Source: Lentisphaerota bacterium (lineage in GTDB: Bacteria; Verrucomicrobiota; Kiritimatiellia; UBA8416; VGWJ01). Taken from it: a stretch of DNA of 64,000 nucleotides. Numbering within the stretch: position 1 is the stretch's first letter; the number at the start of each line of letters is the position of its first letter. The stretch lies in assembly GCA_016873635.1 (NCBI GenBank), contig VGWJ01000001.1, forward strand, positions 1 through 64,000, in the 5' to 3' direction. The notes beneath the pieces are model-generated. The model saw only the letters and a program-made list of their open reading frames with translations. It did not search any database and was not told the origin of the DNA. Positions 1 to 64,000 of this stretch are shown here, piece by piece. The position numbers and the translations under genes were made by a program.

Positions 1-140
1 GGCGCTAAGATAAGCCTCTTCACCCTCTTTGTCGCGAGCTTTGTCGGAGTCGCAAGGGGTTCGCGCATAGCGGGTTCGACAAAGCTCGCGACAAAGCTCG
101 CGACAAAGGACGTCATGCGGAGCTGTCTTATCTTAGCGCC
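1..140. repeat. MITE-like palindromic element, copy 1
   Basis: The window opens on GGCGCTAAGATAAG and the same sequence occurs inverted at 127-140. Between them lie several CTTTGTCGCGAG-type units and a core that is the reverse complement of the core of the copy at 30002-30137. The right arm is degenerate beyond its outer 14 bases. No transposase ORF is inside, so it is a small non-autonomous inverted-repeat element. The true left edge may lie outside the window. Confidence 0.75.
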
Positions 141-337
141 ATTCAGCGCAGAGGCGAAGGGCTTGGGGGAGGAGCGACGGGGCTAAGGCGTCTTGCCCAG
201 GCTGCGCGTTTGCGCTTGTCAAGCGGCGCGGGCCAGAGACAATGCCGCCTTTGCGTCGCTTCCGGGATGGGACATGGTCTTGATCGGAAAGGTGCTCTGA
301 GGCGCCGCCGCGCCCCCGGGTTGGCGGGGAGTGAAGC
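141..337. other. Intergenic stretch without a convincing gene
   Basis: About 200 bases between the repeat and the first plausible start codon. Short ORFs run through it in several frames, as expected at this GC content, but none has recognisable features. A purine-rich GGGGAG at about 326-331 can act as a ribosome binding site for the small ORF that follows. Confidence 0.5.
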
Positions 338-487
338 ATGACGAATCAGCTTGTTCCAGCCGCGCTCTCGCAGCCAGGCTTCGCGCGCGCCCTGATCGGC
401 CGCAACCGTGATCCGGAATCGAGGGCGGCCGTGCATCTGCTCGTCGGCCTCGGCGGCGCGCTTCGGTCGCGGGAGGGCGCGAAGTGA
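338..487 (+). CDS. Small ORF (49 aa) translationally coupled to a methyltransferase
   Basis: ATG start with GGGGAG six bases upstream. The ORF ends in a GTGA overlap with the next gene, a typical sign of translational coupling, and it contains the ribosome binding site (GGGAGG) of that gene. The product begins MTNQLVPAAL and has no recognisable domain, signal peptide or membrane segment. It could be a real small protein or a leader whose translation opens the downstream start; the sequence does not distinguish these. Confidence 0.4.
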   Translation: MTNQLVPAALSQPGFARALIGRNRDPESRAAVHLLVGLGGALRSREGAK

Positions 488-1200
488 GGGCGCTGTCCCG
501 CATCGCCAAGCCCGACACGCTGGCCGGCAGAGCGCTCTACCGGATTCTGCGGTGGCTTCATCCCGGGATCAACGAGCAGCACCGTCTGAGCCGGCTTGCG
601 GGGCGGGCCGGCTACTGGGCGGACATGCAGGTGTATGTATTCGGGTTCCTCACCAGGATGGGACTGCGGCCGTGGCACACGCTCCTGGATATCGGCTGCG
701 GTCCGCTGTCGGGCGGCCTGCCGCTGATACGTTACCTGGAGCCGGGCCGCTACGTGGGCGTGGATCTGCTCGAGGATACGGTGGCCGAAGCGCGGCGGCA
801 GATCGCGAAGCACGGCCTGGAGAACCGCCGTCCGGAGGTCCACGTCTCGCGCACGTTCGGCAGGGACGAACTGGACGGCCGGGTCTTCGACTTCATCTGG
901 GCTTCGCAGGTGATGTACCACCTTGTTCCGGACGACCTGCGCGCGCTGCTGGCGCAGGTCGCGGCGCGTCTCGCGCCCGGCGGCCGCTTCTACGGCGACA
1001 TTCTCGATCAATCCGTTTCCACGGCGGGACGTTATTGGAGGGGGTTTGCGTTTCACGTTCACGACCCGGAGGCGATTGCCGCCGCGGCCGCCGGCCTCGG
1101 CCTGGCCATGCGCAGGCTGGGCCGCGTCGAGGAATTCGGCTTTCCGCTGCCGGGGAGGCTGCGTCTGAGCAGCATGCTGGAGCTGTGCCGGGACGCGTGA
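484..1200 (+). CDS. Class I SAM-dependent methyltransferase
   Basis: 238 aa. A Rossmann-fold methyltransferase: motif I LLDIGCGPLSGG lies around residue 75, and the acidic end of strand 2 is VGVDLLE. Later FDFIWASQVMYHL and LAPGGRFYGD match the post-motif segments of the Methyltransf_11/25 families. The GTG start has GGGAGG seven bases upstream and overlaps the preceding 49-codon ORF by four bases. The N-terminal 40 residues are basic and precede the fold. The substrate cannot be inferred; there is no biosynthetic gene cluster around it. Confidence 0.8.
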   Translation: MRALSRIAKPDTLAGRALYRILRWLHPGINEQHRLSRLAGRAGYWADMQVYVFGFLTRMGLRPWHTLLDIGCGPLSGGLPLIRYLEPGRYVGVDLLEDTVAEARRQIAKHGLENRRPEVHVSRTFGRDELDGRVFDFIWASQVMYHLVPDDLRALLAQVAARLAPGGRFYGDILDQSVSTAGRYWRGFAFHVHDPEAIAAAAAGLGLAMRRLGRVEEFGFPLPGRLRLSSMLELCRDA

Positions 1201-1339
1201 CAGCGGCCTGGCCCGGCTTATTCGTGAACCTTCGTCGCGAGAGCGCGCAGGTTGCGTCAGATCAAGTGCCTGGCGCCGGCCCGTGCGATTTGCCTGCGCG
1301 AAGCCCGCGAAGAAAAAAGACAAGAAAGCCGTTAACTAT

Positions 1340-1367
1340 TTGACAGACCCCTGATGCGCCCTACAGT
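1340..1367 (+). promoter_or_regulatory. Putative sigma70-type promoter of the hydrogenase operon
   Basis: A perfect -35 box TTGACA (1340-1345) and a -10 like TACAGT (1362-1367) are separated by 16 bases. They lie about 40 bases upstream of the first gene of the hydrogenase operon, in the only AT-richer patch between that gene and the methyltransferase. All 17 downstream genes are tightly packed, so this is the likely operon promoter. Confidence 0.6.
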
Positions 1368-1408
1368 GTAAAAGATCAGGCCACACGGAGCCGCAGTCGG
1401 GAGGCGCT

Positions 1409-2437
1409 GTGCTGAAGCTTGACAAGGGGCGTCTCGGGGACTTTCTGCAGACGCTGTGCCGCGGCCGCGCCGTGTACGCGCTCGAGCAGGACGGCGACCA
1501 ATATCACCTTGTCCGCGCTGAAGCCTGGGATCCCGAACGCCACGTGCTCGGCGCCTACCGGCCGGTCGAACCGCTCAAGAGCCTGGTTTTCCCGCCGCGC
1601 GAGCGCGTGGGCGCGCCGGCCGCGCTGGCCGAGGCGGAAGGCGCGGCCGAGAGCATCGTCGTCGGCGCGAAGAACTGCGACGTCTCCGCGCTGCGCATCC
1701 ACGACTTCGTCCTGCGGGAGACCGCGCCGGCGGATCCCTACTACGCGCTGGCGCGCGAGAAGACCCTCATCGTTTCCTGCGACTGCACCGATGCCCGTGA
1801 GGTCTGCTTCTGTCCGGCGGTGGGCGAGCAGCCCTATGTTAAGGAAGGCAGCGACATCAACCTCGCGGCGACGCCGGAGGGCATCCTGGTGGAGGCGCTC
1901 AGCCGGCGCGGCGCGGATCTGCTGCGGCGCGCGGCGCCGGGCCTGCCGCCGGCGGACGAGGCCCTCGCGGCCGCGCGCGACGCCCAGCGCGCGCGCGTCG
2001 GCGAACTGGTCCGCGAACGGGCGGCATCCAGGGGCCTGAAGCGCGACGCCGATCTGCGCAAGGCGGTGCGCGGGACCGAGGAGCACGGCCTGTGGGACGA
2101 ATTCGCGGAGGACTGCGTGGAGTGCGGGGCCTGCAACCTGGCGTGTTGCACGTGCCACTGCTTCCTGCTGGCCGACGGCAGGGACGCGGACGGGCGGCCG
2201 GCGCGGCTGCGGCAGTGGGATTCGTGCCTGTACCTCAACTTCGCGCGCGTGGCCGGCGGGGCCAACCCGCGCCGGCGCCGCGCGGCGCGCCTGTACAACC
2301 GCTTCGACAAGAAATTCAATTTCTTTCCCGAGGTGCTCGGCAGGTACGCCTGCGACGGATGCGGGCGCTGCGCGGAAGCCTGCACGGGCCGGATCGATAT
2401 CCGCGATGTTCTGAAGAGGGCGCTGGATGCAGCCTGA
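1409..2437 (+). CDS. Hydrogenase-associated iron-sulfur subunit (HydB/AsrA-like, beta subunit)
   Basis: 342 aa. Resembles the beta subunit of archaeal-type sulfhydrogenases and anaerobic sulfite reductase subunit A, which pass electrons between a flavoprotein and the catalytic subunits. The C-terminal third carries two ferredoxin-type motifs, CVECGACNLACCTC and CDGCGRCAEAC, consistent with a Fer4_22 dicluster domain. A further Cys-rich segment, CDCTDAREVCFC, lies mid-protein. GTG start with GGGAGG upstream. It overlaps the next gene (the gamma-like flavoprotein) by 11 bases, as expected for a beta-gamma pair. First gene of the operon. Confidence 0.8.
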   Translation: MLKLDKGRLGDFLQTLCRGRAVYALEQDGDQYHLVRAEAWDPERHVLGAYRPVEPLKSLVFPPRERVGAPAALAEAEGAAESIVVGAKNCDVSALRIHDFVLRETAPADPYYALAREKTLIVSCDCTDAREVCFCPAVGEQPYVKEGSDINLAATPEGILVEALSRRGADLLRRAAPGLPPADEALAAARDAQRARVGELVRERAASRGLKRDADLRKAVRGTEEHGLWDEFAEDCVECGACNLACCTCHCFLLADGRDADGRPARLRQWDSCLYLNFARVAGGANPRRRRAARLYNRFDKKFNFFPEVLGRYACDGCGRCAEACTGRIDIRDVLKRALDAA

Positions 2438-3254
2438 TCCCTATGCGCCGATGCCGGCGGCGATCGTGGACGTCTTCGCCGAAACGCCCAACATCAAGAC
2501 GTTCCGCCTGCGACCGGAGGCGCCCGTGCCTTTCCGGGCGGGACAGTTCGTCGAGCTCAGCGTGCCGGGCCTGGGCGAAGCGCCGTTCACGCCGTCGTCC
2601 GCGCCGTCGGTCGCGGACACCATGGAGATCACCATCATGCGCGTGGGCCTGGTCACGGAGCGCCTGCACGCGCTGAAGCCGGGCGCCGTGGTGGGCGTCC
2701 GCGGCCCGCTGGGGAAGCCCTATCCGCTGGAGGCCATGCGCGGCAGGGAAGTGCTGGTGGTGGGCGGCGGCGTGGGCCTGGCCCCCCTGCGGGCGCTGCT
2801 GTTCGCCCTGTTCGAAGACGTGACCGCCTACAGGAAGATCATCCTGCGCTACGGCGCGCGCACCCCGTCGGACCTGGTCTACCGCGGGGCCCTGGACGAC
2901 CTGTGGGGCATGGCGGACGCCGTCGACGCAATGCTCACCGTGGACAGGCGCGACGACGGGTGGACGGGCCACGAGGGCGTCGTGACCACGATTCTCGAGC
3001 CCGGGCGGCTGACGTGCGACGCGCGGAACGGCGTGGCCGTGGTCTGCGGCCCGCCCATCATGATGAAGTTCACCACCGTCAAACTGCTGGATCTGGGCTA
3101 TGCCCCGGATCGCATCTATCTTTCCATGGAGAAGAACATGAGCTGCGGCATCGGCAAGTGCGGGCACTGCCGGCTGGGGGCGTACTACGCCTGTCAGGAC
3201 GGCCCGGTGTTCACCTTCGACAAGGTGCAGGGCCTGTCGAGGATATGGGACTAG
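2427..3254 (+). CDS. FAD/NAD(P)-binding oxidoreductase (HydG/AsrB-like, gamma subunit)
   Basis: 275 aa. Ferredoxin-reductase fold: FAD-binding barrel with RAGQFVELSVPG and a PFTPSS segment, then a nucleotide-binding domain with VVGGGVGLAPLR. The C-terminus has a [2Fe-2S] motif of the dihydroorotate dehydrogenase electron-transfer type, SCGIGKCGHCRLG followed by YACQDGPVF. In sulfhydrogenases this subunit oxidises or reduces NAD(P)H. With the preceding iron-sulfur protein it forms a diaphorase module placed upstream of a membrane hydrogenase rather than a soluble one. NAD versus NADP preference cannot be read safely. Confidence 0.85.
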   Translation: MQPDPYAPMPAAIVDVFAETPNIKTFRLRPEAPVPFRAGQFVELSVPGLGEAPFTPSSAPSVADTMEITIMRVGLVTERLHALKPGAVVGVRGPLGKPYPLEAMRGREVLVVGGGVGLAPLRALLFALFEDVTAYRKIILRYGARTPSDLVYRGALDDLWGMADAVDAMLTVDRRDDGWTGHEGVVTTILEPGRLTCDARNGVAVVCGPPIMMKFTTVKLLDLGYAPDRIYLSMEKNMSCGIGKCGHCRLGAYYACQDGPVFTFDKVQGLSRIWD

Positions 3255-3366
3255 GACGGAGGTTTCGGGTGTCGGGTTTCGGGTTTCAGGGAGGCGGGAG
3301 AGCGCCAGGCGCGCGTCCGTTGCCTTGCTCCCTGACACCTGACGCCCGGCGCCCGGCTGGAAGGGC

Positions 3367-3849
3367 ATGAAGCGACTGCTCATAGACCTCTACAAGTGCG
3401 ACGCCTGCGAGGAGTGCGCGGTGAAATGCGACTATTTCTACCGCCAGGCCGCGACCGACCACGGCGTGCTCGGGCTGCGCGAACGCGCCACCTTCCTCAC
3501 GGTCTGCCGGCGCTGCGAGGACCCGGCCTGCGTGGCGGCATGCAAGTTCGAGGCCCTGGAGCGCCAGCCGGACGACGCGCTCAAGCGCCACAACCTGCGC
3601 TGCGTGAGCTGCAAGTGCTGCAGCCATGCCTGCCCCTTCGGCACGATCTACCCCGAAACCGTGCCGTTCCACGCGATGAACTGCGATTTCTGCGTCAACT
3701 CCGCGGGAGAGGCGCCGCCCTGCACGCTTTCGTGCGCGAAGGACGCCCTCGCGTACCGCGAGATAAGCGACCCCGAGAAGGAAGGCGTCGTGCTGATCGG
3801 CGACAACCTGGCCGTGCGCGCGCCGGTGTGGGACAAGAAGAAGGTCTAG
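3367..3849 (+). CDS. Polyferredoxin electron-transfer subunit (four [4Fe-4S] motifs)
   Basis: 160 aa with sixteen cysteines in four groups: CDACEECAVKC, CRRCEDPACVAAC, CVSCKCCSHAC and CDFCVNS...CTLSC. This is the HydN/CooF/DmsB type of electron carrier, able to hold four [4Fe-4S] clusters. About 110 bases separate it from the flavoprotein gene, the widest gap in the operon. It is followed at once by the NuoH-like membrane subunit. Likely role: wiring the diaphorase, or soluble ferredoxin, to the hydrogenase core. Confidence 0.85.
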   Translation: MKRLLIDLYKCDACEECAVKCDYFYRQAATDHGVLGLRERATFLTVCRRCEDPACVAACKFEALERQPDDALKRHNLRCVSCKCCSHACPFGTIYPETVPFHAMNCDFCVNSAGEAPPCTLSCAKDALAYREISDPEKEGVVLIGDNLAVRAPVWDKKKV

Positions 3850-3851
3850 CC

Positions 3852-4778
3852 ATGGAAATGCTGCCGCTCACGCTGCAGGTGCTGGTGTTTCCCGGCCTGC
3901 TCTTCGCCGCCGCGGCGGGGCTGGTGACCAGCTGGGTGGACCGCATGGTGACCGCGCGCGTGCAGATGCGCGTGGGGCCGCCCTTCCTGCAGCCGTTCTA
4001 CGACGTGGTGAAGCTGATGATCAAGGAGACCTGCGTCCCGGCAGGCGGCGCGCGCGCCCTGTTCCTGGCCGCTCCGCTGGCGGGTCTTGCCGGCGCGGCG
4101 CTGGCCTCCACGATCATCTGGCGCGCCTTCCTCGCGCGGGGTTCCGGTTTCAGCGGCGACGTGATCGTGCTGCTGTACCTGCTCACGCTGCCCGCGCTGG
4201 CCGTGATCCTCGGATCGTTCGCCTCGCGCAACCCGCTGGCCTCGCTGGGCGGGAGCCGCGAGATGAAGCTGCTCCTGGCCTACGAGCTGCCGTTCGTGCT
4301 GGCGGTGCTGGCGGTGGTGGCGCGCACGGGCGCGCTGCGCCTCGAGGAAATCCTGGCGGCGCCGGCCGCGGCCACGCGGCCCTCGGGGATCATCGCCCTG
4401 GTCGTGGCCGTGCTGTGCATGCAGGCCAAGCTGACGCTCGTGCCGTTCGACGCGCCCGAAGCCGAGACCGAGCTCAGCGGCGGCGCCTACATCGAGTATT
4501 CGGGGCCGCCGCTGGCCGTCTTCAAGCTCACGCGGGCCATGATGCTGTTCACCATGCCGGTCTTCCTGGTGGCCGTGTTCGGAGGCGGCATCCGGCTGGG
4601 CGACGGCGTGCTGCCCGCCGTGGCGGGCGTGCTCAAGGTGGTCGGGCTGGTCGTGGCGACGATCCTGATCCGCAACACGGCGCCGCGGGTGCGCATCGAC
4701 CAGGCCGTGCGGTTCTTCTGGGGGCCCGCGACCCTGGCGGCGCTGGTCGCCACGGGCCTGGTGTTTGTGGGACTGTGA
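3852..4778 (+). CDS. NuoH/EchB/MbhM-like membrane subunit
   Basis: 308 aa. Complex I subunit 1 family, the membrane anchor linking hydrogenase and ion-pumping arms. The conserved loop RMVTARVQMRVGPPFLQPFYDVVKL and the acidic segment DAPEAETELSGGAYIEYSG are typical of the family. About eight hydrophobic helices. The ATG at 3852 sits two bases after the stop of the ferredoxin gene. The ORF track shows a longer open frame, but its upstream part is a shadow of the ferredoxin gene. Confidence 0.9.
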   Translation: MEMLPLTLQVLVFPGLLFAAAAGLVTSWVDRMVTARVQMRVGPPFLQPFYDVVKLMIKETCVPAGGARALFLAAPLAGLAGAALASTIIWRAFLARGSGFSGDVIVLLYLLTLPALAVILGSFASRNPLASLGGSREMKLLLAYELPFVLAVLAVVARTGALRLEEILAAPAAATRPSGIIALVVAVLCMQAKLTLVPFDAPEAETELSGGAYIEYSGPPLAVFKLTRAMMLFTMPVFLVAVFGGGIRLGDGVLPAVAGVLKVVGLVVATILIRNTAPRVRIDQAVRFFWGPATLAALVATGLVFVGL

Positions 4779-4780
4779 AC

Positions 4781-5203
4781 ATGAGCTTTGCGGTCAGAGC
4801 GCTGACAAGGTCGCTGAACGTGTTCCACCTCGGCGGCAGCGCGTGCAACAACTGCGACATAGAGATTTTGGACGCGCTGACGCCGCGCTACGACGTGGAG
4901 CGCTTCGGACTGACGCTCGTCGGCAGCGTCCGGCACGCGGACCTGATTCTCCTGTCGGGGGTCTTCAACACGAAGGCGGCGATTCGCGCCAGGCGGATCT
5001 ACGAGCAGGCGCCGAAGCCGGTGGTCGTCGTGGCCATCGGCGCCTGCGCCTGCACGGGCGACATTTTCCGGAAGTCGTACAACTGGGACGGGCCGGTCGA
5101 CCGCTACATACCGGTGGACGCCTACGTGGCGGGCTGTCCGCCCAAGCCGGAAGCCATGCTCGAGGCCGTGGTGACGCTGGTGAAGAAATTGAGGGGCGCA
5201 TGA
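4781..5203 (+). CDS. Group 4 [NiFe]-hydrogenase small subunit (NuoB/EchC/MbhJ-like)
   Basis: 140 aa, the short form typical of energy-converting hydrogenases, which bind only the proximal [4Fe-4S] cluster. The four expected ligands are visible: ACNNC (Cys22 and Cys25), GACAC around residue 88 and AGCPPKPEAM near residue 118. It transfers electrons to the nickel-iron site of the large subunit. The start lies two bases after the NuoH-like stop and the stop overlaps the next start (ATGA). Confidence 0.92.
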   Translation: MSFAVRALTRSLNVFHLGGSACNNCDIEILDALTPRYDVERFGLTLVGSVRHADLILLSGVFNTKAAIRARRIYEQAPKPVVVVAIGACACTGDIFRKSYNWDGPVDRYIPVDAYVAGCPPKPEAMLEAVVTLVKKLRGA

Positions 5204-5652
5204 CCAGGGACGACATACTGGCGCGGATCAAGGCCGAACTGGGCGACCGCGTGGTCGATTTCCACGCGAAATCGGACAGGCGGTATTACGTCGAGGTCGG
5301 TCCGGACGACGTCCCCGGCGCCACCCGGCTCATCTTCGAAGAGCTGGGCGCGCGGTTTCAGATCGCGACGGGCATCGACACGCCGCGGGCCATCGAGATT
5401 CTCTATCACTGGGCGTTCGACCGGTTCGGCTTCGTGCTGACGCTGCGCACGAAGCTCGACCGCGAGAAGCCCGAGGTTGACTCGGTCGCCGGGATCTGCA
5501 CCGGGACCGAGTGGATCGAGCGCGAGATGTGGGAGCTGCTGGGCGTGAAGTTCCGCGGTCATCCCGACATGCGGCACCTGCTGCTCAGGGATGACTGGCC
5601 GGCGGGGAAGTTCCCGCTGCGCAGGGATTACGTGAGGGCAGACCATGCCTAG
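5200..5652 (+). CDS. NuoC/EchD/MbhK-like subunit
   Basis: 150 aa. Complex I 30-kDa subunit family. The conserved region includes EREMWELLGVKFRGHPDMRHLLL followed by the LRRDYV tail. It stabilises the large/small subunit interface in complex I and group 4 hydrogenases. It overlaps the small-subunit gene by four bases and the large-subunit gene by eight. Confidence 0.9.
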   Translation: MTRDDILARIKAELGDRVVDFHAKSDRRYYVEVGPDDVPGATRLIFEELGARFQIATGIDTPRAIEILYHWAFDRFGFVLTLRTKLDREKPEVDSVAGICTGTEWIEREMWELLGVKFRGHPDMRHLLLRDDWPAGKFPLRRDYVRADHA

Positions 5653-6871
5653 GACCGCCATAATCCCCATCGGCCCTTATCATCCGCTGCAGGAGGAGCC
5701 GGAATTCTTCAAGCTGCACGTGGAGGGCGAGACGGTGGTCGGGCTGGACATCGAGCTGGGGTACAACCACCGCGGCATCGAGAAGCTCTCCGAGTCCAAG
5801 ACCTTCGAGCAGACGGTGTTTCTCGTGGAGCGCATCTGCGGCATCTGCTCCACGTCGCACCCCATCGCCTGCGTGCAGGCCATCGAGGACGCGGGCAACA
5901 TCGCTGTCCCGGAGCGGGCGCTGTACATCCGCTCCCTGATCGGGGAGCTCGAGCGGCTGCACTCGCACCTGCTGTGGCTGGGGCTGGCGGGCCATTTTCT
6001 CGGTTTCAACACGGTCTGGATGTGGGTCTGGCGCTATCGCGAGGACCTGCTGGACATCATGGAGCTGCTCACCGGCAACCGGAACCACTATGCCATGATG
6101 AAGCCGGGCGGCGTGCGCCGCGACATCCGCCGCGAGGACATCCCGGCCGTGCGCAAGATGCTCGACGGTCTCAAGGGGCCGCTGGCCCTGTTCCGCGACG
6201 CGGTGGCGGAAGACCCGGTCATTCACGCCCGGCTCAAGGACGTGGGCGTGCTCACGCGGCAGGAGGTGATCGACTACTGCGCGCTGGGGCCCACGGCGCG
6301 CGCTTCGGGCGTGGCGATCGACGTCCGGCGGGACCATCCGCACGCGGCCTACGGCCTGGTGGAATGGGACGTGTGCGTCGAGCACAACGGGGACGTGTTC
6401 GACAAGGCGGTGGTCCGCATCCGCGAAATGTTCGAGTCGGTCCGCATCGTGGCGCAGTGCCTGGACCGCCTGGAGGTCGTGGGCGGCCCGATCGACTCGA
6501 ACCCGAAGGAGATTCCGCCGGGGGAGGGGATCGGCCACTACGAGGCGCCGCGCGGCGAGGTGTTCCACTACGTGCGCAGCGACGGCGGCAACCGGCCGGC
6601 GCGCCACAAGGTGCGGGCGCCGAGCTACATGAACGTGCCCACGGACCGCGCCGCGGTGCTGGGAGGCTCGGTGTCCGACGCCACGATCGTGCTGGCGGCG
6701 GTCGACCCCTGCTACTGCTGCACGGAGCGCATGGCGGCGCTGGACGCGTCCACGGGCCGCCGGCTGATGGGCGCGAAGGAGCTGCTGCGGCTTTCGTGGG
6801 AAAAGACGGAACGTCTGAAGCGGGAACTGGGGGCGGAAGGTCCGAAGCTGGACCTCGCCCGGACGGAATGA
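5645..6871 (+). CDS. Group 4 [NiFe]-hydrogenase large catalytic subunit (NuoD/EchE/MbhL-like)
   Basis: 408 aa. Both nickel-binding motifs are intact: RICGICSTSH (Cys65, Cys68) and DPCYCCTER (Cys356, Cys359). This separates it from complex I NuoD and from Mbx/Mbs-type paralogues, which have lost cysteines. About 46 residues follow the second motif, starting at Met363, so maturation probably requires cleavage after Arg362; a HycI-like protease is encoded at the end of the operon. The reaction is reversible proton reduction to H2. Confidence 0.93.
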   Translation: MPRTAIIPIGPYHPLQEEPEFFKLHVEGETVVGLDIELGYNHRGIEKLSESKTFEQTVFLVERICGICSTSHPIACVQAIEDAGNIAVPERALYIRSLIGELERLHSHLLWLGLAGHFLGFNTVWMWVWRYREDLLDIMELLTGNRNHYAMMKPGGVRRDIRREDIPAVRKMLDGLKGPLALFRDAVAEDPVIHARLKDVGVLTRQEVIDYCALGPTARASGVAIDVRRDHPHAAYGLVEWDVCVEHNGDVFDKAVVRIREMFESVRIVAQCLDRLEVVGGPIDSNPKEIPPGEGIGHYEAPRGEVFHYVRSDGGNRPARHKVRAPSYMNVPTDRAAVLGGSVSDATIVLAAVDPCYCCTERMAALDASTGRRLMGAKELLRLSWEKTERLKRELGAEGPKLDLARTE

Positions 6872-6875
6872 GAAC

Positions 6876-8717
6876 ATGAACGGGCTCGGCGACATCCTGC
6901 GGCATCCGGTGGGGCTGACGATCGGGGTGCCGCTGCTGACGGGGCTGATCGGCCGCCTGCTGCCGCGCGCCTGGCGGCGGGAGCAGGGCATCGTGGCCGT
7001 GGCGGGCACGGCGGTCGCGGCCATGCTGGCCTGGCGCGTGTTCGCGGCCGGCGGCCTGATGCCTGGCGCGGGGCCCTGGCTGGTCGTGGACGGCCTGAGC
7101 CGCTTCGTGCTGGCGGCCGTGGCGACCTTCGGTTTCCTGATCGCGCTGTTCTCGCTGGGGCACGCGGCCGTGCCGCCGGTCGCCCGCGAGTACTACGCGT
7201 ACCTGGCGTGGACCGTGGGCATCGCGTGCGGGGCGGTGCTGGCCAACGACCTGATCCTCCTGCTCGTCTTGTGGGGCCTGCTGGGGCTGACGCTTTACGT
7301 GATGATCGGCCTGTCGGGCCCCGACGCCTCGGCGGCGGCCAAGAAGAGCTTCGTGATCGTCGGCGGGTCCGACTGCCTGCTCATGCTGGGCATCGTCATC
7401 GTCTGGCTGCTGACCGGCAGCACGCGCATGAACGGGCCCGTTCTGCCCTTCACGGGCGGCCTGACCTACGCGGCGTTCCTGTGCTTCGCCGCGGCGGCGC
7501 TCGCCAAGGCCGGGGCGGTGCCGGTGCATTCGTGGGTGCCGGACTGCGGCGAGAAGGCGCTGGCGCCGGTGACCGCGTTCCTCCCGGCCTCGCTGGACAA
7601 GCTGCTGGGCATCTACCTGCTGGCGCGCGTGACGCGCGGCATGTTCGCGCCGGACGCATGCATGAACCTGGTGCTGATGGCCGTCGGGGCGGTGACCGTG
7701 GTGGCGGCGGTGATGATGGCGCTGGTGCAGCACGATCTGAAGCGGCTGCTTTCCTACCACGCCGTAAGCCAGGTGGGGTACATGGTGCTGGGCATCGGCG
7801 CGGGCACGCCGCTGGGCCTGGCCGGCGGGCTTTTCCACATGCTCAATAACGCGGTTTACAAGTCGGCCCTGTTCCTTTGCGCGGGCGCGGTGGAGGAAAA
7901 GGCCGGCACGACCGATCTCGACCGGCTGGGCGGACTGGCGCGGGCCATGCCGGCGACCTTCGCCACCTGCCTGACCGCGTCGCTGGCCATCTCGGGCATT
8001 CCGCCCCTGAACGGGTTCTTCTCGAAGTGGATGGTCTACCAGGGGATCGTGCAGTCGGCCGGCGCGGCGGGACCCGTCTGGGTGGTGTGGCTGGCGGCGG
8101 CCATGATCGGTTCGGCGCTGACCCTGGCCAGCTTCGCCAAGGTGCTGCACGCGGTGTTCCTGTGCAAGCCGGCCGCGGGGACGGACTTGAGGGAGGCGCG
8201 GGAAGTGAACTGGGCCATGCGCGCGCCCATGCTCGCGCTGGCGGCCGTGTGCGTGCTGTTCGGCGTGCTGGCCGTGCCGCTGCCGTTGCGGACGATGATC
8301 CTGCCGGCGGCCGGCGGGGACACGCCCATGATCGGCGTCTGGTGGTCCGGCACGGCCACGGCCATGATGGCCGCGGCGTTTGTCTTCGGCCTGCTGCTCT
8401 ACGCCGTTTCGCGCGCGGGCCGGGCGCGGGAGTGCGCGACATACGTCGGGGGCGAGATTGTGGGAGCAAGCGCGGCGCCCGCGGCAAGCGTGGAGGTGAC
8501 CGGCGTCGATTTCTACCGCACGATCGAGGAGATGCAGCCGCTGCAGAGCATCTACGCCGCGGCCGGGAAGAAGCTTTTCGACCTGTACGACGTGGGCACG
8601 AGCGTGCTGTTCTATTTCGTGGAAGCGCTGCGCAAGGCGCACGGCGGCGTGCTGCCCGTCTACCTGACCTGGGTGCTGGCGGGCCTGCTCATACTGGTGT
8701 GGCGGCTGGCGCAATGA
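6876..8717 (+). CDS. Antiporter-like membrane subunit (NuoL/MrpA N-terminal module)
   Basis: 613 aa, about 15 hydrophobic helices. Proton_antipo_M family: the LAKAGAVPVHSWVPD segment holds the conserved Lys, with further conserved residues in QHDLKRLLSYHAVSQVGYM and SGIPPLNGFFSKW. The C-terminal extension, containing FYRTIEEMQPL and a final helix, resembles NuoL-like tails in hydrogenase complexes. With the next gene (DUF4040 plus MbhE-like) it equals a split MrpA. It is one of two antiporter-type subunits in this operon. Likely role: H+ or Na+ translocation. Confidence 0.88.
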   Translation: MNGLGDILRHPVGLTIGVPLLTGLIGRLLPRAWRREQGIVAVAGTAVAAMLAWRVFAAGGLMPGAGPWLVVDGLSRFVLAAVATFGFLIALFSLGHAAVPPVAREYYAYLAWTVGIACGAVLANDLILLLVLWGLLGLTLYVMIGLSGPDASAAAKKSFVIVGGSDCLLMLGIVIVWLLTGSTRMNGPVLPFTGGLTYAAFLCFAAAALAKAGAVPVHSWVPDCGEKALAPVTAFLPASLDKLLGIYLLARVTRGMFAPDACMNLVLMAVGAVTVVAAVMMALVQHDLKRLLSYHAVSQVGYMVLGIGAGTPLGLAGGLFHMLNNAVYKSALFLCAGAVEEKAGTTDLDRLGGLARAMPATFATCLTASLAISGIPPLNGFFSKWMVYQGIVQSAGAAGPVWVVWLAAAMIGSALTLASFAKVLHAVFLCKPAAGTDLREAREVNWAMRAPMLALAAVCVLFGVLAVPLPLRTMILPAAGGDTPMIGVWWSGTATAMMAAAFVFGLLLYAVSRAGRARECATYVGGEIVGASAAPAASVEVTGVDFYRTIEEMQPLQSIYAAAGKKLFDLYDVGTSVLFYFVEALRKAHGGVLPVYLTWVLAGLLILVWRLAQ

Positions 8718-8727
8718 AAGAAGGGCC

Positions 8728-9300
8728 ATGACGATACTGGCGGCACTGCTGTTCCTGATGCTCGTGGGCGCGATCATCGCCGTCGAAACCACGAACCTGC
8801 TCTCGGCGGTCATCAGCGTGGGCGCGGTGGGCTTCCTGCTGTCCATCGCCTTCCTCTTCCTGGGCGCGCCGGACATCGCCATCACCCAGCTCGTGGTCGA
8901 AATCCTGTGCCTGGTCATCCTGATCCGCGCCACGATCAGCCGCGACCTTACGGCGGTCAGCGGCGAGCGCGAGTTCTTCGGCATGGTGGTCGGCGTGGCG
9001 CTGGTTGTGCTCGTGGCGCTGGCGGGCATCGCGGCGTTCGAGCAGTTCCCGCCCTTCGGCGAGCCGGTGATGGCGCGTTTCCCGGACGACGCGCCCTCGG
9101 CGACCTATCTCGCGGAAGGCCTGGACCGCACCGGGGCGGCCAACATCGTCACGGCGGTGATCCTCGATTTCCGGGCGTACGACACGCTGGGTGAGGCCAC
9201 GGTGCTCTTCTGCGCGATCCTCGGCGCCCTGGCCCTCATGCGCCGCCGGGCCCGGCGGCAGCGCGACGGAGACGAGACGGAGGAGGGCGACGCCGCATGA
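8728..9300 (+). CDS. DUF4040/MbhD plus MbhE-like membrane protein (MrpA C-terminal part)
   Basis: 190 aa. The first 75 residues form hydrophobic helices with GAPDIAITQLVVEILCLVILI, the signature of DUF4040 (MbhD or the MrpA C-terminus). A second part, from about residue 85, matches the MbhE-type segment, including the periplasmic TGAANIVTAVILDFRAYDTLGE. In Mrp antiporters both regions are fused to MrpA; here they are a separate gene directly after the NuoL-like subunit. It ends in an ATGA overlap with the MrpB-like gene. Confidence 0.85.
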   Translation: MTILAALLFLMLVGAIIAVETTNLLSAVISVGAVGFLLSIAFLFLGAPDIAITQLVVEILCLVILIRATISRDLTAVSGEREFFGMVVGVALVVLVALAGIAAFEQFPPFGEPVMARFPDDAPSATYLAEGLDRTGAANIVTAVILDFRAYDTLGEATVLFCAILGALALMRRRARRQRDGDETEEGDAA

Positions 9301-9794
9301 ACGATCCGCACGCGAAAGAGGGCATGAGCCTGATCGTCAAGACGGTCACCCGCTGGCTCAAGGGCTTCCTGCTGCTCTACGGCGCGTACATCGTGCTCTA
9401 CGGGCACCTGACGCCGGGCGGCGGTTTCGCGGGCGGCGTCATCGTGGCCTGCGCCTTCATCCTGGTGTTTCTCGCCTGCGGCGCGGGCATCGGCCACCGC
9501 ACCCTCGGCCGCCTGGCCGCCTCGGAGCTGGACAGCGCGGGGGCGCTGATCTTCACGGCCGTGGGCGCGCTGGGCATCGCGCTGGGCGGCGTGTTCTTCC
9601 GCAACTTCATCCGCACGCCGCCCGAGGCGCATTTCCGCCTGCTCAGCAGCGGCGTGATCCCGGTCTGCAACATCGCCATCGGTCTGAAGGTCGGCACGAG
9701 CCTCTTCATGGTGCTGGCCATACTGTCGGCCGTGCACGTGGCCGTGAAGGGCGGCCGGCGTCGCATGGTGCGGCGGCGGGAGGACAAGTCATGA
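9297..9794 (+). CDS. MrpB/MnhB-like subunit
   Basis: 165 aa, four predicted helices. The MnhB domain is recognised from YGAYIVLYGHLTPGGGFAGGVI, the most conserved part of the family, and a later GLKVGTSLFMVLA. Part of the Mrp-type antiporter module, placed between the MrpA C-terminal part and MrpC as in canonical mrp operons. The basic C-terminus overlaps the next start. Confidence 0.88.
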   Translation: MNDPHAKEGMSLIVKTVTRWLKGFLLLYGAYIVLYGHLTPGGGFAGGVIVACAFILVFLACGAGIGHRTLGRLAASELDSAGALIFTAVGALGIALGGVFFRNFIRTPPEAHFRLLSSGVIPVCNIAIGLKVGTSLFMVLAILSAVHVAVKGGRRRMVRRREDKS

Positions 9795-10138
9795 TCTACG
9801 CCCTGTGCCTGATGCTGATCGCCGTGGGGCTCTACGGCGTGGTGGTCAAGAAGAACGTCGTCAAGATCGTGATCAGCCTGGCCATCATGGAGTACGGCAT
9901 CAACCTGCTGCTGATTCTGGTGGGCTACCGCGCCGGCGGGCACGCGCCGATCATGGAGCCCGGCGCGTCCCCGGCGGAGTTCGCGGCGGGGGCGGTGGAT
10001 CCGCTGCCGCAGGCGCTGGTGCTGACCTCGATCGTGATCGGGCTGGGGGTGCTGGCGATGATGGTGGCCATCTGCATCCGGCTGTACGAGCGCTACGGCA
10101 CTTTCGACATCACCGAGATGAGACGGCTGCGCGGGTAA
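9791..10138 (+). CDS. MrpC/NuoK-like subunit
   Basis: 115 aa, three predicted transmembrane helices. NuoK/MnhC family: KKNVVKIVISLAIMEYGINLLLI contains the membrane glutamate (MEYGIN) typical of the family, and DPLPQALVLTSIVIGLG is the usual second signature. It overlaps MrpB by four bases and is five bases from the MrpD-like gene. Confidence 0.9.
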   Translation: MIYALCLMLIAVGLYGVVVKKNVVKIVISLAIMEYGINLLLILVGYRAGGHAPIMEPGASPAEFAAGAVDPLPQALVLTSIVIGLGVLAMMVAICIRLYERYGTFDITEMRRLRG

Positions 10139-10143
10139 AGCAC

Positions 10144-11619
10144 ATGGACAACCTGACGCCCATGTTCGTGGTGATTCCGCTGGCGGCGGGATTCGTCATC
10201 CCCATGGTGTCGCGCCGCTTGCGGGCGGCGTCGGACGTGTTCGGGGTGCTGGTCATGAGCGCCCTGGCGGTCATGGCGGCGGCCGGCGCGCGGCGCGGCG
10301 GGGTGTACGCCGTGGGCGACTGGGTCTCGCCCCAGGGCATCCCGCTGGGGATCGAGATGCGGCTGGACGGCCTGGCGGCGCTGCTGCTGATCGCCGTGAA
10401 CGCGATCGGGCTGGCGGCGGTCGTGTTCTCGGTGGACTACATGCGCCGCTACACCTCCAAGCTGCGCTACTACAGCCTGTTCATGTTCATGGTGGCGGGC
10501 ATGAACGGCGTGGTGCTGTCGGGCGACTTCTTCAACCTCTTCGTCTTCATGGAGATCGCGGCCATTGCGTCGTACGCGCTGGTGGGCTTCGGGTGCGGGC
10601 ACGAGGAGCTGGAGGCGTCGTTCAAGTACCTCGTGCTGGGCAGCGTGGCCTCGGCCTTCATCCTGATCGGGGTGGCGATCGTGTACAACATGACCGGCAC
10701 GTTGAACATGGCCCACGTCGCGACGCGTCTGGCGGGGCAGCCCCTGGGCCGGCCCATGGTCCTGGCGCTGGCGCTGTTCCTGTGCGGGTTCGGACTCAAG
10801 GCGGCGCTGGTTCCCTTCCATGCCTGGCTCCCCGACGCGCATCCCTCGGCGCCGGCGCCCGTGTCGGCCATGCTTTCCGGAGTGGTGATCAAGGCGCTGG
10901 GCATCTACGTCATGGCGCGGCTGCTGTTCAACGTGTTCGGCGCCGGCGCGGCCGCGCTGGCCGTCCTGCGCGGCATGGGCGCGCTCTCCATGGTGGCGGG
11001 GGTGATGCTGGCCATCGGACAATGGGACATGAAACGGCTCTTCGCCTATCACAGCATCAGCCAGATCGGCTACGTGGCCCTGGCCCTGGGCCTGGGCACG
11101 CCGCTGGGCATCGCGGGCGGCCTGTTCCACATGCTCAACCATTCCATCTTCAAGTCCCTGCTGTTCCTCACCGCCGGCGCCGTGGAATACGCCACGGGCA
11201 CGCGCGATCTCAAGCGCCTCGGGGGCCTGCGCGCGCGCATGCCGGTCACGGCGGGAACGTCGTTCGTGGCTTCCATGTCCATCGCCGGCATTCCGCCCTT
11301 CAACGGGTTCTGGAGCAAGCTGATCATCGTGCTGGCCTGCGTGCAGGCCGGGCGTCACGGGCTGGCCCTGGCCGCCGTGGCGGTGAGCCTGCTTACGCTG
11401 GCTTCTTTCCTGAAGGTGCAGCGCTACGCGTTCTTCGAGGCGGCCAAGGGGGGGACGGAACACGTCAGGGAGGCGCCGCCGCTGATGGCGCTGGCCATGG
11501 TGCTGCTGGCGCTGCTGTGCGCGGGGACGTCTCTGCTGGCGCTGACGGGGATCGCGTCGCCGGCGTTGATCGACCGGGCGGCGCAGGCCTTGCAGGCGGG
11601 AGTGTTCGGATTGCCGTGA
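10144..11619 (+). CDS. MrpD/MbhH-like antiporter subunit
   Basis: 491 aa, about 14 helices. Proton_antipo_M domain with FNLFVFMEIAAIASYAL, LKAALVPFHAWLPDAHPSAP (conserved Lys), GQWDMKRLFAYHSISQIGY and IAGIPPFNGFWSKL. This is the second antiporter-type subunit of the complex, and its gene is embedded between mrpC- and mrpE-like genes as in Mrp. The complex thus has two candidate ion-translocating channels plus any path in the NuoH-like subunit. Confidence 0.9.
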   Translation: MDNLTPMFVVIPLAAGFVIPMVSRRLRAASDVFGVLVMSALAVMAAAGARRGGVYAVGDWVSPQGIPLGIEMRLDGLAALLLIAVNAIGLAAVVFSVDYMRRYTSKLRYYSLFMFMVAGMNGVVLSGDFFNLFVFMEIAAIASYALVGFGCGHEELEASFKYLVLGSVASAFILIGVAIVYNMTGTLNMAHVATRLAGQPLGRPMVLALALFLCGFGLKAALVPFHAWLPDAHPSAPAPVSAMLSGVVIKALGIYVMARLLFNVFGAGAAALAVLRGMGALSMVAGVMLAIGQWDMKRLFAYHSISQIGYVALALGLGTPLGIAGGLFHMLNHSIFKSLLFLTAGAVEYATGTRDLKRLGGLRARMPVTAGTSFVASMSIAGIPPFNGFWSKLIIVLACVQAGRHGLALAAVAVSLLTLASFLKVQRYAFFEAAKGGTEHVREAPPLMALAMVLLALLCAGTSLLALTGIASPALIDRAAQALQAGVFGLP

Positions 11620-11629
11620 GGACACGGAC

Positions 11630-12142
11630 ATGATGCGACGGCTGGCTCTGTTCCTGCTGTGTTTCGCGGTCTGGATCGTGCTGGTCTGGCCTCCGCGGGA
11701 CGAGACCGGCGCCCTGCGCCTGGCGGACCTGTCCGCCGGCGCCCTGGCCGCCCTGCTGGCGGCCGCGGTCATGCGCGAGTTCACCTTCGAGAAGACCCGC
11801 GGCCTGCTGGACCCGCGCCGCTACCTGTGGCTGGCGGCGTACGGCGTGGTGCTGCTGTTCTACATCGTGAAAGCCAATTTTGACGTGGCCTACCGCGTGC
11901 TGCACCCCGCGATGCCGATCCGCCCCGGGATCGTCAAGGTGCGCACGTCGCTGCGCTCCGCGTCGGCCATCACGGCCCTGGCCAATTCCATAACGCTCAC
12001 GCCGGGCACGCTGACCGTGGAGGCCACGGCCGACGGCTGGCTGTACGTGCACTGGATCCATGTGACGACGACCGATCCGGAGGAGGCGGCGCGGCACATC
12101 GTGTCGCGCTTCGAGTGGTTCATCAGTCGCATTTTCGCGTAG
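11630..12142 (+). CDS. MrpE/MnhE-like subunit
   Basis: 170 aa. MnhE family: two or three N-terminal helices, then AYGVVLLFYIVKANFDVAYRVLHP and the soluble C-terminal region TALANSITLTPGTLTVEA, followed by LYVHWIHV. This is the characteristic order of the family. It lies between the MrpD- and MrpF-like genes with short spacers. Confidence 0.9.
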   Translation: MMRRLALFLLCFAVWIVLVWPPRDETGALRLADLSAGALAALLAAAVMREFTFEKTRGLLDPRRYLWLAAYGVVLLFYIVKANFDVAYRVLHPAMPIRPGIVKVRTSLRSASAITALANSITLTPGTLTVEATADGWLYVHWIHVTTTDPEEAARHIVSRFEWFISRIFA

Positions 12143-12157
12143 CCGCGGGAGGACAAG

Positions 12158-12427
12158 GTGCCGGAAACGATCTACAACCTGGCGTGCGGGGCGCTGCTGG
12201 TCTGCTGCGGCATGTGCCTGTACCGCATCGGCCTCGGGCCGACCGCGCCCGACCGGGCCGTGGCCATCGACATCCTCGGGATCGTGGTGGTCTGCTTTAC
12301 CGCCCTGCTCTCGCTGCGGACCGGCTTGAGCTACTACCTCAATATCGGCATCGCCTGGGCGATCCTCAGCTTCGTGGGCACCATCGCCCTGGCCAAGCAC
12401 CTGGAAGGTAAGGGCTTCGATGAGTGA
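12158..12427 (+). CDS. MrpF/MnhF-like subunit
   Basis: 89 aa with three helices. The family motif RIGLGPTAPDRAVAIDIL is clear. GTG start preceded by GGGAGGA. The stop lies eight bases inside the MrpG-like gene, so translation is probably coupled. Confidence 0.88.
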   Translation: MPETIYNLACGALLVCCGMCLYRIGLGPTAPDRAVAIDILGIVVVCFTALLSLRTGLSYYLNIGIAWAILSFVGTIALAKHLEGKGFDE

Positions 12428-12779
12428 TACGATCGGCGCGGTCATGCTCGCGGTCGGCATCCTGTTCAACCTGGCCGGCTGCCTGGGAATGGTGCGGCTG
12501 CCCGACGTCTACAACCGCCTGCAGGCGGCGACGAAGTGCGTCACGCTCGGCACCTGCCTGGTGCTGGGCGCGGTGGCGGTGCTGACGGCCGGCCAGTCGG
12601 CGGCCATCGCCCTGCGCGGCGCGCTGTGCATCGTGTTCATCGTGATCACCTCGCCCACGGCGGCGCACGCCCTGGCGCGCGGCGCGCACGCTTCGGGCGT
12701 GAAGCTGTGGGAAGGCAGCGTGGCCGACGCCTATGCCGCCGACGGCGAGCCGGGCGCGGCGCGCGAGGAAACGGAATGA
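12420..12779 (+). CDS. MrpG/MnhG-like subunit
   Basis: 119 aa, three helices. PhaG/MnhG family motif LAGCLGMVRLPDVYNRLQAATKC is followed by SPTAAHALARGAHASG. Last membrane gene of the Mrp-type block. Its stop overlaps the start of the ferredoxin gene (ATGA). Confidence 0.9.
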   Translation: MSDTIGAVMLAVGILFNLAGCLGMVRLPDVYNRLQAATKCVTLGTCLVLGAVAVLTAGQSAAIALRGALCIVFIVITSPTAAHALARGAHASGVKLWEGSVADAYAADGEPGAAREETE

Positions 12780-13387
12780 AGATTCCCTGCCTGCTGCAAC
12801 TGCGCATCCTGAAACTGGCGTTCAAGTCGCTTTTCTCGCGGCCCTACACGACGCGTTTTCCCGCCGAGCCCTACGAGGCGCAGAAGAGCTTCCGCGGCCG
12901 GCCGCGCTTCAGCGAGGCGGACTGCATCGGCTGCGGGGCCTGCGCGGAAGTGTGCCCCGCGGAGTGCATCGACGTGGCGGACGAAGCCGCGGCCGACCCG
13001 CCCGTGCGGCGCTTCGTGCAGCACATGGACGCCTGCATCGCCTGCGGCCAGTGCGAGCGCTACTGCACGACCGAAAAGGGCATCCGGCTGACCAACGAGT
13101 ACGCGTTCATCGGCTTCAAGCCCGCGGACTTCGAGGAGAAGGCGGCCAAACCCCTGCTGCTGTGCGAGGGATGCGGCGGCGCGATCGCGCCGCTGGACCA
13201 GATCCGCTGGCTGGCGCGCCGGCTCGGCCCCCTGGCTTTCGCCAATCCCACCGTGATGCTGGTGGCGCACGACCGTCTGGAAGTCGTGGGCGAAGGGGTA
13301 ACCCCCGGCGCGGAGACGGCGCAGCGCGCGCGGCGCATCAGCATTCTTTGCCCCAGGTGCCGCCGCGCCGCCGCCCTGGCGGTGTGA
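12776..13387 (+). CDS. Ferredoxin subunit of the hydrogenase complex (NuoI/MbhN/HycF-like)
   Basis: 203 aa. Two [4Fe-4S] motifs, CIGCGACAEVCP (near residue 44) and CIACGQCERYC (near residue 84), match the NuoI/HycF type. A C-terminal CEGCGG...CPRCRR pair looks like the rubredoxin-like zinc site seen in HycF/HyfH. A basic, hydrophobic N-terminus could sit against the membrane. Probably carries electrons from ferredoxin or the diaphorase to the small subunit. Confidence 0.88.
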   Translation: MKIPCLLQLRILKLAFKSLFSRPYTTRFPAEPYEAQKSFRGRPRFSEADCIGCGACAEVCPAECIDVADEAAADPPVRRFVQHMDACIACGQCERYCTTEKGIRLTNEYAFIGFKPADFEEKAAKPLLLCEGCGGAIAPLDQIRWLARRLGPLAFANPTVMLVAHDRLEVVGEGVTPGAETAQRARRISILCPRCRRAAALAV

Positions 13388-13396
13388 GGATGCGGA

Positions 13397-13882
13397 ATGC
13401 CCGACGCCGCGCACGCTCTGGCCGCTTCCCTGGCGCCCCTGCTGACGGGACGCGTGTGCGTCGTCGGCGTGGGCAACCGCCTGGCCGGCGACGATGCGGC
13501 CGGGCCGGCGGTGATCGACGCGCTGCGCGGGAGCGCCGCGGCCGACTGCCTGGACGCCGGCGACGCGCCGGAGAACTTCCTGGGGAAAATCCTGGCCCTG
13601 GCGCCGGACACGCTCCTGATCGTGGACGCCGTCTGCATGGGCGGGGCGCCGGGCGAAGTGCGCGTGCTCGATCCCGACCGGCTGGACGGCGCCGGCATCT
13701 CCACGCACGCGCTGTCGCTGGACGTGGCCTGCCGCTACCTGCGCGCGCGCCGCGAAATGCGCATCCGGATCGTGGGCATCCAGCCGGCCGCGGCCGATCA
13801 GGGGGCCCCGCTGAGCGAAGCGGCGCGCGCCGCGGTGCGGCTGGTCGCCGACGCGCTCCGCGCGGTTCCGCCGCGAAGCTGA
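13397..13882 (+). CDS. Hydrogenase maturation protease (HycI/peptidase M52-like)
   Basis: 161 aa. The opening signature VVGVGNRLAGDDAAG, IVDAV with the metal-binding Asp, and STHALSL with the His ligand are the three conserved sites of nickel-dependent hydrogenase proteases. Expected to remove the C-terminal tail of the large subunit after nickel insertion. Last gene of the operon. The hypA-F maturation genes are not in this window, so they must lie elsewhere if the enzyme is active. Confidence 0.88.
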   Translation: MPDAAHALAASLAPLLTGRVCVVGVGNRLAGDDAAGPAVIDALRGSAAADCLDAGDAPENFLGKILALAPDTLLIVDAVCMGGAPGEVRVLDPDRLDGAGISTHALSLDVACRYLRARREMRIRIVGIQPAAADQGAPLSEAARAAVRLVADALRAVPPRS

Positions 13883-13978
13883 GACCGGCGGCCGCACGGG
13901 ACCGGCGCCCGGCGCGCTCTCCGCATCGCCGCTCTTTCTCCGTTGCCCAACGCGCGCCGCGGGATTATGCTTTGCGGC

Positions 13979-15343
13979 ATGAATGAAGAAAACGACTTCG
14001 CGCGCATGCTGGAGGAGGCCCGCGCCCGGGGCATCCGCACCGTGGACCTGCAGTTCATCGACATCTTCGGGAACATCAAGTTCAAGACGGTGTCGTTCGA
14101 CGAATTCCTGCACGAAAAGGAATACCTGAACGGCTACGGGGTGGACGGATCGTCGATCAACGGCTACGGCGTTCCGATCGAGGAATCGGACCTGATCATC
14201 ATGCCCGACCTGAACACGTTCCGCGTCGTGCCCTGGGCCAAGGACGTGTCGCGGGTGATCTGCGACATCCATTCGCCCCCCGCGAGCGGCAAGCGCAAGG
14301 TGTTCGAGGGCGACTCGCGCTCGGTTCTGCGCAGCGCCATCGCGGGGATCGCCGACAGCCTGCGCGGCCGCGAGGGCGTCCTGGAACCCGACGCGCGCTT
14401 CGAGTATCACGTCGCCACCGAGCTCGAGTTCTTCGTGCTGCGGGCGGACCGCGAAAAAGTCGACAACCTGGGCTATTTCGACGCGCCCACGGCGCAGATG
14501 CGCGTGTTCCTGACCGAAGTCATGGAGGCCATGAACGAGATGGGCATCCGCTACGAAGTGTACCACCACGAAGTGGCGCCCTCGCAGTTCGAGTTCGACT
14601 TCCGCTACGGCGAGGCGCTGGCGATCGCCGACGCCACGGTGACGCTGAAAGACATCATCCGGAACTACGCTCAACGCAACGGGCTGCTGGCCACCTTCAT
14701 GCCCAAGCCGTTCTTCGGCATGAACGGCAGCGGGATGCACTGCCACCTGAATCTCTCCAGGTACGCGCCGGGGCGTGACGGCAAGCCGGCCAAAACCAAC
14801 CTGTTCCACGACCGGGTGGCGGGCGACCTCTCCGCCATCGGCCTGCACTTCATCGGCGGGCTGCTCGAACACGCGCGGGCCCTGACGGCCATCACGAATC
14901 CCACGTGCAACAGCTACAAGCGGCTCGTGCCGGGGTGGGAAGCGCCCGTCAACGTCGCCTGGGGCCGCAAGAACCGCACCGCCCTGGTGCGGGTGCCGCA
15001 CGGCGACCCGCGCGCCAGCCGCTGCGAGTATCGCTCGCCCGATCCGAGCTGCAACCCCTACCTCGCATTCGCCGTCACGCTGGCGGCGGGACTGGACGGC
15101 ATACGCAGGCGGATCGACCCGGGCGCGGCGACGGAGAAGGACCTGTTCCACGGCGACGCGGGCGTGCCCACGCTGCCGGGGTCGCTGGACGAAGCCCTGG
15201 ACTGCCTGGAAGCGGACGAGGCGATCTGCGAGGCGTTGGGCCCGCATGTCGTCAACAACTACCTGGCGGTCAAACGCAAGGAGGCGCGGGACTATCGCGT
15301 GCGCCCGAACAGCCTGGACTTCGAGATGTATTTGAACGTGTGA
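13979..15343 (+). CDS. Type I glutamine synthetase-like protein
   Basis: 454 aa. ATP-dependent ligation of ammonia to glutamate is the expected reaction. Visible motifs: VDGSSINGYGVPIEESD, TELEFFVL (metal-binding Glu residues), FGMNGSGMHCHLN, NSYKRLVPGWEAPV and EYRSPDPSCNPYLAF. The position of the adenylylation Tyr in the GSI-beta subgroup is not preserved (EKDLFHGD instead), so covalent control is unlikely. The chosen ATG gives a start just before NEENDFARML; an upstream in-frame ATG lacks a good binding site. About 95 bases separate it from the hydrogenase operon. Some divergence means a glutamate-amide ligase of related type is possible. Confidence 0.8.
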   Translation: MNEENDFARMLEEARARGIRTVDLQFIDIFGNIKFKTVSFDEFLHEKEYLNGYGVDGSSINGYGVPIEESDLIIMPDLNTFRVVPWAKDVSRVICDIHSPPASGKRKVFEGDSRSVLRSAIAGIADSLRGREGVLEPDARFEYHVATELEFFVLRADREKVDNLGYFDAPTAQMRVFLTEVMEAMNEMGIRYEVYHHEVAPSQFEFDFRYGEALAIADATVTLKDIIRNYAQRNGLLATFMPKPFFGMNGSGMHCHLNLSRYAPGRDGKPAKTNLFHDRVAGDLSAIGLHFIGGLLEHARALTAITNPTCNSYKRLVPGWEAPVNVAWGRKNRTALVRVPHGDPRASRCEYRSPDPSCNPYLAFAVTLAAGLDGIRRRIDPGAATEKDLFHGDAGVPTLPGSLDEALDCLEADEAICEALGPHVVNNYLAVKRKEARDYRVRPNSLDFEMYLNV

Positions 15344-15518
15344 CGAAGCGGGGACGGCGGAGACCGCCGGCCTCCACGGGCCGCCGCGCGGCCCGGAACG
15401 GGATGGCCGGCCGCCGGGACGCGGCCCAGCTCCGGCCGCCTTCGCCGGCGCGTTCCGGCGGCCAGGCCGGACCCGCTGCGGAACGAAAACCGGGAACCGA
15501 CAACCGGACGCTCCATCC

Positions 15519-17600
15519 ATGAGCCCGAGCCCCGATCAGGAGAACGAACCGCGGATCGCCGGCGCGGGCGCGCCCGAGGCGGACGGCGAGGCGCAGGCCG
15601 CGACACACGTGGGCCACATCCTGCCGGCGGCGCTGCGCGTGAGCGCGCGCAAGGGCTTCGGCCTGGTTGACGCGCTGCAGCCGACAGTGATCAAGGCCAT
15701 CGAATCCTCCGCGCGCTCCGATCCCTCGCGCCTGGCGGAGGCCCTGCGCCCCATCTTCGGCATCGGCATCCGCCGCTGGATCACGGGAGGCCTGTCCGGC
15801 GTCGCTCAAGGCATCAACCTGGTGGTGTTTTCCGTTTTCACGCTCCGCGGCTGGAAGTGGCGTTTCGAATCCATGCGGACCGGCCGCTCCTTCCCTGAAG
15901 TGGTGCGCCGCCACACGGCGACCTGGCCGGTCAAGCAGGTGCTGCTCGTGCATCGCCGCACCGGGTTGCTCCTGGTCGAGGTGCGCAGCCCGGCGTTCGC
16001 CACGCGCGACGCCGACATGGTCTCGGGCATGCTCACGGCCATACAGGATTTCGTCAACGACTCCTTCTCGTCCGGCAGGGCCGTCGAAGGCGACCTGGAA
16101 ACCGTCGAAATGGGCGACATGACCGTCTGGGTCGAGCGCGGGCCCGCCGCCACGATCGCCGCCGTGCTGGACGGCAAGGCGCCCCCCGACCTGCGGCCGG
16201 CGTTCAGCGAGGCGCTGACGCGCATACACGGGCGCCTGGCGCGCGAGCTCGAGGAGTTCGACGGCGACGCCGCGGCCTTCGAGCGCAGCAAACCCTACCT
16301 CGAAGCGTTCCTTGACCTGCGCACGCCGGGCAGGAGCATGCGCATCCTGCCCCTGACCTGGCTGCTCCTGCTCGCGCCCGTGGCGCTGCTGGGGTGGTGG
16401 GGTTTCGACTTCGGACGCCGCGCATACCTGTGGAACAGCTACGTCGACACGCTCAAGAGCCAGCCGGGGATCATGGTGACCGACGTGGGGCGCGTGGACG
16501 GCAAGTTCTACGTCTCGGGACTGCGCGACCCGCTGGCCAGCGATCCCGCGGCCGTCCTGGCCGGGTCGGGGATGGGGGGACCCGACGTTGTCATGCACTG
16601 GGAACCGTACCAGGCGCTGCACCCCGACTTCATCAAGGCGCGCGCGCGGGCGATCCTGAACGCGCCCTCCACGGTAAGCATGGACCTCGAGCACGGCATC
16701 CTGTACCTCGGCGGAACGGCGCCGGCGGCCTGGATCGCCCAGGCCGGGAACGCGGCCCGCGGCGTGGCGGGAGTGTCGGGGATCGACACGTCGGCTCTGC
16801 GCGACGAATACGCCGACCGCCTGCCGCAGTGGCGGAAGTATCTGGATATGCTCAATGCCTCGCCCGGCATCGTCGTTGTGGAACACGGCATGCGCGACGG
16901 CAAGTTCCACGTCTCAGGCCTGAACGATCCCCTGGCGCGCAGCCCGGCGAAGATCCTGCAGGAATGCGGACTGGACGCCCGCGACGTGGTGGCCAACTGG
17001 ATGCCCTACCAGGCGCTGCACCCGGACATCCTGGCGGAACGCGCGCGGCAGATGCTGCTGCCGCCCGAGACGGTGCGCATCTCCTTCCAGGACGGGGTGC
17101 TTGAGTTGCGCGGCGAGGCGGGGCACGAGTGGGTGACCAGGGCGACCGCGCTGGCGGCCGCGCTGCCGGGCGTGTCGCGGGTGGTGTCTTCGGACCTGGT
17201 CGACCGGGAGTTGCGCGCCATCGCCGAGATCAGCGCCGCCATCAACGGCGAGGTGTTTCGCTTTCTGAAGGACTCGCCCGACCTGTGGCCCGGCCAGAAA
17301 GGAAGGGTGGAGGGGCTGGCCGCCAATATCCGCGAGCTGCTGCGGACCGGCAACCGCGTGGGACAACGTTTTGCCGTGGAAATCGTCGGCCACACCGCGG
17401 CGACGGACAGCGAAAAGACCGACCTGCAGATCGGCCGCGCGCTCGCCGCGCGGGTGCAGGACGTGCTGGCAATGCAGGGCTTGGACGCGGCAGTGTTCTC
17501 CACGCGCGTCGAGCGCGTGCCGCCTGCCGGCGCGGGTGCGCAGGGCGAACCCGGCGAGAAGGCGAACTTCGTCTCACTGCGCGTGATCAGGCCGGAGTAG
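15519..17600 (+). CDS. OmpA-family protein with duplicated BON-like region
   Basis: 693 aa. The N-terminal 270 residues match a cytoplasmic or amphipathic region often found with such proteins (RPIFGIGIRRWI, GWKWRFESMRTGRSFPEVV). A single membrane helix follows near residue 275 (LPLTWLLLLAPVALLGWWGF). Two similar blocks of about 130 residues come next, sharing DGKFYVSGLRDPLA / DGKFHVSGLNDPLA and PYQALHPD. The C-terminal 110 residues look OmpA-like (FAVEIVGHTAATDSEKTDLQ). Probably binds peptidoglycan from the inner membrane. It is not obviously in an operon. Confidence 0.7.
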   Translation: MSPSPDQENEPRIAGAGAPEADGEAQAATHVGHILPAALRVSARKGFGLVDALQPTVIKAIESSARSDPSRLAEALRPIFGIGIRRWITGGLSGVAQGINLVVFSVFTLRGWKWRFESMRTGRSFPEVVRRHTATWPVKQVLLVHRRTGLLLVEVRSPAFATRDADMVSGMLTAIQDFVNDSFSSGRAVEGDLETVEMGDMTVWVERGPAATIAAVLDGKAPPDLRPAFSEALTRIHGRLARELEEFDGDAAAFERSKPYLEAFLDLRTPGRSMRILPLTWLLLLAPVALLGWWGFDFGRRAYLWNSYVDTLKSQPGIMVTDVGRVDGKFYVSGLRDPLASDPAAVLAGSGMGGPDVVMHWEPYQALHPDFIKARARAILNAPSTVSMDLEHGILYLGGTAPAAWIAQAGNAARGVAGVSGIDTSALRDEYADRLPQWRKYLDMLNASPGIVVVEHGMRDGKFHVSGLNDPLARSPAKILQECGLDARDVVANWMPYQALHPDILAERARQMLLPPETVRISFQDGVLELRGEAGHEWVTRATALAAALPGVSRVVSSDLVDRELRAIAEISAAINGEVFRFLKDSPDLWPGQKGRVEGLAANIRELLRTGNRVGQRFAVEIVGHTAATDSEKTDLQIGRALAARVQDVLAMQGLDAAVFSTRVERVPPAGAGAQGEPGEKANFVSLRVIRPE

Positions 17601-18098
17601 AGAGCGGGCGGACAAGTACGCGGCGCCGGCCAGGACCGGTCTGACGAGCGGACGCGAAAAGACACCGGACAACTGTCTCGCCTGGCGAGACGTATCGCGT
17701 TAGACCCGAGACATAGCTTGGTTTCCGTGTGCGCCGCGCAATCGCACTTATCGCGTAAATCATTGCAGTACAATTGAATGCGCATCATGGGCGGAAGAAT
17801 GCCCTTTTTCTGCCAGATGGCACGATCCGTGCATTACGCCTATGTGGACCCCAACCGGTCATTAGATGGAGTGGACCCCAAGCTCATACAACCGCACAAG
17901 GCGTCATAACCCCACAGACTGGTTGAAGGCCCCAGGGCGAGCGCGAGCCGGACGTTGCCAATTGCTGGCGTGTCCGGCTTCGCCCCTTTAATGATCCGTT
18001 CCGATTTCCCGCCTTTACACGCGTCCCCGCATGGTGTTCACTGCGCCCCGTGTCGATGCGAAAATGGCCCAGGCAGTAAACGGGAGGATTGCGGCAAG
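17601..18098. other. Long intergenic region with dyads and repeated GGACCCC
   Basis: No ORF in this 0.5-kb stretch looks real. It holds a perfect 8-base dyad (GTCTCGCC-T-GGCGAGAC, 17675-17691), a dyad AGCCGGAC/GTCCGGCT (17946-17979) that could form a hairpin, and two direct TGGACCCCAA copies about 27 bases apart (from about 17841). The last resemble the repeated terminal sequences of some insertion sequences, with no transposase left. The region is visibly more AT-rich than its neighbours and must also contain the promoter of the guaA-like gene. Confidence 0.45.
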
Positions 18099-19067
18099 AT
18101 GAGCGTCAACGAGATCGGGGAAAAGGATCTGAACGTCCAGTCTTTCATCGAGCGGCAGGTGGCGGAGATTTCCGCGGCGGTGGGCGGCGGCCTGGCGGTC
18201 AACGCGCTGTCGGGCGGGGTCGACTCTTCGACCGTCACGCTGCTGGGGCACCGGGCGCTGGGCAACCGCCTGAAGACCTACTTCATCGACAACGGCCTGA
18301 TGCGCGAAGGCGAGCCGCAATTCGTGGTCGAGACGTTCCGCAAGCTGGGCGTGCCCGTGGAGATCGTGGACGCGCAGGACGCGTTCTTCAGCGCCCTGAA
18401 GGGCCTCTCCGACCCGGAAGAAAAGCGCAAGATCGGCATTACGCGCACGTTCTACCGCGACGTGTTCGGGCCGCTGGTGAAGCGGAGCGGGGCGAAGTTC
18501 CTGCTGCAGGGCACGATCTACACCGACGTCGAGGAGACCGTGGCCGGGATCAAGGCGCAGCACAACGTGCTGGCGCAGATGGGCATCGATACGGAGCAGG
18601 CCTACGGGTACAAGGTGCTCGAGCCGGTGATCGCGCTGCGGAAGCCGGCGGTGCGACTGGTGGCCAAGGCGCTGGGGCTGCCGGCCGCGATCGCGGACCG
18701 TCCGCCTTTCCCGGGCCCCGCGCTCACGGCCCGCGTGATCGGCGAGGCCACCCGCGAGCGCATCGCCACGGCGCGCAAGGCCACGGTCATCGTCGAAGCG
18801 GAGCTGGCCGACGCCGGCGCGTTTCAGTGCATGGCCATCCTGCACGAGGATCGCGTGACGGGGATTCGCGCCGGCGCGCGCGAGTTCGGCCAACAGATCG
18901 AGGTGCGCTGCTGGGACACGCGCGACGCGGTCACGGCCGCGCCCACGCGTCTGCCGTTCGACAAGCTGACGCGCATCGCGGACCGCCTGACTTCGGAAGT
19001 GCCCGGCGTGGTCAGCGTGACCTACAACGTGACAGGCAAGCCGCCCTCGACCATGGAAGCGGTGTAG
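18099..19067 (+). CDS. GuaA-like ATP-pyrophosphatase without glutaminase domain
   Basis: 322 aa. Corresponds to the ATP-pyrophosphatase plus dimerisation part of GMP synthetase: PP-loop LSGGVDSSTVTL near residue 40, FIDNGLMREGE, and RPPFPGPALTARVIGE of the C-terminal domain. The roughly 200-residue glutamine amidotransferase domain of bacterial GuaA is absent and no separate glutaminase gene lies nearby. GGGAGGAT precedes the ATG. The middle (YGYKVLEPVIALRKP) departs from canonical GuaA, so this may be a paralogue with another substrate. It could use free ammonia or an external glutaminase. Convergent with the purF-like gene, one base apart. Confidence 0.75.
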   Translation: MSVNEIGEKDLNVQSFIERQVAEISAAVGGGLAVNALSGGVDSSTVTLLGHRALGNRLKTYFIDNGLMREGEPQFVVETFRKLGVPVEIVDAQDAFFSALKGLSDPEEKRKIGITRTFYRDVFGPLVKRSGAKFLLQGTIYTDVEETVAGIKAQHNVLAQMGIDTEQAYGYKVLEPVIALRKPAVRLVAKALGLPAAIADRPPFPGPALTARVIGEATRERIATARKATVIVEAELADAGAFQCMAILHEDRVTGIRAGAREFGQQIEVRCWDTRDAVTAAPTRLPFDKLTRIADRLTSEVPGVVSVTYNVTGKPPSTMEAV

Positions 19068-19068
19068 C

Positions 19069-20469
19069 CTATTCCGCCCCGTCCCAGCAGTAGGTGCAGA
19101 CCTTTTCCTTGGGCAGGCCGATCGCGGCCACGAGGTCCTCGAGGCGCTGGTATTCCAGCGTGCTCAGGCGCAGGCGCTGCCGGATGCGGTCGACCATGAC
19201 GCGGTACTCCCGGGAAGACGCGTCGGCGTAGACCCGCAGGTCCTTCGGCGCGTCGGGCTCCAGTTCCTTGATGGCCTTGCGCGCGGCGAGGTCCATCTCC
19301 GAGCGCGAGCGCGAGAAGTTGAGGAACTTGCACCCGTGGATCAGCGGCGGGCAGGCGGGGCGCATGTGCACTTCGCGCGCGCCGTAGTCGTACAGGCGCT
19401 GGATGATGTCCTGCAGCTGGGTGCCCCGCACGATGGAGTCCTCGCAGAAGAGCACGCGCTGGCCCTCGATCAGCTCGCGCACCGGAATGAGCTTCATGCG
19501 CGCGACCAGGTCGCGCACGGACTGGTCCTGCGGCATGAAGCTGCGCGGCCAGGTGGGCGTGTACTTCACGAAAGGCCGCCGGTAGGGGATGCCGGCCGCG
19601 ACGGCATAGCCGATGGCGTGGCCGGTGCCGGAATCCGGGATGCCGGCCGCGAGGTCGACCTTGGCCTTGTCGCGGCGGGCCAGGGCGGCGCCGCAGCGGT
19701 TGCGGGCGCACTCGACGTTGATGCCCTCGTAGCACGAGGCGGGGTAGCCGTAGTAGACCCACAGGAACGCGCAGATCTGGAGGCGTTCGCCCGGCGCGGC
19801 CTTCTGCGCGACGCCGTCGGGCGTCAGCAAAACGATTTCGCCCGGCCCGAGGTCGCGCTCGACCTCATAGTCCAGGTTGGGGAAAGCGCAGCTCTCCAGC
19901 GTGGCGGCGCGGGCGCCCGGTTTGCGGCCGATGATGACGGGCGTGCGTCCCAGGCGGTCGCGGGCGGCATACACGCCCTCGTCGGTGAGCAGCAGCATCG
20001 AGCAGGAGCCCTCGATGGCTTCCTGGGCCAGGCGCAGGCCCTGGGCGAAAGTGTCGCCCTGGTTGATGAGCGTGGCGACCAGCTCGGTGGGGTTGATGCT
20101 GCCGCCGCCCATTTCCGCGAAATGGGCGCTGCGCCGGGCGAAAGCCTGGCGCGCCAGGGACTCGATGTTCCGGATCACGCCGACGGTGACGACGGCGTAG
20201 GTGCCGAGGTGCGAGGAGATGATCAGCGGCTGGTCGTCGGTGTCGCTGATCACGCCGATCCCGGTCGTCCCGGACATGGCGCGGACGTGGTCCTCGAATT
20301 TCGAACGGAACTGCGAGTTGGTGATGTCGTGGATGTGACGGTCGAAGCCCCGGCCGTTGCGCACGGCCATGCCGCCGCGCACCGTGCCGAGGTGCGAGTG
20401 GTAGTCGGTGCCGAAGAAGAGATCGCGCACGCAGTCCTGTTCGGCTGCCACGCCGAAGAATCCGCCCAT
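19069..20469 (-). CDS. PurF-like amidophosphoribosyltransferase paralogue lacking the glutaminase site
   Basis: 466 aa. The C-terminal phosphoribosyltransferase half is well preserved, with the PRPP motif VLFCEDSIVRGTQ. The N-terminal half has the Ntn-hydrolase length but begins MGGFFGV, so the nucleophile Cys that follows Met in PurF is Gly. The usual catalytic Arg (RYST) and Asn-Gly (HNGN) segments are also replaced. It therefore cannot hydrolyse glutamine by the known mechanism. The start is taken at MGGFFG, preceded by AGGACCTGATC, rather than the upstream in-frame ATG. I recall similar MGGFFG paralogues in Bacteroidetes, but cannot check here. True substrate unknown. Confidence 0.78.
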   Translation of the reverse strand: MGGFFGVAAEQDCVRDLFFGTDYHSHLGTVRGGMAVRNGRGFDRHIHDITNSQFRSKFEDHVRAMSGTTGIGVISDTDDQPLIISSHLGTYAVVTVGVIRNIESLARQAFARRSAHFAEMGGGSINPTELVATLINQGDTFAQGLRLAQEAIEGSCSMLLLTDEGVYAARDRLGRTPVIIGRKPGARAATLESCAFPNLDYEVERDLGPGEIVLLTPDGVAQKAAPGERLQICAFLWVYYGYPASCYEGINVECARNRCGAALARRDKAKVDLAAGIPDSGTGHAIGYAVAAGIPYRRPFVKYTPTWPRSFMPQDQSVRDLVARMKLIPVRELIEGQRVLFCEDSIVRGTQLQDIIQRLYDYGAREVHMRPACPPLIHGCKFLNFSRSRSEMDLAARKAIKELEPDAPKDLRVYADASSREYRVMVDRIRQRLRLSTLEYQRLEDLVAAIGLPKEKVCTYCWDGAE

Positions 20470-20747
20470 GATCAGGTCCTTTCGTGTTTGTGTCCCGGGG
20501 TCCGCCGCCGCGCTCGTAAGAAGGGAGAATAGCACGATCCCGGCGGCGTTCCAGCAAATAGACCCGGGAACTTGCGCGCCGGTGAATGCGGGCGTTCGCG
20601 GGCGCGAGCTTGCGGGCGCACCGTGCCGCGCCGCGCCGGCGAAGCCGCCGGTTTATCTGCTGCCATTGCCCGGCCGGCGGAAGAGACAAATCCGGCAAGG
20701 TTCTGCCTGCTGGTCAACCGCTCTCGTCGCGCGTTCGCGTCAGCCGG
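20470..20747. other. Intergenic region upstream of the purF-like gene
   Basis: About 280 bases between the purF-like start and the xylB stop, both on the minus strand. It must hold the purF-like promoter and 5' leader. I see no coding ORF, no recognisable riboswitch and no clear terminator, only several short GC-rich hairpins such as GCCGGCGAAGCCGCCGG. Confidence 0.4.
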
Positions 20748-22358
20748 CTACCCGGCAAGGACGCGGCGCTCAAGCGCCGCGTAGCGGGGCAGCATTTGCG
20801 TGTAGACGGCGTGCGCGGCCGGGTCGGGTTCCGCGGCGCGGCGGAAGGGCGGCGCCTTGGCCACGACTTCGGCGAAGGTGACGAACCGGCCCTGCCGGCG
20901 GCAGGTCCATCCGTGCAGCGCGCGGTAGGCGGCGCCCAGCGCGGCCGAGTTGGGCTGTTCGCCCACGAAAACCGGCACGCCGAAGACGTCGCACACGATC
21001 CGCACGACGGAAGCGTTGGCCGACGCGCCGCCCGTGGCCAGGATGCTTTTCGGCGTCAGGCCGATGTTGGCGCAGTGCAGGCGCATCGAAAGGAACTGGC
21101 TCTCCACCACGCCCCGCGCGTCGGCGGCCGGGTCGAACGCCTCCGCCGTTCTGCCCGCGGCGTCGAAACGGTAGTCGCCCGGCCTCATGATCGGCGGCGT
21201 GATCTCGGGCTCCGTGATGTAGAAACCGATGCGGCCCTCGTTGCCGGGCGGCGTGCCGCGCAGGGCGGTTTCGAACGCTTCCCATGAGCCGCCGGGCTGG
21301 CGGTCCCGCACCTGCTCGCGCGTCAGGGAGCCGTTCTTGTGGACGACCATCGCCATGTAGGCCTCGGGCTCGACGGGGTTGACGAAGATGTGCCCTTCGG
21401 AGGCCGAAGGTTTGGGATCGGCCAGCGACCCGAACACGGTGTCGCTCGTGCCCATGCTGACGGCGATGTCGCCGGTGTGCCGCAGACGCAAGCCGGCGAG
21501 GCTGTTGGGGTTGTCGCCCGAGAAAGCCACGACCTGGCAGTCGGGCCGGAACCCGTGGCGCGCGGCGAGCCAGGGCGAGACGGGGCCGATCACGGTGTGC
21601 GACGGCACGAGCGGCCCCAGGCGGCGTTCCAGGCCGGGGCCCGTGCACTCCAGCGCGGCCGGGTGCCACTTGCGCGCGCGGATGTCCATGAGGTTCATGC
21701 CCGAGCCGTCGCTGACGTCGATCGGCGCGTAGTCGCCGGCGAGCAGCGAGGCCACGAAGGAACTCACCAGGGCGATGCGGTCCGTGGCGGCATAGACCCC
21801 GGGCCTTTCCTCGAAGATGCGGGCGATCTGGTTCCCCGTAAAGCGCTCGTAGGCGCGCGAGCCGGTCACGCCGGCGACGGCCTGCGCGCCGCCCATGGCC
21901 CGCTCCCGCGCGGCGCACTGCCGGCCCGTGCTGGAGTCCATCCAGATGGGGGAATCCTCCAGGGCGAAGACGCCGGCGAGCTGTTCGCGCAGCCCGCGTT
22001 CGGCGCGCAACCCGCGCAGCGCCGCCCGGGCGCCGCGCCTGAGCCAGACGCTGCCGTGCTGCTGGCCGGAGCCGGAAACCGCGGCTACGCGGTCGCGGGG
22101 CCATCCCTCCCGCTTCATGCGCTCGAGCAGCAGGTCCAGCGCGGCCACCCACATCAGGGCGGGCGAAGTGACGGTAAGGCCGTCGGGGTGGCGGTGCGCG
22201 CCGCCTTCGGTCCTGAATTCGGGCAGGTCGTCGTCGAAGCGCACGGCGCCTTCCCGCACGACGCGCAGCTCCGCGTCGATCAGCGTGGCCTTGAGAGCCT
22301 GCGTGCTGGAGTCCAGTCCCAGGAAAAGCGCGTCACGGTCGGACGGGGTGTTGCGCAT
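20748..22358 (-). CDS. Xylulokinase-like FGGY carbohydrate kinase
   Basis: 536 aa. FGGY kinase: N-terminal phosphate motif LGLDSSTQALKATL, SGSGQQHGSVW, and a second-domain motif VAFSGDNPNSLAGLRL with the catalytic Asp, followed by VSMGTSDTVFG. Length and organisation resemble the long, eukaryote-like XYLB branch rather than the 480-residue bacterial XylB. GGAGGAATCC precedes the ATG. Divergent from fucI, so the in vivo substrate could be a ketose from fucose or arabinose isomerisation (fuculose- or xylulose-type). Confidence 0.82.
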   Translation of the reverse strand: MRNTPSDRDALFLGLDSSTQALKATLIDAELRVVREGAVRFDDDLPEFRTEGGAHRHPDGLTVTSPALMWVAALDLLLERMKREGWPRDRVAAVSGSGQQHGSVWLRRGARAALRGLRAERGLREQLAGVFALEDSPIWMDSSTGRQCAARERAMGGAQAVAGVTGSRAYERFTGNQIARIFEERPGVYAATDRIALVSSFVASLLAGDYAPIDVSDGSGMNLMDIRARKWHPAALECTGPGLERRLGPLVPSHTVIGPVSPWLAARHGFRPDCQVVAFSGDNPNSLAGLRLRHTGDIAVSMGTSDTVFGSLADPKPSASEGHIFVNPVEPEAYMAMVVHKNGSLTREQVRDRQPGGSWEAFETALRGTPPGNEGRIGFYITEPEITPPIMRPGDYRFDAAGRTAEAFDPAADARGVVESQFLSMRLHCANIGLTPKSILATGGASANASVVRIVCDVFGVPVFVGEQPNSAALGAAYRALHGWTCRRQGRFVTFAEVVAKAPPFRRAAEPDPAAHAVYTQMLPRYAALERRVLAG

Positions 22359-22449
22359 GGATTCCTCCGCGTCAGGTTACGGGTTTCAGTGGCGGGAGTC
22401 TCAAGCTTCCCTCCGCAACTTTCAAGCCGGAAACCGGCGAAACCGCGGC

Positions 22450-22478
22450 TTGCCGGAATAACCGAAGGAATGTACATT
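22450..22478 (+). promoter_or_regulatory. Putative promoter of fucI
   Basis: TTGCCG (22450-22455) and TACATT (22473-22478) are separated by exactly 17 bases. They sit 28 bases upstream of the fucI start codon, within the 147-base divergent xylB-fucI intergenic region. An AAGGAGG ribosome binding site at about 22494 follows. Confidence 0.5.
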
Positions 22479-22505
22479 GAGCGCCATCCGTTCAAGGAGG
22501 ACGCC

Positions 22506-24380
22506 ATGACAAGCAAGTCTGCCGCCCGGAATAAGTCCAAGTTCGACAGCCTCGCCGCCGCCGCGCGCCGGTTCCGGCCGTCGCCGCGCGCCCTGGTCGG
22601 GCACGTTCCCACCATCGCCGTTACGCCCGTGGCGGACGGCCGCACGGGGGCCTACGAAAGCAACGTGGCCGGCACGTGGCGCCTGGCGGAAAAAGTCTGC
22701 GACCTGATCGCCGGCAACGTGTGCCTTCCGGACGGCACGCCCGTGCGCGTGGTCACGGCGCCGGAGATCGTCTACGGGGCGCGGACGGGCGCCCTGGCGC
22801 AGGAATACTACGCGCGCGAGGGCGTCGGCGCCAACATCTGGGTGAGCCGCTCGTGGGCCTACAGCGACGAGCTGATGAGCGCGGTCCAGGGGCTCGGCAG
22901 CAGCGAGTGGCAGCAGGCGGCCTACGGCCTGAACCAGACGGACCGGCCCGGCGCCGTGTGGCTCAAGGCGTTCACCGCGGCCATGGACGAGAAGAAGCGG
23001 CCGATCTTCTCGATCTACAACCCGGACCTCGAAAACGAGGAAGGGGACATCGCGCCCTACGCGGCGGAGCGGCTGCTGCGCTTCGCGCGCGCCGCCGCCG
23101 CCGTGGCGGAGATGCGCGGCAAGAACTACCTTTCGGTGGGCGGGGTCTCGATGGGCATCATCGGCTCGGACGTGCGCCGCAACCTGTTCCTGCGCTGTTT
23201 CGGCATGGGCACCGTTTCGGTGGACATGGTGGCCGTTAAGGGCCGCATGGACAAAGGATTCTACGACCACGAGGAGCTCGAGCAGGCTTTCCGCTTCATG
23301 AAGAAGCGCTTCCGCTGCAACTTCGGCGACGGGCCCCGGCCGCAACCCGCGGACGATCTGCTGCGCGACTGCCTGAAGATGACGCTCATCGTGCGCGACC
23401 TGATGATCGGCAACCCGCGGCTGGCCGACAGGCGCGCGGGCCGCGCGCAGGGGTTCCGGGCCGACGTGGAGCACGCCCAGGGCTGCAACGCCATCGCGGC
23501 GGGCACGCAGGGCCAGCGGCAGTGGACGGACCTGTATCCGAACTTCGACATGACCGAGTCGCTGCTCTGCAGCTCGTTCGACTGGAACGGCTACCGGGCG
23601 CCCATGATCGTGGCCACGGAGAACGATTCCAAGAACGCCGTGGGCATGCTCATCGCGGAGCTGCTCACGGGCATGCCGCAGCTGTTTGCCGACATCCGCA
23701 CCAACTGGACGCCCGCCAGCATCAAGGCGGCCACGGGCAAGGACGTCGGCGCGATCGCGCCGCGGGGGCTGATCGACAAGCGCAACTCGGGCGCGGGCGC
23801 GCTGGACTACGGCGTGGACGTGTTCGCGCTGGGCCGCGGCGGCCGCGGGCGCAGCGTGCAGGAAGTGGCGCGGCAGATCCGGGGCGACGCGGGCCTGCAG
23901 AAGAAGCTCATGGACCGCGCGATCGAGGCGACGACCTACGAGGCGGCGGTTCTGGAGTATTTCCCGGGCGACGGCCTTTCCAGCAGCTACCGCACGCCGG
24001 GCGGCGTTCCCATGACCGCCTACCGCTACAACGCCGTGGGCGACGAACTGACGTGCTCCGTGGTGGAGGGCGCGACCGTGGAACTTCCCGCGGAAGTGGC
24101 GGACCATATCTCGCGCGTGACGGACGAAACCTGGCCGGAGTCCTACTGGGCGCCGCGCGACATGTCGTCCTTCGAATACATGTCCCGCATCGGCCCCAAT
24201 CACGACGCCAATTCATTCGGTCACATCGGGGCGGACATGCTGACGGTTAACGCCATGCTGCGCATCCCCGTGGACATGCACAACGTGAGGCGCGAGGACG
24301 TCTTCCGGCCCACGATGTGGGACCGCTTCGGCGGCGACGATTTCCGGGCCTGCCGGGAACTGGGCCCGCTCTACGCGTAA
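22506..24380 (+). CDS. fucI: L-fucose isomerase
   Basis: 624 aa. Interconverts L-fucose and L-fuculose (also D-arabinose and ribulose) in the cytoplasm. Family motifs: GGVSMGIIGSD, ATENDSKNAVGML and ADIRTNW (metal ligands Glu and Asp), and the C-terminal GHIGADMLTVNAMLRIPV ... CRELGPLY, which aligns well with E. coli FucI. The ATG at 22506 has AAGGAGG at good spacing; the longer open frame upstream is antisense to xylB and not real. Slightly longer than E. coli FucI (591 aa) because of a Lys/Ala/Arg-rich N-terminus. Confidence 0.92.
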   Translation: MTSKSAARNKSKFDSLAAAARRFRPSPRALVGHVPTIAVTPVADGRTGAYESNVAGTWRLAEKVCDLIAGNVCLPDGTPVRVVTAPEIVYGARTGALAQEYYAREGVGANIWVSRSWAYSDELMSAVQGLGSSEWQQAAYGLNQTDRPGAVWLKAFTAAMDEKKRPIFSIYNPDLENEEGDIAPYAAERLLRFARAAAAVAEMRGKNYLSVGGVSMGIIGSDVRRNLFLRCFGMGTVSVDMVAVKGRMDKGFYDHEELEQAFRFMKKRFRCNFGDGPRPQPADDLLRDCLKMTLIVRDLMIGNPRLADRRAGRAQGFRADVEHAQGCNAIAAGTQGQRQWTDLYPNFDMTESLLCSSFDWNGYRAPMIVATENDSKNAVGMLIAELLTGMPQLFADIRTNWTPASIKAATGKDVGAIAPRGLIDKRNSGAGALDYGVDVFALGRGGRGRSVQEVARQIRGDAGLQKKLMDRAIEATTYEAAVLEYFPGDGLSSSYRTPGGVPMTAYRYNAVGDELTCSVVEGATVELPAEVADHISRVTDETWPESYWAPRDMSSFEYMSRIGPNHDANSFGHIGADMLTVNAMLRIPVDMHNVRREDVFRPTMWDRFGGDDFRACRELGPLYA

Positions 24381-24409
24381 GCCTCTTGCCCGGCATCTCC
24401 GCGGAAACG

Positions 24410-25028
24410 ACACCATCAGGTGATTCGATCCGGGATTAACTGCGTCGAAGCGATACGGCGCATCGACGTTCGTGAACGTCGCCGGCTGCTCCTGACCGAC
24501 CTGGCGCAACAGTCGCTCCGGGGTCAACATCTCGTCCTGCTCGAACTGGACAATCCTGCTTCCCGGCATCGTCAAAGCGCATGCCGAACCACTGGATGCT
24601 CTCCCCGGCGAAGTCGTGCTCGAACGCGGCTCCTTTTTCCGGCGACGCGTAGATCTGATCGAACGGCTTCCATGCTCCCGGTCGGATATTCTGCGGCACC
24701 TCCGCGCCCTCGTCAGCCGAATCATCTGCGCCGAGGCGGTGAGATACTTGCCGAAGAACTCGCCGGACCAGGGAAGCAGATTCCGGTACGGCTGCTTGTC
24801 GCGGTCGGCAAACATCTCGGTCATTGCCGGGTTCTTCTCCGGCGCCGGAATCAGCCAGTTCTCGACCACTCCGTCAATCTGCTTGCGAAGAGGGCCGCCT
24901 ATTTCATACGCGGTGTCTGCAGGGCGTTCGAGTCTGGCTGTCGCCTGGGTGGAAGTCGTTGTCAGTTGGGTCATGGCCATTGTTGTCAGCACGAGGTGTG
25001 TTGCTGCGGTCGTGCGTGTTTGGTTCAT
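24410..25028 (-). pseudogene. Broken GH127/DUF1680-like glycoside hydrolase gene
   Basis: The minus-strand frame starting MNQTRTTAATHLV contains an N-terminal region resembling beta-L-arabinofuranosidase-type proteins (VVENWLIPAPEKNPAM, LLPWSGEFFGKYLTAS). After about residue 105 the similarity moves to another frame (GAWKPFDQIYASPEKG ... IQWFGMRFDDAG). It then returns to the first frame (IVQFEQDEMLTPERLL, PYRFDAVNPGSN) before ending near the fucI 3' end. Two frameshifts and loss of most of the enzyme make this a remnant. Its ATG overlaps the stop of the upstream four-helix gene. Confidence 0.65.
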
Positions 25029-25822
25029 TCCGTTTCCGCTCTTTTCGACGCCAATCGACTCGAGTCGACTCCAGTCGATTGGCGGCGATTCTCATCTCCC
25101 TCCACATCGAGCAGTCCGTCGCACTCAGGGTAGTTCGGGCAACCCCAGAATTTGCCGCCGGCGCGAGGCCCCTTGCGGGCGCTGCGCAGGCGCATGGGTT
25201 CGCCGCATTTCGGGCAGGCGGGTGCCTCTGGCTCGACCCGCGCCGCTACGCGCACACGGGTGAGCCGCTCCTTGAAGCCGCCTTCTTCAAGAAATCGTTC
25301 GCCCTGCGCATCCAACTGTTTCCGGGTCAGGAAGTCGGCACGGTCGCAGAGCCGGATCAGCGCGTTGGCCACAACGGTCGGGTCGTCGGATTCGAGCCAC
25401 TTGGCGAATTTGGCTCGGTTCTGCGCCACGGTGCGCGAGAAGTTGTGGATGATGTTGGCCCCGGCCGGTGTACGCTCCAGTCGTATCGACTTGATCTCCA
25501 AACTGTTCGGATCGTCATCGAGCCATGGCGTTCCGCCTCGCAGGTTGATGAAGTCCTCAAAATCGAGTTGGAGTTCCGTCAGACTGGCACGGGCCACATC
25601 CGTGAGCGTCATCTCGGTCTGGGCGGACGTTGCAGCCCGCTCGGAGCCCTCGGCCATGTTCTGCCGTCCGGACCGCCCCGCCTGTTCCATCTGCTCCACC
25701 TGTCGCCTGCTGTCGATGTGCTTCCGGCAGAAGACCACCGTGCCGTAGTAGATGATGGTGGCCAGCATGAAGGTGTCCATCCGCCGATAGCCGCCGCGTT
25801 TGATGAAGACTGATTCTGCCAT
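25025..25822 (-). CDS. Four-helix-bundle suffix protein with C-terminal zinc ribbon
   Basis: 265 aa. The N-terminal 160 residues match the four-helix-bundle (S23-like) fold, with GRQNMAEGSERAATSAQTE and LTDVARASLTELQLDFEDF. The C-terminal part has a topoisomerase-type zinc ribbon, CPKCGEPM...FWGCPNYPECDG. The last residues (RRQSTGVDSSRLASKR) are encoded by the palindromic repeat at 25049-25084, so the repeat has become coding sequence. Start chosen at MAESVFIKRG, with AGGAAG upstream. Molecular function of the family is not known to me. Confidence 0.7.
   Translation of the reverse strand: MAESVFIKRGGYRRMDTFMLATIIYYGTVVFCRKHIDSRRQVEQMEQAGRSGRQNMAEGSERAATSAQTEMTLTDVARASLTELQLDFEDFINLRGGTPWLDDDPNSLEIKSIRLERTPAGANIIHNFSRTVAQNRAKFAKWLESDDPTVVANALIRLCDRADFLTRKQLDAQGERFLEEGGFKERLTRVRVAARVEPEAPACPKCGEPMRLRSARKGPRAGGKFWGCPNYPECDGLLDVEGDENRRQSTGVDSSRLASKRAETE
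25049..25084. repeat. Palindromic repeat, copy A (12-base arms)
   Basis: CGCCAATCGACT and AGTCGATTGGCG form perfect 12-base arms around a 12-base centre. It lies just upstream of the broken hydrolase start and inside the 3' end of the four-helix gene. Same family as the copy at 25868-25897. Confidence 0.75.
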
Positions 25823-25867
25823 GGGGAAACTTCCTTTCTGTTCTGTGTTTGGGCATTCCTTCGACGC

Positions 25868-25897
25868 CAATCGACTCGAGTCGACTCGAGTCGATTG
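25868..25897. repeat. Palindromic repeat, copy B (perfect 30-base palindrome)
   Basis: A perfect 30-base palindrome beginning CAATCGACTCGAG and built from GTCGACTCGA units. It lies about 46 bases upstream of the four-helix gene start and just after the stop of the neighbouring UroD-like gene. It shares TCGACGCCAATCGACT with copy A. Confidence 0.8.
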
Positions 25898-25907
25898 CAG
25901 TCGAATC

Positions 25908-27020
25908 TCACCTATACCGCCCCATCTCCAAGCCGCGTTCGACGAAGAACCGGTACGTGCCGTACTCGACCAGATGGCTCACGCTGTGGTCCACCTGCAG
26001 GACGTAGCCGCTCCCCGACATGGCGCCGGGCAGCTTGGCGGCAAGCTCGCGCTCCACGGCCTTGAGATCGTTGGTCTCCAGCACCCGCTCGTCCATGCCG
26101 CCGATCAGGGCGATCTTATCGCCGAAGTTTTTCTTGATGCGCAGCAGGTCCATGCCGGCCTTGGCCTCGATCGGCTGCAGGCAGTTGATCCCGGCCTCGA
26201 TGAGCGACGGAATCAGCGCCTCAACAAAGCCGTCGCAGTGCAGCACGACCGGCAGCCCGCGGCTGTGCGCGAAGTCGAAGAGCTTCTTGTGCGCGGGCAT
26301 GATCAGTTCGCGGTACATGGCCGGCGACATGAACGGCGTGTGCTTGTAGCCGAGATCGTCCCAGACCCAGAGACCGTCCGGCAGTCCCTCGCGCGAGAAG
26401 AGAGTCTCCAGCAGACGCACCGACAGGTCGCCATAGAGTCCGGCCATGCGGCGCACCCAATCGGGATCCGCGGCCATGCCCATCAGCAGGTTCTCGTGTC
26501 CGCACATGGGCGACATGACGTCGAACGCTCCCACCACGCCGCAGGTCATGAACGTCTGGTCGCGGGCGCATTTCTGCCGCGTTTCCCGGTAGGCGGCGTA
26601 GTTGATCCGCTTCTCGTAGGTCTTCTCGTCGAGCAGGCGCGGCAGAATCTGACGCTCCCAGTCCGGTCGCTCCGCGACCCCGAACCCGACGTGTTCCGGA
26701 GCACAAGCCCCGTTCTTCATCCAGCGCAGAAGAGCGCCGTTGCCGTCCCGCACCACTTTCGTGGTTTCGGTCTCCTCGACCACAACATCGGCCGACTCCA
26801 CGTCGCCCACCAGGTTGATCAGCTTGTAGTTGCCCGGCGTGATCTCGCCGCCGGTGCGGCGAACATCCAGCCCGAAGTGGTCGCTGATGTCCTCGGGCGT
26901 GGCAAAGCGCCCCTCAGCCGCCCACTTCACGGCCGTTTCCCGCCAGTAGACCTCGAAGAGCCCGATCCGGTCTACCTGTTGGTGCTTCAGAATCCTCGCG
27001 AATCTTTCTTTGCTGTTCAT
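25908..27020 (-). CDS. Uroporphyrinogen decarboxylase-like protein 1
   Basis: 370 aa. URO-D superfamily TIM barrel: starts MNSKERFARILKHQQVDRIGLFEVYW, followed by WVWDDLGYKHTPFMSP, LPVVLHCDGFVEALIP and GDKIALIGGMDERVL. Such proteins, when found among sugar catabolic genes rather than heme genes, are of unknown reaction; some relatives are corrinoid-dependent methyltransferases. AGGAGCGAGC precedes the ATG. Same strand as the Eda, second UroD-like and FAH genes, forming one probable operon. Confidence 0.75.
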   Translation of the reverse strand: MNSKERFARILKHQQVDRIGLFEVYWRETAVKWAAEGRFATPEDISDHFGLDVRRTGGEITPGNYKLINLVGDVESADVVVEETETTKVVRDGNGALLRWMKNGACAPEHVGFGVAERPDWERQILPRLLDEKTYEKRINYAAYRETRQKCARDQTFMTCGVVGAFDVMSPMCGHENLLMGMAADPDWVRRMAGLYGDLSVRLLETLFSREGLPDGLWVWDDLGYKHTPFMSPAMYRELIMPAHKKLFDFAHSRGLPVVLHCDGFVEALIPSLIEAGINCLQPIEAKAGMDLLRIKKNFGDKIALIGGMDERVLETNDLKAVERELAAKLPGAMSGSGYVLQVDHSVSHLVEYGTYRFFVERGLEMGRYR

Positions 27021-27125
27021 GCTCGCTCCTTCAATCTCTCGTACCGTATCACCATCGAGTTCCTGATCGAAGGCCGCACTATCATCCCCGTCGCCATCGG
27101 CTCCCATGATGAGGTGTACTGAGGC

Positions 27126-27767
27126 TCACCGCGCCCGGCGCACTGCCGCCACCCAGGTCTTTGCCACACGCGTGATCGCCGCCACACGGCCGGTCCGGTA
27201 GGCCTCGGCATCGAGTCCGTTGGCCAGGCACGTAATGATCTGCGCGCCCTTTGCTACGTACTCGCCCAGATTGGCCGGCGACATCCCGCCCGCCGCCATC
27301 AGGACCACGCCGGGAAACGGCCCCTGGATCTCCGCGAAGAAGCCGGGCCCGACCGACGGCGCCGGGAACACCTTGATCACGTCCGCCCCGAGCTTGAGCG
27401 CGTTCATGACTTCCGTCGGCGTGATGGCGCCCACCACGCTCGGCACCCCGAGGGCCTTGCAGGCGCGGATCATGGACGGACTGCACCCCGGGCTGGCGAT
27501 GAACTGCGCGCCGGCCCGCACCGCCTTCGCCACGGTCTTGCCATCCAGCACCGTGCCGGCGCCGACCAGCAGCGTCTTCGGCAACTCCTGCCGGGCGGCG
27601 CGGATCAGGGCCAACACATCCGGCATGGTCAGCGTGTACTCGATGCAGCCTATGCCCGCCTCGCCGATCGCCCGGCTGGCCGAAATCAGGTGCTTTACAT
27701 CGTTCGTCCGGAACACGGGCAGTACGCCCGATTCGGTCATCTGATCAATCACAGCCTGTTTCTTCAT
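27126..27767 (-). CDS. eda: KDPG/KHG aldolase-like protein
   Basis: 213 aa, the full length of the family. Class I aldolase cleaving 2-keto-3-deoxy-6-phospho-sugar acids to pyruvate and an aldehyde phosphate. The Schiff-base Lys is in ADVIKVFPA, the catalytic Glu in CIEYTLTMP, and LLVGAGTVLDG and FIASPGCSP are conserved. Start at MKKQAVIDQM with AGGAAG upstream. It sits between two UroD-like genes and upstream sugar-acid genes. Substrate could be KDPG, KDPGal or a related deoxy acid. Confidence 0.88.
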   Translation of the reverse strand: MKKQAVIDQMTESGVLPVFRTNDVKHLISASRAIGEAGIGCIEYTLTMPDVLALIRAARQELPKTLLVGAGTVLDGKTVAKAVRAGAQFIASPGCSPSMIRACKALGVPSVVGAITPTEVMNALKLGADVIKVFPAPSVGPGFFAEIQGPFPGVVLMAAGGMSPANLGEYVAKGAQIITCLANGLDAEAYRTGRVAAITRVAKTWVAAVRRAR

Positions 27768-27782
27768 GGTCTTCCTTCGGCT

Positions 27783-28955
27783 TCACTGAATCGGATATCT
27801 TCCAAACTCTCGCACCGCTTCGCACATCGCCACCACGTTCTCCGGCGGCACGTCGGACTGGATGCAATGCACGGCGGAGGCAATGTAGCCGCCGCCGGGC
27901 GCCAGGTCGCGGATGCGCCGCCGCACTTCAGCCCGCACGTCGTCGGTCGTGCCGCGCGGCAGGACATTCCGCGTGTCGATCGCACCGCAGAAACTGAGCC
28001 GCTTCCCGAAGTCCCGCTTGAGTTGCGCCGTGTCCTGCATCGGTCCGGCCGAAACTTGCACCGGGTTCAGGAGGTCCACGCCGATCTCGATCAGGTCGCC
28101 AATCACGTCATAGACGTTGCCGCAGCTATGGAAGAACACCTTGGCCTTGCTGTTCTCGTGGATGGCGGCCAGCAGTTCCGCCTCATGCGGCTTGATCAAC
28201 CGCCGATACGTCGCCGGCGACATCAGCGTGGCATCCTGAGAGCCCAGATCGTCGCCGATGCAGATCACATCCGCATAGGGCCCGACCTGGCGGCAGAGCT
28301 CCCTGAGATACGGCAGCGCCAGCCGCTTGATGCGGTCCTGCAAGGCCAGATAGAACTCCTCGTCTCCCGCCAGGTCCATCAGGCACTGTTCGACTCCGCG
28401 CAACACATAGGCCTGTTCAAACAGCATCGCGCCGCTCATCAGCACCGTGGCATACCCCGCATCCTGGACGGCTTTGCAGCGCGCCGCCAGCCCATCGAAC
28501 CGCGACGGATGCATCAGGTCGGGCCAAGGGTAACGGTCGAGGTCGTCAATCGTCGCGTTGAGAAGTGGCGGCTCCATCACCTCATAGTACGGCACGCCCG
28601 GTCGCCGCACCCAGTGGCAGCCCCAGGCATCCGCCAACTCCGTCTCGGAGACTTCCCCGGCGACGCTAGACAACGGCGGGCCCGGCCGCACGGGCCGGCC
28701 GTCCGATCCCAGACGCTCCATGACCTCCTCGTCCAGCCATGTATACTGGAACTGCTTCGCAATCCATTGGATGGGCCCGCCCTTGATCCCAAGGTGGGCT
28801 TTGAGACACTCGTAGCCCGGCCCCAGCACCGATGTAACGCCCGACGTGCCGATGAACAACGGCACGCGGTCCGGCTCCTCGTGGTTCAGGGCGGTTAAAA
28901 CCCTATCTCTGGAAGTCATCGCTTCCCGACACCCGCGACCCGTCACCTTGTGCAT
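27783..28955 (-). CDS. Uroporphyrinogen decarboxylase-like protein 2
   Basis: 390 aa from the ATG at 28955, which follows GGAGGAATAG directly after the FAH gene stop. An internal ATG at 28919 (MTSRDRVLTALNHEEPDRVP) gives the start more usual for the family. URO-D superfamily features: ADVICIGDDLGSQDATLMSP, KVFFHSCGNVYDVIGDLIEIG and LSFCGAIDTRNVLP. The His-Cys pair in FHSCGN resembles metal ligands in MtaA-like methyltransferases. Paralogous to protein 1 but only distantly similar. Reaction unknown. Confidence 0.72.
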   Translation of the reverse strand: MHKVTGRGCREAMTSRDRVLTALNHEEPDRVPLFIGTSGVTSVLGPGYECLKAHLGIKGGPIQWIAKQFQYTWLDEEVMERLGSDGRPVRPGPPLSSVAGEVSETELADAWGCHWVRRPGVPYYEVMEPPLLNATIDDLDRYPWPDLMHPSRFDGLAARCKAVQDAGYATVLMSGAMLFEQAYVLRGVEQCLMDLAGDEEFYLALQDRIKRLALPYLRELCRQVGPYADVICIGDDLGSQDATLMSPATYRRLIKPHEAELLAAIHENSKAKVFFHSCGNVYDVIGDLIEIGVDLLNPVQVSAGPMQDTAQLKRDFGKRLSFCGAIDTRNVLPRGTTDDVRAEVRRRIRDLAPGGGYIASAVHCIQSDVPPENVVAMCEAVREFGRYPIQ

Positions 28956-29744
28956 CTATTCCTCCGCCCGGATGGGGTTGCGCAGAACGCCTACGCCTTC
29001 CACCTCCACCTCGAAGACATCGCCGGGCTTGAGATACACCGGCGGCTTGCGGGCGAAACCCACTCCGGCGGGTGTGCCGGTCAGCAGGAGCGTCCCCGGC
29101 AGCAGCGTCATGCCGCGCGAGAGGTAGCTGATCAGGAACGGGATGCTGAAGATCATGAGCGAGGTGGCCGCATCCTGCATGGTCTGGCCGTTCAGCCGGC
29201 CCTGCACCCGGACGTTGAGCGGATTCAGCTCCGTCTCCAGCCACGGGCCGATCGGACAGAAGGTCTCGAACGACTTGGCGCGGCACCATTGTCCGTCGCC
29301 ACGCTGGCAATCCCTGGCGCTGACATCGTGGGCACAGGTGTAGCCCAGCACGTACTTCAGCGCTTCGCTCTCCGGCACATGGCGGGCCGTCTTGCCGATC
29401 ACCAGCGCCAGTTCGGCTTCGTAGTCAATCTCGGTCGGCGCGATCTTCGGGATCAGAACAGGCTCTTCCGGTCCGATGACCGCCGTGGTGGTCTTCATGA
29501 AGAGGATCGGCGCCTTGGGCAGGTTCGCCCCGCCCTCTTCGACATGCGCCTTGTAGTTCTGGCCGATGCACAGGACGTTCACCGGCTCGACCGGCGCGAG
29601 CAGCTTCACGCCCGCCAGCGGAACGGTGGCGCCCATCCGCTTCAAGCCCTTGATCGGATCGCCCGCGGCCACCGCAAGGGTGTTGCCTTCCACGATCCCG
29701 TACTGCACCTGGTTCGTCTTGTCCTGGAAACGCGCGATTCTCAT
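28956..29744 (-). CDS. Fumarylacetoacetate hydrolase-family protein
   Basis: 262 aa. FAH superfamily: IGQNYKAHVEEGG, the metal-binding acids in TEIDYEAELALVIG and GYTCAHDVSARD, and the late PGTLLLTGTPAGVGF. Members hydrolyse or hydrate 2-oxo acids; in sugar clusters they act on 2,4-diketo-3-deoxy acids of L-rhamnose or L-fucose routes. The start is set at MRIARFQDK because AAAGGAGG lies nine bases upstream; the longer ORF has no homology. First intact gene of the minus-strand operon. Confidence 0.82.
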   Translation of the reverse strand: MRIARFQDKTNQVQYGIVEGNTLAVAAGDPIKGLKRMGATVPLAGVKLLAPVEPVNVLCIGQNYKAHVEEGGANLPKAPILFMKTTTAVIGPEEPVLIPKIAPTEIDYEAELALVIGKTARHVPESEALKYVLGYTCAHDVSARDCQRGDGQWCRAKSFETFCPIGPWLETELNPLNVRVQGRLNGQTMQDAATSLMIFSIPFLISYLSRGMTLLPGTLLLTGTPAGVGFARKPPVYLKPGDVFEVEVEGVGVLRNPIRAEE

Positions 29745-29791
29745 GGTCTCAGCCTCCTTTGTCGGCGGCCAGAAATGGCCACCCAAACTCA

Positions 29792-29847
29792 CTCCGGTGC
29801 GCCAGTCACTCCGGCGCGCCATTGTTGGCGCGCATCTCCGGCGCACC
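29792..29847. promoter_or_regulatory. Three direct CTCCGGYGCRCC repeats upstream of the FAH gene
   Basis: CTCCGGTGCGCC, CTCCGGCGCGCC and CTCCGGCGCACC start at 29792, 29809 and 29836. The middle part can fold as GCGCGCC-ATTGTT-GGCGCGC. They lie between the truncated dehydrogenase and the FAH-family start, where an operator or a terminator is expected. Function is inference. Confidence 0.35.
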
Positions 29848-29852
29848 TTTCC

Positions 29853-30001
29853 TCACCGCACCCCATTCACCAGCGGCTCGCCGCGGATGCGGCGGGCCGC
29901 GGCGTGGGCCACGTCTTCGCGCAGCTTCTTCACCGCCTGCGGCGAGGCCGACGCAATGTGACTGGTGATGATTACGTTGTGCATCTCCAGGCTCTGAATC
30001 G

Positions 30002-30003
<2 letters not shown>
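29853..30003 (-). pseudogene. C-terminal remnant of a 2-hydroxyacid dehydrogenase
   Basis: Reading the minus strand gives LEMHNVIITSHIASASPQAV then KKLREDVAHAAARRIRGEPL and VNGVR before a TGA. This is the typical end of D-isomer 2-hydroxyacid (phosphoglycerate-type) dehydrogenases. About 45 codons remain; upstream the frame enters the palindromic element at 30002 and meets a stop. The gene was cut by, or recombined through, that element. It would have been the first gene of the sugar-acid operon. Confidence 0.75.
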
Positions 30004-32220
<2,217 letters not shown>

Positions 32221-33885
32221 CTAAGGCGCGGCTTGCAGCAGGTCCCCGAAGGCTTGCGCCAGCGGGCCGCTGCGGGCGGCGTGGACCGCCGCCTGTTCCC
32301 TGTCGCCCCCCTTCAAGCAGAGAATGAACTTCATGGCGTGCGCGGCGGGGGCTTCGTCCGCGCCGACCCATTTGACGAGTTCCAGGGGATCGATCTGCCC
32401 GACGGTGAGAACGATTCGCCGCACGCCGTTCGCCGCCGGCATGGCGGCCGTGATCGCGCCGTCTTTGACTTCTTCGATCACCAGATTGCGGTCGACGCCT
32501 TCCTGGCGCAGCGCCACGGGCTGGCCCACGCGGCCGCGGAAGGCGGCCAGCACGATCGCTTCCATCCGCGAGGCCTGGGCCGTCACGCGCCGGAGTTCCG
32601 CCAGTTCCCCGGCGGGCGGGGCGGGCCGCGCGGCCGCGGCGTCCTCGATGACCAGCCTGGCGCGCTCGAAGTCGGCGGCAAGCAGGCATTGCGCCACCTG
32701 TCGCGCGGTGGAGGCCATGGCGTCCGCGGCGGGGGCCGCCGCCGCCGGTTGCGTCGTCGCCGGCGCCGTGTGTGGCGCGGGCGCCGTGTGTGGCGCGGGC
32801 GCGGGCGTGGGGGGGCGCGGCAGGCGGGGCGGCTCCGAAGGCGGCTTCCGCAACAGCGCGACGGCCAGCAGCGCCGAGCAGGCCGCCACGACGATCCAGC
32901 CCGTGACGCGCACCGCGACCGGAAAGATTTCGGGCGCGTGCGTGCGCGCGGCGCGTGATCGCACGGCGCCCGCGGCGGGCGCGGCGGCCGCCGCCGCGTT
33001 TGCCGGGGGCCGGATCATGCTCGCCGGCTGGCTTTTCTGGCCCAGCACGACGCGGCCCCTGGCGGTCTTGTGGATCGCGTCGATTACCTCGCCCCAGTCC
33101 CCGTAGCGGTCCTCCGGGCGTTTCATCATCAGGCGCGTGAGCAGCTGCCCGGCGCCCAGCGTGACGCCGGCGTTGAGATCGCGCGGATGCGGCAGGTCGC
33201 CGGAAAGCTGGGCCTGGATGACGTCGGCGGGCGCCAGTCCGTCGAAAGGCGCCCGCCCGGTAAGCGCATGGTAGAGCGTGGCGCCGAGGCCGTACATGTC
33301 CGTGCGGCAATCGACGTCGGGAACGCAGGCGGCCTGTTCCGGGGCAACATAGTTCGCGGCGATCTCGATTTCGCCTTTCGCGATCTGCGGGGCGAGCAGG
33401 GCGCGGTCCGTGCCCTTGGGCATGCCGAGGTCGGCGAGCTTCACGGCGCCGTGTTCTTCGACGATGATGTTGTCCGGCTTGATCTCGCGGTGCGCGATCC
33501 CGGCCGCGGTCCAGGCGTCGTGAAGGGCGGCCGCCACGCTTTCGGCCACCGCCAGGGCGTCCTTCTGCGGCATTGCGCCGCGCGCGCGGAGGATGCGGAC
33601 CAGGGAAGAGCCTTCCACGAATTCCGTGATGACGTAGCAATTGCCGCCGTGCTCGCCCACGTCATGAACGGCCACGATATGGCGGTTGGCGAGGCGCGCG
33701 GCGGCGCGGGCCTCCTTGAGGAAGGCGGCCCGGTCGCCGGACGACGCGAAGAGGCCGGTGTTCAGGATGCGGACGACCACCAGGCGGTCCAGCGACAGCT
33801 GCCTGGCCTGCCAGGCGGTGGCCGCCGGGCCGGACCCGATAACCCGCAGCAGTTCGTAGCCCGGTATCTCAGGAGCATGCGACAT
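32221..33885 (-). CDS. Ser/Thr protein kinase-like membrane protein, probably a pseudokinase
   Basis: 554 aa. Kinase domain (about residues 8-275), a membrane helix near 325-345 (VTGWIVVAACSALLAVALL), a Pro/Ala-rich linker with a duplicated PAPHTA unit (two 18-base DNA repeats at 32762-32797), and a C-terminal domain of no known family. Key catalytic residues differ from consensus: VAIK lysine is Arg (VVVRIL), the HRD aspartate is Glu (AHREIKPDN), and DFG is DLG. The glycine loop is weak (GSGPAATAW). It may bind a ligand or scaffold rather than phosphorylate. Confidence 0.75.
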   Translation of the reverse strand: MSHAPEIPGYELLRVIGSGPAATAWQARQLSLDRLVVVRILNTGLFASSGDRAAFLKEARAAARLANRHIVAVHDVGEHGGNCYVITEFVEGSSLVRILRARGAMPQKDALAVAESVAAALHDAWTAAGIAHREIKPDNIIVEEHGAVKLADLGMPKGTDRALLAPQIAKGEIEIAANYVAPEQAACVPDVDCRTDMYGLGATLYHALTGRAPFDGLAPADVIQAQLSGDLPHPRDLNAGVTLGAGQLLTRLMMKRPEDRYGDWGEVIDAIHKTARGRVVLGQKSQPASMIRPPANAAAAAAPAAGAVRSRAARTHAPEIFPVAVRVTGWIVVAACSALLAVALLRKPPSEPPRLPRPPTPAPAPHTAPAPHTAPATTQPAAAAPAADAMASTARQVAQCLLAADFERARLVIEDAAAARPAPPAGELAELRRVTAQASRMEAIVLAAFRGRVGQPVALRQEGVDRNLVIEEVKDGAITAAMPAANGVRRIVLTVGQIDPLELVKWVGADEAPAAHAMKFILCLKGGDREQAAVHAARSGPLAQAFGDLLQAAP

Positions 33886-33997
33886 GGCGGGGACACGCTA
33901 CACGCGCGGCGTCCGGGGCTCAAGCCGCAAGTGGGGCCGCCGCAAGCGGGGCGACAAATGGCATTGTCTCGGGCGCAGCCGCGCCTATTATGCCGCC

Positions 33998-35110
33998 ATG
34001 CGAATCGGCGTGGCATGCGGCGGGACGGGCGGGCACGTGTATCCGGGCCTGGCGGCGGCCGAAGCGCTGGCGCGTCGCGGGCACGCGGTTACGGTCTGGC
34101 TGGCGGGGAAGGGCATCGAGGGCGAGAGCGCGGCGGGGTGGAAGGGCGAGACGGTCATCGTGCCGGCGGCGGGACTGGCCGGGCCGCCTTCACTGGCCTG
34201 GCTCGGCGCGGCGCGCGCGATGCTGGCGGCGGCGGCAACGTGCCGGCGGCGGATGGCCGGCGCCCGTCCGGACGCGCTGTTGGCCATGGGCAGCTACTCC
34301 TCCGTGGGGCCGGCCCTGGGCGCCCGCTCGCTGGGCGTGCCGCTGGTCCTGCACGAGGCCAACGCCGTGCCCGGCCGGGCGGTTGCCTTCCTGGCGCGCT
34401 TCGCCGCGGACGTGGCCTTGTCGTTCGAAGACGCCGCGGCGCTGCTGCCCCGCGCGCGGAAGACCACGCTCACGGGTCTGCCGCTGAAGGCGGGGCTGGA
34501 CCGGCGTTTTGAGGCGGGCGTTCTGCGCGAAGGTCTGTTCACGGTGCTGGTCACCGGCGGCAGCCAGGGCGCGCACGCGCTCAATGAGATCTGCACGGAG
34601 GCCCTGTGCCGGTTGCGCCGGGAGGGCGTTCCGGTGCAGGCGGTGCACCTGAGCGGCGCGCGTGACGAGCGCGCCGTGCGGGACGCCTACGTGGCGGCCG
34701 GAGTGCCGCACGCCGTGTTCCCTTTCCTGCGCGAGATCGGCAAGGCCTACAACGCCGCGGACGTTGCCGTGACCAGGGCCGGCGCGGCCACCTGCGCGGA
34801 ATTGAGCGCGTGCGGCGTGCCGGCCCTGCTCGTGCCGCTGGCCGCGGCGGTGCGCGGACACCAGCGCGCCAACGCCGAGGCCCTGGCCCGGCGGGGCGCG
34901 GCCGCGATCATGCCGGAGCGCGACCTGTCGGCGGAGCGCGTCGCGGACTGGGTGCGCGAAGGCTGGCGCGACCGCGGGCTTCTTGCTAGCATGCGGGTGA
35001 AGATGCGCGAGGGCGCGCGGCCGGACGCGGCGGAGCGGGTGGCCGACGCGGTCGAGCGCGCGGCGCGCGCGCGGAGGCCGGCTCAAGCCGGCGCCGCAAA
35101 CGCGTCGTGA
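33998..35110 (+). CDS. murG: UDP-GlcNAc:undecaprenyl-PP-MurNAc-pentapeptide GlcNAc transferase
   Basis: 370 aa. Makes lipid II from lipid I at the inner face of the membrane. Motifs: CGGTGGHVYPGLA at the N-terminus, MGSYSSVGPALGAR, LHEANAVPGRA, TGGSQGAHALNE and TRAGAATCAELSACGVPALLVP (UDP-GlcNAc site). Usual length about 355. It is not in a dcw cluster here; the nearest neighbours are a kinase-like gene on the other strand and a zinc-ribbon gene. It indicates peptidoglycan synthesis. Confidence 0.9.
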   Translation: MRIGVACGGTGGHVYPGLAAAEALARRGHAVTVWLAGKGIEGESAAGWKGETVIVPAAGLAGPPSLAWLGAARAMLAAAATCRRRMAGARPDALLAMGSYSSVGPALGARSLGVPLVLHEANAVPGRAVAFLARFAADVALSFEDAAALLPRARKTTLTGLPLKAGLDRRFEAGVLREGLFTVLVTGGSQGAHALNEICTEALCRLRREGVPVQAVHLSGARDERAVRDAYVAAGVPHAVFPFLREIGKAYNAADVAVTRAGAATCAELSACGVPALLVPLAAAVRGHQRANAEALARRGAAAIMPERDLSAERVADWVREGWRDRGLLASMRVKMREGARPDAAERVADAVERAARARRPAQAGAANAS

Positions 35111-35119
35111 CGGGCGGTC

Positions 35120-35138
35120 GCGCGGGCGTCGCCCGCGC
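35120..35138 (+). terminator. Hairpin after murG, possible terminator
   Basis: GCGCGGGC-GTC-GCCCGCGC, an 8-base perfect stem located 10 bases after the murG stop. No U-tract follows, so termination is uncertain. Confidence 0.3.
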
Positions 35139-35179
35139 GGCCGGGGAAAGACGGTCGGACCGGGACGAGGAGGATGCGC

Positions 35180-35686
35180 ATGCCGATATACGAATTCTAC
35201 TGCCCGGACTGTCACGTGATCTTCAATTTCCTCTCGCGCGCCGTTAACACATCCGGGCGGCCGGACTGTCCGAAGTGCGGGGGGCGCAACCTCCGCCGCG
35301 AAGTATCGGCTTTCGCCACGACGGGCAAGGCGAAGGAAGGGGGCGAGGACGCCGATCTCCCGATCGATGATGCCAGGATGGAAAGGGCCGTGGAGGCGCT
35401 GGCGGCCGACGCGGAAAAGGCGGGCGAGGACGATCCGCGCCAGGCCGCCGAGTTGATGCGCAAGTTCTCGAGCATGACCGGCGTCCGTTTCGGCAAGGGC
35501 ATGGAAGAGGCCATGAGCCGGATGGCGTCCGGCGAGGATCCCGACCGTATCGAGGAGGAGATGGGCGATCTGCTTTCCGAGGACGAAGAGCCCTTCATCC
35601 TGCCCGAATCCGGGGCGGGGCGGGGCGGGCGGGCGTCGGCGGGCGGCCGCCCGCCGCGCCGGGACAAGACGCTGTATGAAATGTGA
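35180..35686 (+). CDS. FmdB-type zinc-ribbon protein with acidic tail
   Basis: 168 aa. The N-terminal 45 residues are a zinc ribbon of the FmdB/CxxC_CxxC_SSSS type (MPIYEFYCPDCHVIFNF ... CPKCGGRNL). The rest is acidic and helical (ELMRKFSSMTGVRFGKGMEE) with a Gly/Arg-rich end. The ATG at 35180 is preferred over the ATG at 35174, because GAGGAGG ends at 35173 and would be too close to the latter. It overlaps the following gene by 11 bases. Function of the family unclear. Confidence 0.7.
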   Translation: MPIYEFYCPDCHVIFNFLSRAVNTSGRPDCPKCGGRNLRREVSAFATTGKAKEGGEDADLPIDDARMERAVEALAADAEKAGEDDPRQAAELMRKFSSMTGVRFGKGMEEAMSRMASGEDPDRIEEEMGDLLSEDEEPFILPESGAGRGGRASAGGRPPRRDKTLYEM

Positions 35687-36263
35687 AGGTTTGATTCGCG
35701 CGTTCGTCGGCGTGCCCCTGGACGATGCGGTGCGGCGCGACGTTGCCCGGCTGCAGGAGCGCCTCAAGGGCGCCGGGGCGCGGGTGGGGTGGGTGCGCGG
35801 GGAGAACCTGCACGTCACCATGGCTTTCCTGGGTGACGTCACGGTTGAGCAGGTCGAAGCCGCCGCCGGAGCGCTCGCCGCCGCCGCGCGCGCGTCGCCG
35901 CCGTTCCGGTGCGAGGTGAAAGGGGTGGGGGTGTTCGGCCGCCCGCGCGCCCCGCGCGTGGTCTGGGCCGGGATCGGCGCGGGCGCCGAGAACCTCTGCG
36001 GGCTGCAGGGCGCGCTGGCGGCGGAGCTGGCGCAGCGCGGCCTGCCGGTCGAAGACCGCCCCTTCGTGCCGCACGTGACCATGGGCCGCGTGCGCTCCGG
36101 CGCGGGCGCCGGTCCGCTGCTCCGCCAGATCGAGGCGGCCGCGGAAAGGGAATTCGGTTTCTTTGACGCCGGCGCGGTCGTCCTGTACAGAAGCCGCCTG
36201 GAGCCCGCCGGCGCGGTGTACGCGGCGCTGCGCGAAGTCCCGCTGGGGGTCACTCCAGGCTGA
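35676..36263 (+). CDS. thpR: RNA 2',3'-cyclic phosphodiesterase
   Basis: 195 aa. 2H phosphoesterase superfamily: two H-x-T motifs, LHVTMAFLGDV near residue 46 and PHVTMGRVR near residue 131, at the expected distance. The start RAFVGVPLDDAVRRDV is typical of the LigT/ThpR branch. Opens 2',3'-cyclic phosphate ends of RNA. The start overlaps the zinc-ribbon gene; the 3' end overlaps the convergent manA by 14 bases. Confidence 0.88.
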   Translation: MKCEGLIRAFVGVPLDDAVRRDVARLQERLKGAGARVGWVRGENLHVTMAFLGDVTVEQVEAAAGALAAAARASPPFRCEVKGVGVFGRPRAPRVVWAGIGAGAENLCGLQGALAAELAQRGLPVEDRPFVPHVTMGRVRSGAGAGPLLRQIEAAAEREFGFFDAGAVVLYRSRLEPAGAVYAALREVPLGVTPG

Positions 36264-37230
36264 TGCGCAGCGCGACGGCATCCGGCGTTTCCGGCACGAG
36301 CCGGTAGGACGGCAGGGCCGCCGGGATCAGGCAGGACCGCCCGGCGCCGAGCCGCGTGACCGTGTTGCCCGCCTGGATCCTCAGGCCCCCCTCGGCCGTG
36401 AAGAGCGCGTGAAAACTGCGCCCGTCGCCTGCGCTGTCGAGCGGTTCGCGCAGGTCCAGGCGGGTCACGACGAAGAACGGGCAGCGCAGCACTTCCGTGC
36501 GGGTGTTGCCGCCCGCGACGCGCGCGGGGCCCCGCGCCAGGATCGACGGCGCGCGGTCTTCCCAGTCGATGGTCCGCAAGGCCTCCCCGACGTGAAGCTC
36601 CCGCGGGCGGCCGTCGCTGCCCAGGCGGCCCCAGTCGTAGACGCGGTAGGTTGTGTTCGAGTCCTGCTGCACTTCCAGGAGCAGACAGCCGGCGCCGATG
36701 GCGTGGACCCGTCCGCCCGGCACGAAGACCGCGTCGCCGCGCTTCACGGGAAGCGACGACAGCACGTCTTCCAGGCGCCGGCGCTCGAGCGCGGCCAGGA
36801 AACCGGCGCGGTCCACGCCGGGCTTCAGGCCCGCGAAGATCGTGGCGCCGGGCTCGGCGTCCAGGAAGTACCACATCTCGGTCTTCGGCTGCCCGCCGGT
36901 CAGCGCCGCGCCGCGTTCGTCCGGGTGCACCTGCAGGCTGAGCCGCTGCCGCGCGTCGATCACTTTGATCAGCAGCGGGAAGGCGCGGCCGCCGCACGCC
37001 TTGCCCAGCAGGTCGGCGCCGTATGCGGCCGCGACGTCGGACAGCCGGCGCCCGGCGAGCGGGCCGTTGACGACGGTGCTGGGGCCTTCGGGGCGCGCCG
37101 AGATCTCCCAGGATTCGGCCGAGAGGCCCGCCCTGGGAGGCCGGTCAAAAATCGCCGGAATGCGGGTTCCGCCCCACACGTAGTTCTTGTACACGAAATC
37201 GAACAGCAGCGGATAGAAGGCGTCGCCCAT
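36250..37230 (-). CDS. manA: Class I mannose-6-phosphate isomerase
   Basis: 326 aa, the short Bacillus-like form. Interconverts mannose-6-P and fructose-6-P. Cupin metal ligands are visible in LSLQVHPDE, KTEMWYFLDAE and VPGGRVHAIG, and the downstream EVQQDSNTTYRVYDWGR is a family signature. Monocistronic on the minus strand between two plus-strand zinc-ribbon gene groups. Confidence 0.92.
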   Translation of the reverse strand: MGDAFYPLLFDFVYKNYVWGGTRIPAIFDRPPRAGLSAESWEISARPEGPSTVVNGPLAGRRLSDVAAAYGADLLGKACGGRAFPLLIKVIDARQRLSLQVHPDERGAALTGGQPKTEMWYFLDAEPGATIFAGLKPGVDRAGFLAALERRRLEDVLSSLPVKRGDAVFVPGGRVHAIGAGCLLLEVQQDSNTTYRVYDWGRLGSDGRPRELHVGEALRTIDWEDRAPSILARGPARVAGGNTRTEVLRCPFFVVTRLDLREPLDSAGDGRSFHALFTAEGGLRIQAGNTVTRLGAGRSCLIPAALPSYRLVPETPDAVALRISLE

Positions 37231-37349
37231 AATCGCCTACCATACCGGCGCGGGCGGCGATGCGCAAGGGTTTCCGTGGGGCGTCAGGCGTCCGTGTTTG
37301 CGTTCGACACGGAGCGTTTTCCGGACTATGTTCCGGAATTGGAGAGTTG

Positions 37350-37652
37350 ATGCCGACATACGAATACGAATGCGACAGGTGCGGACACCGCTTCGAGCGG
37401 TTTCAGAAGATAAGCGACACGCCTCTCCAACGCTGTCCGGTGTGCCGCGGCAAGATCCGGCGCATGTTCGGGCCGGGCGCGGGGATTCTGTTCAAGGGGT
37501 CCGGGTTCTACGCCACGGACTATCGCAGCGGCAGCTACAAGGAAGCGCAGAAGAAGGAAAAGGGCGAGAGCGTTTCCGCCGGGAAGAGCGCCGCGCCCGC
37601 CGATTCCAAGAAACCGGCGAAGGCCGGAGGCAACCCGGGCAGAACGGAGTGA
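37350..37652 (+). CDS. FmdB-family zinc-ribbon protein
   Basis: 100 aa. Canonical FmdB start MPTYEYECDRCGHRFERFQ with CPVCRGKIRRMFG, so two CxxC pairs coordinate zinc. The tail is Lys/Ala-rich with GFYATDYRSGSY, a segment common in the family. The start at 37350 is taken by homology; the upstream extension in the ORF track is noncoding. Four bases separate it from the next gene. Putative regulatory or nucleic-acid-binding protein. Confidence 0.82.
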   Translation: MPTYEYECDRCGHRFERFQKISDTPLQRCPVCRGKIRRMFGPGAGILFKGSGFYATDYRSGSYKEAQKKEKGESVSAGKSAAPADSKKPAKAGGNPGRTE

Positions 37653-37656
37653 ATCC

Positions 37657-38343
37657 ATGCTGAAGTGCGCGAAATGCGGTACGGAGAACGAGGTGGGGCG
37701 CGTGTTCTGCGCGGGCTGCGGCGCCAAGCTGGAGACGTCTGGGATCCGCAGCGAAGACCTGGCCAGGATGCAGCGGAAGAACCCGTTGGCGGGGCACGGC
37801 AAGAAGTTTCTGATCATCCCGGTCTTCCTGGTCCTTCTCCTGGTCGTGCTGGCCTTCAACCCGCGGCCGCCTTACATCGGCGAGCGCGGCACGCAACTGG
37901 GCGCCCGGCGCGTCGAGGCCCAGTTGAAGGGCTTCGCGGCCCTGACGGAAGGCCGCTCCATGGCCACCACTTTCGCGGAGGGCGACGTGAACGCCTACAT
38001 CGAGGCGAAGAAAATCGGCGCGATACGCGCCGACGCGCTGAGCATGGCGGCGGGGGAGGGGTATCTGGCCGTGCGCATGGCGCGCGCGATGCAACCGCGG
38101 AAGATCGGTTCGTTCCGCGTGGCGCCGCGCATGACCTGGGACTACCTGTTCGTTCCGGTGGGCGGGCGGCTGTCGGTGCGCAAGGCGTATCTGGGGCGAC
38201 TGTCTTTGTCCGGACCGATGCGGACGGCGGCGGTGCGCGCGCTGCTCGCGACGGTCGGTTCCGAAAAGGAGTGGGCCTGCTTCCGGCATGCAACCGAGAT
38301 TGAGGTCAGCAGGGGCCAGGTGGTCGTGCACGTGGCGCGTTGA
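37657..38343 (+). CDS. Zinc-ribbon membrane protein of unknown function
   Basis: 228 aa. N-terminal zinc ribbon CAKCGTENEVGRVFCAGCG, then one membrane helix (KFLIIPVFLVLLLVVLAF, about residues 49-67), then an extracytoplasmic domain of about 160 residues with no match I recognise (MATTFAEGDVNAYIEAKKI). The zinc ribbon would be cytoplasmic. Probably co-transcribed with the FmdB gene and the following exported protein. Related single-gene proteins occur in PVC bacteria, which is inference. Confidence 0.65.
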   Translation: MLKCAKCGTENEVGRVFCAGCGAKLETSGIRSEDLARMQRKNPLAGHGKKFLIIPVFLVLLLVVLAFNPRPPYIGERGTQLGARRVEAQLKGFAALTEGRSMATTFAEGDVNAYIEAKKIGAIRADALSMAAGEGYLAVRMARAMQPRKIGSFRVAPRMTWDYLFVPVGGRLSVRKAYLGRLSLSGPMRTAAVRALLATVGSEKEWACFRHATEIEVSRGQVVVHVAR

Positions 38344-38377
38344 GTCCGTCCTTCGCCCGGCGCGCGCCGCGCTGGTG

Positions 38378-39544
38378 ATGTGGATTGCGGCGTCGCTCTG
38401 CGCCCGGTCGGGGGAAGCGGACCCGTCGCCGGCCGGGCGTCCGGCCTCCCGTCCGCGCTCCCTGCCGCGGGTGTTGACCCGCGAGGGTGGCCGCCTGCGC
38501 GTCACGGGCGCGGACGCGCTCCAGAACATGGAGGTGGCGCGCTGGGCGCAGCGGATCTCCCGTGACGTCGAGCGCGCCACGGCGACGCGCCTGCCCCCGC
38601 CGTCGTCGCATGTTCTGCGCATCGAGATTGCGCCGCCCGTGGCCGAGGGAAAGGGCGCGGTGACGTTCTTTCAGGAGGCGCGGGACGGCGGTCTGGCGCA
38701 GCGGCTGGTGATCGCGGGGTATGACGAGGCCGAGTATGCGCAGGCGGAGCGGGCGCTGTGCCGGCTTCTGCTCGACGCGCGCGTGGCGGCGCGGCAGACG
38801 CCCGCCGATCGGCGGGCGGGTCTGCGCGGCGCGCCCGAATGGATGGTGATCGGCGTGGCGCGCGCGCTGCTTCCGTCGCGCCGCGCGGAGAACAGCGCGG
38901 CCGCCCTCGCCCTGTGGCAGGCCGGCCGGCTGGCGTCGCTGGGACAGTTGCTGGCGGCGGGATCCGCCGCTCCGTCCGAGGCCGTCTGCGGCGCGCTCGT
39001 GCAGTGGCTGTCCGGGTTGCCCGACGGGAAGCGCTTCTTCGACGCGGCTTTCGGCGCGATCGCGGGCGGGGAGGAGCTCACGGCGGCCCGCCTGGCGGCC
39101 TGCGCGGGGCCCGGCGTCTCGGCGGCGGACCTGGACGGGATGTGGGACGCGTGGCTTCTGCGCCAGAAGCGCGTGGTCTACGTGGCGGAGGGGCCGGCGC
39201 GCACGACGCCCGCGCTGCTGGACCAGTTGCGGTCTCAACTGTTGATTCACCCCCGCGATCGTGGTATCTCAGTTGACGGCGATCCGGACCGCATTCTGAC
39301 GTTTGCGGACCTGATCGCGCGGCGCGGGGAGGAATGGGTTCCGGCTTTCGCCCGGAACAGGAGCGCCGCGCTGCGGCTGCTGGCGGTCGGCCGCGAAGCG
39401 GAGTTTGGCGCGGCCGCGGAAGCGTATGCCGCGTTTCTGGACGCGCTGGCCGAAGGCCTGCCGGAGACCGGGCTGGCGGGACTGCTGCGCAAAGCGGAAG
39501 CGGCCGCCGCCGGGCTGGGGGATGCGGATGGGGAAGGGGAATGA
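38378..39544 (+). CDS. Putative exported protein of unknown function
   Basis: 388 aa from the ATG at 38378; starts further upstream (GTG 38375, or ATG 38288 overlapping the previous gene) are possible. The N-terminus MWIAASLCARSGEADP looks like a signal sequence, possibly longer if the upstream RPARAALV is included. The middle has GAPEWMVIGVARALLPSRRA, reminiscent of peptidase MA-like proteins (usually PxWLxEGLA), but no HExxH zinc motif is present. It could be a degenerate, non-catalytic relative. Confidence 0.55.
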   Translation: MWIAASLCARSGEADPSPAGRPASRPRSLPRVLTREGGRLRVTGADALQNMEVARWAQRISRDVERATATRLPPPSSHVLRIEIAPPVAEGKGAVTFFQEARDGGLAQRLVIAGYDEAEYAQAERALCRLLLDARVAARQTPADRRAGLRGAPEWMVIGVARALLPSRRAENSAAALALWQAGRLASLGQLLAAGSAAPSEAVCGALVQWLSGLPDGKRFFDAAFGAIAGGEELTAARLAACAGPGVSAADLDGMWDAWLLRQKRVVYVAEGPARTTPALLDQLRSQLLIHPRDRGISVDGDPDRILTFADLIARRGEEWVPAFARNRSAALRLLAVGREAEFGAAAEAYAAFLDALAEGLPETGLAGLLRKAEAAAAGLGDADGEGE

Positions 39545-39633
39545 CCGGACGGCGTCCGGCGCGAGAGGGCTTTTGATGGCGTGAAGGCGGATGTTGCTTG
39601 TCGCGTGCCGGAGATCCGGAATACCGTTGCAGT

Positions 39634-41016
39634 ATGAAGAAAAGTCTGGCCAGGACGATCGTGGGCGGAGTGGACGCCGAAGTGCTGCGTTTCACGGCGG
39701 ACGAGGACCGCGCGCTCGACGCCGCGCTGGTGGAGGCTGACTGCATCGGCACGGCGGCGCACGTGACGGCCCTGTCGGACGAGGCGCTGCGGCCGCGCGT
39801 GCTGGCGGAGCGCGACCGCGCGCGCATCGTGCGCGCGCTCATCGCCGTCATGCGGCGGGCCCGCCGGGGCGCGTTCAGGATCGGGCTCAACGACCAGGAC
39901 GTGCATCTCGCGGTGGAGCGGGCCCTGACGCGCGCGCTGGGCGACCTGGGGCGTCGCGTGCACACCGGCCGCAGCCGCAACGACCAGGCGGCCGTGGATC
40001 TGCGGCTGCACGGCCGGGACCGGCTGTTGGAAGCCGTGGAGGCCGCGGCCGGTCTGGCGTTCGCGGCCCTGGCGCTGGGGCGCCGCCACGCGCTGCTGCC
40101 GATGGTGGGCCGCACGCACATGCAGCCGGCGATGCCGTCGTCCGTGGGCCTGTGGGCCGCGGCGCACGCCGAGAGCCTGCTTGACGACGTGGTGCTGCTG
40201 CGCGCGGCCTACGACCTGACCAACGTGTGTCCGCTGGGATCGGCGGCGGGCTACGGCGTGCCCCTGAACCTGAACCGCGCCAGGACGGCGCGGCTGCTGG
40301 GATTCGCGCGGCCGTACGCCAACGCGCTGTATGCCGCGCAGGCGCGAGGCAAGGTCGAGGCCGCGACCCTGGGGGCGATGGCGCAGGTGATGCTTACGCT
40401 TTCGCGCCTGGCGGAAGACCTGGTGCTGTACGCGGCGCCGGAATTCGGCTATTTCGCGCTTCCGCCGGGCTTCTGCACGGGCAGCAGCATCATGCCCCAG
40501 AAGCGCAACCCCGACGTGCTGGAGATCGTGCGCGCGCGCGCGGCGAGGGTGCAGGCCTGCGAGAGCGCGGCGGCGGCGATCGTGACGGGCCTGCCTTCGG
40601 GCTACAGCCGCGACCTGCAGGAGACCAAGGCGCCGTTCCTTGGCGGCACAAGGATGACCGTTGACTGCCTGCGGGTGCTCCTGCCGCTGATGCGGGGGCT
40701 CAAGCCGGTGCCCGGCGCGCTGCGCGCCGCGTTCCGGCCGGAGGTGTTCGCGGCCGACGCGGCCCTGGACATGGTCGCCGCCGGAACGCCGTTCCGCGCG
40801 GCCTACGGCCGCGTGAAGGCGAACCTGGGCGCGCTGCCCGGCGCGGACCCGGACAAGGCCGTTGCCCGGCGCATGCGCGCCGGCACGGCGCGGGTGGATT
40901 TCGACGGTTTGGAGAAGCGCGCCGGGGAGGCGCGCCGTTTCGCGCGCGCGGAAAGCGCGCGCTGCCGGCGCGCGATCGCAGGGCTGCTCGGCGTGCCGTA
41001 CCCGGATCTGGGATAG
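39634..41016 (+). CDS. argH: Argininosuccinate lyase
   Basis: 460 aa. Last step of arginine synthesis: argininosuccinate to arginine and fumarate. Fumarase/aspartase superfamily signature GSSIMPQKRNPD, with HTGRSRNDQAAVDLRL and GRTHMQPAMPSS. The ATG at 39634 gives the usual N-terminus; an upstream in-frame start has no homology. No other arg gene lies nearby. Confidence 0.92.
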   Translation: MKKSLARTIVGGVDAEVLRFTADEDRALDAALVEADCIGTAAHVTALSDEALRPRVLAERDRARIVRALIAVMRRARRGAFRIGLNDQDVHLAVERALTRALGDLGRRVHTGRSRNDQAAVDLRLHGRDRLLEAVEAAAGLAFAALALGRRHALLPMVGRTHMQPAMPSSVGLWAAAHAESLLDDVVLLRAAYDLTNVCPLGSAAGYGVPLNLNRARTARLLGFARPYANALYAAQARGKVEAATLGAMAQVMLTLSRLAEDLVLYAAPEFGYFALPPGFCTGSSIMPQKRNPDVLEIVRARAARVQACESAAAAIVTGLPSGYSRDLQETKAPFLGGTRMTVDCLRVLLPLMRGLKPVPGALRAAFRPEVFAADAALDMVAAGTPFRAAYGRVKANLGALPGADPDKAVARRMRAGTARVDFDGLEKRAGEARRFARAESARCRRAIAGLLGVPYPDLG

Positions 41017-41134
41017 CCCGGTGACCGGCGCGCGGTCAACCGGACGGCCGGCGGCCGGAGACGCGGCCGCGCGCGGGGTTGCCATGCGGCGTTGCGTGCG
41101 ATACAAGAGAAAAGCGATCGGGAGGACGGCAAAG

Positions 41135-41953
41135 ATGATGCGGAAGACATTGCTGGTGGCGTGCGTGGCCCTGGCCTGCGCGGCGGCCCGGCCGCCGGCG
41201 GCGACGGCGCAGGAGGAGGCGGCGCCGGCCGCGGCAAGCGCGACCGCGCCGGCGGCGACGGCGGGAGGGGCGCGGGCGGAGGAAGCGACGGCGCCGGCCG
41301 GCGCGAGCGGCAGGACCACGATGAATCTGCGCGAGATCGTCGCCAGCGGCGGGTCCCTGATGTATGTGCTGGCCGGCATGTCCGTGCTGGCCGTGGCGAT
41401 GATCGTTTATTTCTTCATCGTGCTCCGGGCCGGCCAGGTGGTGCCGCGCGCCCTGCGGCGCGAGCTCATGGACAAGCTGCGGACCGGCAACGTCGATGAC
41501 GCGCGCCGGGCCTGCGAGTACAGGCCCAGCCCGCTGGCGGCGGTCTGCCTGGCGGCGATCGATCACGTGCGGGACATCCCGCAGACCGACCCGATGCTCT
41601 TGAAGGACGTCGTGGAGGGCGAAGGGCAGCGGCAATCCGAGACGATGCAGGGCCAGGCGCAGTACCTGCTGGACATCGCGGTGGTCGCGCCGATGGTGGG
41701 TCTGCTGGGAACCGTGCTGGGGATGCTGCGGGCCTTCAACGGCATCGCGCTGGAGATCGACCGCGCCAAGCCCGTCGTGCTCGCGGCGGGCGTATCCCAG
41801 GCCCTGGTCACCACGGTCTTCGGCCTGATCGTGGGCATACCGGCCATGGCTTTCTATGCCTACTTCAGGCGTCGCGCGTCGAAACTGGTGTCGCAGCTGG
41901 AGGTGGCTTCCACGGAGGTGCTCACCGCCCTGCTGCGCAAGAAGTCCGAATGA
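41135..41953 (+). CDS. exbB: ExbB/TolQ/MotA-type proton channel protein with N-terminal signal
   Basis: 272 aa. A signal peptide (LLVACVALACAAARPPAATA) and an Ala-rich linker precede a membrane helix near 70-95 (LMYVLAGMSVLAVAMIVYFF). The TolQ/ExbB core follows: LLDIAVVAPMVGLLGTVLGM and ALVTTVFGLIVGIPAMAFYAYF. Forms a proton-driven motor with ExbD. GGGAGGA lies 9 bases before the ATG. It overlaps exbD by four bases, and the operon continues into TPR and VWA genes. Confidence 0.9.
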   Translation: MMRKTLLVACVALACAAARPPAATAQEEAAPAAASATAPAATAGGARAEEATAPAGASGRTTMNLREIVASGGSLMYVLAGMSVLAVAMIVYFFIVLRAGQVVPRALRRELMDKLRTGNVDDARRACEYRPSPLAAVCLAAIDHVRDIPQTDPMLLKDVVEGEGQRQSETMQGQAQYLLDIAVVAPMVGLLGTVLGMLRAFNGIALEIDRAKPVVLAAGVSQALVTTVFGLIVGIPAMAFYAYFRRRASKLVSQLEVASTEVLTALLRKKSE

Positions 41954-42378
41954 AATTCCGCCGCGAGGACAAGGGACAGGCGCCGGGCTTCCAGGTGGCG
42001 CCCATGATCGACGTGATGTTCCTGCTGCTGTGCTTCTTCATGGCCAGCCAGATCTTCTCGCAGTGGGAGACGGAGGTCGACGTGCAGCTGCCGACGGCCA
42101 CCACCGGTCTGCCGCAGGACCGCATGCTGGGCGAGGTCATCGTCAACGTTCTGCACGACGGCCGGTACGTGGTCAACCGGCGGGAGCTGGACGATCGCGA
42201 GCTGGGCCGCCTTTTCGGCCGCATCGTGGATCTTTCGCCCGGCCAGCCGGTGCTGATCCGCGCCGACCGCGGCACGGCCTACGAGCACATCATCCGGGTC
42301 CTGGACCTGTGCCGCCGCGCGGACATCTACAACATATCTTTCGCGACCAGCTTCGTGAAGGAGCCGCCGTCCCGATGA
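41950..42378 (+). CDS. exbD: ExbD/TolR-like protein
   Basis: 142 aa. One membrane helix with the proton-path Asp: APMIDVMFLLLCFFMASQIF, around residues 17-36. A periplasmic domain follows (VDVQLPTATTG ... VLIRADRGTAYEHIIRVLDLC). Partner of ExbB. The start overlaps exbB (ATGA) and the stop overlaps the TPR gene by four bases, so stoichiometric expression is likely. Confidence 0.9.
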   Translation: MKFRREDKGQAPGFQVAPMIDVMFLLLCFFMASQIFSQWETEVDVQLPTATTGLPQDRMLGEVIVNVLHDGRYVVNRRELDDRELGRLFGRIVDLSPGQPVLIRADRGTAYEHIIRVLDLCRRADIYNISFATSFVKEPPSR

Positions 42379-44738
42379 CGTTTCGCACGTGCTGCCGCGC
42401 CGTTCTGCTCGCCGCCCTCTGCGGGGCCTCCCCGTGCCGCGCGCTGACCGAGGAGGAGCGCATGCAGTTTGCCGACGGCCTCTACGCCCGGCAGATGCAC
42501 GCGCCGGCGGCGAAGGAGTACGAAGCGCTGCTGCGCGACTTCCCGAACAGCGCCCTGGCGGACGTGATGCGCTTCCGGCTGGGCGAGTGCCACCGTCTGA
42601 CGGGCAACCGCGTGGCGGCCGAAAAGGAATTCCGCGCGGTCTTCAGCGACTATCCCAAGAGCGCGTACCGGACGCGGGCGGGTTTCCGGCGGGCGTGCAT
42701 CTTCTACGACTCGGGGCTCTACGACTCGGCCGTTGATCTTTACCAGAAGATCCTGGCGGAGAACCCGACGGACGAGATTGCCTCGGCGTCCATGTACTTC
42801 CTGGGCGATTCGCTGCTGAAGCTGAAAAAGGAAAAGGACGCGCTGACCGTCCTGGAGAAACTCGTCGACGGATACGCGGCCGCGGAGTTCGGCGCCTACG
42901 GCCTGCTCAAGCTGGGCGAGGTCCACGCCGCGCGGAAGGATTACGGCCGGGCCCTGGACTGCTTCGGCCGCGCCGCGAAGGCGCCGCCCACGCCGCGCGT
43001 GGGCGCGGAAGCCGTGTTTCAGACGGCGCGCATTCACTTCGAGCGCAAGGAATACGAAGAGAGCGCGGAGGCCTACCGGCGCCTGCTGAAGGACTATCCC
43101 GGCGACGAGCGGATGGCCGCGGCGCGGCTGCAGGCGGCGTGGGCCTTCCACAACGCCGGCCTTTGCGCGGAGGCGCTTGAGGCGGCGGCCGCGGCGGGTT
43201 CCGGAAACGGGGGCTCCGACGCGGCGGAGTGGCTCTACCTGCGGGCCAACTGCGAGCGGCAGCTCATGAAAAACGCTGAGGCGGCGGCGCTCTACAAGGA
43301 GCTTCTGGACAAGTTTCCGAACTCCGCCTTTGCCGGCGCCGCGCGCTACGAAAGCGCGCTGGTGCGGTACCGCATGGGCGACTACGCGGCCGCCATCGAG
43401 GCCGCGGCGGCGGTGCGGTCGGACCCGGCCCTGCGCAAGGACGCGTACTGGCTCCTGGCCGAGTCGAACGCCGCGCTGAAACGCGACGCGGAGGCCGTTC
43501 AGTACTACCGGCTCATCGCGCGGGAGTTTCCCGACAGCGACCTGGCCGACGACGCCAACTACCGGCTGGGCTATCACCTGCGGGAGAGCGGCGACTTCGC
43601 CGAAGCCGCGCGCCGCTTCCGGCTCGTGGCCGAGAGTTTTCCCGACAGCCCGCTGGCGCCGCAGGCGCTGTTCGCGGCCGGCGCGTGTTTTGCCAGGGCG
43701 GGGCAGGACGCCGAAGCCGTGCAGGACTGGTCGGCCCTGGAGCGCGCGCACCCCGACGACGCCGCGCTGGAGGACGCGCTCTACCAGAAGTCCATGTCCG
43801 AAACGCGCCTGGCGCGCGACGCGGACGCGCTCGTCTCGCTGGCGAAGCTGCTGAAACGCTTTCCGGGTTCGCGCTTCGCGGCCGACGCGCGCTACTGGCG
43901 CGGCCTGCTGATCATGAAGCAGGGGCGGCCGGCCGAGGCGGAGAAGGAATTGCGCGCCGCGCTGCAGGCCGCGCCGCGCGACGACCTGGCGCCGCTGATC
44001 CGCTACCGCCTGGCGCTGGCGCTGCAGGCCACGGACCGCGACGCGGAGGCGGCGGATCTTCTGGAGGGCCTGCTGAAAACGGCGTTTGCGTCCGAGCTGC
44101 CGCCCGAGCTGATGCGCTGGCTTGCCGAGTACCGCCACGATCAGAAGAAATACGACGCGGCTCTCGCCGCGGCGCGGTCGCTGATCGCGCGCGACAGGAC
44201 GGCCGCGTGGCAGGAAGCCGGCTGGTGTCTCGCGGGACGGGCCATGCTGGCCAAGGGCGACGCCAAGGGCGCCGGCGAAGCGTATCGCGCGGCGCTGGCG
44301 GCCGACGGGCGGACGGGGTTCGGCGCCGAAGCCGCGCTGCGGCTGGGCGAGGGCGAGCTGTCCGCCGGCAACGCGGCGGCGGCGGCGGGCTATTTCCAGA
44401 AGGCGGCCGCGGCCGGAGGGCCGGACGCGGATCCGGCCGTCCGCGCCCGGGCCTACGCGGGCCTGGCCCGCGCGGCGCGGGACGCGGGCGACGACCCGGT
44501 CGCGGCGCGGTACTTCATGAGCGTTGCCGTGCTCTATGACGAGGACCAGCTCGTTCCGGAATGCCTGTACGAGGCGGCCGCGGCCTTCCTGCGCGCGGGC
44601 CAGGCCGGCGACGGGCGCAAGGCGATCGCGGAGCTGCGGGAGAGGTTCCCGGGCAGCGAATGGGCGGTCAGGGCCGCGCGGCTGCCCGGGGCGGCGGAGG
44701 CGCCGCCCGCCGCGCCGGAGGAGGGCGGCGGCACGTGA
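42375..44738 (+). CDS. Exported TPR-repeat protein of the Exb operon
   Basis: 787 aa. Signal peptide (AVLLAALCGASPCRA), then TPR or Sel1-like helical repeats through the whole length. These include repeated DFPNSALAD, KYxSALVRYRMGDYAAAI-type units and YbgF/CpoB-like FPxSxxAxxA motifs. Expected to be periplasmic, possibly an adaptor between the ExbBD motor and outer-membrane or wall partners. It overlaps exbD by four bases and the VWA gene by one. No enzymatic motif seen. Confidence 0.82.
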   Translation: MTFRTCCRAVLLAALCGASPCRALTEEERMQFADGLYARQMHAPAAKEYEALLRDFPNSALADVMRFRLGECHRLTGNRVAAEKEFRAVFSDYPKSAYRTRAGFRRACIFYDSGLYDSAVDLYQKILAENPTDEIASASMYFLGDSLLKLKKEKDALTVLEKLVDGYAAAEFGAYGLLKLGEVHAARKDYGRALDCFGRAAKAPPTPRVGAEAVFQTARIHFERKEYEESAEAYRRLLKDYPGDERMAAARLQAAWAFHNAGLCAEALEAAAAAGSGNGGSDAAEWLYLRANCERQLMKNAEAAALYKELLDKFPNSAFAGAARYESALVRYRMGDYAAAIEAAAAVRSDPALRKDAYWLLAESNAALKRDAEAVQYYRLIAREFPDSDLADDANYRLGYHLRESGDFAEAARRFRLVAESFPDSPLAPQALFAAGACFARAGQDAEAVQDWSALERAHPDDAALEDALYQKSMSETRLARDADALVSLAKLLKRFPGSRFAADARYWRGLLIMKQGRPAEAEKELRAALQAAPRDDLAPLIRYRLALALQATDRDAEAADLLEGLLKTAFASELPPELMRWLAEYRHDQKKYDAALAAARSLIARDRTAAWQEAGWCLAGRAMLAKGDAKGAGEAYRAALAADGRTGFGAEAALRLGEGELSAGNAAAAAGYFQKAAAAGGPDADPAVRARAYAGLARAARDAGDDPVAARYFMSVAVLYDEDQLVPECLYEAAAAFLRAGQAGDGRKAIAELRERFPGSEWAVRAARLPGAAEAPPAAPEEGGGT

Positions 44739-46489
44739 TGAACGGTGCGCGAACGGAAACGGCGGGATTCAGCCGGCAGCACGTCGCCGTGGCTGTCGCC
44801 GCCGCCGCGTTCTCGCTGGCGCTGCACCTGGTGTTGTTTGTCTACCTGCGCGGCGTCGAACTGAGCGTGCCGGTCACGGCGGGGCGCGCCCTGCGCGAGC
44901 TGCCCGCGCGTTCGATGCGTCTGCTGGAGGTGTGGCGAGGGGCGGCCGCGAAAGAGCCGCGCGAGAGCGCGCGCGCCTGGGACGCGGGCCTGGCCGAGGA
45001 GGCGCTGCGCGGGGTCGACGAGCCGCGCCTGGCGCCGGACGAAGCCGCCCTGCGCCCGCCGCAACTGGGCGACGGCCTGCTGGCCGGCGAGGAGGCCGCG
45101 CTGGCCAGGCCGGAGGCCCGGCCCGCGCCGCCGACCGGCCTGACGCGCCAGGAAATGCTCGTCATCGAGCACGCCGTGGTGGCGGACAACGTGGGTATCC
45201 CGCGGCGCGTTCGCGTCCCCGGCGTGGAGCGCGTCGAGGAGGCGGACGTTTCCTTCATCATGCCTCCGGCGGCGGGCGCGGGGGCGGCCCTGGCCGCCGT
45301 GGCGCCGCCGTCCGCCGCGACGGGCGCGGCGTCCGCCGGTCCCGTGGCGGGCGGAACCACCGGCGGCGTGGGCGTGGTCGCCATCGGGGAGGAGCGGGCG
45401 GAGTCCGGCGCGGGGCTCTATCCCGAGCCGCGCGAGGAGATCACTTCGCTCCAGCCGGTCGAGGACCTGCTGACGGTCGACATCACCGTTTTCGAATCCC
45501 TGCGGGACATCAGGTACGGCTACTTCCGCATGGTCATCCGGCGCATCGGGCCGGAGGCGCTGCCCGTGATGCCCAAGGACGTGGCGCTCGTGCAGGACGG
45601 CTCGGCCAGCATGACGGAACAGCGGCTGTACTTCTGCCGCGAGGGCATGATCCGCGCCCTGGACCAGATCGGCCCGGACGACCGCTTCAACGTGGTCGGG
45701 TTCAAGGACGACGTGCAATGGTGCTTCCGGGACTGGGCGGCGAACAACCCGGAGCGGCGGGCCGAAGCCCGGGCTTTCATCCAGGCGCTGCAGTCGTCGG
45801 GCGAGACCGACATCTTCGCTTCGACGAAGGCCCTGCTGAGCCTGAAGCGCGACGCGACGCGGCCGGTGGTGGTCGTGCTGGTGACCGACGGCCGCCCCAC
45901 GACGGGCCTGACCGACAGCTCGGACATCATCGCGCAGTTCACCAGGGCCAACGCCGGCGAGATGGCCCTGTTCACGATGGGCACCGTCCAGACCGCCAAC
46001 GCCTACCTGCTCGACCTGCTGGCCTACTGCAACGGCGGCGGTTCCCTGGTGGTGACGCGGGGCCGGTGGGATATTCCGGACGCGCTGGAACGCGTCGCGA
46101 GCGAGACGTCGCGGCCGGTGTTGCACGACATCGGCTTCCGCTTCGCCGAGGGCGGCGGCTGCGAGGTCTTCCCCGCGGCCACGGGCAACCTGTACCTCGA
46201 CCGCACGCTCGTGCTGCTCGGGCGCTACCCGCGCGGAACCGAAAGCGTTCTCTTCCAGGCCGTGGGCAGGGGACGCGACGCGGTTTGCGACATGATCTTC
46301 GACGTGGGCCTGCGCGGGGCCGCGCGCAGCCGGGACGAGGACTTGCGGGCCGAGTGGGCCAGGCAGAAGCTGTATCACCTGATCGGCGCCCACGCGCGCG
46401 GCGGACAGCCCGAGCTGCTGGACGAAATCCGGGCCACCGCCCGCGCCTACGGTATTGACGTGCCCTATCGGCGTGAAGTATTACCGTGA
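44738..46489 (+). CDS. VWA-domain protein with TonB/TolA-like transmembrane anchor
   Basis: 583 aa. A cytoplasmic N-terminus and a single helix at about residues 16-37 contain Ser26, His30 and Leu37 (FSLALHLVLFVYL). These match the S-x3-H-x6-L spacing that TonB and TolA use to engage ExbB/ExbD or TolQ/TolR. A long Ala/Pro/Glu-rich linker follows, then a von Willebrand A domain from about residue 280 with MIDAS motif DGSASM and FNVVGFKDDVQW, and a C-terminal segment resembling inter-alpha-trypsin-type VWA proteins. ATG overlaps the TPR stop; the stop overlaps thrS. No TonB C-terminal domain. Confidence 0.82.
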   Translation: MNGARTETAGFSRQHVAVAVAAAAFSLALHLVLFVYLRGVELSVPVTAGRALRELPARSMRLLEVWRGAAAKEPRESARAWDAGLAEEALRGVDEPRLAPDEAALRPPQLGDGLLAGEEAALARPEARPAPPTGLTRQEMLVIEHAVVADNVGIPRRVRVPGVERVEEADVSFIMPPAAGAGAALAAVAPPSAATGAASAGPVAGGTTGGVGVVAIGEERAESGAGLYPEPREEITSLQPVEDLLTVDITVFESLRDIRYGYFRMVIRRIGPEALPVMPKDVALVQDGSASMTEQRLYFCREGMIRALDQIGPDDRFNVVGFKDDVQWCFRDWAANNPERRAEARAFIQALQSSGETDIFASTKALLSLKRDATRPVVVVLVTDGRPTTGLTDSSDIIAQFTRANAGEMALFTMGTVQTANAYLLDLLAYCNGGGSLVVTRGRWDIPDALERVASETSRPVLHDIGFRFAEGGGCEVFPAATGNLYLDRTLVLLGRYPRGTESVLFQAVGRGRDAVCDMIFDVGLRGAARSRDEDLRAEWARQKLYHLIGAHARGGQPELLDEIRATARAYGIDVPYRREVLP

Positions 46490-48231
46490 CGACGATGGGC
46501 GACAGGCAGGCACCGGACCTCGATCGAATGCGTCACAGCGCGGCGCACGTGATGGCCGCGGCGGTCTGCCGCCTGTTCAGGGACGTCAGGCTGGACATCG
46601 GCCCGGCGACCGAAGACGGCTTCTACTACGACTTCGACCTGCCCGAGCGGCTGAGCCCCGAGCATTTCCCGGACATCGAAGCGGAGATGGCGCGCATCGT
46701 CGCCGCGGACCTGCCGTTCGAGCGCCTTGCCGTCACCCGCGCCGAGGCCGAGCGGCGGCTGCGGGCGGGCGGCCAGACCTACAAGCTGGAGCGGCTGCGG
46801 GAGATTCCCCCGGAAGAGGAGATAACCTTCTACCGCTGCGGCGACTTCGAGGACATGTGCCGCGGCCCGCACCTCGCTTCGACCGGCGCGGTCGGCGCCT
46901 TCAAGCTGGTCTCCGTTTCGGGCTCCTACTTCCACGGCATCGAGACCAATCCCATGCTGCAGCGCGTCTACGGCGTCGCCGAGGCCAGCGCCGCGGCCGT
47001 GGAGGAGCGCCTGGCGCGCATGGAAGAGGCGCGCCGGCGCGACCATCGCCGGCTGGGCCGCGAGCTGGACCTGTTCAGCCTGCAGGACGAGGTCGGGCCG
47101 GGGCTCGTGCTCTGGCATCCGAAGGGCGCGCGCGTGCGGGCCGTGATCGAGGAATTCTGGCGCCGGCGCCACTTCGAGGCGGGCTACGAGCTGCTGTATA
47201 CGCCGCACATCGGCCGCGGCACGCTCTGGGAGACCTCCGGCCACCTCGGTTTCTACAAGGAAAACATGTATTCGCCGATGGACATTGACGGCAACGCGTA
47301 CTTCGCGAAGCCCATGAACTGTCCGTTCCATATCCAGGTCTACAAGCGGCGCAGGTATTCCTACCGCGAGCTGCCCCTGCGCTGGGCCGAGCTGGGCACG
47401 GTGTACCGCTACGAGAAGAGCGGCGTGCTGCAGGGCCTGCTGCGCGTGCGCGGGTTCACCCAGGACGACGCGCACATCTTCTGCACGCCGGACCAGGTCG
47501 AATCCGAGGTCGCGGACACGGTGCGCTTCGCCCGGCGCATGCTCCGGGCGTTCGGGTTCGCGGAGATTTCGGCCTACCTCTCCACCAGGCCGGCCCGGGC
47601 CGTGGGCGAGACGGCGCGCTGGGAGCAGGCCACCGCTTCCCTGCGCGGCGCGCTCGACGGCGAGGGCATGCCCTATCACGTGGACGAGGGCGGCGGCGCG
47701 TTCTACGGGCCGAAGATCGACCTCAAGATCCGGGACGCCATCGGCCGCGAGTGGCAGCTCAGCACCATCCAGTTCGATTTCAACGAGCCGGAGCGCTTCG
47801 GCCTGTCCTTCGTGGGGGCCGACGGCGGCGAGCACCGCCCGTACATGGTGCACCGCGCGCTGCTCGGCAGCCTGGAGCGCTTCTTCGCCATTCTCATCGA
47901 GCATCACGCGGGGGCTTTCCCGCTGTGGCTGGCCCCCGAGCAGGCGCGGGTGTTGCCGCTCACGGAGAAGCAGGCGGACTACGCCGAATCCGTGGCCGGC
48001 GCGCTGGGCGAACGGGACGTGCGGGTGAAGGTGGACGGGCGATCGGAGAAAGTGGGCGCCAAGATCCGCGACGCGCAGATCGAGAAGGTGCCCTACATGC
48101 TGATCGTCGGCCCGCGCGAGGTTGAACAGGGAACGGTGTCGGTGCGCAGCCGGACGGAAGGCGACCGGGGGGCGATGACCGTTGACGCCCTCGCGGCCCT
48201 GCTGGCCGCCGAGAACGTTCCCCGGGAGTAG
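46486..48231 (+). CDS. thrS: Threonyl-tRNA synthetase, short form without TGS domain
   Basis: 581 aa. Class II synthetase. The editing domain has HSAAHVMA and CRGPHL; the catalytic core has motif 2 (YRYEKSGVLQGLLRVRGFTQDDAHIF) and the zinc ligands around KPMNCPFH. The anticodon domain ends the protein. Bacterial ThrS normally has a 60-residue N-terminal TGS domain; here the protein opens directly with the editing domain. The GTG start overlaps the VWA stop; an ATG lies three codons on. Confidence 0.92.
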   Translation: MTTMGDRQAPDLDRMRHSAAHVMAAAVCRLFRDVRLDIGPATEDGFYYDFDLPERLSPEHFPDIEAEMARIVAADLPFERLAVTRAEAERRLRAGGQTYKLERLREIPPEEEITFYRCGDFEDMCRGPHLASTGAVGAFKLVSVSGSYFHGIETNPMLQRVYGVAEASAAAVEERLARMEEARRRDHRRLGRELDLFSLQDEVGPGLVLWHPKGARVRAVIEEFWRRRHFEAGYELLYTPHIGRGTLWETSGHLGFYKENMYSPMDIDGNAYFAKPMNCPFHIQVYKRRRYSYRELPLRWAELGTVYRYEKSGVLQGLLRVRGFTQDDAHIFCTPDQVESEVADTVRFARRMLRAFGFAEISAYLSTRPARAVGETARWEQATASLRGALDGEGMPYHVDEGGGAFYGPKIDLKIRDAIGREWQLSTIQFDFNEPERFGLSFVGADGGEHRPYMVHRALLGSLERFFAILIEHHAGAFPLWLAPEQARVLPLTEKQADYAESVAGALGERDVRVKVDGRSEKVGAKIRDAQIEKVPYMLIVGPREVEQGTVSVRSRTEGDRGAMTVDALAALLAAENVPRE

Positions 48232-48248
48232 ACAGTAGAAAGGAGTAT

Positions 48249-48800
48249 ATGGCGCCGTATCCAGACCGAGCGAGATCACAGAGTCGGACGTTTGTCAGGG
48301 TGAACCACAACATACGGGTGCCGGAGGTGCGCTGCATCGACGCGGACGGCAACATGGTGGGCGTGATTGCCACGCGCGAGGCCCGGTCGCTGGCGGAACA
48401 GCGCGGGCTCGATCTCGTGGAGGTGTCGCCCAATGCCGAGCCGCCCGTGTGCCGGATCATGGATTTCGGGAAGTACCGGTACGAGGAAAGCCGCAAGCAG
48501 CGCGAGGCCCGGCGGCACCATCACAGCCACGCCATCAAGGAAATAAAGTTCCGGGCCAACGTGGCGGAGCACGACTACCAGACCAAGGTCGGCCACCTGA
48601 AGGAATTCCTGCGGAAAGGCTACAAGGTCAAGGTGTCGCTGATGTTCCGCGGCCGCGAGAACGCCCACCGCGAGCTGGGTTTCGAGCTGGTCAACCGCGT
48701 GCTCAAGGACTGCGGCGACGGCGGCAGCGTGGACCAGCCGCCGCGGCTCATGGGCCGCACCATCATCGCCATGCTCTCGGGCCGGCCGTCCCGGAATTGA
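48249..48800 (+). CDS. infC: Translation initiation factor IF-3
   Basis: 183 aa. N-domain VRVNHNIRVPEVRCIDADGN, linker and C-domain KEIKFRANVAEHDYQTKV ... RGRENAHRELG. It uses an ATG start with AAAGGAG, not the rare AUU known from E. coli. Start of the infC-rpmI-rplT group and directly after thrS, a classic gene order. Confidence 0.94.
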   Translation: MAPYPDRARSQSRTFVRVNHNIRVPEVRCIDADGNMVGVIATREARSLAEQRGLDLVEVSPNAEPPVCRIMDFGKYRYEESRKQREARRHHHSHAIKEIKFRANVAEHDYQTKVGHLKEFLRKGYKVKVSLMFRGRENAHRELGFELVNRVLKDCGDGGSVDQPPRLMGRTIIAMLSGRPSRN

Positions 48801-48810
48801 ACCGCAAAAA

Positions 48811-48852
48811 AAGACTGGACGGAGGCGGGCGCGGCCACTAGTCTTCCCGCCT
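48811..48852 (+). promoter_or_regulatory. Potential pseudoknot leader between infC and rpmI
   Basis: AAGACT (48811-48816) can pair with AGTCTT (48840-48845). AGGCGGG (48823-48829) can pair with CCCGCCT (48846-48852). The two pairings interleave, giving either a pseudoknot or two exclusive hairpins. In E. coli, L20 represses rpmI-rplT by binding a pseudoknotted leader at this genomic place, so a similar control is plausible. A CG-alternating run at about 48868-48890 follows. Confidence 0.35.
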
Positions 48853-48910
48853 TTGATGCCCGCGACGGCGCGCGCGCGTGCGCGCGCGCGGAGCGGCCGG
48901 AGAAGACAGC

Positions 48911-49105
48911 GTGCCCAAACAGAAGACCAAGAAGGCGGCGGCGAAGCGGTTCAAACGCACGGCCGGCGGCAAGATCCGCTACGGGAAGGCCGGGGCGAGC
49001 CATCTGCTGTCGTCGAAAACGCGCAAGCGCAAACGCGGCCTGCGCAGCAGGCGGGTGCTGAGCGCGGTGGAAGCCAGGCGCGTCGAGCCCCTGCTGGCCA
49101 GATGA
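48911..49105 (+). CDS. rpmI: Ribosomal protein L35
   Basis: 64 aa. Starts with GTG ([20 protein letters not shown]), preceded by GGCCGGAGAAGACAGC. The [13 protein letters not shown] and [15 protein letters not shown] motifs are diagnostic. Conventional length. The longer ORF in the track starts in noncoding sequence. Confidence 0.93.
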
Positions 49106-49125
49106 TTTCTTCGGGAGGTTGACCG

Positions 49126-49482
49126 ATGCCCAGAGCGACCAATGCGCCGGCTTCGCGGCGCAGGCGAAAACGCCGCCTGGCCCTGGCGAAGGGGTTCCGG
49201 GGCGGCCGCAGCAAGCTCTTCCGCCAGGCCACGGAGGCGGTGGACCGCGCCATGCGCATGGCCACCGAGCACCGCAAGCAGAAGAAGCGCACTTACCGCG
49301 CGCTGTGGATAGCGCGGCTTTCGGCCGCCTGCCGCGAGCGCGGTCTTTCGTACAGCCGCTTTACCGAAGGCCTGCGCCGCAGGAGCGTGGGCCTCAACCG
49401 CAAGATGCTTTCCGAGATCGCCATCCACGATCCGGAAGGCTTTGGCAGGATCGTCGAAATCGCGAAGGCGGGCCTTTCGTAA
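49126..49482 (+). CDS. rplT: Ribosomal protein L20
   Basis: 118 aa. Family features: LALAKGFRGGRSKLFRQATEAVDRA, RTYRALWIARLSAACRERGLSYSRF and GLNRKMLSEIAI. GGGAGG precedes the ATG. 23S rRNA binding; in many bacteria also the autoregulator of its operon. Confidence 0.95.
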   Translation: MPRATNAPASRRRRKRRLALAKGFRGGRSKLFRQATEAVDRAMRMATEHRKQKKRTYRALWIARLSAACRERGLSYSRFTEGLRRRSVGLNRKMLSEIAIHDPEGFGRIVEIAKAGLS

Positions 49483-49498
49483 ATCGCTTCGCGTGGAG

Positions 49499-49528
49499 AA
49501 AGGCCATCTTTCGGGATGGCCTTTTTTT
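49499..49528 (+). terminator. Rho-independent terminator or attenuator between rplT and pheS
   Basis: AAAGGCCATC-TTTCGG-GATGGCCTTT is a perfect 10-base stem with a run of seven T. It ends six bases before the pheS ATG, so any read-through couples ribosomal and synthetase genes. Its closeness to the start suggests attenuation or a retained terminator with a separate promoter for pheS inside rplT. Confidence 0.8.
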
Positions 49529-49534
49529 GTTGCC

Positions 49535-50554
49535 ATGGACGCCGAAGGACTGCGGAGGATGAAGGATGAGGCGCAGGCCGCCTGCGCCGCCGCGGCGGAC
49601 CTCGCCGCCCTGGAACAGGTGCGCGTCAGGTACCTGGGGCGGCAGGGGCTGCTGCGCGACATCACGCCGGCTTTGAAGACGGCGCCGGCCGAACAGCGGG
49701 CGGAGCTGGGACGGCTCGCCAACGCGCTCAAGACCGCGCTGGCGGAAGCCCTGGCGGCGCGCCGCGCCGCGCTCGCGGCGGGCGCGGCGGGCGCGTCCGG
49801 GCCGCGGTTCGACTGCAGCCTGCCGGGACGCTGGCACCGGCCGGGAACGCTGCATCCGGTGTCGCGCGTGATCGCCGATACGGCCGCGATCTTCCGCACC
49901 ATGGGCTTCACCGTGGCCGACGGCCCCGACGTGGAAACCGGCTATCACAACTTCGAGGCGCTCAACACGCCGCCGCACCATCCTTCGCTCGACGCGACGG
50001 ACACCTTCTGGCTGGCCAGCGGCGAGCTGCTGCGCACGCAGACCTCGCCCGTGCAGATCCGCGTCATGGAAAGCCGCCGCCCGCCCGTGCGCGTCATCAC
50101 GCCCGGCCGCTGCTACCGCCGCGACACCACCGACGCCACGCACAGCGCGAACTTCCACCAGATCGAGGGGCTGGTCGTGGACCGCGACGTCTCGCTGGCG
50201 GACCTGAAGGGCACGCTGGCGCATTTCGCGCACCTCATGATGGGCCCGCGCGTAAAGGTGCGCTTCCGGCCGCATTTCTTCCCCTTCACGGAACCCAGCG
50301 TGGAATACGACTTCTCCTGCCACGTGTGCGGCGGCGGCGGCTGCCGCGTGTGCAAGGACAGCGGCTGGATCGAGATCGCCGGCGCGGGCATGGTGGATCC
50401 GCGCGTCTTCATGAAGGTGGGCTATGATCCCGAGGAGTTCACCGGCTTCGCCTTCGGCATGGGCGTGGAGCGCATGGCCATGATCAAGTACGGCATCACG
50501 GACATCCGCACCCTCTACGAGAACGACGTGCGGTTTCTGGAGCAGTTCCGGTGA
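49535..50554 (+). CDS. pheS: Phenylalanyl-tRNA synthetase alpha subunit
   Basis: 339 aa. Class II catalytic core: HPVSRVIADTAAIFRTMGF, CYRRDTTDATHSANFHQIEG (motif 2) and FGMGVERMAMIKYGITDIR (motif 3). A coiled-coil N-terminus precedes it. The usual zinc-like CHVCGGGGCRVCKDSGW is present. ATG directly after the terminator hairpin; the stop overlaps pheT by four bases. Confidence 0.95.
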   Translation: MDAEGLRRMKDEAQAACAAAADLAALEQVRVRYLGRQGLLRDITPALKTAPAEQRAELGRLANALKTALAEALAARRAALAAGAAGASGPRFDCSLPGRWHRPGTLHPVSRVIADTAAIFRTMGFTVADGPDVETGYHNFEALNTPPHHPSLDATDTFWLASGELLRTQTSPVQIRVMESRRPPVRVITPGRCYRRDTTDATHSANFHQIEGLVVDRDVSLADLKGTLAHFAHLMMGPRVKVRFRPHFFPFTEPSVEYDFSCHVCGGGGCRVCKDSGWIEIAGAGMVDPRVFMKVGYDPEEFTGFAFGMGVERMAMIKYGITDIRTLYENDVRFLEQFR

Positions 50555-52956
50555 AAGTCCCGATCGCGTGGCTCAGGGAATGCGTCGACTTCGACGCGAC
50601 CCCCGGGGCGCTGGCCGAGGCGCTGACCATGTCCGGCATGGAAGTGGAGGGGATCGTCGCGGAGAAGCGCGCCCCGGACGGCGTCGTGGCCGCCCGCATC
50701 GTGGCGGTGACGCCGCATCCCGACGCGGACCGCCTGCGCCTCTGCCGGGTGGACGACGGCCGCGGCGAGGTCGAAGTCGTATGCGGCGCGGACAACGCGG
50801 CGCCGGGCGTCACGGCGCCGCTGGCGCGGCCGGGGGCTTCGCTCGCGGACGGAACGGTCGTGAGGGAAAGCGCGATCCGCGGCCGCGCGTCGGCCGGCAT
50901 GCTCTGCGCCGAGGACGAGCTCGGGCTTTCCGACGACCATTCCGGCATCATGATCCTGCCCGACGGCGTCAGGCCGGGAACGCCCCTGGCGGAAGTCCTG
51001 GGGCCGCCCGACACCGTCCTGGAGGTCGAGGTCACCTGGAACCGGCCGGACTGCCTGAGCATCATGGGCGTCGCGCGCGAGGTGGGCGCCATCTTCCGCC
51101 GGCCGGTCAGGCGTCCGGACGTGTCGTTCGCGGAAGAGGGCGGGCCGGCGGCCGCGCTGGCCGCGGTCAGGGTGGAGGATCCGGCGGGGTGCCCGCGGTA
51201 CACGGCCCGTGTTCTGACCGGCGTGCGCGTTGCGCCGTCGCCATGGTGGCTGCGGCGCCGCCTGCTGCAGTGCGGCGTGCGTCCGATCAACAACGTCGTG
51301 GACGTGACCAACTACGTGCTTCTGGAATGCGGGCATCCGCTGCACGCTTTCGATCGCGAGCGGCTGGAGGGCCGCGCGGTGGTCGTGCGGCGCGGGCGGC
51401 CGGGCGAGATCATGGCGACCATCGACGGAGCGCGGCGCAAGGTGGAAGGCCTGCTGGTGATCGCCGACGCGGCCGGGCCCGTGGCCGTGGCGGGCGTCAT
51501 GGGGGGGATGAAGAGCGAGATCCGCCCCGCGACTTCCGCCGTGCTGATCGAGAGCGCCCGCTTCCATCCGCCCGCCATCCGCGCGGCGTCGTCGGCGCTG
51601 GGGCTGAGCACGGAATCGTCGTATCGTTTCGAGCGCGGCGTGGACGGCGAGGGCGTGGACTGGGCGAGCCGCCGGGCGGCGGCGCTGATGCTGCGGACGG
51701 CGGGCGGGAGCGCGGCGCGCGGCGTCATCGATCTGTACGCCGGGCCGCCGGCGCCGCGGAGAGTGACGTGCCGTTTCGCGCGCGTGCGGTCGCTGCTGGG
51801 CATGGAGGTGCCGGCGGACGAGATCGTGGACATTCTGTCCGCGCTGGGCATGGGCGTGGCCGGGCGCACCGCGGCGGCCTGCGAAGTCGTCGCGCCCGGC
51901 TACCGGCCGGACATCGAGCTGGAGGCCGATCTGATCGAAGAGGTCGCGCGGCTGCACGGCCTGGACCGGGTTCCGGCGCCGATGCCGGCGTGCCGCGTGG
52001 CGCCGGGCGGGCCCGACGAGCAGGAGGCCCGGGCCCTGGATGGTTTACGCGCCGACCTCGCGGCGCTGGGCCTCAGCGAAATCATGAACTACAGCTTCGT
52101 GTCCGCGGACCTTCTGAAAACGGTCCCGGCGGGCGACCCGGCGACGCGGGTGGAGCTGCCCAACCCGGTCAACCGCGACCAGTCGGTCCTGCGCGACTCG
52201 CTGTTGCCGCAGATGGCGGCGACCGTCGGGCGGAACGTGTCGCGCCAGTCGTGCGATCTGGGCCTGTTCGAGATCGGCCGCACGTTCGCGCGCAAGGCGG
52301 ACGGCACGACCGCCGAGAAGACGCGCGTGGCGCTGGGCCTGCTGGGGCGGCCCGCCCGGATCGGGATGCCCGGCCGCGGCGCCGCGACCGGAGAAGAAAC
52401 GTTCCTGGAATTGAAAGGCCTCATCGAGGGCCTGTGCGTCTGCCGGCGCCTGGGCCCTCTGCAGGTGGAAAGCGTCGCGTTTCCCGCGCTTGAGGACGGC
52501 TGGGCGGTGGCTCTCCGCGCCGCCGGCGCGGTTATCGGCATGGCCGGCCTGCTGCGCGAGGACATCGCGCGCGAGTGGCGCCTGCCGGGGCCGGCCGGGC
52601 TCGCCGAGCTGGACGTGGCGGCCCTGCTGGCGGGCGCTTTCGACGTTCCGGTCTGCCGTCCGGTGCCGCTCTACCCCGCGGTGGCGCGGGACATCGCGCT
52701 GGTGGTGGACGAGAGCGTCACGCACGCCCGCGTGCTCGAGGCCATCGCCGCGGGCGCCCCCAAGGAGTTGACACAAGCCTGTCTGTTTGATACATTCCGT
52801 AGTGAGGGTATCGGCAAGGACAAGAAGAGCCTGGCCTATTCCCTCGTGTACAGGGCAATGGACCGTACCTTGACGGATGAGGATGCGAACGCGTATCATG
52901 AAGCCGTCAAGAACGTGTTGCGCAAGAAGCTGAACGCACAAATCAGAGAGGGTTAG
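50551..52956 (+). CDS. pheT: Phenylalanyl-tRNA synthetase beta subunit
   Basis: 801 aa, normal length. tRNA-binding OB domain (VVEVTPHPDADRLRLC-like segment near residues 50-60), B3/B4 editing domain (HPLHAFDRERLEG), catalytic-like core (NPVNRDQSVLRDSLLP) and a C-terminal ferredoxin-like anticodon domain (PLYPAVARDIALVVDE). GTG start overlapping pheS. The last 60 codons use less GC than the rest. Confidence 0.94.
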   Translation: MKVPIAWLRECVDFDATPGALAEALTMSGMEVEGIVAEKRAPDGVVAARIVAVTPHPDADRLRLCRVDDGRGEVEVVCGADNAAPGVTAPLARPGASLADGTVVRESAIRGRASAGMLCAEDELGLSDDHSGIMILPDGVRPGTPLAEVLGPPDTVLEVEVTWNRPDCLSIMGVAREVGAIFRRPVRRPDVSFAEEGGPAAALAAVRVEDPAGCPRYTARVLTGVRVAPSPWWLRRRLLQCGVRPINNVVDVTNYVLLECGHPLHAFDRERLEGRAVVVRRGRPGEIMATIDGARRKVEGLLVIADAAGPVAVAGVMGGMKSEIRPATSAVLIESARFHPPAIRAASSALGLSTESSYRFERGVDGEGVDWASRRAAALMLRTAGGSAARGVIDLYAGPPAPRRVTCRFARVRSLLGMEVPADEIVDILSALGMGVAGRTAAACEVVAPGYRPDIELEADLIEEVARLHGLDRVPAPMPACRVAPGGPDEQEARALDGLRADLAALGLSEIMNYSFVSADLLKTVPAGDPATRVELPNPVNRDQSVLRDSLLPQMAATVGRNVSRQSCDLGLFEIGRTFARKADGTTAEKTRVALGLLGRPARIGMPGRGAATGEETFLELKGLIEGLCVCRRLGPLQVESVAFPALEDGWAVALRAAGAVIGMAGLLREDIAREWRLPGPAGLAELDVAALLAGAFDVPVCRPVPLYPAVARDIALVVDESVTHARVLEAIAAGAPKELTQACLFDTFRSEGIGKDKKSLAYSLVYRAMDRTLTDEDANAYHEAVKNVLRKKLNAQIREG

Positions 52957-53170
52957 CTCCGGCATCCGATGAGACGAACGGGCCGGGTTGTGAGAAACCC
53001 ATGATCCTGTGGATGAGAGATCGATTACCTGCTGCGACGTTCCCCGTCGGGGAGGCGACGCCGCGTTTGTTCGCTCGCGATGATTGCGGGGCGTTGATGA
53101 GCGCCGACGGGATGCTGTTCCGCCGGCACGGCGCGCCGTTCCGGGAAAGACGGGTAAGAGGATCGCCCCC
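52957..53170. other. Intergenic region upstream of the 6S-like RNA
   Basis: No convincing ORF. It includes a small GC hairpin (GTTCCCCGTCGGGGAGG) and must hold the promoter for the RNA that follows. The only candidate -10, TAAGAG at 53155, lacks a good -35, so I do not annotate a promoter. Confidence 0.35.
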
Positions 53171-53364
53171 AGGGAAAAATACCCTGCCTTGTTCGTTAAT
53201 AGGCTGAAATCTCTGACCCAGTAATCACATACAGGGGAGCTCGAACGCCGCGCGGCCCGAAGGCCCCTTCGGGGGGACTCGGAAAGCGTGGGATAGAGCA
53301 CCCACCTCGTTCGCGAGGTTCAGAGATGATGGCCTCTACGGCAGATGGCGGGGTATTTTTCCCT
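53171..53364 (+). ncRNA. ssrS: 6S RNA-like structured RNA
   Basis: About 194 nt. AGGGAAAAATACCCTGCC pairs with GGCGGGGTATTTTTCCCT, a nearly perfect 18-base closing stem. Inside, ATCTCTGA pairs with TCAGAGAT, then comes a long internal region with an apical hairpin (CCCGAAGG/CCTTCGGG) and small hairpins on the 3' side (GTGGG/CCCAC and ACCTCG-TTCG-CGAGGT). Length, layout and the 5' pattern TTGTTCG...GGC...CTGACCC resemble bacterial 6S RNA. The context also fits: rarA and 5-formyl-THF cyclo-ligase follow, the latter being the classic ssrS neighbour in E. coli. Confidence 0.68.
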
Positions 53365-53377
53365 CGGGGAGACCTCG

Positions 53378-54742
53378 TTGGATCTGTTCGAGCAGCAGTC
53401 GCCGCCCGGGGAACAGGCGGGTCCTCCCCCCCTGGCGGTGCGCATGCGGCCCCGCAACCTGGACGAGATTCTCGGCCAGGACCACATCCTTGGCCCCGGC
53501 AGGCTTCTGCGCCGGGCGGTTGAGGCGGACCGGCTCGGCAGCATCATCCTCTACGGCCCGCCGGGCAGCGGCAAGACTTCCCTGGCCGAGGTTATCGCCG
53601 CGGTAACGCGCCGCCGTTTCGAGCGCGCCAGCGGGGTTACGGCCAACGCCGCGCTGCTGCGCGCGCTCTTCCGCAAGGCCCGGCACGCCCGCGACGTCGA
53701 GGGCGCGGGCACGATCCTGTTCCTGGACGAGATTCATCGCTTCAACAAGGCCCAGCAGGATCTGCTGCTGCCGCACGTGGAGGAAGGCACGGTCACGCTG
53801 ATCGGCGCCACGACCCACAACCCCATGTTCTTCATCAACAGCCCGCTCACTTCGCGCTCGCTGGTTTTCGAGCTGCGCGCGCTGGACGAGGCCGCGGTGC
53901 GCGAACTGCTGCGGCGCGCGGTGACCGATCCCCGCGGACTGGCGGACCGGCGCGTGGTCCTGGAGGACGAGGCGGCGGCGCACCTGGCCGGCATGTGCGA
54001 GGGCGACGCGAGGCGGGCGCTGAACGCGCTGGAGATCGCGGCCCTGACCACCGCCGCCGGCGCCGACGGCCGGATCGTGATTACCCGCCGGGCGGCGGAA
54101 GACTCGATTCAGAAGAAGGCGGTGGTGTACGACCACGACGAGAACGGGCACTACGACACGATTTCGGCCTTCATCAAGAGCGTGAGGGGCTCGGATCCGC
54201 ACGCGGCGGTCTACTGGCTGGCCAAGATGCTGTACGCCGGCGAGGACCCGCGTTTCATCGCGCGGCGGCTGGTGATCCTGGCGTCGGAGGACATCGGCAA
54301 CGCCGACCCGCGGGGCCTGACCGTGGCCGTGGCGGCCATGCACGCCGCGGAGTTCGTGGGCATGCCCGAGGCGCAGTTGATTCTATCGCAGGCCACGACC
54401 TACCTGGCCACGGCGCCGAAAAGCAACGCGTCCTGCCTGGCGGTGGAGGCGGCGACGCGCGACGTGGCCGAGGGCCGCGCGCTGGCCGTTCCCGCGCACC
54501 TGAAAAACGTGCGCCTGCGCGCCGCCGGGGAGGCGGGCGGCGGGCGCGAGCCGGAATACCGCTATCCGCACGACTACGCGGGGCATTTCGTGGACCAGGA
54601 ATACGCGCCGGACGTGGCGCGCTACTACAGGCCTTCCGGCGAGGGCTACGAAGAGGTGATCGCCAAGCGCATGGCGCGCTGGGAAGAGAAGGCCGCGGCG
54701 GCGCGGCGGGCGCGGGAGCGCCGGGAGGGCGCAGAACAATGA
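53378..54742 (+). CDS. rarA: Replication-associated recombination protein A (RarA/MgsA) AAA+ ATPase
   Basis: 454 aa from the TTG at 53378 (LDLFEQQSPPGEQ), preceded by CGGGGAGA. The ORF track start at 53345 would lie inside the 3' arm of the 6S-like RNA; the TTG avoids this and gives the usual short N-terminus before LAVRMRPRNLDEILGQDH. Walker A GPPGSGKTSL, Walker B LFLDEIHRF, sensor GATTHNP, and C-terminal SASDxGNADPRG-like segments. Acts at stalled forks. It overlaps the next gene by four bases. Confidence 0.9.
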   Translation: MDLFEQQSPPGEQAGPPPLAVRMRPRNLDEILGQDHILGPGRLLRRAVEADRLGSIILYGPPGSGKTSLAEVIAAVTRRRFERASGVTANAALLRALFRKARHARDVEGAGTILFLDEIHRFNKAQQDLLLPHVEEGTVTLIGATTHNPMFFINSPLTSRSLVFELRALDEAAVRELLRRAVTDPRGLADRRVVLEDEAAAHLAGMCEGDARRALNALEIAALTTAAGADGRIVITRRAAEDSIQKKAVVYDHDENGHYDTISAFIKSVRGSDPHAAVYWLAKMLYAGEDPRFIARRLVILASEDIGNADPRGLTVAVAAMHAAEFVGMPEAQLILSQATTYLATAPKSNASCLAVEAATRDVAEGRALAVPAHLKNVRLRAAGEAGGGREPEYRYPHDYAGHFVDQEYAPDVARYYRPSGEGYEEVIAKRMARWEEKAAAARRARERREGAEQ

Positions 54743-55368
54743 CCGCCGCCGGCGCGGAGAAGACGGAACGGGAGGCGCTGCGGGCGGCGAAGGCGGCGGT
54801 GCGCCGCGAAGCCGAAGCGCGGCGGCGGCGCCTGGCGCCGGACGAAGCCCTGCGGCTGAGCGGAATGGCGCAGGCGCGCGTCACGGCCCTGCCCGAGTTC
54901 GAGGCCGCGGGGCTGGTGTGCTGCTATCTCGCCTTGCGCGGCGAAACGGACACGGCCCTGATAATCGCGGCGTGCCGGGAACGGGGCATCGGCCTGTGCG
55001 TGCCGGCGCGCCGGCCGGAGGGGACGTACGGTCTGGCGCGGCTGCGGCCGGATACGCGCCTGACGCGCGGCCCGCTGGGCGTGGCCGAGCCGGAGGACAG
55101 GGAGTGGGTGGCCCTGGAAGAGGTCGCGCTGGCCGTTGTGCCCGGCGTGGCCTTCGACCTGCGCGGCGGCCGGGTCGGGCGGGGCGGGGGGCATATCGAC
55201 CGCCTGCTGGCCGCGGATACGGGCGGCAAGCTCTTTGCGGTGGGACTGGCGTTCGAGTGTCAGGTCTTCGAGCGCGTTCCCGTGGCGGAACACGATCGCC
55301 GCATGCAGGCGGTCGTGACGGAGTCAAGAACCATTCGGAGCGCTGCTCCGTTCGGGAAAGGGAGGTGA
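54739..55368 (+). CDS. 5-formyltetrahydrofolate cyclo-ligase
   Basis: 209 aa. Converts 5-formyl-THF to 5,10-methenyl-THF with ATP. Family motifs: an N-terminal KAAVRREAEARRRRL-like segment, VPGVAFDLRGGRVGRGGGHIDRLL (the GYGGGYYDR site as GRGGGHIDR) and VGLAFECQVFERVPVAEHDRRM. It follows rarA with an ATGA overlap. The 6S RNA-ygfA association makes the identification stronger. Confidence 0.88.
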   Translation: MTAAGAEKTEREALRAAKAAVRREAEARRRRLAPDEALRLSGMAQARVTALPEFEAAGLVCCYLALRGETDTALIIAACRERGIGLCVPARRPEGTYGLARLRPDTRLTRGPLGVAEPEDREWVALEEVALAVVPGVAFDLRGGRVGRGGGHIDRLLAADTGGKLFAVGLAFECQVFERVPVAEHDRRMQAVVTESRTIRSAAPFGKGR

Positions 55369-55372
55369 AGGG

Positions 55373-56926
55373 ATGAATACGGCAGCCGTGGCGGCAATCA
55401 CGGGAATCATCGCGCTGTGCGCGGGGTATCTCGTGCGGTGGTGGTTGAGCAAGGTCTCCGTGGACAGTAGCGAGGCGCGCGCGAAGCAGGCGCTCGCCGA
55501 GGCCAGGCGCGAAGCGGAGACGATGCGGAAGGAAGCGCAGATACACACCAAGGCCGAGGCCATCAAGCTCCGCGAAACCTTCGACAAGACCACGGAGGCG
55601 CGGCGCAAGGAGCTGGCCGATCTGGAAGCGCGCCTGGCGGAACGGGAAGCCAACCTGGACCGCAAGGTGGCCATGCTCGACAAGAAGGACCGCGCGCTGG
55701 AAGAACGCGCGGCCGAAGTCGAGAAGCGCACGGCGGATCTGGCCGAGGCCCGCGCGCGCGTCGCGAAGCAGGAAGCGGAGCAGCGCGACGCCCTGCAGCG
55801 CGTCGCGGGCATGAGCCGCGACCAGGCGCGCCAGGCGCTCATGGAGCGCGTGGAAAAGGAGATTCAGAGCGAAGTGGGCGGGTTCATCCGGCGGCGCCAG
55901 GAGCAGGCGAAGGAGACGGCCGAGCGCGACGCGCGGGAGATCGTGGCGCTGGCCATCGAGCGCTACGCCGTCTCGCACGCCAGCGAGATGATGACCAGCA
56001 CCGTGGCCCTGCCCAGCGACGACATGAAAGGGCGCATCATCGGCCGGGAGGGCCGCAACATCCGCGCCCTGGAAGCGGCCACCGGGGTGAACGTGCTCAT
56101 CGACGACACGCCGGAGGCCGTCGTCATCTCCGGCTTCGATCCGGTGCGGCGCGAGATCGCGCGCCAGTCGCTGGAGCGCCTCATCGCGGACGGGCGCATC
56201 CACCCCGCGCGGATCGAAGAAGTCGTGGCCAAGGCGACGGAAAGCATGGACGAGAGCATGCGCAAAGCCGGCGAGGAGGCGGCCTTCATGGCCGGCGTGG
56301 AAAACGTCAGCCCGGAGCTGATCCGCATGCTGGGCCGCCTGAAGTACCGGACCAGCTACACGCAGAACGTGCTGCAGCACTGCATCGAGGTGTCGCACCT
56401 CATGGGCGTGATGGCCGGCGAGCTCAACCTGGACGTCTCGTTGGCGAAGCGCATCGGGCTGTTTCACGACATCGGAAAATCGATGGACCACGAGGTCGAG
56501 GGCGGTCACGCCGTGATCGGCGCCGACGTGCTGCGGCGGCACAGCGAGCCGCAGCTCCTGATCAACGCGGTGGCGGCGCACCACGAGGAGGTCGAGGCGG
56601 AGAGCATCTACGCCCTCCTGGCCGCGGCGGCGGACGCGATCTCCAGCTCGCGCGTGGGCGCGCGGTCGGAGACCACCGACATCTACGTCAAGCGCCTCGA
56701 GCACCTGGAATCCATCGCCAACGGGTTCGACGGCGTGGAGCGCAGCTACGCGATCCAGGCCGGGCGCGAGGTGCGCGTCATCGTCGCGCCGCAGAAGATC
56801 GACGACAACGGCGCGGTGGTGCTCGCGCGGGACATCAGCAAGAAGATCGAGGCGGAGCTGCAGTATCCGGGCCAGATCAAGGTCATCGTGATCCGCGAAA
56901 CGCGCTGCGTGGAATACGCGCGCTGA
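55373..56926 (+). CDS. rny: Ribonuclease Y
   Basis: 517 aa. N-terminal membrane helix (AVAAITGIIALCAGYLVRWW), a long coiled coil (about residues 30-165), KH domain with MKGRIIGREGRNIRALE, and HD domain with LFHDIGKSMDHEVEGGH and AAHHEEVE. Membrane-anchored endoribonuclease for mRNA turnover. It starts 4 bases after the cyclo-ligase stop and is followed by the ymdB-like gene, its usual neighbour. Confidence 0.95.
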   Translation: MNTAAVAAITGIIALCAGYLVRWWLSKVSVDSSEARAKQALAEARREAETMRKEAQIHTKAEAIKLRETFDKTTEARRKELADLEARLAEREANLDRKVAMLDKKDRALEERAAEVEKRTADLAEARARVAKQEAEQRDALQRVAGMSRDQARQALMERVEKEIQSEVGGFIRRRQEQAKETAERDAREIVALAIERYAVSHASEMMTSTVALPSDDMKGRIIGREGRNIRALEAATGVNVLIDDTPEAVVISGFDPVRREIARQSLERLIADGRIHPARIEEVVAKATESMDESMRKAGEEAAFMAGVENVSPELIRMLGRLKYRTSYTQNVLQHCIEVSHLMGVMAGELNLDVSLAKRIGLFHDIGKSMDHEVEGGHAVIGADVLRRHSEPQLLINAVAAHHEEVEAESIYALLAAAADAISSSRVGARSETTDIYVKRLEHLESIANGFDGVERSYAIQAGREVRVIVAPQKIDDNGAVVLARDISKKIEAELQYPGQIKVIVIRETRCVEYAR

Positions 56927-56968
56927 TCCGCGGGATGAAAGACCGGCGCGCGTAATCGGGGACAAACC

Positions 56969-57748
56969 ATGGACATGAAAGTGCTGGCGGTGGGGGATAT
57001 CGTGGGCGAGCCCGGCCGGGCCTTGTTCGCCCGCGTGGCCGGGCGCCTGAAGGCGGCCGGCAAGGTGGACGCAATCGTGGCCAACGCCGAGAACGCGGCC
57101 GGGGGAAGGGGCGTCACGGCGCGGCTGGCCGCGGACCTGCTCGCGGCGGGCGCCGACGTTCTGACCCTGGGCGACCACGCCTGGGATCAGAAGGAAACGC
57201 GCGGGCTGCTTGACCAGGAGCCGCGCCTGATCCGTCCGGCGAACTTCGCGCCGGGCTGTCCGGGGCGCGGCTGGACGAAGGTCGAGACGGCCAGGGGCGC
57301 CCTGACGGTTGTGAACCTCATGGGGCGCGTTTTCATGAGTGCCTGCGACAGCCCGTTCCGGACCGTGGACGCGCTTCTGGCGGACGGGCGCCTGCGGGGC
57401 CCGCTGCTGGTGGACATGCACGCCGAGGCCACCTCGGAAAAGATCGTCATCGGGCGCTATCTGGACGGGCGCGTCAGCGCCGTGGTCGGAACGCATACCC
57501 ACGTTCAGACCAGCGACGAGCACATCCTGCCCAGGGGAACCGCGTATATTACCGACCTGGGCATGACCGGCGCCCTTGACTCGGCTCTCGGCCGGGACCT
57601 GAATTCGGTGCTTTCCGTGTTTCTTACGGGCATGCCGGAGCGTTTCAAGGTGGCCGCGGGCGACGCGGTGCTGGAAGGCGCGCTGATCACGCTTGACGCC
57701 GCCACGGGCCGGGCGAAGAAGATCGCCCGCGTGCGGGAAAGGGAGTAA
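56969..57748 (+). CDS. ymdB: YmdB-family metallophosphoesterase (TIGR00282)
   Basis: 259 aa. Calcineurin-like phosphoesterase: VGDIVGEPGR, NAENAAGGRG, LTLGDHAWDQ, DMHAEATSEK and GTHTHVQTSDEHIL hold the metal ligands. Homologues hydrolyse 2',3'-cyclic nucleotides and partner RNase Y in Bacillus, matching the rny neighbour. Ribosome binding site weak. Confidence 0.9.
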   Translation: MDMKVLAVGDIVGEPGRALFARVAGRLKAAGKVDAIVANAENAAGGRGVTARLAADLLAAGADVLTLGDHAWDQKETRGLLDQEPRLIRPANFAPGCPGRGWTKVETARGALTVVNLMGRVFMSACDSPFRTVDALLADGRLRGPLLVDMHAEATSEKIVIGRYLDGRVSAVVGTHTHVQTSDEHILPRGTAYITDLGMTGALDSALGRDLNSVLSVFLTGMPERFKVAAGDAVLEGALITLDAATGRAKKIARVRERE

Positions 57749-57805
57749 GCGGGCGGATGCGGCGGGAGCGGCGTGCGTTCCCCGCCGGAGACGGGGAGGG
57801 AAGGG

Positions 57806-59074
57806 GTGCCGGACGTGACCAAGGTCTACACGGTGACCGAGCTGACGCGCCTGATCAAGGGCACGCTTGAGCGCGCGGTGGGCGAGGTGTGGGTGGAAGG
57901 CGAGCTGTCGAACGTGCGGCGGCCCGCGTCGGGCCATCTCTACTTCACGATCAAGGACGCCGGGTCGCAGCTCAGCGCCGTGATGTTCCGGGGCGCGCGC
58001 GGCGGGCTGAAGTTCGAGCCGGCCGACGGGTTGGCCGTGCGGGCTTCCGGCGAGATCACCGTCTACGAGCCTTACGGCAATTACCAGATCGTCGTCCGGC
58101 GCATGGAGCAGAGCGGCCTGGGCGCGCTGCAGGCGCGTTTCGAGGCGCTGAAGGAGAAACTGCGCGCGGAAGGGCTGTTCGCGGCGGAGCGCAAGAAACC
58201 CATGCCGCTGTTGCCGCAGCACGTGGGCGTGGTGACCTCCGAGACCGGCGCGGCGCTGCGCGATATCCTCAACGTCGTGACGCGGCGCTTCCCGAACCTG
58301 CACCTGGTACTGGCGCCGGTGCGCGTGCAGGGGGAGGGGGCGGCGGCCGAGATTGCCGCGGCCATCGACCTGCTCAACCGGCGGGGGGGGCTGGACGTGA
58401 TGATCGTCGGCCGCGGCGGGGGGAGCCTGGAGGATCTGTGGTGTTTCAACGAGGAAAGCGTGGCGCGGGCCATCGCGCGTTCCGCGATTCCGGTGATTTC
58501 GGCCGTGGGCCACGAGATCGACTTCACGATCAGCGATTTCGTCGCGGACCTGCGCGCGCCCACGCCGTCGGCCGCGGCCGAGCTGGTGGTGGGCACCAAG
58601 GAGGCGTTCGAGGGCCGGTTGAGCGAGCTGGCGCGGCTGATCCGGCGCGCGGCCGTGGAGACGGGACTGAGGGCGCGCAACCGCCTGCTGGCCGCGGAGC
58701 GAAGCTACGTCTTCCGGGAGCCCGGCAATCTGGTGCGGCGCTTCGAAGACCGCCTGGAGCGGCTGGGCCTGAGCATGGCGCACAGCGCGACGGGCCGGCT
58801 GCGGACCGCGCAGCAGCGCGTGGACGACGGCGGCCTGCGGCTGGGCCATGCCTGCGCGCTCGCGCGCCAGGCGCGCGCGCAGAACGTGAACCGGCTGGCG
58901 TCGCAGCTCAAGGCCCTGGATCCCCTGGCGGTCCTGGCGCGCGGCTACAGCGTGACCTGCGACGCCTCGGGCAAAGCCGTGACCGACGCGGCGGCGGTGT
59001 CAAGCGGTGACCGCCTCCTCACGCGCCTGGCCCGGGGCCGCATCGAATCCGAAGTCACCGCGACACGGCGCTGA
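57806..59074 (+). CDS. xseA: Exodeoxyribonuclease VII large subunit
   Basis: 422 aa. OB-fold N-terminus (VWVEGELSNVRRPASGHLYFTIKD), catalytic region with VGVVTSETGAALRDI and VMIVGRGGGSLEDLWCFNEE, SAVGHEIDFTISDFVADLRAPTPSAAAE, then a coiled coil and RGYSVT. GTG start after GGGGAGGGAAGG; a second GTG lies three codons later. The small subunit XseB is not in the adjacent sequence. Confidence 0.92.
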   Translation: MPDVTKVYTVTELTRLIKGTLERAVGEVWVEGELSNVRRPASGHLYFTIKDAGSQLSAVMFRGARGGLKFEPADGLAVRASGEITVYEPYGNYQIVVRRMEQSGLGALQARFEALKEKLRAEGLFAAERKKPMPLLPQHVGVVTSETGAALRDILNVVTRRFPNLHLVLAPVRVQGEGAAAEIAAAIDLLNRRGGLDVMIVGRGGGSLEDLWCFNEESVARAIARSAIPVISAVGHEIDFTISDFVADLRAPTPSAAAELVVGTKEAFEGRLSELARLIRRAAVETGLRARNRLLAAERSYVFREPGNLVRRFEDRLERLGLSMAHSATGRLRTAQQRVDDGGLRLGHACALARQARAQNVNRLASQLKALDPLAVLARGYSVTCDASGKAVTDAAAVSSGDRLLTRLARGRIESEVTATRR

Positions 59075-59171
59075 ACCGCCGCGGCCCGCGCGAACCCAAG
59101 CGAGAGGGAACGCGCCCGCAGTCGCCGCGGGATGTTGCGGGCCTGAGATGGTGACGATTTCCGCGGAAATG

Positions 59172-59693
59172 TCATGCGGGAAGGGGTGGCGGCGTGAAGG
59201 AGGAAGTCCCAGGTTTGCGGAGATCGGCAGGCTCCGCCGCCTCCGCGAAGGGACCAAGCCACGGGTAGCTGCCGGTCCCGGAAGTGGTCGGCAGGCACAC
59301 GAGCCCGACCTGCCGCGGCGGCAGTTTGTCCGGCCCGAAAAACTCGCCCACCGGCCTGGTCTCCCGCGCCAGCGCAGCCACGAACTTGGCCGCGTCCAGG
59401 GCACTGCCGCCGCCAATGCCGATCACGGCGTCCGGACGGAAGGATCGGGCGGCGGCGCGCGCCTCATCGAGCATACGGACGGTCGGTTCGACCGCGATCG
59501 CGTCGTGAACGGCCACTTCGGCCCCGCCCTCGCGGAATGCGGCGGCAACCGGCGCCACGAGCGCCCGCAGCGGCGGGCTGGTGACGACAAAGATCCGCCG
59601 GTGTCCCCGCCGAAGCGCGCCGGCGACGCAGGCCTCGGCAGCCTGTTCGCCGATGACGATGCGCGGCGGCTGCATCAGGGCAATAGTTCGCAC
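59172..59693 (-). pseudogene. Truncated iron-containing alcohol dehydrogenase
   Basis: About 173 codons of a family that normally has 380-390. The N-terminal NAD-binding half is present (VIGIGGGSALDAAKFVAAL, CLPTTSGTGS), but after TSGTGS the frame continues into unrelated YPWLGPFAEAAEPADL and stops. The entire iron-binding half is missing. Start GTG at 59693 with GGAGG upstream. Still an open frame, but very unlikely to be active. Confidence 0.75.
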
Positions 59694-59925
59694 GGGGTCC
59701 TCCAATCGTCACCTGTTGCTTCCTCGATATGGCATATGTCAACACGAGAACCGATAGCCGGCGCGGCGAGAGAGATCAACCGGAGCCGTCGGGGCCGGGT
59801 CTCCGCGTTGCGCAATGGGGCATCGCGGCCATTCAGGGCTTGAGTGCGGCCGATAGTGTGGTAGAGATGTGACGTGGCGGGGCGTGGAATCGGGAGTCCG
59901 CGGGGGAGGAGAAGGGAAGAACGGG

Positions 59926-60444
59926 ATGAGCGTCATGGAGTCGACAAGAGGACGCGCGGCATGGACGGGCGGAATCGGTATGGCGGCGCTGCTTGGCGCG
60001 GCGTTTGCGCTTGCGCCGGCGTGGGCGCAGACCGGGGCGCCGGTTTCCGCGGACGAGGGTGACGAGGGCGGGGAGCAGGCGTCAAGCCAGGTTGAGGGCG
60101 CGGCCGCGGGCGACGCCGTCGCGGCGGAAGCAACGGGCGCGGGCGAAGCGGCGGGCGGCGCGCCGTCCGCGATCGCCACGGGGCCGGACGGCGAGGTATA
60201 CGTCACGATCAGCAACAGCCCCCGGGTGCTGGGATACGGTCCGGCGGGTCAGCCGCTGGGCGGATGGGACATAGCCGCCGGCGTGCCCGGAGACATCGCG
60301 GCCGGCCCCGGCGGCGACGTCTATGTGACGATCAACAACGGCCACCGCGTGGTCAGATACGCGCCGGGCGGCCGGGTGCTGTCCGGATGGGCGGTGGAAG
60401 GCGGCGCGCCGCTGGCGCAATGGGAGGTCACGGCGGGGCAATAG
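59926..60444 (+). CDS. Small secreted protein with two NHL-like repeats
   Basis: 172 aa. Signal peptide (MAALLGAAFALAPAWAQ), an acidic/Ala-rich stretch, then two similar units of about 40 residues: GPDGEVYVTISNSPRVLGYG and GPGGDVYVTINNGHRVVRYA. NHL or SMP-30-like repeats usually come in six or more, so two cannot close a propeller; the protein may oligomerise or be a remnant. GAAGGGAAGA precedes the ATG. Function unknown. Confidence 0.6.
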   Translation: MSVMESTRGRAAWTGGIGMAALLGAAFALAPAWAQTGAPVSADEGDEGGEQASSQVEGAAAGDAVAAEATGAGEAAGGAPSAIATGPDGEVYVTISNSPRVLGYGPAGQPLGGWDIAAGVPGDIAAGPGGDVYVTINNGHRVVRYAPGGRVLSGWAVEGGAPLAQWEVTAGQ

Positions 60445-60561
60445 GGGCGGGGCAGGGCGGCGCAGGGACGGGCGCAAGGCCCCGCAGGGGCCGGTACCGG
60501 CCTTCGTGTTTGCGGCGCCGGTTGAAAAAACGGACGAGCCAGTAAAAGGAAAAAACGCAAC

Positions 60562-62367
60562 ATGAGCGTCGCATGCAACAACAGGAAACTCGTTGACTGG
60601 GTTGCCGAAGTCCGGGCCATGGTTGCGCCGGACAAGGTGGTCTGGTGCGACGGCTCCAAGGCCGAGTACGATGCCATGATCGGGATCATGGTCGACGCCG
60701 GCGCGGGCACGCCGCTGAAGAAGCGTCGCAACAGCTACCTGTTCCGCAGCCATCCCAGCGACGTGGCGCGGGTCGAAGACCGCACGTACATCGCCTCGCG
60801 GACGCGGGAGGAAGCCGGGCCCACCAACAACTGGATCGATCCGGTCGAGCTGAAAAAGACCCTGCGCGGGCTGTACGACGGCTGCATGCGGGGCCGCACC
60901 ATGTACGTCATTCCCTTCAGCATGGGGCCCATCGGCTCGCCCATCTCGAAGATCGGCGTCGAGATCACCGACTCGCCTTACGTCGTGGTGAACATGCACA
61001 TCATGACGCGCGTGGGCGACGAAGTGATCAGCGCGCTCGGCGGGAACGGCGAGTTCATTCCCTGCCTGCACTCCGTGGGCGCGCCGCTGCAGCCGGGCCA
61101 GAAGGACGTCCCCTGGCCCTGCGCGCCGATCGAGAAGAAGTACATTGCCCATTTCCCGGAAGAGAACCTGATCTGGTCCTACGGCTCCGGCTACGGCGGC
61201 AACGCCCTGCTGGGCAAAAAGTGCCTGGCGCTGCGCATCGCCTCCACCATGGCCCGTCGCGAGGGCTGGATGGCGGAGCACATGCTGATCCTGCGCCTGA
61301 CCAATCCCCAGGGCCGGCGCTTCCACATGGCCGCCGCGTTTCCCAGCGCCTGCGGCAAGACCAACCTGGCCATGCTCCAGCCCACCATTCCGGGCTGGAA
61401 GTGCGAGTGCGTCGGCGACGACATCGCCTGGATGAAGATCAGGCCGGACGGGCGCCTGCACGCCATCAACCCGGAATCCGGTTTCTTCGGGGTCGCCCCG
61501 GGCACGAGCTACAGGTCGAATCCCATGGCGATGGAGACGATCAAGTCCAACTCCATCTTCACCAACTGCGTTCTGACCGACGACGGCGACATCTGGTGGG
61601 AGGAGATGGGTGTTTCCTGCGGGCACGGCATCGACTGGAAGGGCAACGACTGGACGCCCGACAAGAAGGACGCCGACGGCAAGCCCGTCAAGGGCGCCCA
61701 TCCCAACGCGCGTTTCACGACTCCGGCGCGGCAGTGCCCGGTGATCTGCCCGGACTGGGAGGATCCCGACGGCGTGCCGATCGATATCTTCGTGTTCGGC
61801 GGCCGCCGCACGAAGCTCGTGCCGCTGGTGACGCAGGCTTTCGACTGGGACCACGGCGTGTACATGGGCGCCACGGCCGCTTCGGAGGCCACCGCCGCGG
61901 CGCTGGACGTCAAGGGCTCGATCCGCCGCGACCCCATGGCGATGCTGCCGTTCTGCGGGTACAACATCGGCGACTACTGGCAGCACTGGTTCAACATGGG
62001 CGACAGGCTCGGGGACAAGGCCCCGAAGATCTTTTACGTCAACTGGTTCCGCAAGTCCCCCGAGGGCAAGTGGCTGTGGCCTGGTTTCGGCGACAACAGC
62101 CGCGTCCTGAAATGGATGTGCGAGCGCGTGGAAGGCAAAGTCGGGGCCGTGAGAACCCCGGTCGGCTACTTGCCGCTCAAGGGCGACCTGGACGTCGGCG
62201 GCCTGGACATGACCGACGGCGTGGTGGACGAACTGCTGCGCGTCGACGTGGAAGGCTGGAAGAGCGAGGTGCCGGAGATTGAGGCCTATCTCAACACGGC
62301 GGATTCGCGTCTGCCGGCCCGCATGAAGGCGCAGCTGGCCGAATTGAAGAAGCGCGTCGGCCTGTGA
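60562..62367 (+). CDS. pckG: Phosphoenolpyruvate carboxykinase (GTP)
   Basis: 601 aa. GTP-dependent family: P-loop [13 protein letters not shown] (kinase-1a), [35 protein letters not shown] and [18 protein letters not shown]. Interconverts oxaloacetate and PEP; in fermenters it often runs in the carboxylating direction. AAAAGGAAAAAACGCAAC precedes the start. The convergent trmH-like gene lies beyond a hairpin. Confidence 0.94.
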
Positions 62368-62379
62368 GCCTGGAAAGAG

Positions 62380-62410
62380 CGGTTCCGCCGCGCTTGGCGC
62401 GGCCGAACCG
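62380..62410. terminator. Hairpin between convergent pckG and trmH-like genes
   Basis: CGGTTCCGCCGCGC-TTG-GCGCGGCCGAACCG, a 14-base stem with one mismatch, begins 12 bases after the pckG stop. It could stop transcription from both sides; there is no strong T-run on either strand. Confidence 0.45.
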
Positions 62411-62419
62411 TAGGGTGAG

Positions 62420-63169
62420 TCAGGCGCGGGCGGCTGCGGCCGTCTTTGCGGCTTCCGGGCGCAGGGCGTACATCGCCAGCGCGGCCGCCACCGAGGCGTT
62501 GAGCGACCCGACCCTGCCGGGTCCCCCGATGCGCACGGTGTGGTCGGCCATGTTCAGGATGAACTGACCGACGGCCTTGTCCTCGCCGCCGATCACCAGC
62601 ATGAAGCGCGCGGGCGGGTCGGACGCGAGCGCGGCGAGCGTGGCGCGGCCCTGCGCGTCGAGGGCGATCAGGCTGAAGCCGCGTTCCCGGGCCAGGCGCG
62701 CGTAGTGGTTGGCCGTGCGGCAGCGCGCGATGCGCAGGTGTTCGGCCGCGCCGGCGGAGACGCGCATCACCGAAGCATAAACCTCGGGCGTGCCCCGCGT
62801 GGGCAGGCATACGCCGGAGTAGCCCAGGAATTCAGCGGTGCGCAGGATGGCGCCCAGGTTGTGTGGGTCCTCGATGTTGTCCGGCAGCAGGATGCGCTCG
62901 GCGGCGAAGACCTCATCGAGATGCGCGTAGGGGTAGGGGTCGGCGGCCAGGACGATGCCCTGGTGGTCGCGCGATCCGCAGAGCCGCGCCAGCCGCCCGT
63001 CGTCCGTTTCCTCGCAGTCGACGCGTGCCGCTTCGAGAGCCCGGCGCAGCGCGCGCATGCGCGCGTGGGGGGTCTTCCTGGCGGAAAGGAAGGCGCGGCG
63101 GACGCGGCGGCGTCCGGCGCGCAGGATCTCGTCGGCGACGTTGATTCCGTACAGGCATTCCGTGGTCAT
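62420..63169 (-). CDS. TrmH/SpoU-family RNA 2'-O-methyltransferase
   Basis: 249 aa. SPOUT knot: motif 1 LPDNIEDPHNLGAILRTAEFLG, motif 2 VIGGEDKAVG, motif 3 VRIGGPGRVGSLNASVAAALAMY. An N-terminal L30e-like substrate-binding domain precedes it (YGINVADEILRAG). Most similar in layout to RlmB/TrmH-type enzymes that methylate rRNA or tRNA ribose; the target is not determinable. Monocistronic. Confidence 0.85.
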   Translation of the reverse strand: MTTECLYGINVADEILRAGRRRVRRAFLSARKTPHARMRALRRALEAARVDCEETDDGRLARLCGSRDHQGIVLAADPYPYAHLDEVFAAERILLPDNIEDPHNLGAILRTAEFLGYSGVCLPTRGTPEVYASVMRVSAGAAEHLRIARCRTANHYARLARERGFSLIALDAQGRATLAALASDPPARFMLVIGGEDKAVGQFILNMADHTVRIGGPGRVGSLNASVAAALAMYALRPEAAKTAAAARA

Positions 63170-63227
63170 GCGGCGTGAGTACCATCGCGCGCCGGAACGG
63201 TCAAGGCGGGTTCGCCGGGCATGACAG

Positions 63228-63411
63228 GCTGACCTTCGGGGTTGGCTGACCTTCGGGGTTAGGTCTCTAATTAGCTAAATAACGGCTTGCGTGCTTTGAC
63301 CTTCGGTGACCTTCGGGGTTAGGTCTCTAATTAGCTAAATAACGGCTTGCGTGCTGACCTTCGTGACCTTCGGGGTTAGGTCTCTAATTTGCCAAATAAC
63401 GGCTTGCGGGC
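63228..63411. repeat. Tandem repeat array (about three 48-base units) before the RAYT gene
   Basis: Units starting TGACCTTCGGGGTTAGGTCT lie at 63247-63294, 63307-63354 and 63364-63411, with period 57-60 bases and a partial unit at the left end. Each contains TCTCTAATTAGCTAAATAACG and GGCTTGCG; the third has TTGCCAAATAACG instead. The array sits between trmH and the REP-associated transposase, which suggests it is the cognate repeat of that enzyme. Confidence 0.8.
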
Positions 63412-63438
63412 GGGGGTGGTTGTTGGTAGGGATGGGGG

Positions 63439-64000
63439 ATGGCGCGTAAGCTGCGAGTGGAGTATCCGGGGGCGCTGTATCACGTCACGGCGCGGGGCAA
63501 CGACCGCCAGCGGATATTTCGCAGTGACGCGGACAGGGGGCATTTGCTGGGGCTTCTGGCGGAAGGGCAGGAGCGGTACGAAGTGCGGCTGTTCGCGTAC
63601 GTGCTGATGGAGACGCACTATCATCTCGTTGTCCGGACGGAGCATGCGAACCTGCACAGTTTCATGCACTACCTGAATACCGCCTACACGGTGTGGAGCA
63701 ACAAGCGCAACGGCCGCAGCGGGCACCTGTTTGAAGGTCCGTACAAGGCGATTGTCATGGAGGAGGAAGGTTATCTGCTGAGTGTGAGCGGCTACGTGCA
63801 CATGAACCCGGTGCGGGTGCGGGGCTGGCGCGAGAAGCCGATGGAAGAGCGTCTGGCGCGCGTCATGGACTATCCGTGGAGCAGTGTGCGGTCGTACGTG
63901 AAGGACGTGGCGGCGGTGGAAGGGATGCCGCGGATCGAGTGCGACCGGGTCTGGGGCGGGCTTGGGGCGTCAACGGCGAAGGAAGGGCGGCGGCAATACC
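63439..64000 (+). CDS. REP-associated tyrosine transposase (RAYT), 3' end outside the window
   Basis: 187 codons visible and still open. Y1_Tnp/IS200-like fold: LYHVTARGNDRQRIFRSDAD, HUH motif METHYHLVV, a candidate catalytic Tyr in LNTAYTVW, SGHLFEGPYKAI and YVHMNPVR. RAYTs act on short palindromic or repeated extragenic sequences without being flanked by insertion-sequence ends. ATG at 63439 with AGGGATGGGGG upstream. This ORF is missing from the supplied ORF track because it runs off the end. Confidence 0.85.
   Translation, partial: MARKLRVEYPGALYHVTARGNDRQRIFRSDADRGHLLGLLAEGQERYEVRLFAYVLMETHYHLVVRTEHANLHSFMHYLNTAYTVWSNKRNGRSGHLFEGPYKAIVMEEEGYLLSVSGYVHMNPVRVRGWREKPMEERLARVMDYPWSSVRSYVKDVAAVEGMPRIECDRVWGGLGASTAKEGRRQY

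Follow-up and report, generated by a model that had tools for sequence, protein, structure and literature searches.

A 17-gene operon joining HydB/HydG-like subunits, a group 4 [NiFe]-hydrogenase and a complete Mrp gene set in a Kiritimatiellae genome

Gene content and layout of the operon

We analyzed a stretch of 64,000 nucleotides from a Kiritimatiellae MAG, hereafter called the window. Reading of its open reading frames revealed 17 intact genes, all encoded on the + strand between positions 1409 and 13882 (Table 1), and profile searches of the predicted proteins returned a family match for each of them (17/17). The operon comprises HydB/AsrA- and HydG/AsrB-like genes, a gene for a CooF/HycB-like ferredoxin, a group 4 [NiFe]-hydrogenase core, a complete Mrp set, and a gene for a HycI-type protease. 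The group 4 assignment is based on a large subunit of the NuoD type that carries both CxxC pairs and on NuoH-, NuoB-, NuoC-, and NuoI-like partners. The Mrp set contains MrpA in two pieces and each of MrpB to MrpG, and includes the two antiporter-type subunits originally predicted, namely, the N-terminal part of MrpA and MrpD. The prediction of a one-strand, 17-gene operon was borne out, but its genes had been described as mostly overlapping, which is slightly overstated: 7 of the 16 junctions overlap and 8 are spaced by 2 to 15 bp; the remaining one, from HydG to the CooF-like gene, measures 112 bp. Gene 3, which the original prediction did not mention, encodes a four-cluster HycB/CooF-type ferredoxin.

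Table 1. Positions of the operon genes and of the upstream element in the window
Feature	Position	Strand	Evidence
Promoter-like element TTGACA-16-TACAGT	1340-1367 (combined with Rex-like palindrome, 1328..1367)	+	Sequence match
HydB/AsrA-like iron-sulfur subunit, 342 aa	1409..2437	+	Pfam Fer4_22 8e-25; NCBIfam ShyB/HydB/AsrA; PDB 9NEZ_B 3.5e-47
HydG/AsrB-like FAD/NAD(P)-binding subunit with [2Fe-2S] site, 275 aa	2427..3254	+	FAD/NAD-binding and DHODB Fe-S; PRK08345, AsrB, ShyC, HydG models; PDB 9NEZ_C 7e-56
CooF/HycB-like polyferredoxin, 160 aa, 16 Cys for four [4Fe-4S]	3367..3849	+	Fer4_11; FHL HycB 7Z0S_B among PDB matches
NuoH/MbhM/HycD-like membrane anchor	3852..4778	+	NADHdh 8e-62
NuoB/MbhJ-like hydrogenase small subunit	4781..5203	+	Oxidored_q6; proximal cluster C-N-N-C, C, C; four ligand Cys 77/77
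NuoC/MbhK-like subunit	5200..5652	+	Complex1_30kDa
Group 4 [NiFe]-hydrogenase large subunit	5645..6871	+	49kDa/NiFeSe_Hases; best PDB matches MbhL 6CFW and HycE 7Z0S
MrpA N-terminal (NuoL-like) antiporter subunit, 613 aa	6876..8717	+	Proton_antipo_M; NuoL/MrpA/HyfB models
MrpA C-terminal part, fused MbhD and MbhE	8728..9300	+	Pfam MbhD 8e-16, MbhE 1e-10
MrpB	9297..9794	+	MnhB 4e-24
MrpC	9791..10138	+	Oxidored_q2
MrpD antiporter subunit	10144..11619	+	Proton_antipo_M 1e-64
MrpE	11630..12142	+	MNHE 2e-40
MrpF	12158..12427	+	MrpF_PhaF
MrpG	12420..12779	+	PhaG_MnhG_YufB
NuoI/HycF-like ferredoxin subunit	12776..13387	+	Fer4; HycF model; two [4Fe-4S] and HycF-type C-terminal Cys quartet
HycI-type hydrogenase maturation protease	13397..13882	+	PF01750, TIGR00072 above cut-off, TIGR00142

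Conservation among relatives and linkage to Rex

Searches for relatives found 264, of which 80 were read; together with the window, these provided a set of 81 large subunits. As predicted, the catalytic subunit of the window keeps both Cys pairs, in the motifs RICGIC...H and DPCYCCTER/M (the slash marking the putative cleavage point), the latter followed by a C-terminal tail of the cleavable type, and all four NiFe-ligand Cys are present in 81/81 sequences. The cofactor ligands of the other subunits are similarly conserved. The HydB/AsrA-like subunit has the ligand pattern for three [4Fe-4S] clusters, whose Cys are kept in 55/55 sequences, and C240, C245, C248, and C256 of the HydG/AsrB-like subunit are kept in 60/60. 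In the CooF-like protein, 12 of the 16 Cys are present in 64 to 68 of 68 relatives and the first-cluster Cys in 51 to 67 of 67, whereas the NuoI/HycF-like subunit retains C130 and C133 in 55/55 and C192 and C195 in 54/54.

The same 17-gene order is found in four Kiritimatiellae including the window, with one of them (L035) lacking a HycI match in the stretch read, and it is repeated in dozens of loci in other phyla, which is far beyond chance. Chance or misannotation as the source of the operon is ruled out by this conserved order and the 17 family matches. The proposed survey of gene neighborhoods showed the arrangement across many phyla: AsrA, AsrB, and CooF genes lie upstream of the hydrogenase in 50 of the 52 testable loci, and full Mrp plus NuoI lies downstream in 45/50. 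An apparent NuoD-MrpA fusion in L069 and L099 was ruled out by a stop between the two. Where Mrp is missing (Spirochaetota L086, L106, and L118) or replaced by other antiporters (L082), the CooF gene is kept together with AsrB, AsrA, or both wherever the contig extends that far, indicating that the diaphorase belongs to the hydrogenase. In accordance, the correlations of distances with the large subunit were 0.83 for AsrA, 0.85 for AsrB, and 0.88 for CooF, as compared to 0.85 and 0.87 for the core subunits NuoB and NuoI and 0.64 for MrpD. The diaphorase and ferredoxin genes are thus tied to the hydrogenase as tightly as its core subunits, although correlated distances can also stem from the cotransfer of one operon instead of contact.

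The promoter-like sequence reported upstream of the operon was confirmed; however, chance alone predicts 0.6 sites of this kind in that region, so that the match by itself does not exceed chance. It is overlapped by a weak Rex-like palindrome, CCGTTAACTATTTGACAG (10/14; P = 0.035 versus shuffles, before multiple-testing correction), which we do not consider a significant Rex box; a similar element occurs in L045 and L051, and neither the window nor the 18-member clade to which it belongs has a strong Rex site. Among the relatives, 27 of approximately 53 loci have a near-perfect Rex operator and/or a rex gene ahead of the operon. In 18 loci, an operator of at least 13/14 immediately precedes asrA, and in 2 more it lies upstream of an asrA-preceding rex; only 22 such sites exist in 1.22 Mb. 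A rex gene was located upstream of the operon in 13 loci. Although the clade of the window has no strong site, the association of related operons with Rex operators and rex genes favors NADH as the electron carrier.

Proposed complex and alternative readings

Gene order, co-retention, and distance correlation support well the earlier suggestion that diaphorase, hydrogenase, and Mrp form one complex. We infer, with a probability of roughly 0.58, a single FHL/Mbh-like membrane complex in which a group 4 [NiFe]-hydrogenase is mounted on a full Mrp-type arm, HydG-HydB-CooF serves as NAD(P)H input, and a reversible H2 reaction is coupled to ions. HydG-HydB-CooF would take a position equivalent to that of FdhF-HycB in formate hydrogenlyase or of NuoEFG in complex I. 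The electrons of NAD(P)H would enter at the FAD and [2Fe-2S] of HydG, proceed to the three [4Fe-4S] clusters of HydB, and travel through the four clusters of the CooF-like protein and the two of the NuoI/HycF-like subunit to the proximal cluster of NuoB and the NiFe site of a large subunit predicted to be processed by HycI after Arg362. The putative overall reaction, NAD(P)H + H+ <-> NAD(P)+ + H2, would be coupled to ion movement via MrpA and MrpD. NAD(P)H as the donor, as originally proposed, is supported by the HydG/HydB homology with conserved cofactor ligands and by the Rex operators and rex genes at relatives. The same genome contains a separate group 3b hydrogenase set with its own HydB/HydG (contig C17), so that the copy in the operon is not needed by that enzyme.

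H2 formation had been proposed to be linked to Na+/H+ transport. The reduction of protons by NADH is endergonic above ~10 Pa H2 and, unless H2 is very scarce, is driven weakly or not at all, which makes ion export from NADH alone implausible. As the meaning of this link, ion influx that drives the reaction, or the reverse direction, is therefore likelier than export. If NAD(P)H is the only donor and the H2 pressure is ordinary, H2 release would probably be driven at the expense of the ion gradient, whereas export could occur when H2 is very low, when ferredoxin supplies additional electrons, which could enter at CooF or NuoI, or in the H2-oxidizing direction. The F-type ATP synthase was rejected as support for Na+ coupling; in its c-subunit (contig C32), the ion-binding Glu is not followed by Ser/Thr (VEAL), so that it appears to be of the H+ type.

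In an unlikely alternative, the complex would operate like Mbh, with reduced ferredoxin as the sole donor for H2 formation, export of Na+/H+, and HydB-HydG as a side branch between ferredoxin and NAD(P)+. Ferredoxin is favored by thermodynamics, and POR-type enzymes and Rnf encoded in the same genome make or use it. HydDB lists group 4g, a loose class of "undetermined role," as putatively ferredoxin-coupled, and the only hydrogenase identified in "Ca. Saelkia" was classed as 4g and is Mrp-linked; the large subunit from that Saelkia MAG (L089) is 64% identical to that of the window and belongs to the same clade. However, classical ferredoxin-only Mbh requires no module such as HydBG-CooF, which is present in nearly every operon and outlasts the loss of Mrp, and the Rex linkage indicates NADH. 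Somewhat less probable still is confurcation, in which ferredoxin and NAD(P)H would jointly feed H2 formation, or H2 oxidation would reduce both, while Mrp adds ion coupling. The many clusters with two possible entry points (the HydG flavin and the ferredoxin-type CooF/NuoI) would fit such a scheme, as would Rex control and the rex gene or fragment and NuoF-type flavoprotein gene downstream of the operon in L094 and L102. The operon has, however, a single flavin-type subunit, which is of the HydG kind, and bifurcation is not known for such subunits in characterized sulfhydrogenases; moreover, ion coupling could surmount the barrier without confurcation. That HydB/HydG form a genuine anaerobic sulfite/sulfur reductase (AsrAB) merely cotranscribed with the hydrogenase-Mrp complex is very improbable. 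The NCBIfam AsrA and AsrB models do match, and a part in sulfur reduction was also considered for Atribacteria (PMC6469976), but both scores are far below the cut-offs (105.8 of 323 bits and 192.5 of 289 bits, respectively), the gene for the sirohaem sulfite reductase AsrC is absent from the operon, and the correlation with the hydrogenase is as high as that of core subunits.

Extending the preferred reading of an NAD(P)H-fed complex, we tentatively propose, at slightly less than even odds, that HydG-HydB-CooF is an independent, nonhomologous module that feeds NAD(P)H electrons into a complex I-type ion pump. A widespread, often Rex-controlled lineage of such operons in uncultured anaerobes may use it to push NADH electrons onto protons with an ion gradient, and the energy-converting hydrogenases of this clade of HydDB group 4g would depend on NAD(P)H instead of ferredoxin. 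If the complex operates as proposed, it would add to formate dehydrogenase and NuoEFG a third means of attaching an oxidizing module to the hydrogenase core thought to be the ancestor of complex I. Fermenters of many candidate phyla could then draw on the ion gradient to make H2 directly from NADH, with a bearing on H2 transfer in anoxic sediments, and part of group 4g would acquire a testable function.

Comparison with known systems

HydB and HydG match the beta and gamma subunits of Pyrococcus furiosus sulfhydrogenase I (group 3b, 9NEZ) along their length but score below the NCBIfam equivalog cut-offs. Group 3b enzymes are soluble and have no membrane arm, and their catalytic and small subunits belong to a different group; the window was not classed as group 3b proper since it encodes NuoD/NuoB-type instead of HydA/HydD-type subunits. 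Complex I differs in that the operon has no NuoEFG genes and its NiFe ligands are present. Unlike the putatively ferredoxin-coupled HydDB group 4g, the module attached in the window points to NAD(P)H. Glass et al. 2021 reportedly described a "Hun" [NiFe]-hydrogenase-Na+/H+ antiporter supercomplex in Atribacteria, Firmicutes, and Thermotogae, which is probably of the same kind as the present one. The source isolate of L065, 1244-F3-H4-B3, presumably fits ODP Site 1244 of that study.

P. furiosus Mbh (group 4d) contains the best PDB match of the large subunit (6CFW_L) and shares the Mrp-type arm and NiFe ligands. However, Mbh has neither a diaphorase nor a second antiporter subunit, and in a rapidly built tree whose reference branches are long, the window falls in an 81-member clade (SH-aLRT 99) apart from MbhL; an assignment to Mbh 4d was therefore rejected. 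The predicted contrast with the single MbhH holds for Mbh but not for the related MBS complex, which also has two antiporter-like subunits, MbsH and MbsH' (PMC9474812). E. coli formate hydrogenlyase (group 4a) is almost as close, its large subunit HycE scoring 310 bits versus 317 bits for MbhL. Common to both are a HycB/HycF-like electron path, for which contact of the quartet-bearing HycF extension with HycB is described (PMC9474812), HycI-type maturation, and R-M after the last CxxC motif, whereas in the window HydG-HydB replaces FdhF and a full Mrp arm replaces the lone HycC.

The Saganbacteria RX5A locus contains a group 4 [NiFe]-hydrogenase with asrA, asrB, cooF, and Mrp (Matheus Carnevali 2019, PMC6349859), and all five component classes are present in the window. 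That study named Zixibacteria and Omnitrophica as the nearest relatives, in agreement with the dominance of Omnitrophota in the clade of the window, left the electron donor open, and suggested an Mbh-like function. The RX5A locus has a linked molybdopterin oxidoreductase, whereas the window operon has none, the single Mo-enzyme match of the genome being located on contig C13. Mo-enzymes precede the operon in the related L063 (925 aa) and in L064 and L065 (670 to 690 aa), but upstream ORFs of 670 to 690 aa elsewhere have no Pfam match (L044 and L062) or encode RecJ (L047). For Atribacteria, a hydrogenase that takes electrons from ferredoxin or NADH, flanked by Mrp antiporters, was proposed (PMC6469976). 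The case that the same operon had already been described is hence partly realized. Its architecture is not categorically new, being described in other uncultured bacteria (PMC6349859), but the gene set is more widespread than previously reported, and its frequent linkage to the NADH-sensing repressor Rex is new here.

Operon layout and conserved redox centers

All 17 genes of the operon (1409-13882) are intact, lie on the + strand and have a family match, as originally predicted. The junctions had been described as mostly overlapping, which applies to 7 of them, but 8 are spaced by 2-15 bp and one by 112 bp. This last gap precedes the CooF-like polyferredoxin gene and contains short GGGTTTC-type direct repeats, whereas the corresponding junction in the relative L034 measures only ~14 bp. 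The single promoter-like sequence upstream is present, but with 0.6 sites expected it is alone not above chance. The Mrp antiporter is indeed complete: MrpA-G are all encoded, with MrpA divided between two genes, one for a NuoL-like part of 613 aa and one for the MbhD+MbhE part.

Using four close sequences as queries against a set of 84,980 species genomes, we found 264 relatives, of which the best 80 were read. In the large-subunit phylogeny suggested with the original prediction, 81 sequences formed one clade (SH-aLRT 99; quick tree with long reference branches), apart from MbhL, HycE and a second antiporter-rich type found in the same taxonomic class. Its members belong to more than ten phyla. 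In the 18-member subclade of the window, Kiritimatiellae occur together with Fibrobacterota, Planctomycetota, Verrucomicrobiota and Pseudomonadota, a pattern compatible with operon transfer between lineages and, alternatively, with MAG binning errors.

Both Cys pairs of the catalytic subunit are kept, as had been noted, and R63, C65, C68, H72 and D354-P355-C356-x-x-C359 are invariant in 81/81 sequences; the signature DPCYCCTER is common to 80 of them. A tail of 30-55 residues follows this signature, and the operon encodes a HycI-type maturation protease. Escherichia coli HycE shares the tail and the HycI-type protease, and in the alignment it likewise has R-M after the last motif. The invariant ligands, the tail and the protease argue for a NiFe site that is active and matured, rather than an Ehr/Mbx-type relic.

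The putative electron-transfer chain is similarly conserved. The HydB (AsrA) ligands C90, C126, C133 and C135, C236, C239, C242, C246, C249, C251 and C273, and C315, C318, C321 and C325 are present in 55/55 sequences, the [2Fe-2S] cysteines of HydG (AsrB) in 60/60 and the proximal-cluster cysteines of NuoB in 77/77. Among the 16 cysteines of the CooF-like protein, the last twelve are kept in 64-68/68 and the first four in 51-67/67 sequences. The NuoI-like subunit contains two 4Fe-4S motifs and a C-terminal CxxC...CPxC quartet; in E. coli formate hydrogenlyase (FHL), such a quartet is located in the HycB-contacting extension of HycF (PMC9474812). PDB matches of the CooF-like protein also include HycB. 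HydG-HydB-CooF thus most likely docks at the position of FdhF-HycB in FHL.

Linkage of the diaphorase, the hydrogenase and Mrp

Among the best 80 of the 264 relatives, AsrA, AsrB and CooF were found upstream of the core in 50 of the 52 loci with enough sequence, and all Mrp subunits and NuoI downstream in 45/50. Of the two loci that failed upstream, L062 has asrA and asrB at a greater upstream distance; of the five that failed downstream, L098 and L100 miss nothing but an MrpA match under the coordinate rule. In the Spirochaetota loci L086, L106 and L118, NuoI directly follows NuoD with no Mrp genes between, and L082 and L093 contain other antiporter-like subunits. Within the reach of their contigs, all five still have the gene for the CooF-like protein together with AsrB, AsrA or both, and they fall inside the 81-member clade, so these lineages lost or exchanged the antiporter but kept the diaphorase.

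Pairwise distances across 37 loci correlated with those of the large subunit at 0.83 for AsrA, 0.85 for AsrB and 0.88 for CooF, comparable to NuoH (0.81), NuoB (0.85), NuoC (0.83) and NuoI (0.87); the values for MrpA and MrpD were 0.76 and 0.64. Gene retention and these correlations thus suggest that HydG-HydB-CooF belongs evolutionarily to the hydrogenase, to which the Mrp arm is more loosely tied. The second group 4 type (L011, L012, L025 and L026) is 43-46% identical, has several antiporter-like subunits and showed no adjacent HydBG in these four loci; one genome (G050) carries both types on one contig. In a Verrucomicrobia MAG, the group 4 operon is closely preceded by group 3b-type genes.

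Coordinates of features in the window, the related loci and the host genome (G000)
Feature	Location	Remark
Near-perfect Rex operator directly upstream of hydB/asrA	L063:5863, L064:5649, L065:5864, L066:5841, L069:3631, L075:5829, L076:5777, L078:4619, L084:154, L085:5812, L089:5928, L091:5771, L092:212, L094:843, L096:5812, L101:5649, L108:5104, L062:1212	
Molybdopterin oxidoreductase (FdhA-like) upstream of operon	L063:759-3533, L064:352-2421, L065:561-2630	in L065 the genes after it are an additional HydB-like one, MobA, FdhD and Rex
Group 3b-type HydB, HydG, small and large subunit genes	L044:500-4471	
112-bp gap	window 3255-3366	
6S RNA (SsrS)	window 53178-53358	100.7 bits
Group 3b sulfhydrogenase-type set	G000 contig C17 (L125)	
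Mvh/Hdr-type group 3c set	G000 contig C13 (L124)	close to Mo-oxidoreductase (molybdopterin)
F-type ATP synthase c-subunit	G000:C32:21429-21620	ion site VEAL

Rex linkage, host metabolism and energetics

In the Clostridia-type loci L063-L065, a Rex repressor gene (PF06971 and PF02629 in L065; by similarity in L063 and L064) is immediately upstream of asrA. A scan of all 80 loci (1.224 Mb) for the operator TTGTGAANNNNTTCACAA, at a match of at least 13/14, returned 22 sites. Seventeen lie no more than 200 bp upstream of asrA, in windows that comprise <1% of the scanned bases and where ~0.2 sites were expected; the site in L062 is ~40 bp upstream. Two sites, in L083 and L097, directly precede a rex gene ahead of asrA. 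The remaining two, in L094 and L102, are flanked on one side by a rex gene or fragment and on the other by a gene for a NuoF-type flavoprotein. A rex gene was found upstream of the operon in 13 loci. Counting those without a strong site, 27 of ~53 loci are Rex linked, and both deep halves of the tree contain such loci. The repressor senses NADH/NAD+ and leaves DNA at high NADH, which supports a role of the operon in NADH disposal in Rex-linked lineages. No strong site (at least 13/14) was found in the subclade of the window. In the window itself, a weak candidate, a 10/14 Rex-like element, overlaps the -35 box (p 0.035) and recurs in L045 and L051; the host genome encodes a Rex-type protein.

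The host MAG (3.24 Mb, 145 contigs, 92% complete; the window spans the initial 64 kb of contig C1) contains a 16S locus (L006). The nearest named carriers are Kiritimatiellae and Verrucomicrobia MAGs (large-subunit identity of 81% for L045 and 79% for L044), and three genomes sharing its order or class carry the operon, from which we infer a Kiritimatiellae bacterium. A second HydB/HydG pair, 31% and 42% identical to that of the operon, belongs to a group 3b-type soluble hydrogenase. Rnf, POR-type oxidoreductases and NuoF-type flavoproteins are also encoded, and a search of this genome for [FeFe]-hydrogenase found none. The host is plausibly a fermenter obliged to balance NADH, NADPH and ferredoxin. 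The ion site of its ATP synthase c-subunit looks H+-type, despite the Mrp antiporter of the operon.

Calculated from standard potentials, with E'(NADH) of -275 to -320 mV, the transfer from NADH to H2 yields about -2 to -10 kJ/mol at 1 Pa H2, is near zero at 10 Pa and costs +7 to +15 kJ/mol at 1 kPa. One or two charges moving down the membrane potential would cover this cost, and the operon product is therefore probably an NAD(P)H:proton oxidoreductase that works reversibly and is coupled to ion movement. When making H2 from NADH it would probably consume the ion gradient, which it would build only at low H2, with ferredoxin input or in the H2-oxidizing direction.

Relation to described systems

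Such a supercomplex was reportedly named 'Hun' by Glass and colleagues in 2021. The present work adds the link to Rex, the variants that lack Mrp and the wide distribution; we found no prior description of these in the accessible literature, although they may have been published elsewhere. The parts list of the operon itself agrees with that of the Saganbacteria RX5A locus, called 'enigmatic', with asrA, asrB, cooF, Mrp, group 4 genes and, as in L063-L065, a Mo enzyme (Matheus Carnevali 2019, PMC6349859). In Atribacteria, a membrane-bound hydrogenase complex with an adjacent oxidoreductase, ferredoxin or NADH as donor and flanking Mrp has been proposed (Bird 2019, PMC6469976), and the Atribacterota loci L102 and L104 are members of our 81-sequence clade. 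The sole hydrogenase identified in Ca. Saelkia, whose MAG contains locus L089, was classed as an Mrp-linked group 4g enzyme (Williams 2021), a group listed in HydDB with an 'undetermined role'. Given these precedents, the operon is a Kiritimatiellae-hosted example of a known, uncharacterized kind.

Follow-up and report, generated by a model that had tools for sequence, protein, structure and literature searches.

TonB and TolA couple to ExbBD or TolQR motors through a helix bearing a Ser and a His, and to our knowledge they are the only well established force transducers of these motors. In cryo-EM structures, contact with TM1 of ExbB/TolQ, the motor helix that is gripped by TonB/TolA, centers on the Ser and His, and the Leu of TonB makes no contact (PMC12905483). 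In June 2025 Williams-Jones et al. predicted a further class in PVC bacteria, namely vWA proteins with an SHLS-type helix encoded beside TPR and tolQR genes, and their AF3 model puts the His of related vWA proteins on the motor (PMC12204202). A preliminary description of the locus reported here, made from the sequence alone, was aware of no characterised system of this build, and this has to be qualified, as the build had already been described, as a prediction and without a phenotype. We propose, with a probability of roughly 80%, that the VWA protein of this locus is a TonB/TolA-like force transducer of an ExbBD motor that carries an ITIH-type vWA head.

Organization of the ExbB-ExbD-TPR-VWA operon

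The window (the whole 64,000-nucleotide stretch that was analyzed, from an uncultured bacterium of the Kiritimatiellia) contains at 41135-46489 on the + strand a compact operon whose successive genes overlap by 4, 4 and 1 bases (ExbB/ExbD, ExbD/TPR and TPR/VWA, respectively; Table 1). The coordinates, the Pfam matches and these overlaps bear out the gene order given in the preliminary description. The operon lies among the housekeeping genes argH and thrS-infC-pheST, and the family's genes in other genomes also have housekeeping neighbors such as rho and tig-clpPX.

Table 1. Features of the ExbB-ExbD-TPR-VWA operon (window coordinates; residue numbers are those of the VWA protein).
Feature	Coordinates	Strand	Evidence
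ExbB/TolQ-type motor subunit, 272 aa	41135..41953	+	PF01618 2.2e-28; PDB ExbB/TolQ matches
ExbD/TolR-type motor subunit, 142 aa, single copy	41950..42378	+	PF02472 2e-22; PDB 6tyi_Y alignment
Exported TPR solenoid protein, 787 aa	42375..44738	+	TPR and TIGR02795 matches; orthologue N-termini
VWA protein, 583 aa, proposed energy transducer	44738..46489	+	Pfam; AlphaFold2
Transmembrane helix, residues 13-37, A22-x3-S26-x3-H30	44774..44848	+	AlphaFold2; S26/H30 invariance
Candidate motor box / D-box, residues 59-65, P-M-x-L-x-E-V type	44912..44932	+	Conservation; TonB D-box analogy
Conserved linear motif block in linker, residues 134-175	45137..45262	+	Family consensus; low pLDDT
vWA domain, intact MIDAS (D287-x-S289-x-S291, T357, D384)	45578..46051	+	Pfam; conserved columns; PDB ITIH
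C-terminal strands and helices, residues 460-571, complete ITIH/TIGR03788-like end	46115..46450	+	Domain matches; AlphaFold2

The proposed docking helix and its conservation

An AlphaFold2 prediction made with an alignment of 38 orthologues (27-44% identical to the window protein) gives the VWA protein a single membrane helix, and this sole helix reads Ser26-x3-His30-x6-Leu37 as had been claimed (S26 codon at 44813-44815, H30 codon at 44825-44827). The preliminary description named conservation of the Ser and His as one of the points on which a motor-coupling role would turn, and both prove to be invariant: they occur in 38/38 orthologues, among which no other position of residues 1-240 apart from Met1 is invariant, and each of the 94 distinct intact helices has S-x3-H, while other helix positions drift. 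Family sequences without it are truncated by contig ends, are frame-broken (L067 and L182, where S-x3-H is visible in another frame), have an unresolved frame (L216), or are the secreted vWA paralogues L077 and L078, which have signal peptides in place of the docking helix. The Ser and His are also retained where the VWA gene is unlinked from the motor genes, which shows that selection, and not gene order alone, preserves the docking residues.

The Leu of the proposed S-H-L motif has not fared as well. The family does not conserve it: 12 of the 38 orthologues and 28 of the 94 helices have Leu at position 37, and the others mostly have Phe, Val or Ala. Its loss fits the finding that the TonB Leu makes no contact with the motor (PMC12905483). 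Also absent is the second Ser of SHLS as found in TonB/TolA; position 41 is Glu in the window protein and mostly Pro (15/38 orthologues) or Asp across the family, and the VWA family (38 orthologues, 94 helices) does not conform to the full Ser-3X-His-6X-Leu-3X-Ser motif.

Motor subunits

Alignment to PDB ExbB and ExbD shows that the motor residues are kept: T193 and T227 of the window ExbB align with the pore Thr residues, and ExbD D21, the proton Asp, aligns with E. coli ExbD Asp25. On the TM1 face of ExbB, S83, A88 and Y92 do not vary among 34 linked ExbBs; the ExbBs of a second vWA family (see below) share Y92, which is missing from the other ExbBs compared. As the whole genome contains ten ExbB and eleven ExbD matches, the partner motor of the VWA protein is assigned by gene linkage.

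The linker and the vWA head

The VWA protein is predicted by AlphaFold2 to be disordered from the helix to residue ~230, which places about 200 residues between the helix and the confidently predicted vWA-containing end (residues 240-578). Between the helix and residue 106, conservation is confined to residues 59-65, with V65 (31/38 orthologues) and the hydrophobic positions 60 and 62 about 30 residues past the His; AlphaFold2 confidence is low there, and the segment departs from the strict alternation of TonB I-x-V-x-M. Its position is analogous to that of the TonB D-box (PMC10907165). Further along, the block at residues 134-175 (consensus WxPRQEILxI ... LPRRxIPxIERVxxAPDIxxP) stands out from an otherwise variable linker and is a candidate partner-binding segment.

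Only vWA-type models match the VWA protein in Pfam (VWA_3, 1.1e-14), and the TonB_C, TonB_2 and TolA C-terminal models give no match, in agreement with the earlier statement that a TonB C-terminal domain is absent. The MIDAS columns are kept in 35-38 of the 38 orthologues, and residues ~275-520 match the vWA structures of ITIH heavy chains (PDB 6fpy, 9c4f) by sequence and fold; the sequence and fold of this region and the intact MIDAS are also shared with the TIGR03788 sortase-target vWA proteins. ITIH heavy chains and TIGR03788 vWA proteins are secreted or surface proteins, and we know of no description of a motor-docking helix in either.

Distribution and the TPR partner

Relatives were found at 80 loci by searching genome contigs with a profile of the alignment of the window's family (designated A1); the single VWA sequence had no match in the genome contigs, and the single protein found no relatives in the viral contigs. 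The complete ExbB-ExbD-TPR-VWA order occurs in fourteen relatives. In many genomes VWA has become detached from the motor genes, and an ExbB-ExbD-TPR trio is found elsewhere. Each motor locus of the family that was examined has one ExbD only. Where genome completeness is at least 90%, the VWA and TPR genes are kept or lost together (27 with both, none with VWA only, 1 with TPR only, 7 with neither; Fisher P 1.2e-6, uncorrected for phylogeny and with related genomes treated as independent).

The TPR protein has YbgF/CpoB- and BamD-like repeats and a signal peptide. There is no convincing lipobox in the window protein or in most orthologues, and with the pattern in just 2/35 predicted N-termini we reject its assignment as a lipoprotein. 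Among 19 informative TPR loci separate from the VWA gene, 18 have ExbB-ExbD directly before the TPR gene and one has it ~1.4 kb upstream. Of the suggestion that the TPR protein is an adaptor, a partnership with the ExbBD motor is thus supported at the level of gene arrangement, and the adaptor role itself is one that we infer.

Relationship to described systems

The window protein shares with TonB (ExbBD) and TolA (TolQR) the single N-terminal Ser-x3-His helix, a gene placed after the motor genes, a strand-like spot near the membrane and a disordered linker. It differs in having a vWA head instead of a TonB_C or TolA C-terminal domain, in the unconserved Leu and second Ser, and in its TPR partner in the operon. 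The latter recalls Tol-Pal with CpoB/YbgF, in which motor, transducer and periplasmic TPR protein also occur together, although there is no TolB or Pal here. The same genome has a separate tolQRA-tolB-pal operon on contig C31 (L220), and we therefore reject replacement of a missing Tol-Pal system.

The closest relationship is to the vWA force transducers of Tichowtungia, and it is quite possible, if somewhat short of an even chance, that the window protein is one more member of that family and not a new variant. The principle and the phylum are the same, and both have TPR, tolQ-like and tolR-like neighbors, an SHLS-type helix (here Ser and His only), a disordered linker and a vWA end (PMC12204202); the motor box predicted there has a candidate counterpart here. 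In the published text, however, the tolR genes are a heterologous pair and domain II has ~100 residues, whereas the window's family encodes a single ExbD and its linker runs to ~200. A second vWA family in the class, A2, fits that text better than A1; it is organized as TPR-ExbB-ExbD-ExbD-vWA, with the same Ser-x3-His helix and a linker of ~110 residues, and its proteins do not match the A1 profile at 1e-4. Relative to the published text, the ITIH-like vWA, the extra conserved linker block and the frequent separation from the motor genes are features of the window's family only. Judged against the published description, the family would appear to be a variant set apart from the Tichowtungia transducers.

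A passive role for the VWA protein, in which its helix docks on ExbB but it transmits no force and acts as an accessory or regulator, for instance by gating the motor or by giving the TPR protein an anchor, seems unlikely. Conservation of the Ser and His shows conserved docking only, and the motor box is uncertain given its low AlphaFold2 confidence; in the systems studied, however, these residues serve energy coupling, and the long disordered linker, the conserved MIDAS head and the motor-box-like spot match the build of a transducer. We also note that S-x3-H occurs by accident in ~5% of TM-like 21-mers in the retrieved DNA (38/690, an upper-end estimate that counts in spurious frames and related families), so a lone occurrence says little. 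That it is an accidental or packing motif with no tie to the motor is nevertheless very improbable here, given its absolute conservation across the class while the rest of the helix varies, its absence from the secreted vWA paralogues and its recurrence in two further unrelated families encoded after ExbB-ExbD-ExbD. A TolR-like rotor with its helix inside the ExbB pentamer, as in the transpore-helix vWA family (pore helix with Asp; PMC12204202), would suit a membrane-tethered vWA protein encoded beside a tolQ-like gene but is hardly credible and was rejected, as residues 13-37 include no Asp or Glu, a genuine ExbD with Asp21 is encoded alongside, and the published family has neither exbD/tolR nor the SHLS residues.

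A proposed model for force transduction

A force-transducing role, as first suggested in the preliminary description, is well supported by the invariance of the Ser and His, the co-occurrence of VWA and TPR, the kept D21, T193 and T227, and the invariant ExbB TM1 residues. With the operon and the domain build, these observations suggest the following model. The N-terminal VWA helix would dock outside TM1 of one ExbB subunit via S26 and H30, and proton flow through the ExbB pentamer would turn or cycle the ExbD dimer. Immediately beyond the membrane the dimer would seize a strand of the transducer, with residues 59-65 as the candidate motor box, and pull on it; through the disordered linker the force would reach the vWA/MIDAS head, and this head may bind a metal-coordinating ligand on the outer-membrane or peptidoglycan side. 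The exported TPR solenoid would be a permanent partner of the motor, and is probably a periplasmic assembly or docking platform.

As these genes occur widely in the class and are set among housekeeping genes, we expect a general envelope job, such as outer-membrane tethering or organization, alongside a Tol-Pal system that is separate. The 2025 suggestion of a role in gliding looks less likely for this phylum, given that its cultured strains are on record as non-motile (PMC10880615), and we reject gliding motility as the leading function.

Implications

The Ser-x3-His helix is also present in an alpha/alpha-toroid family of the class, encoded after ExbB-ExbD-ExbD; the toroid head resembles squalene-hopene cyclase or complement TED domains. 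Whether the Kiritimatiellia use the TonB/TolA-type helix as an interchangeable docking module, by which several dedicated ExbBD motors with TPR partners would drive unrelated periplasmic heads in several unrecognized outer-envelope tasks, is to our minds evenly balanced; the heads concerned are the ITIH-type vWA of the window, the divergent second vWA and the alpha/alpha-toroid. S26, H30, ExbD D21 and ExbB Y92 provide single-residue test points for the 2025 prediction, and a class-wide, vWA-headed transducer with fixed docking residues suggests that evolution has exchanged the business end and kept the grip.

The proposed docking helix of the VWA protein

The VWA protein is best explained as the transducer for the adjacent ExbBD motor, a reading to which we give a probability of about 0.8. 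Its helix (AAAAFSLALHLVLFVYL) contains S26-x3-H30-x6-L37 exactly as the preliminary description stated, and we likewise detect no TonB C-terminal domain in the protein. AlphaFold2, run with 38 orthologues, predicts a single helix at residues 13-37, disorder up to about residue 230, and a confident vWA end. The orthologue search covered 57 relatives, most of them positive, and 38 proteins (the window's included) are readable at the N-terminus; conservation of Ser and His was run as a test, and both are present in 38/38. Residue 22 is near-invariant in this set (35 Ala, 3 Ser), and the remaining helix columns are variable. In a second collection of 80 named loci the helix is readable in 69, and every one of these carries S-x3-H. 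In the pooled, non-redundant collections the motif is present in 94/94 distinct helices; this count leaves out truncated contigs, the frame-broken L067/L185 and L182 (where the docking helix sits in another frame), L216 (reading frame ambiguous), and two secreted paralogues. His30 ranks second in conservation over the whole protein by relative entropy. The motif observation is confirmed, beyond chance, except that Leu37, its third element, is not conserved in the family. In structures, contacts with ExbB/TolQ TM1 centre on the transducer Ser and His, and the Leu of TonB makes no contact (PMC12905483); the variability of Leu37 fits this arrangement.

Linkage to the motor genes

The four genes have end-to-start overlaps of 4, 4 and 1 bases, and lie between an upstream gene that we take to be argH and downstream genes that are presumably thrS, infC, rpmI, rplT, pheS and pheT, all named from reading translations. 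The window genome is Kiritimatiellia-type and the named relatives are MAGs of Kiritimatiellae, Lentisphaerae and Verrucomicrobia; fourteen relatives have all four genes in identical order, and in many others the VWA gene is unlinked from the motor, located before a presumed thrS or between what we take, from translations, to be rho and tig-clpP-clpX. The latter is a housekeeping position, found in distant relatives, L063, L067 and others. Separate TPR loci in twenty genomes have ExbB-ExbD directly before TPR in 18 and ~1.4 kb upstream in one, with the contig end too near in the last. ExbB-ExbD-TPR is thus a fixed unit, and the VWA gene is mobile, with its Ser and His kept. Among genomes at least 90% complete, 27 have both VWA and TPR, one has TPR alone, none has VWA alone, and seven have neither (Fisher P 1.2e-6, uncorrected for phylogeny). 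In the class sample, 132/193 genomes (82/117 high-quality ones) have a VWA family match, counts that include a few genomes with a secreted paralogue only.

Features of the ExbB-ExbD-TPR-VWA operon and of the VWA linker
Feature	Position	Remark
ExbB	41135-41953	
ExbD	41950-42378	
Exported TPR protein	42375-44738	
VWA protein	44738-46489	
P-M-x-L-x-E-V	VWA residues 59-65	Sole conserved spot from helix to residue 106
Strongly conserved block in disordered linker	VWA residues 134-175 (window 45137-45262)	Family consensus WxPRQEIL ... PRRxIPxIERV

Motor subunits, linker and vWA head

ExbD D21 aligns with E. coli ExbD Asp25, and the ExbB residues aligned to the pore threonines are T193 and T227. In TM1, ExbB S83, A88 and Y92 are invariant in 34 ExbBs of the window-type system; Ser and Ala at the first two positions are common to many ExbBs, and Tyr at 92 is shared with ExbBs linked to a second vWA family (A2), other compared ExbBs having Asp, Glu, Asn or another residue. 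Since TonB and TolA grip TM1, this helix and that of the VWA protein look like a matched pair, in a register that is uncertain relative to the E. coli Ser/Trp contact residues. TPR orthologues nearly all have a signal peptide-like N-terminus, and a lipobox is rare.

The P-M-x-L-x-E-V spot lies at a distance about equal to that of the TonB D-box (PMC10907165), and the second linker block may be a partner-binding segment, for example for the TPR protein. The head matches inter-alpha-trypsin inhibitor heavy chains (ITIH) by sequence (9.6e-37) and by fold (1.3e-23), with MIDAS residues present in 35-38 of 38 orthologues. L077 (G000:C13, in the window's own genome) and L078 are ITIH-like vWA paralogues that have a signal peptide in place of the docking helix and are secreted, with ~28% identity over the vWA end.

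Other possible motor-linked proteins

Force transducers with a vWA domain, an SHLS helix and a motor box were proposed in 2025 for PVC and other bacteria (Williams-Jones et al., PMC12204202), with a TPR gene, tolQ and paired tolR genes nearby, a domain II of about 100 residues, and an AF3 model that puts the His on the motor, a prediction without phenotype. As that proposal came earlier, the central inference of the preliminary description is prior art, as a prediction, and the novelty here is moderate. The published wording (tolR pair, domain II length) fits better to the TM-tethered A2, which has the order TPR-ExbB-ExbD-ExbD-vWA, DVSVS as its MIDAS sequence and a ~110-residue linker, and whose proteins are unmatched by the window family's profile at 1e-4. 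Within A2 (L243-L257), S-x3-H is present in 13 of 15 close members with an intact N-terminus; the member in the window's own genome (L219 / L244, G000:C22:24982-26397) has S-x3-Y.

Elsewhere in the class, the genes that follow ExbB-ExbD-ExbD include a third type (L228, L234, L242, L267-L281), which is membrane-tethered and has an alpha/alpha-toroid head resembling squalene-hopene cyclase / TED. The main subfamily has a helix like GPTGS-x3-H in 14/15, and a sister subfamily (L282-L296) has a helix without His. A search of the accessible literature gave no paper on this type, an absence that is no proof of novelty. Outside the window, L218 (G000:C1:82000-95000) encodes ExbB-ExbD-ExbD, a 155-aa TM protein with A-x3-H and a DUF4159 protein, followed by MoxR-, DUF58- and BatA-like genes, and is possibly another motor-linked system. 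DUF4159-type membrane proteins with a helix lacking His immediately follow ExbB-ExbD-ExbD at L231 (assigned by Pfam match) and L239 (by resemblance only). The window's genome contains a complete tolQ-tolR-tolA-tolB-pal operon (L220, G000:C31), in which the TolA helix has V-x3-H in place of S-x3-H. If docking is confirmed, these bacteria would have several motor-driven rods with differing heads.
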